A stretch of DNA of 32,674 nt from Candidatus Poribacteria bacterium (GTDB lineage: Bacteria > Poribacteria > WGA-4E > WGA-3G): positions 1 through 32,674 of the forward strand of contig VXOP01000349.1 in NCBI GenBank assembly GCA_009839975.1, written 5' to 3'. The notes beneath the pieces are model-generated. The model saw nothing but the letters and a program-made list of their open reading frames with translations. It did not search any database and had not been told where the DNA came from. A program made the position numbers and the translations under genes. This document shows positions 1 through 32,674 of the stretch, one piece after another (positions within the stretch are counted from its first letter, which is position 1; each line of letters starts with the position of its first letter).

Positions 1-180
1 GGGTTCCTCGCTTGGTGTATCCGCAAACTTATATTTCCCGGACTTCCGTATTTCGTTCTCTAATTCTTGATAATATGCTACCAATTGGTTAAAGTCATGT
101 CCAAATTCCACAGAGATTTTACGTTGCATTTCGCGAACTTCCTCCATTATACTGCATTTCATAATCTCTTTGTTTTCCAT
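1..180 (-). CDS. Small hypothetical protein, 3' end outside window
   Basis: The reverse strand opens with ATG at 180 and stays open for 60 codons to the window edge, so the C-terminus is missing. A GGGA-type ribosome site lies about 9 bases upstream of the ATG. The visible protein is charged and mostly helical by eye, with a core reading EEVREMQRKISVEFGHDFNQ. It resembles small (60-90 residue) proteins of unknown function that are frequent in cyanobacteria and other accessory-rich genomes, often beside toxin-antitoxin genes. That resemblance is from memory. No catalytic motif or membrane segment is visible. It lies downstream of, and on the same strand as, the tandem nuclease-like genes at 250-1484, so it may belong to the same accessory cluster. 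Function unknown. Confidence 0.6.
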   Translation of the reverse strand, partial: MENKEIMKCSIMEEVREMQRKISVEFGHDFNQLVAYYQELENEIRKSGKYKFADTPSEEP

Positions 181-249
181 GTTATTATTCCCTGCTGCAA
201 TCCGTTTAATAACTCACTCCCGAATTAGATTCTCAGGTACGGGAGTACT

Positions 250-856
250 TCACGCCTGTTGCTCAACCATACTCGCGAGGATGCCGAGGATTTTGGCACA
301 TTCCCGAATTGAATAGGGTTCCCTATCAATATAGAGTTGCTGTCCTTCCAATTTAAGGAATTGCCATACTGTGCCTGTTGTAGATGCCCCATAAATGACA
401 GGGATGTCATTGCCTTTCTGGGTATTAAAAATGTTGTGCGGCGAGCATTTCTGCAATGCACTGACCGAAGCCGGAAACAGGATTTTCTCGCTTTGCCTCA
501 ACAAGAATGATTATGGGTACTTCTAAATAAAATTGCACAGGTGAAAGACTTACCAGAAAATCACACACGCCTGTTAAACCCTTTTCAACATCAACACTGA
601 AGTCAATTCCTGAAAAGAAACTAATTCGTTTCTCAAACTTTTCGCGAAGTTCAACAAGAATATCGGTGACAATTAGTTCAGAACTCGCTTTCTCTGTACC
701 GATAGCAAGAGCTAACGGTACTTTTTTTTCCAGTGCAGTGGCGAGATGTTCACTCGGTAATACCGGTTCTATTTTGGAAGAGATATCCGCAGCTTCATCA
801 GTCTCTAACTGAAAGGTATTTCGCACTGTTTCTAAGGTGAAATTGCTATAAGCCAT
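250..856 (-). pseudogene. Frameshifted PD-(D/E)XK-like nuclease paralog
   Basis: This is a tandem copy of the gene at 879-1484, starting at ATG 856 behind a clear GGAGG site. The reading frame matches the neighbour closely through AEMLAAQHF, then meets a stop. The matching C-terminus (NTQKGNDIPVIYGASTTGT to MVEQQA) continues in another frame and ends at 250. Relative to the intact copy there is one extra base in a run of five A (plus strand, about 427-431). The catalytic-type residues (CDF, then VEAKRE) lie before the break. One inserted base in a homopolymer can be a real inactivating mutation or a sequencing error. If the base is an error, this is a second intact 201-residue paralog. Confidence 0.8.
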
Positions 857-878
857 ATCGTAGTACCTCCAACTATCT

Positions 879-1484
879 TTACGCCTTTTGCTCCACCATG
901 CTTGAGAGGATACCGAGTATTTTATCACATTGCGCAATTTGGTAGGGTTCTATATCAATATGCAGGTTTTGCTCCTCCAATTTGAGAAATCGCCAATCTG
1001 TTCCTGATGTGGTAGTGCCATAAATCCGAGGAATTTCATTTTCTTTTACTGCGTTAAAACGTTGTGCAGCAAGCATCTCTGCAGCACACTGTCCAAGACC
1101 AACCGTCAAATCTTCCTTCTTTGCCTCAACAAGCATAATGATAGGTGCCTCTAAGTAAAGCTGCGCAGGTGAGAGGCTAATCAAAAAATCACACACACCT
1201 GTTAATCCGTTTTCCGAGTCAACATTGAAATCAATACCTGAAAAGAAACTGATACGGTTTTCATACCTCTCACGTAGTTCAACAAGGATATCAGCGACAA
1301 TCAACTCTGACCTTGCTTTCTCTGTGTTTATAGATGCTGCCAAAGGCACTTTTTTCGCCAAAGCGGTTATCAGATGTGCACTTGGATCCACCGGTGCTAT
1401 TTCAGAAAATATGCCCAAGGTCTCAAACTTTTCAAGACGGAACTTTTCTACGGCTGTCTCCAAAGTAAAATTACTATAAGCCAT
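879..1484 (-). CDS. PD-(D/E)XK nuclease-like protein
   Basis: This is a 201-residue soluble protein starting at ATG 1484 with GGAGGT about 8 bases upstream. Its residues fit a PD-(D/E)XK-type core: Glu60 in the helix ARSELIV, Asp99 in GVCDFLIS, then Glu120-Ala-Lys122 in IIMLVEAKKED, followed by Gln132 in GLGQCAAEM, where such folds often carry a conserved Gln. Similar proteins are common and unannotated in cyanobacteria. Some resemble the N-terminal nuclease lobe of type I restriction R subunits, but no helicase or specificity partner is present here. It is the upstream member of a tandem pair with 250-856, 22 bases apart. Possible roles are DNA cleavage in defence or repair. The substrate is unknown and the nuclease call is an inference from motif geometry. 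Confidence 0.7.
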   Translation of the reverse strand: MAYSNFTLETAVEKFRLEKFETLGIFSEIAPVDPSAHLITALAKKVPLAASINTEKARSELIVADILVELRERYENRISFFSGIDFNVDSENGLTGVCDFLISLSPAQLYLEAPIIMLVEAKKEDLTVGLGQCAAEMLAAQRFNAVKENEIPRIYGTTTSGTDWRFLKLEEQNLHIDIEPYQIAQCDKILGILSSMVEQKA

Positions 1485-1593
1485 ACTACAGCACCTCCGT
1501 ATACGATAAATTTCCCATCACTTTCAAAGTTCTAAGGTTATGTTAAGTGTATCATGCAGCGTGTCCTATCTCAAGTAAAACTGAATAAGAGGG

Positions 1594-1635
1594 TGTGTAA
1601 AGAAATTGTCACCGTTTTTGTCTGAATCGCGGATT
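1594..1635 (+). repeat. 42-nt dispersed repeat, copy A
   Basis: The segment TGTGTAAAG-AATTGTCA-CGTTT-TGTC-GAATCGCGGATT recurs in inverted orientation at 13341-13382, with only about four differences over 42 bases. It lies in the 229-base gene-free stretch between the nuclease-like gene and the lipoate ligase gene. It is followed by further GCG-rich imperfect repeats (ATTACGCGGAGAACACGCC), like the flank of the other copy. No open reading frame or transposase is linked to it. It is probably a genome-wide intergenic repeat family. Confidence 0.7.
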
Positions 1636-1713
1636 ACGCGGAGAACACGCCAGTTAACAAATGGGCACGGAAGGGGGTTTGGGGATTTCAAAGTCTTTTC
1701 AAAAGCATCAGGA

Positions 1714-2493
1714 TTAGTGAAAATTCCAACCGGGGATAGCATATTTCGTGTGAACCAAGGTCTCTGCTTGTGCCTTCTCTGCTATTGACAGTTCTCCTGC
1801 ACTAAATGTAACACCAACGTCAAATGTTTCACTGATTGCTTTGATGAGAGCACTTCTGGATATACAACGACCTTCAGTGTTAATCGCAGTTGCATTTTCC
1901 AACAACATCTCTTGAATTTCAGGTATTTTTGAAACGCGTTTAAGAATAGGATCAGGGGGAATATCCAATGAAATATATCCTTGAAATAGAATTCCATATC
2001 GGTTACGTCTTACTGAGACACCAGCGAGTTTCTTATCGTCACACATAACATCGTGCTCCGCAGGATTTGTAAGACAGATGTTTTGTGCAGATTCAGATTG
2101 TTGTGTAGCGGTGTAACATGCTGCCGGAATTGCGAGTCTTTCAAATGCATTAACAAGACTGTTTCCAATTCTCTTATACATGTCGGATACAGAAGTTTCT
2201 GCATCGTGGCGGGGTAAAACAAGCGTATATGTCAAATCCCATCCATGCACCACCGTACCGCCACCTGTCATTCGTTTTACTAATTCAATGTTCTCTACAC
2301 GACACGCTTCTACATCCACTTCAGAAGCGATATCTTGAAAGTATCCAAAGCTGAATGCGGGGTGAGTCCAATCATAGAATCGTAGTGTCGGGTTGGGGTG
2401 CTCTTTCTGGGAGATGAGAACTGCTTCATCAACAGCCATATTCATCGCTGCACAGTTTTCTCCCATATTGAGTATTCGTCCAGCAGTCATCAT
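1714..2493 (-). CDS. Lipoate-protein ligase A / octanoyltransferase LipM family
   Basis: This is a 259-residue protein of the BPL/LplA/LipB fold, which attaches or transfers lipoyl or octanoyl groups to lysines of lipoyl domains in 2-oxoacid dehydrogenases and the glycine cleavage system. The fold signature R74-MTGGG-TVVHGWDLTY is clear, as is the catalytic-type lysine in DDKKLAGVSVRR (Lys155). Cys140 in ICLTNPAEHDVM sits where LipM octanoyltransferases carry their nucleophile, which favours LipM over LplA. The length fits LipM and LplA cores without the LplA accessory domain. The first two codons are both ATG. The start overlaps the stop of the upstream propeller gene by four bases (ATGA), so translation is probably coupled. 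Confidence 0.85.
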   Translation of the reverse strand: MMTAGRILNMGENCAAMNMAVDEAVLISQKEHPNPTLRFYDWTHPAFSFGYFQDIASEVDVEACRVENIELVKRMTGGGTVVHGWDLTYTLVLPRHDAETSVSDMYKRIGNSLVNAFERLAIPAACYTATQQSESAQNICLTNPAEHDVMCDDKKLAGVSVRRNRYGILFQGYISLDIPPDPILKRVSKIPEIQEMLLENATAINTEGRCISRSALIKAISETFDVGVTFSAGELSIAEKAQAETLVHTKYAIPGWNFH

Positions 2494-3125
2494 GATGATA
2501 ATGCTACTCTACAGACAGCGGTTGTATGTGCATCACAATACCAGAAATATCCGTCCCAATATGTCATGCCGTGTGGTTCAGGGTGCGGTTCAGGTATCTC
2601 AATCTTATCAATATGGCTACCATCATCTGGGTTGAGTTGATAAATTGCGCGATGGTTTGTTTCAACGCACCAAAGATTGTCCCCAACCCATGCAATACCG
2701 TGCGGTCTATCATCTGGAGCAGGAATCGTGTGAATCACCGTAAAGTCTTTATCAACATCAACTTGATAGATCGTTGCAGAAGGTGGCACAGCGATCCAAA
2801 GTTTATTGTCACGCCATTCTAAACCGTGTGCCCCTGTTTGTCCAGCACCGGGCGTTTCATAAGATGCAAGTGTTTCACCCGTCTCTGGATCAGTTGACAG
2901 GATTTCACAACTATAGGTAGACGCCAACCAAAGGTTGCTCCCTGTATGTGTAATACCGCTGCCTCTGTCTGAACCAGTTTCAAGTGTCTTTTTCACTGTT
3001 CCTTGGTATGAGACAAGATGGACTTCGTTGCTCTGTTGGTCAATAATCCAGAGACCCTCTTCTGTAGCTTGCATACCGTTGGGTTGTGGACCTGGAGAAT
3101 CAAAAAGTCTTTCTATTTTTGGCAT
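2490..3125 (-). CDS. Beta-propeller (NHL/Vgb-like) protein
   Basis: This 211-residue protein is built from about five short blades of the pattern GLxW-xx-LW-xxxxxx-IxxxDPxTG, for example GLWIIDQQSNEVH, NLWLASTYSCEIL, KLWIAVPPSATIYQVD, NLWCVETNHRAIYQLN and YFWYCDAHTTAVCRV. This is the signature of NHL/SMP-30/virginiamycin-B-lyase-like propellers. No signal peptide is visible, so it is probably cytoplasmic. The start at ATG 3125 has GGAG about 8 bases upstream. It overlaps the lipoate ligase gene by four bases and is probably co-transcribed with it, but a functional link is not obvious. It could bind a ligand or act as a small lactonase or lyase. Catalytic residues cannot be assigned. Confidence 0.75.
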   Translation of the reverse strand: MPKIERLFDSPGPQPNGMQATEEGLWIIDQQSNEVHLVSYQGTVKKTLETGSDRGSGITHTGSNLWLASTYSCEILSTDPETGETLASYETPGAGQTGAHGLEWRDNKLWIAVPPSATIYQVDVDKDFTVIHTIPAPDDRPHGIAWVGDNLWCVETNHRAIYQLNPDDGSHIDKIEIPEPHPEPHGMTYWDGYFWYCDAHTTAVCRVALSS

Positions 3126-3162
3126 ATAGAACTCCGTTTAACTATGTACTATTTTGGGTTTA

Positions 3163-3591
3163 TCATGGACAAGTATCTTTCGTTAGCAAGTGTGCATGCG
3201 TTTTTCTTGTGTAAACTTTACCATTAACTAAATCAGAACTTTTAAAATCTGCAAACAGATCACTATCTCCTTGACGGTAAGATATTAGCACTTTTATTCC
3301 AGCTATCAATGCTAATGCTATTATATGCGGGTCATCTGATTTTATCCTATCTATCAGTTCATTTGTTAGATTTTCCACACCCTCAGAGACCAATTTGAGT
3401 TGACCAGAACGCATGAGTTGGTCTCTCATGTGATTCATTCCACCTTTTTCCCATTCCGCTTCAAACTTTTCGGTAATTGCATAGGCTATTTTGCCGTTTT
3501 TATCTTCCAACCACTTCCACACAGGTTTCATGTCATTATCTGTAGGGTCTTTAAATCTACTAAAAGTATTCGCATCTAAAATCGCGCACAT
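3163..3591 (-). CDS. PIN-domain-like nuclease paired with AAA ATPase
   Basis: This is a 142-residue protein with the layout of a PIN-type ribonuclease: Asp6 in the first strand (CAILDANTF), an acidic residue in the following helix (Glu41 or Glu44, EKFEAEWEK), Asp87 in SDDPHIIALALIAG, and Asp109/Asp111/Asp115 in GDSDLFADFKS. Four acidic positions are what a Mg-dependent PIN active site needs. The C-terminus ends in an unusual HAHLLTKDTCP tail. The start codon comes three bases after the ATPase stop, and the ribosome site (AAGGA) lies inside the ATPase 3' end, so the two genes are translationally coupled. I infer a toxin or effector nuclease controlled by the ATPase. The PIN call is from motifs only. 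Confidence 0.7.
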   Translation of the reverse strand: MCAILDANTFSRFKDPTDNDMKPVWKWLEDKNGKIAYAITEKFEAEWEKGGMNHMRDQLMRSGQLKLVSEGVENLTNELIDRIKSDDPHIIALALIAGIKVLISYRQGDSDLFADFKSSDLVNGKVYTRKTHAHLLTKDTCP

Positions 3592-3594
3592 TCA

Positions 3595-4953
3595 TTATTC
3601 CTTAAACCCCATAAGCCTTTTAGATTCTATAATAAAGAATTTTCTAAAATGCTTTGGAACACCCATCATATTTGCCATTTTATCAAAACCTATATTATGA
3701 ACATTGACAATGTTTCCCTTTGATTCAAAGTAAATTAAGGACACATCTTCAGGTTTGATGGTGCCTTTTCTAATTTCAATTCGTGCACGATCAATCAAAT
3801 AGTCGCTGTGTGTTTCTATGATAAAAGACTGTTTACCCTGATTTGCTAATTTCACCAACAGTGAAGAGAATTCTGCTTGTGCTCTTGGATGTAAATGTAT
3901 TTCTGGCTGCTGAAGTAAAAAATAACTATTTAATATTTCCTTACGTTGGCTACTTTGGAAAATACTTGTGTATAATACCTGAACCAAGATCGGTAAAATT
4001 TGACTGACACCGTAGCCGACATCCATGACATTTGTCGTAGGTCCCCTCACCTTGAATTGCATCTGAAATGGACCGCCAGAGGAATTTCCAAAGTTTTTAA
4101 TTTTAATGTCCTGGAAGAGTCCCGACTTATTTCCAAATTCAACTAACTGTTCTTTTAGTGCTTCCCATTCCTTTTTACGGGAAGTTTCCAATCGTCTCAA
4201 CAACATGGGAATACTGCTTCCCTCTGGATCAGATATCTCTTTCATCGGGTCATAAGTACGTTCAGGTTTTGAACGTATCGGGGATGAACTAAAGATATGT
4301 AGAGAACTCCACAAATCCCATGGCTCTTGCTTGTTCCTCTTATCATTCGAATGTTCCGCTAAGTATTTCCCTAATGCCATTTTGCCTTCAGAACTACCAT
4401 CTAACAAACTTGTGGATTTAATAGAGAAATCATCTAATATATCTAAGTGTCTTTGCAAAGTATATCTGTTGAAAATGTCAGCGTCACATACTAATTTGTA
4501 GATATTTTCTTTTTGATTGAAGGTAACAAGCTGCATACCCGTATGCTGTTCATCTCCAATCTGAAAAACGATTTCACCATCATGAAATTTAACAGACGTT
4601 GAACTGACAGTAGGTTCTGTTCTTCCTTCTCTTTCAGTGAATTCACCTATCCATTCAATCTTCTCTTTAGTGAGTCCCGAAGTAAATCCAAGTTTAAAAA
4701 CTTTCTCTTTATTCTTGCTGTTTCGGACAATTTCTCTAAATGTTCCCATAGAATAAGGATGGGAAATTGAAGACTTTTCATTGAAATCTACGCCTTTACC
4801 ACACAAGAAATTAGCGAATATGTGGAAGCACGCCAGAGCAGTTGTCTTACCAGTGCTGTTTTCACCGACCAAAAACGTCAAGGGGCGAATTTCAAGTGTT
4901 TGCTTGCCAGCGAAACAACGAACCTCTTCCATGGTGAATTGTGTAATACTCAT
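3595..4953 (-). CDS. AAA family ATPase, OLD/AAA15-like
   Basis: This is a 452-residue ABC-type ATPase without membrane segments. Walker A is GENSTGKTT (residues 30-38), the signature-like helix is DVGYGVSQILP (311-321), Walker B is YFLLQQPEIHLHP (344-356) and the switch region is IIETHSDYLIDR (378-389). The Walker B strand ends in QQPE, where the usual form is (D/E)(E/Q)PE, so the first acidic residue is absent. This may be a subfamily trait. A long middle region (about 60-300) replaces the coiled coil of RecF/SMC proteins, as in OLD-like nucleases, but no TOPRIM domain follows. GAGGCG precedes the ATG. It is coupled to the PIN gene downstream, an arrangement like ATPase-plus-effector defence systems. 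Confidence 0.85.
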   Translation of the reverse strand: MSITQFTMEEVRCFAGKQTLEIRPLTFLVGENSTGKTTALACFHIFANFLCGKGVDFNEKSSISHPYSMGTFREIVRNSKNKEKVFKLGFTSGLTKEKIEWIGEFTEREGRTEPTVSSTSVKFHDGEIVFQIGDEQHTGMQLVTFNQKENIYKLVCDADIFNRYTLQRHLDILDDFSIKSTSLLDGSSEGKMALGKYLAEHSNDKRNKQEPWDLWSSLHIFSSSPIRSKPERTYDPMKEISDPEGSSIPMLLRRLETSRKKEWEALKEQLVEFGNKSGLFQDIKIKNFGNSSGGPFQMQFKVRGPTTNVMDVGYGVSQILPILVQVLYTSIFQSSQRKEILNSYFLLQQPEIHLHPRAQAEFSSLLVKLANQGKQSFIIETHSDYLIDRARIEIRKGTIKPEDVSLIYFESKGNIVNVHNIGFDKMANMMGVPKHFRKFFIIESKRLMGFKE

Positions 4954-5024
4954 GACTGCGCCTCAATCACGCGTTATATTGAAGAATGAAAACATAACCA
5001 TTGTAGATTCTCCAATTTAGAGTT

Positions 5025-7604
5025 TTAGGAACGCCTCATATCAATTCGTCTCAACGCAATGTCAATGAGCAACAAGATCAGGGCAGCGATGAGAAAAGGT
5101 CGCCACAGATGAATGCGAAGCACGACAGGATTCTCTGGAGGACGAAACGCATCTGCAGCGGAAATGTTAAATTTCCCATCAGAAACGGATGAGAGCTGCG
5201 ACAGAAGCGGTTCGTTAGCATTACTCACAAGGTATTCCTCTGGGTAGGAGACAACAGTACCAGTTACCTGCGTATTAACAATATCCCCTGCCTGTTTCTG
5301 CATGATATTCAAGAAATAGGGTCCTATCTCTTTAGTAGGAAATTCAAGCTCATATTTTCCCGGTGCTGTCTGTGATATGGAAAGATCTTTCTTCTTTAAA
5401 TCCGGACCGATGAGCGATATATCACTATCCAATTCATTTAGAAATTCACCATTTTCGTTAAGTGCATCAATAGCAAGATGTGCCACACCTTTATCTTTAG
5501 TGATTTCTGCTTGGAAATTACTGAGTGTCGTTTTACGCATCGTATCGCGCACAAGTTGTGTCCAGAACTTACCATAACCGGGCCACTCTAACCAATCGGA
5601 TGCCCAACGTGCTTTCGCATCAGATGTGAAAGCAACAACTTTACCCAACCCGTATTGCCAACTTGCCATCACAGGATCCCCTCTATCAGAGACAAGGAAT
5701 ATTTCGGCTGTGGGACGTGGTTGCGTTGCTACATAACCGAGTAGGAAAGGTGCAAGATCAAGGTCAATGCCGCTCAATACCTGTGTCGGTTTTATCCGTT
5801 GTGGAATAAACGGCTGGTCTATGATTGCTGATTTTGATGCGGTGACGGTTTCTTTAGCAAATATCTGCGGGACGTTATACGGGTCTTGTGTGAAATACTC
5901 CCGTCCACCACCCCATTTTGCAAGGTCACCCAGCATATTCATATCCGCACCGCTCCCTATGCCGACCGTAGAAATCGTTATCCGTTCTGAATGCATAGAG
6001 TTAGCTATACCATACCAGTCACCGGATTGAGAATGTCCATCACTCAAAACGATGACATGCTTGAGCTTAGCAGTGGTTTCAGTTAATGCGAAATATGCTT
6101 GCTGCAATGCGGGATAAAGATTAGTACCACCACTTGCAGTGATTGTTCCAACCTGATTTGAAATGAATGCTTTATCCGATGCGTCGTGCATTTCGGTAAT
6201 CCAGAACGGAGAACCATCAAACGCAATTACCCCAATCTTATCACGCGGACCGAGAAGTTCCACTGTTGAACGGGCTGCTTCCTTCGCTAACTCTATCTTG
6301 ATTCCACCCATACTTCCCGATTTGTCTATCACCAGCACCATTGCCAGAGACGGATTCTCTTTTTTCTTTTCTGTGTCGGTTCGCACCGGTAATACCTCTT
6401 CTATCGGTGTTTTATAGTAACCCCCAAGACCAAAACTGTTTTCACTTCCGAGCATCATAAACCCGCCACCAAGGTCCTGTATGTATGTCCGGATGAGTTC
6501 CATCTGTTTATCGTTCAATCGGTTTGCGGGAACATCACTAAACATAACAAGTTCATAGTTTTGTAAGTCTGCAAGTTCATTCGGTACACCTAAACCGTTT
6601 CGGACATCTACACGGATTTTTGCATCTTCCAATACGCGAGATAAGTATCTGGTTTGCGATTCGTTTTCATCTATGAGAAGAATCTTCGGCTTACCCGATA
6701 CAGAGACAATGCCAAACGCTCTATTATTATCGTAACGTGTATCCTGCGTTGCCCTACAGATTACATCATAAGTTAATGTACCACTCTCTTCAGAGGTCTC
6801 AGTAAAGACGACACGATTTTCTCCTTCAACGAGTCTGACTTCCTTCTTTGCTGCTTCGAATTTGTTCTTGGATAGACGAACTTCTGCAAGGTCTTCATGG
6901 TTGCTGTGGATAATTACTTCAAGATTAAAGGGGGCTCCCTGTTTTACTTGTGCAGGAGCATCTATCCGTTGAACCATCACCTCTGGTTCATCACTGGGGT
7001 ATATCGGAACCGTGTCAATCTGAATTCCGAAATCCTTGCCACGCAATCCTGTGTGGACAGCATCACCTTTTGTTTCAATGCCATCAGAAATTAGGACAAT
7101 CCGTTTATTTGCATTTGATGGAAACACACTCCATGCAGTTTCAATTGCTTGTGCAATATTTGTCGTGTCGCCAGCTTCTTCATCTGCATCTAACCACTTC
7201 TGCTTTGTATCTACGAGTTTTAATTCACCCGAAACGATAGTTTCCTGATCATTTTCAGGACTTTTGAGGATTTCTGCTTTATCTGTAAACGCAATAATCC
7301 CGACCTCTTGATTCCCGTCCTGAGATGATAAAGCTTCATTGAGAAATTCTGTTGATTTAGTCAAACCTTCTTCTGAAATACTATCTGAAATGTCAGTCAG
7401 GAACATGACGGTTAACTTTTCATCAGTTTTTAGGTATTGTAAATCCGAAACACCGAGAATTAACAAAAGAATAATGATTGTTCTTATACACAGACTAATT
7501 ATCCTTTGAGTCCGAGATAAATCTACGAGGCTTCGTCTGTATCCATAATAGAGAACAGGTAATAACAACAGCAACAAAAGTAAAAACGGACGTGTGATTT
7601 CCAT
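5025..7604 (-). CDS. Membrane-anchored double-VWA protein
   Basis: This 859-residue protein has two membrane helices at the N-terminus (about 6-22 and 35-56) and one at the extreme C-terminus (about 836-853), placing most of it on one face of the membrane. VWA domain 1 carries the metal site D71-I-S-D-S75, and VWA domain 2 carries D427-K-S-G-S431. Between them lies a glutamine-amidotransferase-like fold (ILLIDENESQTRY to MMLGSENSFGLGGYY), and a second such segment follows VWA 2 (VASWQYGLGKVVAFTSD). This architecture is known from BatA-like and 'glutamine amidotransferase' VWA proteins, which usually sit beside MoxR ATPases and DUF58 genes. Here the only MoxR gene is about 16 kb away. A role in envelope-complex assembly or stress tolerance is inferred. 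Confidence 0.85.
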   Translation of the reverse strand: MEITRPFLLLLLLLLPVLYYGYRRSLVDLSRTQRIISLCIRTIIILLLILGVSDLQYLKTDEKLTVMFLTDISDSISEEGLTKSTEFLNEALSSQDGNQEVGIIAFTDKAEILKSPENDQETIVSGELKLVDTKQKWLDADEEAGDTTNIAQAIETAWSVFPSNANKRIVLISDGIETKGDAVHTGLRGKDFGIQIDTVPIYPSDEPEVMVQRIDAPAQVKQGAPFNLEVIIHSNHEDLAEVRLSKNKFEAAKKEVRLVEGENRVVFTETSEESGTLTYDVICRATQDTRYDNNRAFGIVSVSGKPKILLIDENESQTRYLSRVLEDAKIRVDVRNGLGVPNELADLQNYELVMFSDVPANRLNDKQMELIRTYIQDLGGGFMMLGSENSFGLGGYYKTPIEEVLPVRTDTEKKKENPSLAMVLVIDKSGSMGGIKIELAKEAARSTVELLGPRDKIGVIAFDGSPFWITEMHDASDKAFISNQVGTITASGGTNLYPALQQAYFALTETTAKLKHVIVLSDGHSQSGDWYGIANSMHSERITISTVGIGSGADMNMLGDLAKWGGGREYFTQDPYNVPQIFAKETVTASKSAIIDQPFIPQRIKPTQVLSGIDLDLAPFLLGYVATQPRPTAEIFLVSDRGDPVMASWQYGLGKVVAFTSDAKARWASDWLEWPGYGKFWTQLVRDTMRKTTLSNFQAEITKDKGVAHLAIDALNENGEFLNELDSDISLIGPDLKKKDLSISQTAPGKYELEFPTKEIGPYFLNIMQKQAGDIVNTQVTGTVVSYPEEYLVSNANEPLLSQLSSVSDGKFNISAADAFRPPENPVVLRIHLWRPFLIAALILLLIDIALRRIDMRRS

Positions 7605-7646
7605 ATTTTTTTGGTTCCATTGGGATTTGAGGTTTATTGAGATTTG

Positions 7647-7675
7647 ATTATACTATCAACGATTAATTTGATAAA
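7647..7675 (-). promoter_or_regulatory. Possible promoter of the VWA gene
   Basis: On the minus strand a perfect TATAAT (7652-7647) lies 17 bases from a weak -35 (TTTATC, 7675-7670). It would start transcription about 35 bases upstream of the VWA gene's ATG at 7604. Only the -10 box is convincing. Confidence 0.4.
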
Positions 7676-7753
7676 GAGTATACCACAGAAAACCTGTGGA
7701 TGGCAAGACAAAGAAAAAAGGGTGGCAATAACTTTACACATGGCATTTATATC

Positions 7754-7782
7754 TTGACAAATATTGTAAAATGACATATCTT
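7754..7782 (+). promoter_or_regulatory. Sigma70-type promoter of the cytochrome gene
   Basis: TTGACA (7754-7759), a 17-base spacer and TATCTT (7777-7782) lie about 31 bases upstream of the cytochrome ATG at 7814. The expected start point is near 7789, giving a short leader. The ribosome site is weak (GGTG). The promoter diverges from the VWA gene across a 209-base gap. Confidence 0.65.
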
Positions 7783-7813
7783 TAAAAGAATAAAATATAT
7801 CAGACGGTGTTAT

Positions 7814-8755
7814 ATGAAACAAACATTCTTATTTTTATCCTTATCCCTACTGATGGGAACACTTGTTGTTTTCATCATAACTACAATTGAAGCGGATACA
7901 ACGGAGACACAAACCAGCACCTCAGAGAACCTAAAAACACCCTTTGCTGAAGGATGTAATAAGTGCCACGGAGATGAAGATGCCTATAAAGAATGGACGC
8001 AAGCTGGACATTCACATGCACTTGTTAACCTGCTTGAAGGTCCCTATGAGGTTAAGACATCTTGTTTGAGTTGTCATTCCTCTGGATATACTATGTTCGC
8101 AGAGAGAGGGATTCCGGGACACCCGTATAACGAAAAAACAGCGGTCAATGCGGTTGCTTGTTCCTCTTGCCATTCACATGCCAGTAAAGAGGAACATCTA
8201 TTGGTAATACCGGCAAAGAAACTATGTGTCACCTGTCATAAGATGGACTGCGGATGTGCTGGTGCAGGTATTGTCCATCAATCCCAATCGGAGATGTTTT
8301 TGGGACGCGAAGGTGCGGGAGTTAAACGGATGCCGTCACCACACGTGCGTGCTATGAAAAAGCGGTGTGTCCACTGCCACATGGCAAAAGTCGAACAGAA
8401 AGAGGACGCAGAAGAAAATGTGGCACAAGAAACTATTGCAAAACACGGAGGACATACCTTCAAAGCTGACTTCTCAACCTGTGGCAACGCAGGATGTCAC
8501 GACAGTGCCGACAACGATATGTCTAAAAGACTACCGGTATATCGTGCTGAAATAGAAGAAAAAATGAAGACAGTGAAAGCAATGCTGGATGGTGCAGCAG
8601 ATAAGACTTCACAAGCATATAAAGACGCTAAACTAAACTACGACATGGTGAAAGGAGATAGCGGTTACGGTTTACACAACATTCCCTATGCCCGCGCGCT
8701 ATTAGAGTATAGCCTCTCACTAAAATCAGAGATAAATGCTACCGAAGCTCAGTAG
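7814..8755 (+). CDS. Secreted multihaem cytochrome c (six haem motifs)
   Basis: This 313-residue protein has an N-terminal signal or anchor (hydrophobic residues 4-23) and so acts outside the cytoplasmic membrane. Haem c attachment motifs are C48-NKC-H52, C84-LSC-H88, C116-SSC-H120, C138-VTC-H142 and C185-VHC-H189. A sixth, C223-GNAG-C-H229, has four residues between the cysteines instead of two. Extra histidines (for example GHSHAL and KHGGHTF) could be distal ligands. The C-terminal 80 residues are haem-free and helical. The pattern fits the cytochrome c554/doxx-type multihaem electron-transfer families, but no terminal reductase or oxidase gene is nearby, so its redox partner is unknown. 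It stands alone behind its own promoter. Confidence 0.9.
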   Translation: MKQTFLFLSLSLLMGTLVVFIITTIEADTTETQTSTSENLKTPFAEGCNKCHGDEDAYKEWTQAGHSHALVNLLEGPYEVKTSCLSCHSSGYTMFAERGIPGHPYNEKTAVNAVACSSCHSHASKEEHLLVIPAKKLCVTCHKMDCGCAGAGIVHQSQSEMFLGREGAGVKRMPSPHVRAMKKRCVHCHMAKVEQKEDAEENVAQETIAKHGGHTFKADFSTCGNAGCHDSADNDMSKRLPVYRAEIEEKMKTVKAMLDGAADKTSQAYKDAKLNYDMVKGDSGYGLHNIPYARALLEYSLSLKSEINATEAQ

Positions 8756-8778
8756 ATGTTCTACATCTGTTCCCAGTC

Positions 8779-8834
8779 CGGTAGGTGCGATAATCCCCAG
8801 GTCGGTAGGTGCGATTTCCTAATCGCACCTACCG
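8779..8834. repeat. Palindromic intergenic repeat, possible bidirectional terminator
   Basis: CGGTAGGTGCGA (8803-8814), the loop TTTCCTAA and TCGCACCTACCG (8823-8834) form a perfect 12-bp stem. An additional direct copy of the left arm lies at 8779-8790, 24 bases upstream. It fills the 99-base gap between two convergent genes (cytochrome and PhyH). There it could terminate both transcripts, though it lacks a T-run. The left arm and loop recur at 30232-30254, so it belongs to a dispersed REP- or MITE-like family. Confidence 0.8.
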
Positions 8835-8854
8835 GGGTTTGAAGCGGCAAGACC

Positions 8855-9691
8855 TTAGTTCCCAGCGTTTAGTGCTTTTTTCAACGGGACATCTTTTTCT
8901 TGCGGGATGTAGAAACTCATCGCATCGTCAACAACGCCGAGTAATTGCCTCTGAATCGGATTACATTTTTCAACCAACTCGTCAGGCATTGTGATATAAT
9001 CCATCGGTTTGATCCAGCGGTATGCATATCCCATAAAGATAGTTTTACGCGGTATGCCTGACCAATTGTGTCCGATGCCGTGATATGTGCGTTGTTCAAA
9101 GAGGAAAGCATCGCCAGCATTCACGTTCATTGCGATTGCGCCGCGTGCCCTACCTGTTTCAGGGTCTTTTGCGGGAAAACCGGTTAATCGGTTGCTTCCC
9201 GGCACTAAAACCGTCGCACCTGATGCAGGATCAGACTGATCACTAATAGCATAAGCGATCTTAAGAAGGATCCGTGGATGGGGTTCTTGCATCTCACGAA
9301 ATGACGTGCCACCATCACGGTGTAGTCCAATATGGTTCTTCACCTTATCAGGCGGTTCCTCTTTTGAGGGGAGGACGATCAGATGTGATGTAATCATTTG
9401 GATGTTCCAGTTCAGCACACCACAGGCAAGAGGAAAAGTCTTATGCCAGTCAAGGAGTTGAAGGAACGCTTCATGATGCGTGAGGCAATTACGTAGGTTC
9501 AACTTACCGCCGCCTTCCAGATTACCCGCTTCCTCCTCTTTAGCATAAACTTCGTCAACTGCAGCGTCAATTTCTGCGACAACATCTGGGGGTAAAGCGT
9601 TCTTAATTAAGATGTATCCATTGTCTTCCACAAACTGTTTTTGTTCAGTCGAAAGGACTGCTGTTTCAGCAATATCGCTAATCGTTTCCAT
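8855..9691 (-). CDS. Phytanoyl-CoA dioxygenase (PhyH) family protein
   Basis: This 278-residue protein is a non-haem Fe(II)/2-oxoglutarate oxygenase. The iron site is His124 and Asp126 in GLHRDGGTSF, with the distal His at 204 or 208 in QRTYHGIGHNW. Arg215 (IPRKTIF) fits the 2-oxoglutarate carboxylate ligand. The N-terminus (TEQKQFVEDNGYILIKNALP) is the usual PhyH opening, where a residue stretch guides entry to the fold. The family hydroxylates very diverse small substrates, so the substrate cannot be named. A good site (AAAGGATG) precedes ATG 9691. It is transcribed convergently to the cytochrome gene and divergently from the membrane protein at 9809. PhyH paralogs are abundant in Poribacteria. 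Confidence 0.88.
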   Translation of the reverse strand: METISDIAETAVLSTEQKQFVEDNGYILIKNALPPDVVAEIDAAVDEVYAKEEEAGNLEGGGKLNLRNCLTHHEAFLQLLDWHKTFPLACGVLNWNIQMITSHLIVLPSKEEPPDKVKNHIGLHRDGGTSFREMQEPHPRILLKIAYAISDQSDPASGATVLVPGSNRLTGFPAKDPETGRARGAIAMNVNAGDAFLFEQRTYHGIGHNWSGIPRKTIFMGYAYRWIKPMDYITMPDELVEKCNPIQRQLLGVVDDAMSFYIPQEKDVPLKKALNAGN

Positions 9692-9808
9692 ATTTTCATC
9701 CTTTGTTTGACATGTGCATGTTCAATCTATGTGACTACTATTTTAGACGTTGGCATGTATTTATAGAATTAAAGTATACAAGAATTTACTGAAATTCTCA
9801 AGAAAATT

Positions 9809-11830
9809 TTGAATTTTGAATTTATACAACGGGGCATTTATACAACGGAAAGTTCTATATCAGATTTGATACCTACGAATTCGCACCAAGCAACACAACC
9901 CTCAGCAAGCGGTCAAGAACCTATACCGCCTACACTTACGAACCAGAAACGTCAACACTTCGGTGCTACATGGCGTGCGATCCTAATCGGCACACTACTC
10001 ACCATTCCAAACGTCTATTGGATTTTGGATTCAGCGGGACAAGGTTATCCTACCACAATTTCACTCTATTTCAATGTCATCTTTTGTATTTTTGTGCTTA
10101 CCGGTGGAAATCTTGTCCTGTCATGGACAATGCCGAGAGTCGCATTTCAACAAGGTGAACTGTTGACTATCTATGTCATGCTTGCCATCGCTTCTTCTCT
10201 GGCAGGTCATGATGTTCTCCGCGTCTTAATACCGATGATCCCTTACGCTTTCTGGCACGCTACGCCGGAAAACGATTGGACACATCTGTTCCACCGTTAT
10301 GTTCCTGATTGGATAGCAGTTAAAGATAAAACCTTTTTAACAGAATACTACCGGGGTGAATCCAGCTTATATCGCTGGGAACTCATTGAAGGATGGCTTA
10401 CGACCACCTTAACTTGGGGTGGATTTTTGTGTGCACTCGTACTAGCGATGGTATTCATCAACACCCTTGTGCGTAAGCAGTGGACAGAACATGAGAAACT
10501 GAGTTATCCAATCATTCAACTCCCGCTTGAATTGACAAACGTCACCAAGACAAAGCTGCTGACAAGCAGGATGATGTGGCTCGGATTTGCGATTGCTGGA
10601 ACAATTGATATACTCAACGGATTGCACTATCTTTTTCCAGCTGTACCGAGTCTGGGTGGTCGACTTTACGACATGCGTCCATTTTTTACACAGAAACCGT
10701 GGAGTGCGATTGGCTGGACTCCGATCGCTGTATTCCCGTTTGCAGTCGGCATGGCATTCTTTATTCCGCTGGACTTGTCATTTTCCTGCTGGTTCTTCTA
10801 TCTGTTTTGGAAGGCAGAACGCATCTTTGGCGATGCGTTGGGTATCAGAGGTATGCCGAACTTTCCGTTTACGGATGAGCAATCTTTTGGTGCGTATATC
10901 GGTTTATTCGTTATTGCTATTGTTGCAACGCGAAAACACCTGGCACAGGTGGGACGCAAACTCTTTACGCAGCGCAAAGGAGAAGACCCTGATGAACCGA
11001 TGTCCTATCGTGGTATGGTCATCTGCTTAATAACGAGTCTGTTATTCCTTGCCATCTTCTGCAACGCCGCTGGGATGTCTATCTGGGTAATTATCGTATT
11101 CTTCGGTATCTACTATGCTATATCCACTGCTGTCACCCGGATGCGTGCTGAGCTCGGTTCACCCGTACACGATTTACATTTCATCGGTCCCGACGAGATG
11201 ATGCCTCGTATCTTTGGAACCCGTTTTCTCGGTCCACGAAACTTGACGATGTTAGCGTATCTCTTTTCTATCAACCGTGCTTATCGTGGACATCCGATGC
11301 CACATATCCTTGAAGGTTTCAAACTCGCTGAAAGGACACGAATTTCTAACCGCAGATTACTTATCGCAATGTGTGTCGCGATAGTTGTCGGCACATTCGG
11401 TTCATTTTGGGCATTCTATCATATATCATACATTGAAGGGGCACGTGATTGGTTTGCCGGTAGACCCTTTAACCGACTTCAGAGTTGGTTAACGTCTCCA
11501 AGAGTACCCGATATACCAGCGATTGTCGCGATGTGTGTCGGTTTTCTGATAACAGGTTTCTTGATGTTTATGCGGATAAAACTATTCTGGTGGCCCTTTC
11601 ATCCTGCCGGATTTGCCATTTCCAGTAGTTGGTCAATGAATGTGTTTTGGTTTTCAATCTTTGTCAGTTCAGTCATCAAATGGATCATACTGAAGCAGGG
11701 AGGCGTGAGTCTGCACCGCAAACTCATACCGTTCTTCCTCGGTCTGATTCTGGGTGAGTTTATTGTAGGTGGCGTTTGGAGTCTAATTGGGATAACGTTG
11801 GATAGACCGATGTATCGGTTCCTGTTTTAG
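9809..11830 (+). CDS. Polytopic membrane protein, DUF6785/DUF6784-like
   Basis: This protein of up to 673 residues has about twelve or more hydrophobic segments spread from residue 55 to the C-terminus (for example AILIGTLLTIPNVYWIL, LSYPIIQLPLEL, MVICLITSLLFLAIFCNAAG, GIYYAISTAVTRMRAELGSP). Its length, the RKQWTEHEKLSYP motif and RAELGSPVHDLHF recall large uncharacterised membrane proteins annotated DUF6785/DUF6784, which have an oligopeptide-transporter-like topology. This is from memory. A transport role is inferred. No ATG exists before the first membrane helix. The frame opens at TTG 9809 or possibly TTG 9866, the latter behind GGAAAG, so the start is unsure. The first 45 residues are polar and low-complexity and overlap a 13-bp direct repeat. 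Confidence 0.75.
   Translation: MNFEFIQRGIYTTESSISDLIPTNSHQATQPSASGQEPIPPTLTNQKRQHFGATWRAILIGTLLTIPNVYWILDSAGQGYPTTISLYFNVIFCIFVLTGGNLVLSWTMPRVAFQQGELLTIYVMLAIASSLAGHDVLRVLIPMIPYAFWHATPENDWTHLFHRYVPDWIAVKDKTFLTEYYRGESSLYRWELIEGWLTTTLTWGGFLCALVLAMVFINTLVRKQWTEHEKLSYPIIQLPLELTNVTKTKLLTSRMMWLGFAIAGTIDILNGLHYLFPAVPSLGGRLYDMRPFFTQKPWSAIGWTPIAVFPFAVGMAFFIPLDLSFSCWFFYLFWKAERIFGDALGIRGMPNFPFTDEQSFGAYIGLFVIAIVATRKHLAQVGRKLFTQRKGEDPDEPMSYRGMVICLITSLLFLAIFCNAAGMSIWVIIVFFGIYYAISTAVTRMRAELGSPVHDLHFIGPDEMMPRIFGTRFLGPRNLTMLAYLFSINRAYRGHPMPHILEGFKLAERTRISNRRLLIAMCVAIVVGTFGSFWAFYHISYIEGARDWFAGRPFNRLQSWLTSPRVPDIPAIVAMCVGFLITGFLMFMRIKLFWWPFHPAGFAISSSWSMNVFWFSIFVSSVIKWIILKQGGVSLHRKLIPFFLGLILGEFIVGGVWSLIGITLDRPMYRFLF
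9820..9848 (+). repeat. 13-bp direct repeat at the membrane-protein start
   Basis: ATTTATACAACGG occurs at 9820-9832 and 9836-9848, with a period of 16 bases. It spans the doubtful 5' end of the membrane-protein gene, which supports the idea that translation may begin downstream of it. Confidence 0.7.
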
Positions 11831-12093
11831 GTGTGACAACTGTTTCAGCATCATGAGTGTAATCACTTCCACTGACTGCCAACACCACTGAGATCAATAT
11901 TATCCAAAGATGTTGCAGACTTGATTGAACTTTTTTGCACAACATACATCTTGATTTTGTTGTAGCACATTCATCCTTGATTGTGCTTCGTCTCTTATTG
12001 TTCACACGTTACTGACATTGTGGGATGATGTTGTTTATATTTGTGGCGGGTTTTGCGGGGTCTTTGTGTCCCTGCTGTAAGACGACTTTGTCT
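11831..12093. other. Gene-free stretch
   Basis: These 263 bases lie between the converging ends of the membrane-protein gene and the methyltransferase gene. A small hairpin (CACCG-CTA-CGGTG on the minus strand, around 12096-12110) overlaps the methyltransferase stop codon, and AAGAC/GTCTT pairs beside it. No T-run terminator and no convincing gene were found. Confidence 0.5.
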
Positions 12094-13092
12094 TCACCGT
12101 AGCGGTGGCTTGGTTCTTTTTTTATAATTCCACTCAGAGAGAGTTGCCTTTATTCTTTCCTGTGCACGGGTTGCCATTTCGACTTCTATTTCATAACCGA
12201 TAAAATCTCTGCCTTCAAGTATGGCGGCGACCCCGGTAGAACCTGAGCCAGCGAAAGAATCGAGAACAAGGGCGCGAGGCGCGGAGAAAATACGGATAAG
12301 ATGTTGGAGTAAATCTACTGGTTTGGCTGTCATGTGTCCGTATCGTTCTTTTGGTTTCTTTGATGGAATGACAGTACCCGGGAATTGAGAGGCGTTAATT
12401 ATAGGATTGTTGACATCAATAAGGCCCGTTTCCCACTTATCCCAGTTATCAACAAAAGTGCCTTCTCTGGGAGCTTGTGCAAGGATTATCATTTCGCCTT
12501 GAGGCTTGAGTTGTGGTGTTTTTCGTCCATCTATTTTCCGTAGAAGTCTGTCTTTTTCTTCATCCGATATTTTCCGTTTGCGTATAAAATGGTCTTGCGA
12601 GAAAGCTTTTGCTTGTCCTTCATATCTCCAAATTAACACGTCGCGTATTTCAAATCCTGCGTCTTCTAATGTAATGGCGGTTCTGTGTCCGAGGCGATTT
12701 TGGCTAAAAACAAGGCAAAATCCACCGGGGCGAATAACGCGCATCCATTCATCTGCTACTGGGGCAAGGAACTTTTGTAATTCTCGTCCTTGCTCGACGG
12801 AAAACTTCATCCCTGATGGTAGTGAACTGATGACACCAGGTTTTACTCGCTTGTTTAGTTTTTCGGTGTCCCAATCCTCTCCCATGCCATCAATAAAATA
12901 GGGTGGGTCTGTAAGCACCAAAGAAACGGAGTTCTCTTTGAGTTGCTTCATTCCATCCCGGCAATCCATATTTTCTAAAATTGCCTGTATATTAGCATTT
13001 GCGGATGTTGAATTGAGTAATGACTGCTGGTAAGGTGAGAATATGTCAGTATCCTCATTGATATTTTCATTTTTGATATTTTCATTTTTCAC
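12094..13092 (-). CDS. Site-specific DNA methyltransferase, beta class (N4/N6)
   Basis: This 332-residue S-adenosylmethionine-dependent DNA methylase transfers methyl groups to exocyclic amino nitrogens. The catalytic motif IV, TDPPYF (residues 61-66), precedes the SAM-binding motif I, DSFAGSGSTGVAA (278-290), and motif X, HMTAKPVDLL, lies just before motif I. This order defines the beta class. The middle region (about 160-245) is the likely target-recognition part. No restriction endonuclease flanks it, so it may be an orphan methylase. The frame opens at GTG 13092, with no ATG until about residue 43. The first residues (KNENIKNENIN) come from a tandem 15-bp repeat, and the ribosome site is weak, so the exact start is uncertain. 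Confidence 0.9.
   Translation of the reverse strand: MKNENIKNENINEDTDIFSPYQQSLLNSTSANANIQAILENMDCRDGMKQLKENSVSLVLTDPPYFIDGMGEDWDTEKLNKRVKPGVISSLPSGMKFSVEQGRELQKFLAPVADEWMRVIRPGGFCLVFSQNRLGHRTAITLEDAGFEIRDVLIWRYEGQAKAFSQDHFIRKRKISDEEKDRLLRKIDGRKTPQLKPQGEMIILAQAPREGTFVDNWDKWETGLIDVNNPIINASQFPGTVIPSKKPKERYGHMTAKPVDLLQHLIRIFSAPRALVLDSFAGSGSTGVAAILEGRDFIGYEIEVEMATRAQERIKATLSEWNYKKRTKPPLR
13060..13089 (-). repeat. Tandem 15-bp repeat in the methyltransferase 5' end
   Basis: Two perfect copies of GATATTTTCATTTTT (plus strand) at 13060-13074 and 13075-13089 encode KNENI-KNENI right after the GTG start. The unit is a multiple of three, so copy-number change would alter the N-terminus without breaking the frame. 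Confidence 0.85.
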
Positions 13093-13340
13093 AATTAGGT
13101 GTCTCTGTTAAGGGGATGGGAAATTCTCCTCAAACGTCCGTTCATAAATGTACCACAGGAAAGAAAATAAATCAATGATATTTTCGTATAAAGCCGTTAG
13201 TTGTATATAAAACGTTATTTGGATTTAGTAGGTTTCTATAAGAGTTTACAGAGTTAACGATGAGGCAACCTCAATTTCGTAGGGTAGGTTGAACAGCAGG
13301 TGAAACCCAATAAATCCGCGAAATTCGTGTAATCCGTGAA
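13093..13340. other. Intergenic stretch
   Basis: This is the AT-rich part of the 374-base gap between the divergent methyltransferase and rpe genes. Near 13311-13350 it contains a degenerate run of about 10-base units (AAATCCGCGA, AATTCGTGTA, ATCCGTGAAA) that leads into the dispersed repeat. No gene or RNA was recognised. Confidence 0.5.
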
Positions 13341-13382
13341 AATCCGCGATTCTGACAGAAACGATGACAATTACTTTACACA
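13341..13382 (-). repeat. 42-nt dispersed repeat, copy B
   Basis: The reverse complement of this segment matches 1594-1635 with about four differences. It ends only 17 bases before the -35 box of the rpe promoter, so it sits in a position that could affect transcription. Confidence 0.7.
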
Positions 13383-13399
13383 CCTCAACCAACCAAAAT

Positions 13400-13428
13400 T
13401 TGACAATTTGCGTAATTTATGTTATAAT
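13400..13428 (+). promoter_or_regulatory. Consensus sigma70 promoter for the rpe operon
   Basis: TTGACA (13400-13405), a 17-base spacer and TATAAT (13423-13428) match the vegetative consensus exactly. The start point would be near 13435, about 32 bases upstream of the rpe start codon. Tight gene packing suggests it drives rpe and both dehydrogenases. Confidence 0.8.
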
Positions 13429-13466
13429 ATCTATTTGAGAAACCCGTATTTGATTGGAGTAATATC

Positions 13467-14192
13467 TTGCCGACTCATGAGAGTCAATGCCTTAGTCCCG
13501 CAGATAAAAGTATCAGCATAGCACCATCTGTGATGTGTGCAGATCTCTGTAACCTGGAAACAGATATACGTGAGTTAGAAAATGCGGGAATAAACCTGCT
13601 TCATTTTGACTTGATGGACGCACACTTTGTACCGAATATGCCGATTGGGTTGGTACTCATTGAACAATTACGTCAAAAAACAGATTGCGCTTTTGACATT
13701 CACCTGATGGTCAACAATAACGACTTCTTCGTGGAAGCAGTTGCAAACATCGGTGTACAGCAGATAGCAGTCCATGCTGAATCGGCAGTCCATTTGGACA
13801 GGACTTTATCTGTTATTCAAGCACACGGTATAAAGTCGGGTGTTGCTTTGAATCCAGCGACTCCGCTTTCCGCGATAACGTATGTTGTTGATAGGCTTGA
13901 CTTCGTGCTAATTATGACGGTCAATCCTGGATTTGCTGGACAGAAATTAGTACCGGCAACGTTACGAAAGATCGAAGAATGTCGCACTTTTTTGGATGAA
14001 AACGATGCAGACCTACCGATAGAAGTTGATGGGAATGTCAGTTTTGAAAATATCCCTAAAATGGTAGCAGCAGGGGCAGATATTTTGGTCGGTGGCAGCA
14101 GCAGTGTATTTCACACATCCGGCTCCCGAGCAGAGAATATCCAACAGATCCGTCAGGCAATTGCACAGGGTCTCAAAGAGAGAGATGGATGA
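13467..14192 (+). CDS. rpe: Ribulose-phosphate 3-epimerase
   Basis: This 241-residue TIM barrel interconverts ribulose-5-phosphate and xylulose-5-phosphate, or a related ketose phosphate pair. Family motifs are in order: SIAPSVMCADL, HFDLMDAHFVPN (His46 and Asp48 metal ligands, Asp51 acid/base), FDIHLMVNN, LIMTVNPGFAGQK and IEVDGNVSFENIP, with the phosphate loop GADILVGGSSSVF. The start is TTG 13467, supported by GGAG eight bases upstream. The ATG codons downstream lie inside conserved sequence. The gene overlaps the next dehydrogenase by four bases. The context of two polyol-type dehydrogenases suggests a sugar or polyol catabolic operon in which the epimerase may act on a non-pentose substrate such as an allulose phosphate. 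Confidence 0.92.
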   Translation: MPTHESQCLSPADKSISIAPSVMCADLCNLETDIRELENAGINLLHFDLMDAHFVPNMPIGLVLIEQLRQKTDCAFDIHLMVNNNDFFVEAVANIGVQQIAVHAESAVHLDRTLSVIQAHGIKSGVALNPATPLSAITYVVDRLDFVLIMTVNPGFAGQKLVPATLRKIEECRTFLDENDADLPIEVDGNVSFENIPKMVAAGADILVGGSSSVFHTSGSRAENIQQIRQAIAQGLKERDG

Positions 14193-15256
14193 TGAGCAAC
14201 CCGTTGATGGAGGCACTTGTCCTGCACGCGGTTGGAGATTTGCGATTAGAACAAATACCTATTCCACCTGTCTCCGATGGACAAGTCCGAGTCAGAATCG
14301 GTTTTTGTGGTGTATGTGGCTCAGATATTCCACGGATTTTCTCAAAAGGTACATACAGTTTTCCGACAGTTTGTGGACACGAATTCGCTGGAACTGTTGA
14401 CATTTTCGGTTCAGAAGTTGATAATCTTAAGGAAGGTGACAAGGTAGTTGTTTTTCCACTTTTATGGTGTGGTAAATGTGCTGCGTGTGAGAGAGGAAGA
14501 TACGTCCAATGCAGCGACTACGATTACCTCGGTTCACGAAGTAACGGTGCGTTTGCAGAATATGTTGTCGCACCGAAAGAGAACATCATCCGAGTGCCAG
14601 ACGGTGTCTCACTGGAAGAAGCAGCACAGACCGAACCCGCTGCTGTGGCACTCCATGCAATTCGGAGGGTTCAAGAGTCGCTTGTCGGCAAAACGGTTGC
14701 TATTTTTGGTACCGGTCCGATAGGGTTAATGGTCGCACAGTGGGCAAAAATTATGGGAGCGACGCAGGTGCTTCTGTTTGATGTTGTGCCAGAAAAACTT
14801 GCACTGGCACGACGTATCGGATTTGAAAATGTCTTTGACAGCAGAGCAGCAGACGTTGTTAACGTCGTGAACGACCATACTGAAGGAAAAGGCGCGCATG
14901 TCTGTATTGAAGCGGCAGGTGTACCGGAAACGTATTGGAACGCCTTCGGAAGTGTTAGACGTGGTGGCAGTGTCGTTCTACTCGGGAATCCCACTGCAGA
15001 TGTAACGTTACCTGCACCGCTGATTTCGCAGTTGATGCGAAGAGAGGTGAAAGTGTTCGGAACGTGGAATTCCGATTACAGCACATCCGGCAACGATGAT
15101 GATTGGCGGACAGTTTTACAAGCAATGGCAACGCACAAGTTAGACCTAAATCCGTTGATAACACACAAGGTGTCGCTAAAAGATAGCACGAACATACTAC
15201 ACCTGATGAAAAACAGAAACGAGTTTTACGCAAAAGTGCTTATACATCCATCGTAA
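14189..15256 (+). CDS. Zn-dependent medium-chain dehydrogenase, GatD/polyol type
   Basis: This 355-residue NAD(P)-dependent polyol dehydrogenase has all zinc sites intact: catalytic Cys43 in GVCGSD, His64-Glu65 in CGHEFAG, and structural Cys94, Cys97, Cys100 and Cys108 in CGKCAACERGRYVQC. The Rossmann loop is IFGTGPIGLMVAQ. The stretch YDYLGSRSNGAFAEY and the EPAAVALHAIRR motif closely resemble galactitol-1-phosphate 5-dehydrogenase (GatD) and sorbitol dehydrogenases, so a polyol or polyol phosphate is the likely substrate. The exact sugar cannot be read from sequence. Its ATG overlaps the rpe stop by four bases, which implies coupled expression. Two ATG codons lie in tandem at the start, and the second would shorten it by one residue. 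Confidence 0.9.
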   Translation: MMSNPLMEALVLHAVGDLRLEQIPIPPVSDGQVRVRIGFCGVCGSDIPRIFSKGTYSFPTVCGHEFAGTVDIFGSEVDNLKEGDKVVVFPLLWCGKCAACERGRYVQCSDYDYLGSRSNGAFAEYVVAPKENIIRVPDGVSLEEAAQTEPAAVALHAIRRVQESLVGKTVAIFGTGPIGLMVAQWAKIMGATQVLLFDVVPEKLALARRIGFENVFDSRAADVVNVVNDHTEGKGAHVCIEAAGVPETYWNAFGSVRRGGSVVLLGNPTADVTLPAPLISQLMRREVKVFGTWNSDYSTSGNDDDWRTVLQAMATHKLDLNPLITHKVSLKDSTNILHLMKNRNEFYAKVLIHPS

Positions 15257-15280
15257 ACCTTACAAAGAACAAGGAAAAAT

Positions 15281-16333
15281 ATGAAAGCGGCTATACTTGA
15301 AAGCCTTGAAAAATTTGATGTTCGGGAAGTTCCAGAACCTGACATAGATAACGAATCAGCCTTGATGCGAGTAGAATCTGTCAGTATATTCGGGTCAGTT
15401 GTCCGAATCTTCCACCACGGCAATCCTCGTGTTGAACCTCCCACCATTATCGGTCATGAAAATTCAGGTGTAATTGTCAAAGTTGGCAAGGATGTGACGC
15501 GTGTTAAGGAGGGAGATCGCGTCTCCATCGGTGCGGATGTGCCGTGCGGTCAGTGCCATTGGTGCAGGAACGGTCTCGGCAATAATTGTCATATTAATTA
15601 TGCCATCGGTTATCAAATTCCGGGGGCATTTGCACAGTATATGAAACTTCCGCGTCTTGTTTTAGAGGAAGGTCCCGTCACAGCTTTTGGTGAGGGGCTT
15701 AGTTTTGATGACGCTGCACTTGCTGAACCCCTTGCCTGTGCTATTAACGGTCTTGAACTCGTAAATATGTCGCTTGGAAAATCCGTTGCCATTATCGGAT
15801 TGGGACCGATTGGATGTATGATGATTGACCTCGCGCGAGTTATGGGAGCGACAAAGGTTATCGGTGTACAAAGAAGCAAACTACGGATGGAGATAGCGAA
15901 GTTCTACGAAGCAGATGTTTATATCGCTTCTGAAGAAGAGGACGTAGTTGAACGTTGTCTTGAAGAAACAGACGGCGAAGGTCCGGATATAGTCGTAACG
16001 ACGTGTGGCTCCGTTGAAGCACACGAGCAAGGCGTTGATATGGTAGCACACCGTGGCTATGTGAACCTATTCGGAGGACTACCGAAGACGATGCGTCCCA
16101 TGCAAGTTCTCTCCAATACAATTCACTATAAAGAGTGTTTTGTAACAGGTTCTCACGGATGTGTTCCGCGTCATCATGAATTAGCAGTTCGTCTTCTTGA
16201 AAAAGGTTTAGTTCGCGTAGAACCGCTTATCACACACCACTTTCCACTTGTTGAAATAGAAAAGGCATTTGAAGTAATGGAGTCCCGACAGGGCATGAAG
16301 ATTATGATTCATCCTCATGCTGCGTCAACCTAA
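15281..16333 (+). CDS. Zn-dehydrogenase homolog lacking the catalytic cysteine
   Basis: This 350-residue medium-chain dehydrogenase follows the GatD-like gene by 24 bases and has a good AAGGA site. The structural zinc cysteines 89, 92, 95 and 103 (CGQCHWCRNGLGNNC), the GHENSG motif (His59-Glu60) and the Rossmann loop IIGLGPIGCMM are intact. The catalytic motif normally reading ICGSD is IFGSV: Phe37 replaces the zinc-binding Cys and Val40 replaces the conserved Asp. Each change is a single base (TGC to TTC, GAT to GTT). The enzyme may have lost zinc chemistry, work by a zinc-independent route as quinone-oxidoreductase relatives do, or be a regulatory partner of the upstream paralog. The frame and remaining conservation argue against a simple pseudogene. 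Confidence 0.88.
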   Translation: MKAAILESLEKFDVREVPEPDIDNESALMRVESVSIFGSVVRIFHHGNPRVEPPTIIGHENSGVIVKVGKDVTRVKEGDRVSIGADVPCGQCHWCRNGLGNNCHINYAIGYQIPGAFAQYMKLPRLVLEEGPVTAFGEGLSFDDAALAEPLACAINGLELVNMSLGKSVAIIGLGPIGCMMIDLARVMGATKVIGVQRSKLRMEIAKFYEADVYIASEEEDVVERCLEETDGEGPDIVVTTCGSVEAHEQGVDMVAHRGYVNLFGGLPKTMRPMQVLSNTIHYKECFVTGSHGCVPRHHELAVRLLEKGLVRVEPLITHHFPLVEIEKAFEVMESRQGMKIMIHPHAAST

Positions 16334-16382
16334 AAAAGTAAATGATGCAGTATAAATACCATATATAAACTAATTGACATCT

Positions 16383-16898
16383 ATGAGCGACTTTACAAAG
16401 TTTATACGAGATATACCCAATTTCCCCGAACCCGGCGTATCATTTAAAGACATTACACCGCTGTTAGGGAATGGATTAGCCTTTAATGCTGCAATTGATA
16501 TATTCGTAAACCGTTTTAAATCTGAGTTGATTGACGTAATTGTAGGAATTGACGCTCGTGGTTTTATACTTGGTGCCGCCCTGGCGCATCGTCTGGGAAT
16601 CGGCTTTGTTCCAATACGTAAGAGTGGCAAGTTACCATTTGACTGTTATGAAGTGACCTACGATCTGGAATACGGTGTTGACACACTCGCTATCCATCAG
16701 GACGCTTTCCCGAGAGGCAGTCGCGTTCTGATTTGCGATGATGTGTTAGCTACGGGTGGAACACTCGCAGCATCCATTGAACTTGTCAAAAAACTTAGCG
16801 GGAACATTGTAGGTATTGCGCTATTGTTAGAACTTACGAAATTCGAGGGGCGTAAAAAAGTACCGAATCAACCGATCTTTTCTCTGGTTGAAATTTAA
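16383..16898 (+). CDS. apt: Adenine phosphoribosyltransferase
   Basis: This 171-residue cytosolic enzyme makes AMP from adenine and PRPP in purine salvage. The family opening FIRDIPNFPEPGVSFKDITP, the flexible-loop region IGFVPIRKSGKLP and the PRPP-binding motif VLICDDVLATGGTLAA (two adjacent Asp, then TGGT) are all present. The length is typical. I chose ATG 16383. An in-frame TTG nine bases upstream would add three residues. Neither has a clear ribosome site. It lies 49 bases after the second dehydrogenase and may be the last gene of that transcript. The tRNA gene follows. Confidence 0.93.
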   Translation: MSDFTKFIRDIPNFPEPGVSFKDITPLLGNGLAFNAAIDIFVNRFKSELIDVIVGIDARGFILGAALAHRLGIGFVPIRKSGKLPFDCYEVTYDLEYGVDTLAIHQDAFPRGSRVLICDDVLATGGTLAASIELVKKLSGNIVGIALLLELTKFEGRKKVPNQPIFSLVEI

Positions 16899-16992
16899 CT
16901 GAAAATGGGGTTTAATTCCAAACCGCGCAATTGACAGAAGGCAACAGATTGCCATCGTAATATTTGTGAATATATGGAGTTCTAACGGGTTC

Positions 16993-17065
16993 GCGCCTGT
17001 AGCTCAGCGGATAGAGCAGGGGCTTCCTAAGCCTCGTGTCGGGGGTTCGATTCCTCCCAGGCGCA
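16993..17065 (+). tRNA. tRNA-Arg (anticodon CCU)
   Basis: A 73-base cloverleaf can be folded. The acceptor GCGCCTG pairs with CAGGCGC and the D arm is GCTC/GAGC. The anticodon stem GGGGC/GCCTC (one G-U pair) holds the loop TTCCTAA, giving anticodon CCT, which reads AGG for arginine. The T arm GGGGG-TTCGATT-CCTCC has one G-U pair. CCA is not encoded. It lies between apt and secD on the same strand. Confidence 0.95.
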
Positions 17066-17127
17066 TCCATTGTGTAATATGCCTAATTCTTCCATCTGAA
17101 ATATAGTTTAGAAAATAGGAGCATTTG

Positions 17128-19071
17128 ATGTACAGATTTAATATCTGGAAAATTGTTTTAATCATTGGCGTTTTGCTATTATCACTCTTATACCTTATGC
17201 CTACACCGGATAGTTTATACCTACCCTTATATGGAAATCTACCGTTGTGGATCCAAGAAGACCTCCCCCGTTTTGAAGTCACAGAGGATAATGCTTTTAA
17301 GGTAAACTTAGCAGACGTAGACTACCCTGAAGGTAAAAACTTACAAGAAGCAACCGATGAATTACAAGATGTCTTTAATGTCCAATTAAAGAAACTGGAA
17401 TTTGAAGAAAATGTTGACTATGCGTTTGACAGTACTGAAGAAAAAGAATTCTTCGTACGACTTATATCTGATAAAGCAAAAGAAAACCCAGCTGAAATAC
17501 TTGAGAATTTGCATCTATACGGGAGTATCCCACCGACGCTAAGGAAAATCCTACCCGCAAACCGACTGAAGTTAGGGTTAGATCTAAAAGGTGGTGTTCA
17601 CCTTGTGCTTGAAATCGATTTAGAAAAATCAAAACGCGCGTTGCTAAGAGATAATGCTTACGCTATTCCCGAAACGCTTAAAGCTGAACAGATTATATGC
17701 CGACAAGCCGAACAGGTTAGTGGTGAAGATGCACTAAACGTCCTCGTCGAAATTCCTTCCCGTTTGAAATCTGAAAAAGAAGAAAGGGATAAATATATAA
17801 AAAAAGCAGTTGAACTTTTGAACGATGTAGACTTTTTTGAGGACGCAGAGGTTGTTACTGAAAATGAGTCACAATCAATGTACCGTCTCAGTCTAACAGA
17901 GAAGAGTATGCAAGAGTACAGTGATGAGGCAATTCAACAGGTGTTGATCGTTTTACGTAATAGAGTGGATGCTTTTGGTGTTGCCGAACCTTCTATCCGG
18001 CAGGAGGCAAATCGTCCGAGAATAATCATAGAGTTACCAGGTGCAAAAGACTCATCAGAACCGCTCCGTATTGTCCAAACTATGGGACGGTTAGAATTCA
18101 AAATCGCAAAAAAACATCCATCAGGTGGCAGCTTGTATACTGGTTCAGCCAATACGCCACCACCAGAAGAACTGGAAGATAACACAGAAATTCGGTATCA
18201 TCACGAAACCGGGGACTGGTATGTCTTGGAAAGTCCGGTACTCTTATCAGGACACAACATTGAAGATTCAAGACCCAGCACTGGGTCCGCTTTTAACATT
18301 GTGGTTCTTATGACGTTTGATAGTGAAGGTAGCAACAAATTCGCAAAAATCACTGGGGAACATATCGGAGAACACTTGGCAATTCTTCTTGATGATAAGG
18401 TGCAATCTGCTCCAGTCATCAGAACTCAGATTAGAAGAAATGCTATGATTGAGGGAAATTTTACATCTGAGGAAGCAAACTATCTGTCAAATATCTTAAA
18501 TGCCGGTGCTTTCCCTGTTGGTGTTCAAGTCGGTGAAGAACGCGCTGTCGCTCCCACCCTCGGTCAAGAGTCTATTGATAACGGTATAAAAGCAGCTATC
18601 ATCGGCCTGGGATTTGTCCTATTCTTTATGATACTTTACTATAGGCTTTCGGGTATCATCGCGATTATCGCGCTTGTCTTTAATATGATCATCATAATAA
18701 GTGCTTTAGCAGGTTTTGGCGCGGCATTAACACTTCCCGGTATCGCTGGACTTGTGCTTACGATTGGCATGGCTGTTGACGCAAATGTGCTCATCTTTGA
18801 ACGAATACGGGAGGAGTTACGATCAGGAAAGGCTGTTTGGGATGCGATTACCAATGGTTATCAACGTGCATTTATAACAATTTTGGATGCTAATCTCACA
18901 ACTTTCTTTACCGCCCTCGTCTTATATCATTTTGGTACTGGTCCAATCAGAGGGTTTGCGGTCACACTCGGTATCGGCATTCTCGCAAGTATGTTCACGG
19001 CAATCGTTGTCACCCGTGAGATATACGGTTTAGTCATCGGTAATCGGGACGTGCAGAAATTAAGCATTTAA
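17128..19071 (+). CDS. secD: Protein translocase subunit SecD
   Basis: This 647-residue RND-like inner-membrane protein uses the proton motive force to pull secreted proteins through SecYEG. One membrane helix (about 7-24) is followed by the large periplasmic domain, which contains LGLDLKGGVHLVLEID and, further on, TMGRLEFKI and HLAILLDDKVQSAPVI. The C-terminal five-helix bundle begins at AAIIGLGFVLFFMILYY and holds the conserved AVDANVLIFERIREEL. The start is ATG 17128 behind AGGAG, not the TTG just before it. secF begins 33 bases after its stop, and the two almost certainly form one complex and transcript. Confidence 0.96.
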   Translation: MYRFNIWKIVLIIGVLLLSLLYLMPTPDSLYLPLYGNLPLWIQEDLPRFEVTEDNAFKVNLADVDYPEGKNLQEATDELQDVFNVQLKKLEFEENVDYAFDSTEEKEFFVRLISDKAKENPAEILENLHLYGSIPPTLRKILPANRLKLGLDLKGGVHLVLEIDLEKSKRALLRDNAYAIPETLKAEQIICRQAEQVSGEDALNVLVEIPSRLKSEKEERDKYIKKAVELLNDVDFFEDAEVVTENESQSMYRLSLTEKSMQEYSDEAIQQVLIVLRNRVDAFGVAEPSIRQEANRPRIIIELPGAKDSSEPLRIVQTMGRLEFKIAKKHPSGGSLYTGSANTPPPEELEDNTEIRYHHETGDWYVLESPVLLSGHNIEDSRPSTGSAFNIVVLMTFDSEGSNKFAKITGEHIGEHLAILLDDKVQSAPVIRTQIRRNAMIEGNFTSEEANYLSNILNAGAFPVGVQVGEERAVAPTLGQESIDNGIKAAIIGLGFVLFFMILYYRLSGIIAIIALVFNMIIIISALAGFGAALTLPGIAGLVLTIGMAVDANVLIFERIREELRSGKAVWDAITNGYQRAFITILDANLTTFFTALVLYHFGTGPIRGFAVTLGIGILASMFTAIVVTREIYGLVIGNRDVQKLSI

Positions 19072-19104
19072 TTGCAAAATTGGAAAGGAAAAAAGGATAG
19101 ACAA

Positions 19105-20271
19105 TTGGAATTTTTAAGAGATACTAAGTTTGATTTTATCAGTAAATACCGTACAGGGTTTATGTTCTCTGCCTGTTTAATCCTTATCGGTATCGTCTTC
19201 CTGATAGTTCACGGAGGACCAAATTTTGGAATCGATTTTCGCGGAGGTGTGAAAATAGAAGCAAAATTTGATAGGGCAGTAACAGCAGTAGAATTGGAGA
19301 CGAAGTTAGCAGAATTGGGATACGAAGGTGTGAAAATACAACTTGAACCTAATGAAAATAAAGCCTTCATCTCAATGGGACATCGTCCTGAATTTCAGAA
19401 ACAGACGTATGATATACCCATTATGGGAGACCCTGGTGATGCGACTGCAAAAAGCCTTCAAGTGAGCAGTTCAATAGAGAAACCACATCTACTGAAACCG
19501 GGAGCAACAGTTGAATTAATCGACGGGAATTTGCAACGACGGAACGAGATTGATCAAGTAGAAACCGTCGCTGATGGTACCGCGATTCAACTTGTTTTTC
19601 TAAATGAATTTGGCATTGATCTGACAGAGAATGCTATTATACAATTACAGGCAAGTATCGGTAGCATTCTGACAGAAGCACTCTTGGAAGGTGGGGATGA
19701 TTGGCATGCAGTTCCAGATAACGTAAATGTTACTGAAGTAGGACCCAGTGTGGGACGCGACCTTAAATGGTCAGCACTTTGGTCTGTGATCTCATCCATC
19801 GCTATTTTGCTGATTTATATTTCTTGGCGATTTGAGTTCCGTTTTGCCATCGGTGCAATCGCAGCACTCGTTCACGATGTCCTTATCACGTTAGGGTTAT
19901 TCGCTGTGTTATCAAGAGAAATTAATCTACCCACAGTCGCAGCGTTCCTCACGATTATCGGATATTCGCTAAATGATACAATCGTTGTATTTGACCGTAT
20001 CAGAGAAAACGGCATCTCTTTACGCGGCACAGAATATGTAGAAGTACTAAACCGTAGCATCAATCAATCTCTGAGTCGTACTGTGATTACATCTCTCACA
20101 ACGTTGTTTGTTGTTGCCGTCATTTTTGTCCTTTCCAGTGCGGGTGAGGAAATCAACACATTCGCTTTAGCACTCATCGTTGGTGTGTTAATTGGAACAT
20201 ATTCCTCAGTGTTTATTGCCAGTCCAATTCTCTATATATGGCAGCGACGGGAACAGGAAGCAGAAGCATAA
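19105..20271 (+). CDS. secF: Protein translocase subunit SecF
   Basis: This is the partner of SecD. It begins with the family-typical EFLRDTKFDFISKYR and a first membrane helix (about 20-36), then PNFGIDFRGGVKIEAKF. The C-terminal helices include VGPSVGRDLKWSALWSV, RFAIGAIAALVHDVLIT, IIGYSLNDTIVVFDRIREN and SRTVITSLTTLFVV. I place the start at TTG 19105, because AAAAGGA lies 7 bases upstream and the family N-terminus begins here. An earlier in-frame TTG (19072) has no ribosome site. At 388 residues it exceeds the E. coli protein (323), mainly through a longer periplasmic domain between helices 1 and 2. Confidence 0.95.
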   Translation: MEFLRDTKFDFISKYRTGFMFSACLILIGIVFLIVHGGPNFGIDFRGGVKIEAKFDRAVTAVELETKLAELGYEGVKIQLEPNENKAFISMGHRPEFQKQTYDIPIMGDPGDATAKSLQVSSSIEKPHLLKPGATVELIDGNLQRRNEIDQVETVADGTAIQLVFLNEFGIDLTENAIIQLQASIGSILTEALLEGGDDWHAVPDNVNVTEVGPSVGRDLKWSALWSVISSIAILLIYISWRFEFRFAIGAIAALVHDVLITLGLFAVLSREINLPTVAAFLTIIGYSLNDTIVVFDRIRENGISLRGTEYVEVLNRSINQSLSRTVITSLTTLFVVAVIFVLSSAGEEINTFALALIVGVLIGTYSSVFIASPILYIWQRREQEAEA

Positions 20272-20274
20272 TTT

Positions 20275-21012
20275 ATGAAGATATTGATCTTTAACGCATA
20301 CACAACAGGACAAAAGCACAAACTTGAAAATCCGCTCAGTGCTGAAGATTGTCGTTCATCTGATGTTCTTAAGTCTCGTATAAAGGAACTGTGTGGTTTC
20401 AATGAAGAGGGTTGGTATAAAAAGGACAGAGACTACCGGCTACCCGCTGGAGAGATGTTCACCGGACCTATGTCCACCCAATTGCGTGAAGGTTTAAAGC
20501 TGATACGTGAACATGAAGACTACGGTAAAACAACCGTTGACCTCTATTATCCGTGGTATTACTGCCGAGTTGACGAGAAGAGAGAACCTGTCAACGAAAA
20601 GGATATCGTTGTCCCCTTTGATACCGCGCCACTTCACGAACTTGAGATATTGGAGCTTGGTGAGAGTGGTGTTCCTGAACGCACAATAGAACTGCTTGAG
20701 CGTTACGACCTCGTATTTTCGTTATTGAGACCTGACGACATTCAATCGTTGCAACGTGTTTTTGAGGTGGAACGTTCAGTGTCACTGATTTTCCTACTGC
20801 CAAAAAGTCAGAGAAAGGCAGTTAATGAGGATTTACCGAATGTCCATGTGGTTGAAACTGGAAGAGACTTGCAGAAAAAACTCCGCACCTCAAATTATGC
20901 ACTCAAAGGTGTTGTGATGAGAAGATTATGTGAAGCTGCGTGTCAACAAGGTTTTCAGTTGTTTGAGGCAGTAAAGCGAAATCCGCAAATCATACTTGAT
21001 ATAATAGTTTAG
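20275..21012 (+). CDS. Hypothetical protein, weakly DUF6884/YaaA-like
   Basis: This is a 245-residue soluble protein of unknown function. Seen in it: a short first strand (MKILIFNAY), a small polar segment with a lone Cys (SAEDCRSSD), then AGEMFTGPMSTQLREGLKL, TTVDLYYPWYYCRV and EKDIVVPFDTA. The order 'product name, then EMFTG..Q...GL..L, then a strand with a Y-G-like turn, then VPFDT' is reminiscent of DUF6884/YaaA-type proteins, which bind nucleobases or DNA. That link is weak. The C-terminal half (150-245) is alpha/beta and ends in a helix. It starts three bases after secF and precedes the sigma54-type activator by 31 bases, so all are probably co-transcribed. Confidence 0.6.
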   Translation: MKILIFNAYTTGQKHKLENPLSAEDCRSSDVLKSRIKELCGFNEEGWYKKDRDYRLPAGEMFTGPMSTQLREGLKLIREHEDYGKTTVDLYYPWYYCRVDEKREPVNEKDIVVPFDTAPLHELEILELGESGVPERTIELLERYDLVFSLLRPDDIQSLQRVFEVERSVSLIFLLPKSQRKAVNEDLPNVHVVETGRDLQKKLRTSNYALKGVVMRRLCEAACQQGFQLFEAVKRNPQIILDIIV

Positions 21013-21043
21013 CAACCCTACCTCATCATTGAAAGGAGATAAA

Positions 21044-22402
21044 ATGAATCTTACAAAATCTCCTACGGATCCTAATTCAAATCCCATCATCGGTGAATCT
21101 GAAGCGATGCAGGTTGTTATGCGTAAAGTCCATCAGGTTGCACCAACGACTGCGACTGTCCTCATCACAGGGGAAACAGGTGTTGGAAAAGATGTTATCG
21201 CAAGAGCAATCCACGAGAACAGTCCCCGTAAAAACCGATCATTTCAAGCGGTTAACTGCGGTGTGCTATACCAAGACCTGCTGCAAAGTGAACTTTTTGG
21301 ACATGAAAAGGGTGCCTTTACAGGTGCTACGAATCAACGACGGGGTATGTTTGAACTCGCAGATGGTGGCACGTTATTCCTTGATGAGATAGCAGAAATG
21401 TCCCCCGAAGTGCAGGTGAAGTTTCTCCGAGTGTTAGAAATACAAGAATTCACACGACTCGGCGGAGAGAGAAATGTCAAAGTTGATGTCCGTATTATCG
21501 CTGCGACAAACGTCGAACTCGGTCAATCGGTCAAGGAGAACAAGTTTAGACAAGACCTATATTACAGACTGAACCTGTTTCAGATTCACATTCCCCCACT
21601 CCGTGACAGACGTGAAGACATACCGCTTTTTGTAGATGCTTTCATAGCAGAATTTAACGAAAGACACAATAAAACCATTACTGGCATAAAGGCGGATGCA
21701 CTTAACTATATTCAAAATGTAGATCTGCCCGGAAATATCCGACAACTCAAAAATGCGGTTGAAGCCGCGATGATCGTAGCAACATCAGATGAACTTCAGG
21801 TTGAAGATTTTCCTAAGGAGTTAGGACTGGGACATTCCCAGTTTCCTGTTCACGTTGTGGATGAACCGAGTACATCTATACAGGTCATAAATCCAAATTC
21901 TGAGAGTGTCGCTGCAAAAAATGAAGCCATATACAAGACAATCCTCGCCTTAATCGCCTATGTGTCGCGCTTGCTAAAATCAACGACTACAGCTCAAGAT
22001 CAGACCTCCTTCCAAATGACCGATGCGGAAAACGGTTGGATGCATATCGCAGAAACTGACGATGCTGCTGATATTTTTAGACAAGCTTACGATGTACTCT
22101 TAGCAAGTCAAGAGGAACTGGAAAATCTGACACAAGACGAGATTACATCAATTGCTACATCGGTAGAACAGCGAGGAGGACCAGAGAAGCAGGACGAATT
22201 TCTGCCAATACTGGACGAGGAAAAAGTCATCGGATGGGTTGGAATGAAAATGGAGGAGATTGAAAAGGCAGCTATCTATAAGACGCTTAGAGAAACCGGC
22301 AATAATAAAACCGAAGCGGCGAAAATACTCGGTATTGGGGTGCGGACGATATACAGAAAATTAGATGAATACGAACAGGAAAACGACAACACTGACGATT
22401 GA
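21044..22402 (+). CDS. Sigma54-interacting AAA+ transcription activator
   Basis: This 452-residue bacterial enhancer-binding protein starts at ATG 21044 behind a strong AAAGGAGAT site. The AAA+ domain starts almost at the N-terminus: Walker A GETGVGKD (43-50), the sigma54-contact loop GAFTGA (90-95), Walker B GGTLFLDEIAEM (108-119) and the arginine-finger region FRQDLYYRLNLF. There is no receiver, GAF or PAS domain ahead of it. About 150 residues of low conservation separate the AAA+ part from a C-terminal Fis-like helix-turn-helix (NKTEAAKILGIGVRTIYRKL). Activity is therefore probably controlled by this insert, by expression level or by a partner such as the preceding unknown protein. Target promoters of the -24/-12 type were not found by eye in this window. 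Confidence 0.92.
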   Translation: MNLTKSPTDPNSNPIIGESEAMQVVMRKVHQVAPTTATVLITGETGVGKDVIARAIHENSPRKNRSFQAVNCGVLYQDLLQSELFGHEKGAFTGATNQRRGMFELADGGTLFLDEIAEMSPEVQVKFLRVLEIQEFTRLGGERNVKVDVRIIAATNVELGQSVKENKFRQDLYYRLNLFQIHIPPLRDRREDIPLFVDAFIAEFNERHNKTITGIKADALNYIQNVDLPGNIRQLKNAVEAAMIVATSDELQVEDFPKELGLGHSQFPVHVVDEPSTSIQVINPNSESVAAKNEAIYKTILALIAYVSRLLKSTTTAQDQTSFQMTDAENGWMHIAETDDAADIFRQAYDVLLASQEELENLTQDEITSIATSVEQRGGPEKQDEFLPILDEEKVIGWVGMKMEEIEKAAIYKTLRETGNNKTEAAKILGIGVRTIYRKLDEYEQENDNTDD

Positions 22403-22410
22403 ATAGATTC

Positions 22411-22725
22411 TTACACGAAAAGATCCCGCACTTGGACAGCAAACCCTTCAATAACATCCCCTCCCTCAAGGATGTCATCTCCACGCAAAACGGTCATATC
22501 TTCAGGTGACCGATACACTGCTACAGTCTCTCTACGTGGATTTATTACCCAAACCATCGCGCAACCCGCGTCTAACCATTCATCTACTTTCTCATCAACC
22601 TCAGTGTATGTGTCGCTTGGAGAAATTACCTCAACTGCAAGATCAGGCGCACCTTCCCAGTAACCTTTTGGAATGCCTTTTTCATCAATTGCTGCTTGGC
22701 GAACAAAGGCAGCGTCAGGAAAAGG
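22411..22725 (-). pseudogene. Uma2-family nuclease, C-terminal fragment
   Basis: The reverse strand encodes about 105 residues ending in VRDLFV and a TAA at 22413-22411. Read from 22725, the frame gives PFPDAAFVRQAAIDEKGIP, then GYWEGAPDLAVEVISPSDTY, DEWLDAGCAMVWVINPRRET and VLRGDDILEGGDVIEGF. These are the characteristic C-terminal motifs of Uma2 (DUF820) nucleases: the Asp of PDLAVEV, the catalytic Glu of VEVISPSD and the VWVINP strand. The N-terminal half is missing. Its place is taken by an unrelated nucleotidyltransferase fragment, and no start codon or ribosome site remains, so it is a remnant. Confidence 0.85.
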
Positions 22726-22949
22726 TCTACAGTCAATTGATCGCTTTCAAAACCAAATTCTCTCAAAACGTCAACCATCTTCTCTGCATTTTCTCTCTGT
22801 ATTGCAACCCATATATCCATGTCCAAAGTTGTACATGGATATCCGTGATAACTTACAGCGTATCCTCCAATGAGAAGATACTCAATCTGATGGGAATTCA
22901 ACAATTTCAAAAACTCTTTCAAGTCGTGCGGTAGTTGGATCGTAGCCAT
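22626..22949 (-). pseudogene. Truncated nucleotidyltransferase fused out of frame to Uma2
   Basis: ATG 22949 opens a protein whose first 75 residues match MNT/DUF6036-type nucleotidyltransferases: helix DLKEFLKLLNSHQIEYL, the GGYAVSYHG motif, and the D-x-D metal pair in LDMDIWVAIQREN, up to GFESDQLTVD. At about 22726-22733 the homology stops. The frame then runs for about 30 residues through Uma2 coding DNA in the wrong frame and ends at 22626. Full-length family members are roughly 150 residues or longer. The 5' end overlaps the upstream small gene by 68 bases, which is the normal arrangement for this pair, so a deletion joined two accessory genes. Confidence 0.8.
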
Positions 22950-23106
22950 AGTTAATTTGCCGCATCAATTCCAGTGCTGCTAATCGTTCCTGTGGTGTTT
23001 TTGAGAGCCAATATTCTTTATCATCTGATGTGTCAAAAAGTGATGTGACAGAGAGTTTGCTCCGATCTATCCTAAAAATATCAATGTCAGTATCTTCTTT
23101 TTTCAT
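22882..23106 (-). CDS. Small partner protein of a nucleotidyltransferase (TA-like)
   Basis: This 74-residue protein contains VTSLFDTSDDKEYWLSKTPQ, followed by ERLAALELMRQINYGYD and ARLERVFEIVE. Short proteins with YWLSKTPQERLAALE and a C-terminal ARLQRVxE helix are common in cyanobacteria and relatives, directly upstream of and overlapping DUF6036-type nucleotidyltransferases, as here. The pair resembles a toxin-antitoxin unit in layout. Which member would be the antitoxin is not established by this sequence. It is intact, whereas its partner is truncated. The ribosome site is weak. It sits 27 bases downstream of the MoxR gene and could be read from the same transcript. Confidence 0.75.
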   Translation of the reverse strand: MKKEDTDIDIFRIDRSKLSVTSLFDTSDDKEYWLSKTPQERLAALELMRQINYGYDPTTARLERVFEIVEFPSD

Positions 23107-23133
23107 GACGTTCTTATCTGTGTGATATAGGAA

Positions 23134-24147
23134 TCAATTTACCTCTGGTGGTTCAACTTTTTCCAGCAATTGTGAGATAATATCCAGACTGGTAATTCCA
23201 TCTGCTTCGGCATTAAAGTTTGTCAATATTCGGTGTCGTAGCACAGGTTTTGCCACAGCTTTTATGTCCTCGTAACTGACGTGGTAACGTCCGTTCATGA
23301 TTGCGCGCGCCTTTGCACCCAACACAAGATACTGTGAAGCACGTGGACCTGCTCCCCAATTAACCCAATCTCTAATGAAATCTGGTGCGTCGGGTTGTGT
23401 AGGACGTGTATTGACGCTTAATTCCACAGCGTAGTCTACCATCGCTTCCGCAATTGGCACTTTTCGGACAATCTGTTGTAATCTCAACACCTCTTCACCT
23501 GTGATAATCGGTTCAATTTCAGGTTCGTAAGCGGAAGTAGTCGTCAGTACAATCTCTTTCTCCTCGGACTTCTCTGGATAGTCGATGTAGATGTTGAACA
23601 TAAAGCGGTCAAGTTGCGCTTCAGGTAGCGGATATGTTCCTTCCTGTTCAATAGGGTTCTGCGTAGCCAATACAAAGAAGGGGAGTTCTAATGCGTAAGT
23701 ATTGCCTCCCGCTGTTACCTTATACTCCTGCATCGCTTGTAGGAGTGCGGCTTGCGTTTTTGGGGGTGTGCGGTTAATCTCATCAGCAAGCACAACATTT
23801 GCAAAAACAGGTCCCTTAATAAAACGAAAAGCACGTTTCCCTGTATTTACCTCTTCCTCAATAATATCCGTTCCGATAATGTCTGAAGGCATAAGGTCAG
23901 GTGTAAATTGGATGCGATTAAATGGTAGTTCAAGTATTTTGGAAAAGGTACTGATGAGTAAAGTCTTTGCTAATCCGGGTACGCCTACAAGCAGGCAGTG
24001 TCCTTGTGAAAAGAGTGCTATGAGAAGTTGATCAATAACATCGCTTTGTCCCACGATGCGTTTTTTTAGTTCGTTTAGTATATTTTCCCGAGCAGTTTTT
24101 AGAAACGATGCCGCTTCTAAATCTGTCTCAATATGGGTGTTTTCCAT
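23134..24147 (-). CDS. MoxR family AAA ATPase
   Basis: This 337-residue AAA+ chaperone-like ATPase has Walker A GVPGLAKT (about 55-62), Walker B VVLADEINR, sensor 1 LATQNPIEQEGTYPLPEAQLDRF split around the conserved ATQNP, and a C-terminal lid with RASQYLVLGAKARA. MoxR proteins help assemble or activate envelope complexes with VWA-domain partners. The expected DUF58 and VWA genes are not adjacent. A double-VWA protein lies at 5025-7604. I prefer ATG 24147, which has GGAAGG about 8 bases upstream, over an in-frame ATG at 24162. It begins 33 bases after the GHMP kinase stop on the same strand. Confidence 0.92.
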   Translation of the reverse strand: MENTHIETDLEAASFLKTARENILNELKKRIVGQSDVIDQLLIALFSQGHCLLVGVPGLAKTLLISTFSKILELPFNRIQFTPDLMPSDIIGTDIIEEEVNTGKRAFRFIKGPVFANVVLADEINRTPPKTQAALLQAMQEYKVTAGGNTYALELPFFVLATQNPIEQEGTYPLPEAQLDRFMFNIYIDYPEKSEEKEIVLTTTSAYEPEIEPIITGEEVLRLQQIVRKVPIAEAMVDYAVELSVNTRPTQPDAPDFIRDWVNWGAGPRASQYLVLGAKARAIMNGRYHVSYEDIKAVAKPVLRHRILTNFNAEADGITSLDIISQLLEKVEPPEVN

Positions 24148-24180
24148 GTATCTACCTTCCATTGGATATTGTGTTTTTAT

Positions 24181-25233
24181 TTAATCCGATCTCCATATCT
24201 GGAGTCCTTCAAAATCAAAGTTGAAGTCAATTATCTGAGTCCCCGCTTCTTCAAGTTTTTTACGGACGTTGTGCTCGCGTGTCGGTTGACAGTAAAAGAG
24301 GAGACATCCGCCGCCACCAGCACCACATGCTTTCCCACCGATAGCACCTTGTTCATTTGCTATCTTGAACAGTTTATCTATCTGTTCATTTGAGACGGAT
24401 GGGTGCAGTTTCTGCTGATTCTGCCAATTTTCAGTTAGAAGTTCACCGAAATCTGTTAGACGACCCCGCATGAGTGCCGTCTTAGTGGATTCTGCGATTG
24501 CTTTAAGGTTATCCAAAGCTGCCCTCACACTCGGTTCACCGCTTTTATACGCCTGTGTGACATTCTTGTGGATATCACCAGAGAGTCGTGACTGTCCTGT
24601 ATAGCACAACACAAGGTTTTTTTCCAGTTCATACTGAATTTGTGGTGGTAATTTTATCGGTGATGTCGTGACATCTTCACCTTGAAATTCCATAAAATTG
24701 ATACCACCGACGGCACTACCGTAGTGATCTTGTTTGCCACCAAGGATACCGAGCTCATACCGTTCAATGCGACTGGCAAGTTCCGCATATTGGTAAGGTA
24801 GGTATGTAACATCCTTAATTGCACCTAACACACCGATTAACGCAACTCCCATAGCGGCGGAAGTGCCAAGTCCACTACCAGGGGGTGCATTTGACTGTGT
24901 AATAAGGTCAAAACTCCCTATCTGGATTGACATTTGACGAACAGCTGCCTTAACGAGGTCAATATTGCCGTCATATTCAAGCTGCCGGACATCTTCTGCC
25001 TCCACAAACATATCAAAATCGGCGGAGTAGATACTAATCTTCTTATCCAGAACACGCCGCAATTCAACTGATTCGGGAAATTCGGTTTGACTTTCACAGA
25101 CAAGCGTTGTGTATGCGTAACGGTTTATCGTTCCGTTGACAACCTGTCCTTTTGATTCTTCTGTGAAAAGTGCTACATCACTCCAACCCCCGGCGAAATC
25201 AATACGAACGGGTGCTCTGGTTCTGATTATCAT
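24181..25233 (-). CDS. GHMP family sugar kinase (HddA-like)
   Basis: This 350-residue small-molecule kinase opens with TRAPVRIDFAGGWSDV, as in D-glycero-D-manno-heptose-7-phosphate kinases. It carries the GHMP phosphate loop PPGSGLGTSAAM (117-128), the GGKQDHYGSAVGG segment with a likely catalytic Asp, and the C-terminal GGKACGAGGGGCLLFY. Close relatives act on heptose-7-phosphate, L-fucose or galactose-type sugars, and the substrate here is undecided. No heptose isomerase or nucleotidyltransferase is adjacent. AGGAG lies 8 bases before ATG 25233. It is probably the first gene of a minus-strand unit with the MoxR ATPase. Confidence 0.9.
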   Translation of the reverse strand: MIIRTRAPVRIDFAGGWSDVALFTEESKGQVVNGTINRYAYTTLVCESQTEFPESVELRRVLDKKISIYSADFDMFVEAEDVRQLEYDGNIDLVKAAVRQMSIQIGSFDLITQSNAPPGSGLGTSAAMGVALIGVLGAIKDVTYLPYQYAELASRIERYELGILGGKQDHYGSAVGGINFMEFQGEDVTTSPIKLPPQIQYELEKNLVLCYTGQSRLSGDIHKNVTQAYKSGEPSVRAALDNLKAIAESTKTALMRGRLTDFGELLTENWQNQQKLHPSVSNEQIDKLFKIANEQGAIGGKACGAGGGGCLLFYCQPTREHNVRKKLEEAGTQIIDFNFDFEGLQIWRSD

Positions 25234-25391
25234 CAGTTTCTCCTGATATTGACGCTATAACTGTTATGCTGCCGCATTTTGCCTTTTCCTCTACTCATCC
25301 CCTCTTCCACTCTTCCATACATCTATAATAACATAGTATCGGTGTATTTTCAATCAATTTTGGTTGTAGTATTAACCGCAAAAAACTTCTC

Positions 25392-25420
25392 TTGACAATT
25401 CGGTGTATACAACGTATAAT
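25392..25420 (+). promoter_or_regulatory. Consensus promoter upstream of tnpA
   Basis: TTGACA (25392-25397), a 17-base spacer and TATAAT (25415-25420) match the vegetative consensus perfectly. The predicted start point, near 25427, falls inside the tandem repeats at 25423-25451. A transcript would carry a leader of about 120 bases before tnpA. Confidence 0.75.
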
Positions 25421-25422
25421 TG

Positions 25423-25451
25423 GGTAAGTAACTGCACGGTAAGTAACTGCA
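25423..25451 (+). repeat. Tandem 14-bp repeats at promoter start point
   Basis: GGTAAGTAACTGCA occurs at 25423-25436 and 25438-25451 (period 15). It begins two bases after the -10 box of the consensus promoter, a typical operator position. TnpA's MerR-like N-terminal domain is the natural candidate to bind it, as operator or as recombination end. Confidence 0.8.
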
Positions 25452-25511
25452 TGCTAAAATAGTATCAAATCTATTCATATCTAAATAATCTATATATTGT
25501 AAGAAATACAC

Positions 25512-25541
25512 TTGACAAATATATGTAAGGTGTGTTATTAT
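25512..25541 (+). promoter_or_regulatory. Second tnpA promoter, predicts leaderless mRNA
   Basis: TTGACA (25512-25517), an 18-base spacer and TATTAT (25536-25541) end six bases before the tnpA ATG at 25548. The start point would fall on or next to the start codon, and no ribosome site lies between. Confidence 0.7.
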
Positions 25542-25547
25542 GTTTAT

Positions 25548-26222
25548 ATGAATGATAGATTTATTAAGATTGGTGAAGCATCAAAACTGCTTGGTGTGAA
25601 TCCACAGACGTTAAGAAGATGGGAAGATGGTGGTTTTATTCAACCTGCCAAGCGAACGCCTAAAGGTACACGGCTTTATAGTGTGCAAGAGTTGTTAGGT
25701 GCAAAGGATATACAATATCCGACAATCGCTTATGCCAGAGTCTCAAGTCGTGACCAGAAGGAGGATCTGGAGCGGCAGCTTGCTGTCCTTGAGGCATATT
25801 GTAATAAGAATGGTTGGGACACAATTGTAATCAAAGACTTAGGCAGTGGTATAAACTATAATAAGAAAGGCTTGTTAGAACTGCTTGAAATCATTGTTTT
25901 TGGGCGTGCTGCACGTATTGTCTTGACGCATAAAGATAGACTTCTACGTTTCGGTGCGGAGATTATCTTCCGTATTTGTGAAATGAAAGGCATAGAAGTT
26001 GTTATTATCAATAAAGGCGAACAACCATCATTTGAAGAAGAACTGACACAAGACGTTATGGAAATCATGACTGTATTTTGTGCGAAACTTTATGGTAGCA
26101 GATCACATAAATCTAAAAAACTGGCAGAAGCGATACAGGAGATCGTTGGTGATGAATATGCTTCTGTCCAAATGGAGTTGAGTTCGGAGGCACGAGAGAC
26201 GGAAGCAGGAATTAAACAATAA
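25548..26222 (+). CDS. tnpA: IS607 family transposase TnpA (serine recombinase)
   Basis: This 224-residue recombinase begins with a MerR-like helix-turn-helix (KIGEASKLLGVNPQTLRRWE, residues 7-26), as is characteristic of IS607. The serine resolvase core follows: IAYARVSSRDQKEDLERQ with catalytic Ser66, SGINYNKKGLLELLEI, ARIVLTHKDRLLRFG and the helix E that ends KLYGSRSHKSKK. All key residues look intact, so it may be active. ATG 25548 is chosen because the frame upstream is only the promoter sequence. No canonical ribosome site is present. TnpB, the usual partner and RNA-guided nuclease, is absent. Confidence 0.92.
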   Translation: MNDRFIKIGEASKLLGVNPQTLRRWEDGGFIQPAKRTPKGTRLYSVQELLGAKDIQYPTIAYARVSSRDQKEDLERQLAVLEAYCNKNGWDTIVIKDLGSGINYNKKGLLELLEIIVFGRAARIVLTHKDRLLRFGAEIIFRICEMKGIEVVIINKGEQPSFEEELTQDVMEIMTVFCAKLYGSRSHKSKKLAEAIQEIVGDEYASVQMELSSEARETEAGIKQ

Positions 26223-26339
26223 ACTAACAGATGTGGCAGAAATGTCTAAATATAAGCATATTATACCACATTTGTGAGATTTGTATAAGTTTTAAACAAC
26301 GGTAAGTCCCATAAAGGCAGGTAAAACACAATCCTATCT

Positions 26340-27149
26340 ATGAATCGAATTGACAAGAAATTTAAAATTCTCCGTGAGCAAAACAGGCGCGCATTTATGC
26401 CATACCTGTGTGCGGGAGATCCAACACCCGAACATACCGGGAAACTTCTCCTCACACTTGAAAAAGCAGGTGCTGACCTTATAGAACTCGGTGTCCCTTT
26501 TTCTGATCCGATAGCAGATGGCCCTACGATCCAACGTGCCAGTGAACGTGCACTCAAACATCGTATCTCACTGCAACAGATACTTGAGATGGTAAAAACA
26601 CTCCGGCAGCATACAGATATTCCCATCGCACTGATGAGTTACTATAATCCGATCTTCAGTATGGGGGAATTAGTATTTTGTGAAGCTGCACAAGACGCAG
26701 GTGTTGACGGTGTTATCGTTCCTGATTTACCGCCGGAGGAGGCACAACCGCTTTTGGACATTGCGCCGCAGTATAATCTCTCAACCATATTTCTTGTCGC
26801 GCCGACAAGTTCACCGGAACGGATGCAACGTATTGCATCGGTGAGTACAGGATTTATCTATTGCGTCTCGTTGACAGGTGTAACAGGTGCACGTGCAACT
26901 TTGTCTGATGAAGTCGCACCGATGCTAACTGAACTTCGTAAACATACCAATAAACCGATTAGTGTTGGGTTTGGTGTATCAACACCTGAACAAGCGAGTC
27001 AAGTTGCGGAAGTCGCGGATGGTGTTATTGTGGGAAGTGCAATCATCAATGTAATTGAAGAGAATATGGAAGACGAAGTGAAGATGCTTGCTGCGGTGAA
27101 ACGATTCGCTTCATATCTGGCTGCAGGGACAAAAAATGGCACTTTTTAA
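26340..27149 (+). CDS. trpA: Tryptophan synthase alpha chain
   Basis: This 269-residue TIM-barrel enzyme splits indole-3-glycerol phosphate to indole and glyceraldehyde-3-phosphate and passes the indole to TrpB. The catalytic residues keep the classical numbering: Glu49 in DLIELGVPFSDP and Asp60 in PIADGPTIQ. Other landmarks are ALMSYYNPIF, GVIVPDLPPEE, YCVSLTGVTGAR and the phosphate loop VGFGVSTPEQ/GVIVGSAII. The length is standard. ATG 26340 gives the usual N-terminus MNRIDKKFKILREQ, though the ribosome site is weak. trpB and other trp genes are not in the window, so it stands apart from any trp operon, downstream of the IS607 gene. Confidence 0.95.
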   Translation: MNRIDKKFKILREQNRRAFMPYLCAGDPTPEHTGKLLLTLEKAGADLIELGVPFSDPIADGPTIQRASERALKHRISLQQILEMVKTLRQHTDIPIALMSYYNPIFSMGELVFCEAAQDAGVDGVIVPDLPPEEAQPLLDIAPQYNLSTIFLVAPTSSPERMQRIASVSTGFIYCVSLTGVTGARATLSDEVAPMLTELRKHTNKPISVGFGVSTPEQASQVAEVADGVIVGSAIINVIEENMEDEVKMLAAVKRFASYLAAGTKNGTF

Positions 27150-27200
27150 ATTCATTTATTGAATTCTTTGGATTAAAAATACCCAAGAAAGGTTCATATT

Positions 27201-29864
27201 ATGCGAAATTTGATTAAAACCTATTTTCTATTCTTTATGTTTTCAATGTTTCTATGTCTCAATGCCTTTTTTTCATTAAACGCTACAGCGCAAAACGTTC
27301 CAGCATCCCTCAGTGACAACTATACTTTTGAAACGATAGACGTTCCCGGTGTAGATTTTTTAGCGGTGACGGCGAGTAGTGATTTTGAGGATTTCGCAGG
27401 CAACACAAAAAGTGCTGATGGTGAAAGAGACATCGCGTTTACACTCATAGATGGTGTTTTCACAACCCACGATTTTCCCGGAGCACAGGGCACCTATTTC
27501 TATGCCCTCGGTAATAATGGATTAGCTGCGGGACACTACAAAGATAGCGAAGGTCTGTATCATGGCGTTATCTTGGAAAACGGAGAAATGCGACAATACG
27601 ATTATCCGGGTGCCGTCCAAACGGAGATATACGGGTATAGCGATTCAACGGGTGTACTGACAGGTAATTTTACGGATGCTGCCGGTGTGCGTCGTGGTTT
27701 TTCAGGAGATGAAATAATTGCGTATCCTGGCGCAACGGAAACTTATGCTGATTTTGTAAGCACGATAGGCAATGTCGTGGGTAGCTATGTAGACACCGAA
27801 GGTAATTATCGGGCATACCTGCGTGGCCCAGGGGGTAGTTTTGCGACACTTGACCTTCCTGTAGAATCAAATCTTGAATACTTTTTTCTGCATGGCATCA
27901 ACAGTGCCCTGATTGCTGTCGGTCGAGGCAAAACGGCGGGTGATGTCCCACGCACTTATGCTGGCAATCCGGTCGCCTTACAAGAATTGCAGTTTCCGGG
28001 CAGCGTCAGCACGGAAGGATGGAATGTTAATGAGGATAACTCTATTGTGGGACACTATGATACAGCGGATGGACGTAGACACGGGTTTATCGCGAGACCG
28101 AAAGCAGGGACTCCACAAGCGCGACCCGGTGTTGTGCCGCCTGCACTCAACTATACTTTTGAGAGTATTAATGTTCCCGGTGTAGATTTTTTAGCGGTAA
28201 CTGCCAGTAGCGACTTTTTTGATTACGCCGGCAACATGCGGCGTGCTAATGATGAAAAAGATGTCGCTTTTACACTCATCAATGGCGTTTTTACCACTTA
28301 TGATTATCCTGACTCGCAGGGAACGTATTTCTATGCACTCGGTAATGATGGAACAGCTGCCGGACACTACATAGATAGCGATGGTTTATACCACGGTGTA
28401 ATCTTAGAGAATGGCGAATTGCAGCAATACGATTTTCCGGGTGCCGTTCAAACCGAGATATACGGTCTAAGTGATGCAACGGGGGCACTGACAGGTAGTT
28501 ATATAGATGCCTCTGGTGTTCGCCGTGGGTTCTCAGGGGATACAGTAGTTGAAGCTCCGAATGCATCAGCAACTTATGCCGATTTTGTGAGTTGGACAGG
28601 CCATATCGTCGGCAGCTACCAGGATACCGCAGGGGTATATCATGCATATATGCGGAGTTCGATAGGCAGATTTCTATCTATTGACCTGCCAGACGCAACA
28701 AACCTGGAATACTTTTTCCTCCACGGCCTCAACAATGCAAGGGCTGTCGTTGGTAGAGCCAAAGCGGCGGGTGATGTTCCACGCACCTATGTCGGCAGTC
28801 CTCTCAACCTACGAGAATTGCAGTTTCCGGGTGCTGTTAGCACAGAGGGGTGGAATATCAATCAGGACGGTTCTGTCGTCGGACACTATGATACAGCGGA
28901 TGGACGTAGACACGGATTTGTCGCAAGACTCGTCGGAAAAACAGTAAGTGACAATTACGGGAACATCTTCAACGTCACACTCACCAAAGGTCTGAACATG
29001 ATATCGCTCCCTTTAGAAACGCCGAATCCGATGACAGCAAAATCACTCGCGGGAATCGCTGGATCAACAATGGTCATAGCACTTGATGCTGAAAACCAAC
29101 GGTTCGTCGGGTGGACACCAAGCGCACCCAACGAAGGATTCCCAATTGAAGGTGGACAAGGATATATCGTCAACGTCCCAGAAACTCGCAATTTTGTATT
29201 TGTCGGCGCACCCTGGACAGATCAACCGATGATAAGTGCTGCACCCGCTGCGATATCCAAGCAGAAAGAAGCATGGGCATTTATCGTAAGTGGACGCTTA
29301 GACGGTAAGCAAGAATATGACGGGTATCAGATAAAAGTCCGAAACCTGCGAACAAACACCATCATGGCAACACAAGTGCAAGATAATTACTTTGCTGCTG
29401 CCACAGCGGACCTCAGTTACCGAAATGTCGTACAGGTAGGTGATACGATGGAAGTAACCATTACCGATACGGACGGTTATATTGCCTCGGACGAGTACAG
29501 CTTTCAGGTGACACCCACCAATCTGGCAAACGCGTTTCTATCTGTCAAACTTGACAATATTGGCACACCGAAGCAGAGCGAACTATTGCAGAATTATCCA
29601 AACCCGTTCAATCCGGAGACGTGGATACCTTATCGCCTATCAGAAGATAGCAACGTATCCATCACGATATATGACGCAACAGGGAGTGTTGTCCAGACCC
29701 TCTCCCTCGGATTCCAATCGGTAGGATTCTATCAAGACCGTGGTCGTGCTGCCTATTGGAATGGTAAGAACGCCTCCGGTGAAAGTGTCGCAAGCGGACT
29801 CTATTTCTACCAGTTGACGACGAAATCATTCCAGCAAACGCGGCGATTGATCGTTGTTAAGTAG
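27201..29864 (+). CDS. Secreted HAF-repeat protein with T9SS-like C-terminal domain
   Basis: This 887-residue extracellular protein starts at ATG 27201 behind AAAGG and has a signal peptide of about 30 residues ending near NATAQ. Two large units (about 41-296 and 315-575) each hold some five to six HAF-like repeats of the pattern ALGNNGxAAGHYxDSEGLYHG, then VILENGxxxQYDFPGA, which resemble the 'extracellular repeat, HAF family'. Two non-repeat domains follow: GLNMISLPLETPNPMTA and AWAFIVSGRLDGKQEYDGYQ. The last 95 residues open with LLQNYPNPFNPETWIPYRL and form an FlgD-like, type-A sorting domain (SGLYFYQLTT to RRLIVVK) of T9SS-type cargo. The ligand is unknown. Its paralog lies at 30410. Confidence 0.9.
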   Translation: MRNLIKTYFLFFMFSMFLCLNAFFSLNATAQNVPASLSDNYTFETIDVPGVDFLAVTASSDFEDFAGNTKSADGERDIAFTLIDGVFTTHDFPGAQGTYFYALGNNGLAAGHYKDSEGLYHGVILENGEMRQYDYPGAVQTEIYGYSDSTGVLTGNFTDAAGVRRGFSGDEIIAYPGATETYADFVSTIGNVVGSYVDTEGNYRAYLRGPGGSFATLDLPVESNLEYFFLHGINSALIAVGRGKTAGDVPRTYAGNPVALQELQFPGSVSTEGWNVNEDNSIVGHYDTADGRRHGFIARPKAGTPQARPGVVPPALNYTFESINVPGVDFLAVTASSDFFDYAGNMRRANDEKDVAFTLINGVFTTYDYPDSQGTYFYALGNDGTAAGHYIDSDGLYHGVILENGELQQYDFPGAVQTEIYGLSDATGALTGSYIDASGVRRGFSGDTVVEAPNASATYADFVSWTGHIVGSYQDTAGVYHAYMRSSIGRFLSIDLPDATNLEYFFLHGLNNARAVVGRAKAAGDVPRTYVGSPLNLRELQFPGAVSTEGWNINQDGSVVGHYDTADGRRHGFVARLVGKTVSDNYGNIFNVTLTKGLNMISLPLETPNPMTAKSLAGIAGSTMVIALDAENQRFVGWTPSAPNEGFPIEGGQGYIVNVPETRNFVFVGAPWTDQPMISAAPAAISKQKEAWAFIVSGRLDGKQEYDGYQIKVRNLRTNTIMATQVQDNYFAAATADLSYRNVVQVGDTMEVTITDTDGYIASDEYSFQVTPTNLANAFLSVKLDNIGTPKQSELLQNYPNPFNPETWIPYRLSEDSNVSITIYDATGSVVQTLSLGFQSVGFYQDRGRAAYWNGKNASGESVASGLYFYQLTTKSFQQTRRLIVVK

Positions 29865-29892
29865 TATTCAACTGATTAAGGTAAATCTGGTA

Positions 29893-29921
29893 TTGACTTT
29901 TCATGAAAACCGTGTTATTCT
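29893..29921 (+). promoter_or_regulatory. Possible promoter of the HicB-like gene
   Basis: TTGACT (29893-29898), a 17-base spacer and TATTCT (29916-29921) lie about 75 bases before the ATG at 29995. Four of six bases match the consensus in the -10 box and five of six in the -35 box. Confidence 0.5.
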
Positions 29922-29994
29922 TTATGCAGTTCATGTATACCACATACTCGTTTTTGCACTGCAAATAAAGGGGTTTCACAACACTGTGAGTAAA

Positions 29995-30252
29995 ATGAAA
30001 TACGTTGTTTGTTTTGAAAGGGAGGGAAATAGTTGGGGAGCTTATGTCCCAGACCTTCCTGGTTGTGTCGCTGTAGGAAAGTCTAAGGAGAAGGTTCAGA
30101 CACTGATTACGGAAGCTATAGAATTTCATATTGAAGGACTCCGTTTAGCGGGGGAAGACGTTCCGAAACCTACCACTAAATTACCTCGTCAAAAAACTTC
30201 AGATGAAACATGCGAAATCATTAGTCTAGAACCGGTAGGTGCGATTTCCTAA
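29995..30252 (+). CDS. HicB-like antitoxin-family protein
   Basis: This 85-residue protein has the HicB partial RNase H-like fold: KYVVCFEREGNSWGAYVPDL, then PGCVAVGKSKEKVQTLITEA and IEFHIEGLRLAGEDVPKPT. In full HicAB systems the toxin HicA lies next to it, but no HicA is seen here, so this is a solitary HicB of the kind that is common in cyanobacteria and relatives. There is no DNA-binding C-terminal domain. The last six residues, PVGAIS, and the stop are encoded by a dispersed repeat (30232-30254), suggesting that repeat insertion trimmed or replaced the original C-terminus. ATG 29995 fits the family. A GTG nine bases upstream is also in frame. No clear ribosome site. Confidence 0.82.
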   Translation: MKYVVCFEREGNSWGAYVPDLPGCVAVGKSKEKVQTLITEAIEFHIEGLRLAGEDVPKPTTKLPRQKTSDETCEIISLEPVGAIS

Positions 30253-30254
30253 TC
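30232..30254 (+). repeat. Half copy of the palindromic repeat
   Basis: The left arm and loop of the element at 8803-8834 recur here (CGGTAGGTGCGATTTCCTAA, then TC), but the right arm is missing. The sequence supplies the last codons and TAA of the HicB-like gene. It is followed after three bases by an unrelated perfect inverted repeat. Confidence 0.8.
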
Positions 30255-30257
30255 ATT

Positions 30258-30306
30258 GCGGAATCATGTAGAATGCCATACGTAGGCGTATTCTACATGA
30301 TTCCGC
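30258..30306. repeat. Perfect 17-bp inverted repeat
   Basis: GCGGAATCATGTAGAAT (30258-30274) and ATTCTACATGATTCCGC (30290-30306) are perfect reverse complements flanking a 15-base centre, which itself can form ATACG-TAGG-CGTAT. It lies just after the HicB-like stop and before the second HAF-repeat gene. It may serve as a transcription-terminating or mRNA-protecting hairpin, or be a small mobile palindrome. There is no T-run. Confidence 0.85.
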
Positions 30307-30409
30307 TTGTCTCTGATAAAACAATATAGATTCTGTTAATGAATAAAATAACCCACATATTCTTATAGTTCTTATTAGTAAGGAATTCACAAAGGGAGAG
30401 GAAAATATT

Positions 30410-32674
30410 ATGCGAATTTTGAATAAATCCAGTTCTTTATTTTTTCTCTTCACGTTTTTCATGTGTTTCAATGCATTTTTTCCATTGAACATTGATGCAC
30501 AAGGGAACGTTCAACCTGTTCTCGCTTCTATTAGCGATAACTACACTTTTGAGACGATTGATGTTCCGGATGTAAACTTTTTGTCATTAACTGCAAGTAG
30601 CGACTTTGAAGATTATGCAGGCTACACACGCAGTGCTGATGGAGAAAGAGATGTCGCCTTCACCCTCATTGATGGCGTCTTTAAGACTTACGAATTCCCC
30701 GATGCACAAAACACATATTTCTTTGCACTCGGGAATAATGGGAACGCTGCCGGACACTACGAGGATAGTGAAGGACTGTTCCACGGTATCGTCTTAGAAA
30801 ATGGCAAATTGCGACAATACGATTTTCCAGGTTCCGTACAAACCGAGATATACGGCATTAGTGACGCTACAGGTGCACTGACAGGCAACTTCACAGACGA
30901 ATCGGGTGTTCGCCGCGGATTCTCGGCTGACGAAATAATTGAAGTTCCCGGCGCAACTGAAACATTCACTGATTTCGTCAACGCAAGCGGTGGTATGGTC
31001 GGCAGTTACATAGACGCTGACGGTATATATCATCCTTATATACGAACACCCAATGGTCGTTTTGTATCTCTTGACCTACCAAGTGCAGCGCAGTTGGAAT
31101 ACTTTTTTGTGCACGGTATCAACGATGTAAACGTTGTCGTTGCTCGCACCAAACTCGTAGGTGGACTCCCGGGTACCCTTGTCGGTACATTTCAGGGAGG
31201 GCTAAAAAGATTTGAGGTTCCAGGCAGCGTTAGTACAGAGGGATATAATATCAATCAAGATGGATCCATCGTCGGACACTACGACACAGGAGATGGACTA
31301 AGGCACGGCTTCATCGCAAGACCCATAACTGACCCCGATGAACCCGTTGTAGATGTTCCCGCCCCCACTCCCACACTTGAAGAACTCAATTATACTTTTG
31401 AGAGTATCAATGTTCCCGGTGTAGACTATTTAGCGGTGACGGCAAGTAGCGACTTTGAGGATTATGCTGGATACACGCGAAATGCCGATGGAAAAGAGGT
31501 CGCCTTTACGCTCATCGCCGGTGCCTTTACCACCTATGATTTTCCAGACTCCCAGAAAACACATTTCTATGCACTTGGGAATGATGGAAAAGCTGCAGGA
31601 CACTATCAGGATAGCGACGGTCTGTTCCACGGTGTCATCCTTGAAAATGATGAACTGACACAATACGATTTCCCAAATGCTGTCCAAACCGAGATATATG
31701 GTATCAGTGATGCAACTGGTGCACTGACAGGCAACTTCACAGATGAATCTGGAATCCGTCGCGGATTCTCTGGAGATATAATCGTTGAGTCACCAGGGGC
31801 AACGGAAACTCATGCTTACTTTGTGGATATGAGCGGACGTATCGTGGGTAGCTACGTTGATGCTGGTGGTATATATCATCCATACATGCGTCAACTAAAT
31901 GGTAGGTTTATTTCTCTTGATCTGCCACAAGCTGCAATGTTTGAATACTTTTTTGTACACGGTATTAACGATGCCGGGCTCTCGTTGGCAGATCAAAACG
32001 GATCGGGAATGTCGTCCGCACTTCTGTCGGATCACTACAGCACGGACTACGTCCATTGGTATTCCCAGGCAGCGTTAGCACAGAAGGGTGGAATATTAAC
32101 CAAGACCATTCTGTTGTCGGATACTACGACACAGCGGATGGACGCAGACACGGATTCATCGCAAGACTTTCCACTAAAGAAGATAGCGAACGTTATGCCA
32201 ACATTTTCAATCTCAAGTTGTCAAAAGGTCTGAACATGGTATCGCTACCTTTAGCAACACCAAAGCCGATAAACGCAAGAGCATTCGCAGGATTGACAGG
32301 ATCAACAATGGTCATCGCACTTGATGCCGATAACCAACGTTTCATCGGTTGGACCCCGGACTCACCGGATAACGGGTTTGAAATTGAGGGTGGACAAGGT
32401 TATATCGTCAATGTAGCATCAGATCGCGATGTCGCTTTCGTCGGTGCAGAGTGGCGCAACGAAACAGCAGCAGCTGCAGCTCCCAGCGTAACACCACTTC
32501 CAACACAGCAGCAGACCTGGGCATTCATCGTAAGTGGACACTTAGACGGTAAACAGAAATACGACGGTTATCACATCACAGTCAGAAACCTGCGAACTCG
32601 CAACGTTATGACCACACAAGTGCAGGATAACTACTTCGCCGCTGCTACAGCCGACCTCAGTTACCGAAGTGTCG
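30410..32674 (+). pseudogene. Second HAF-repeat secreted protein, frameshifted, runs off window
   Basis: This paralog of the 27201 gene starts at ATG 30410 behind AAAGGGAGAGG, with a signal peptide ending near NIDAQ. It has the same two HAF-repeat units (about 40-300 and 325-520). At about 31972-31976 one base is missing in a C/G run (GATGCCGGGCTC, where the paralog predicts GCCCGGGCT). The frame then ends at 32231-32233. The true continuation, in the next frame from 31975, reads ALVGRSKRIGN, PGSVSTEGWNINQD, GLNMVSLPLATPKPINA and AWAFIVSGHLDGKQKYDGY up to the window end, closely tracking the paralog. The sorting domain is expected beyond the window. It is either a recent frameshift mutation or an assembly error. 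If the latter, this is an intact gene. Confidence 0.85.

Follow-up and report, generated by a model that had tools for sequence, protein, structure and literature searches.

An IS607-family element has almost certainly inserted at a GGG sequence directly behind the −10 element of the host trpA promoter, without target duplication, and its boundaries could be set. The element lies in a window of 32,674 nucleotides (the window being the whole stretch of DNA analysed), from a 4.78-Mb assembly in the Poribacteria lineage; the named relatives are Poribacteria MAGs. As a complete explanation, we consider it highly probable that this insertion behind the trpA promoter, together with other changes in the element, has left tnpA behind a host outer promoter and an inner promoter of its own that would give a leaderless mRNA. 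The main features are as follows.

25392–25420, plus strand: TTGACA-17-TATAAT promoter of host trpA, external to the element (12/12 match; 16/16 congeneric loci).
25422–25424, plus strand: GGG target and GG crossover core at the left junction (L027 empty site, TATAATTGGGTAAGTCC; GGG in readable relatives).
25425–26302, plus strand: IS607-family element without tnpB, 878 bp (bounds from the empty site and the sister copy L092).
25512–25541, plus strand: tnpA promoter, TTGACA-18-TATTAT with TG extension, kept in all near copies.
25548–26222, plus strand: tnpA, IS607-family serine transposase of 224 aa (NF033518), predicted leaderless start at 25548, with a −10 six nt before the ATG.
26287–26302, plus strand: right terminus AAGTTTTAAACAACGG with GG core, identical in L092 and of the AAGTCCTACACAACGG type in others.
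26340–27149, plus strand: host trpA, identified from its own sequence and now ~920 nt from its promoter.

The TnpA protein scored 196.6 bits against the IS607 equivalog model NF033518 (cut-off, 110), and carries an N-terminal MerR-like domain (residues 7–44) and a Resolvase (serine recombinase) domain (residues 60–194). One further IS607 tnpA copy, 39% identical, was detected in the assembly, and no known RNA family was found within the window element or L092. The tnpB gene, usually located 3′ of tnpA in this family, is present in L092 and missing from the window copy; since tnpA alone suffices for transposition (PMC6188088), this absence is no bar to IS607 membership.

The insertion and its boundaries were read directly from the sequence. 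In the sister and closest genome, the trpA site (L027) is empty and runs from TATAATTGGG straight into TAAGTCC and on to the trpA ATG; this locus, CTTGACAATTTGGTCTATACAACGTATAATTGGGTAAGTCCTATAAAAGCAGGTAAAACACAATCCTATCTATG, equals the two flanks of the window joined, a few substitutions aside. A second congener (L028) also lacks an insertion at trpA. As judged from the L027 empty site and from the flanks of L080, both ends carry a GG core and insertion took place at GG without target duplication. L080 is a related IS607 copy (G046:C1:4425000-4430500) that interrupts a short-chain dehydrogenase gene, and the SDR frame becomes continuous again when the sequences on its two sides are joined at the GG core. 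The rule described for IS607 is a GG core, a (G)GG target and no target duplication (PMC6188088), and both the window junctions and the rejoined L080 flanks agree with it. The right end of the window element (ACAACGG followed by TAAGTCCC) equals that of L092 (ACAACGG followed by tttattcc), while near copies in other Poribacteria have the AAGTCCTACACAACGG type of right terminus and a left tip of GGG followed by a TTGCAG-type sequence.

The host target GGTAAGT matches the first bases of the left tip of the element (25423–25429 and 26301–26307). The insertion thus mimics a 7-bp direct repeat, though the IS607 family makes none; because the target of L092 is unrelated, we take the apparent repeat to be probably coincidental.

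The perfect promoter reported in the initial annotation was confirmed, with TTGACA at 25392–25397, a spacer of 17 nt and TATAAT at 25415–25420 (12/12 consensus positions), but its assignment to a tnpA control circuit was not. In trpA loci taken from 16 other genomes of the same genus, a perfect TTGACA-17/18-TATAAT promoter was found 33–45 nt 5′ of the trpA ATG in all 16, and trpA, identified by sequence, is the next gene 3′ of the IS607 element. Since the L027 empty site equals the joined flanks of the window, the outer strong promoter is, on these sequence grounds, the host trpA promoter and external to the element. Promoter-like sites in the region were at chance level (9 found versus 7.9 expected), and therefore the credibility of a promoter here rests on its conservation, not on number. 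A terminator was sought on the plus strand between tnpA and trpA and none was found, so that trpA is probably still transcribed by read-through. Beyond trpA, the ORFs at 27201–29864 and 30410–32233 encode secreted-looking proteins with similar ~300-aa repeats (YTFE(T/S)I(D/N)VPGV(D/N)(F/Y)L), and one of the two has a C-terminal sorting-like tail.

The closest copy, L092/L014 (G004), occupies another site and is 2,024 bp long with tnpB. Over 863 aligned positions it shares 95% identity with the window copy, which has three larger differences: a gain of 15 bp (25438–25452, the second repeat), a loss of 10 bp (one motif unit) and a loss of 1,150 bp. The last of these took tnpB and the sequence beyond it and replaced the final tnpA codons; the tnpA frame is open, and the C-terminal tail of TnpA is altered after about residue 212. 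The following features bear on these differences.

25423–25437, plus strand: first 15-bp repeat copy, the left tip, GG core plus TAAGTAACTGCAC (single copy in L092).
25438–25452, plus strand: second 15-bp repeat copy, a private duplication (extra relative to L092, missing in the other copies read).
25466–25496, plus strand: candidate TnpA-binding array of AAATCTAT-type units, with ATCTA cores at 25469, 25479 and 25488 (phased units common to the ends of relatives).
26183–26184, no strand: junction left by the internal loss of 1,150 bp (L092 positions 756–1905 missing in the alignment).
26277–26286, minus strand: TnpA motif as it recurs at the right end (AGATTTGTAT, the inverse of ATACAAATCT), from end comparison.

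The two tandem repeats described 3′ of the strong promoter are indeed exact copies of GGTAAGTAACTGCA, at 25423–25436 and 25438–25451 (period, 15 bp). No other exact site was found in the 4.78-Mb assembly, and matches with two or fewer mismatches were not above the reversed control (33 versus 39). A left end could be read in 17 further copies, and in all of them the tip was single; compared with these, the window copy alone has the tandem arrangement. The initial annotation had offered the repeats as a recombination end of the element, which holds for the first copy, being the left tip, and fails for the second, being a private duplication. It had also offered them as a TnpA operator, an idea that it regarded as refuted if other insertions lacked the repeats; the 17 other insertions read, including the 95%-identical copy, carry one tip, and the operator reading was rejected.

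In the circuit envisaged there, the strong promoter would belong to tnpA, the two 14-bp repeats would be bound by TnpA to repress it, and the leaderless promoter would supply basal expression. The position of the repeats immediately 3′ of the strong −10 and the MerR-like domain of TnpA fit such a circuit. However, the promoter is external to the element and occurs at 16/16 trpA loci that lack the element, the second repeat is absent from all other copies read, and the tip is similar across copies with differing DNA-binding domains and arrays, while the inner motifs vary with domain type. As a conserved circuit it is already refuted, and we regard it as very improbable. The second repeat is most simply explained by a 15-bp duplication and a single substitution. 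A failed or nested recombination instead of slippage, such as an insertion into an earlier left end followed by the loss of one of the elements, would account for a first copy identical to the sister tip (CAC) next to a second with CAT, but no further trace of another element is seen and one duplication with one substitution is simpler; we consider this origin unlikely. A false join between an IS contig and the trpA contig, made during binning or assembly, might be suspected from a single copy in a MAG, yet the junctions obey the GG rule of the family without deviation and the sequence on either side agrees with the congeneric locus, which makes this explanation extremely improbable.

Apart from the tip, short phased direct repeats, inverted between left and right, characterize IS607 ends. 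The array of the window has one 10-bp unit fewer than L092 (a 10-bp gap in the alignment), and its right end has one inverted motif; the inverted arrangement is clearer in the relatives L075, L076, L084, L085 and L088. Copies with the helix NPQTLRRWE have AAATCTATAC-type units ~10 bp apart, and those with the helix SVQALRNWE have AAAACCTATA-type units, each motif type recurring inverted at its own right end (e.g. L075/L076 versus L084/L085). The subterminal motif thus apparently co-varies with the MerR recognition helix between these two pairs. Based on this co-variation and on analogy with IS1535, whose phased TnpA-binding motifs were footprinted (PMC6188088), the 9–10-bp-phased ATCTA motifs at 25466–25496, just 5′ of the tnpA −35, are likely TnpA sites. 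At the left end of L088 (G082:C1:3850300-3855500) we observed five CTAAAACCTA units with an exact 10-bp period, where its sisters have two; this expanded array is presumed to bind TnpA, and the L088 TnpA frame seems to lack its N-terminus.

The inner promoter consists of TTGACA at 25512–25517, a spacer of 18 nt and an extended −10, TGT-TATTAT (TATTAT at 25536–25541), an 11/12 match. As the initial annotation had stated, its −10 ends (at 25541) six bases 5′ of the ATG at 25548. Scoring a −10 with at least 5/6 matches ending 5–8 nt before the tnpA ATG, we detected this spacing, at 6–8 nt, in 19/19 near copies (window included), in 26 of the 32 distant Poribacteria IS607 genes (~32–44% identity), with a sharp peak at 6, and in 10/24 plasmid-borne IS607 genes of other phyla, including those of H. 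pylori, H. cinaedi, C. jejuni, C. fetus, Stanieria, Acidiphilium, Bifidobacterium and L. salivarius. Among control genes, such a −10 was present in 4–6%, with 7 hits in 193 plasmid CDS and 8 in 125 Poribacteria ORFs. Fisher tests of the tnpA sets against controls gave P values of 1e-21 to 4e-5, which are indicative only because the copies are related and independence is overstated. The plasmid tnpA starts were as annotated, except that the nearest in-frame start was taken for two to three unannotated genes, and the starts of the Poribacteria control ORFs were called mechanically. The other-phyla genes without the spacing (14/24) comprise some from archaea and some with perhaps mis-annotated starts. 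Shine-Dalgarno-like sequences were found in none of 51 Poribacteria tnpA genes versus 52 of 125 control ORFs. The spacing has been retained where the neighbouring sequence has diverged, and the ~120 bp between the left tip and the tnpA ATG would leave space for a longer one.

With this conserved spacing and the absence of Shine-Dalgarno sequences, we infer that the tnpA mRNA starts at the AUG or no more than two bases from it, and the leaderless start proposed initially is therefore retained as a prediction in which we have good confidence. The habits of the host count against it. Perfect host promoters lie near ATGs far more often than in the reversed control (49 versus 1), but nearly all real ORFs checked start 9–118 nt 3′ of the promoter, with about one good leaderless case; leaderless initiation is thus not the host norm, and a genome-wide leaderless tendency was rejected. 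The TATTAT near the ATG might not be a working −10, tnpA being translated instead from read-through transcripts or from a leadered mRNA begun at some unrecognized site further 5′; host genes mostly have leaders of 30–45 nt. Against this, the spacing is fixed at 6–8 nt across 37–100% protein identity, the −35 and the TG extension are kept, and a Shine-Dalgarno sequence is missing in 51/51 genes, so that we consider a leadered tnpA mRNA improbable.

A leaderless tnpA start thus seems to recur within the IS607 family. That it is a widespread, selected trait across several bacterial phyla, in which dependence on its own promoter blocks read-through expression and favours action in cis, is conceivable, with the balance tipped slightly against it. 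In the IS607 literature searched we found no report of a leaderless tnpA; one may exist elsewhere.

We propose the following course of events. An IS607-family element transposed into the GGG after the trpA −10 by GG-core serine recombination. The loss of tnpB, the loss of a 10-bp TnpA-binding unit and the 15-bp duplication of the left tip may have followed, or may already have been present in the donor. The host outer promoter would now read into the element and on to trpA. Its transcript, with a predicted start near 25427, would have ~120 nt ahead of tnpA and no ribosome site there, and tnpA should therefore be poorly translated from it. The main source of TnpA would then be the leaderless mRNA from the element's own inner promoter, and we put forward only tentatively, as a rather doubtful role, that the leaderless start insulates tnpA from host read-through transcripts. 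Being synthesized close to the left end, TnpA may then act in cis, and by occupying the phased motifs that adjoin the −35 it may switch off its own promoter. IS607 is reported to need tnpA near its ends (PMC6188088), a need that would be well served by a leaderless mRNA arising beside the left end.

These results replace a promising-looking regulatory circuit with an exact insertion event at a documented empty site, and point to a testable trait, namely that IS607 transposase genes of Poribacteria, and a share of those in other phyla, are built leaderless. If true, this trait could account for the reported need for tnpA near the ends and the survival of IS607 elements behind strong host promoters, such as that of trpA here.

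Like H. pylori IS607, IS1535 and ISC1926, the window element encodes a serine recombinase TnpA of inverted order with an N-terminal MerR-like domain, and shares with them the GG core, the (G)GG target, the lack of target duplication and short directly repeated subterminal motifs. It differs from complete relatives, in which tnpB follows tnpA, by lacking tnpB, and from the family by its private left-tip duplication. Elements of the IS200/IS605 family often share tnpB with IS607, but their transposase is a Y1 HUH enzyme rather than a serine recombinase. IS10, IS50 and IS200 limit transposase synthesis from impinging transcription through RNA structures that hide the ribosome site or through antisense RNA. 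The need to avoid transposase expression from host read-through is presumably the same in the window element, in which, however, the longer transcript would simply lack a ribosome site.
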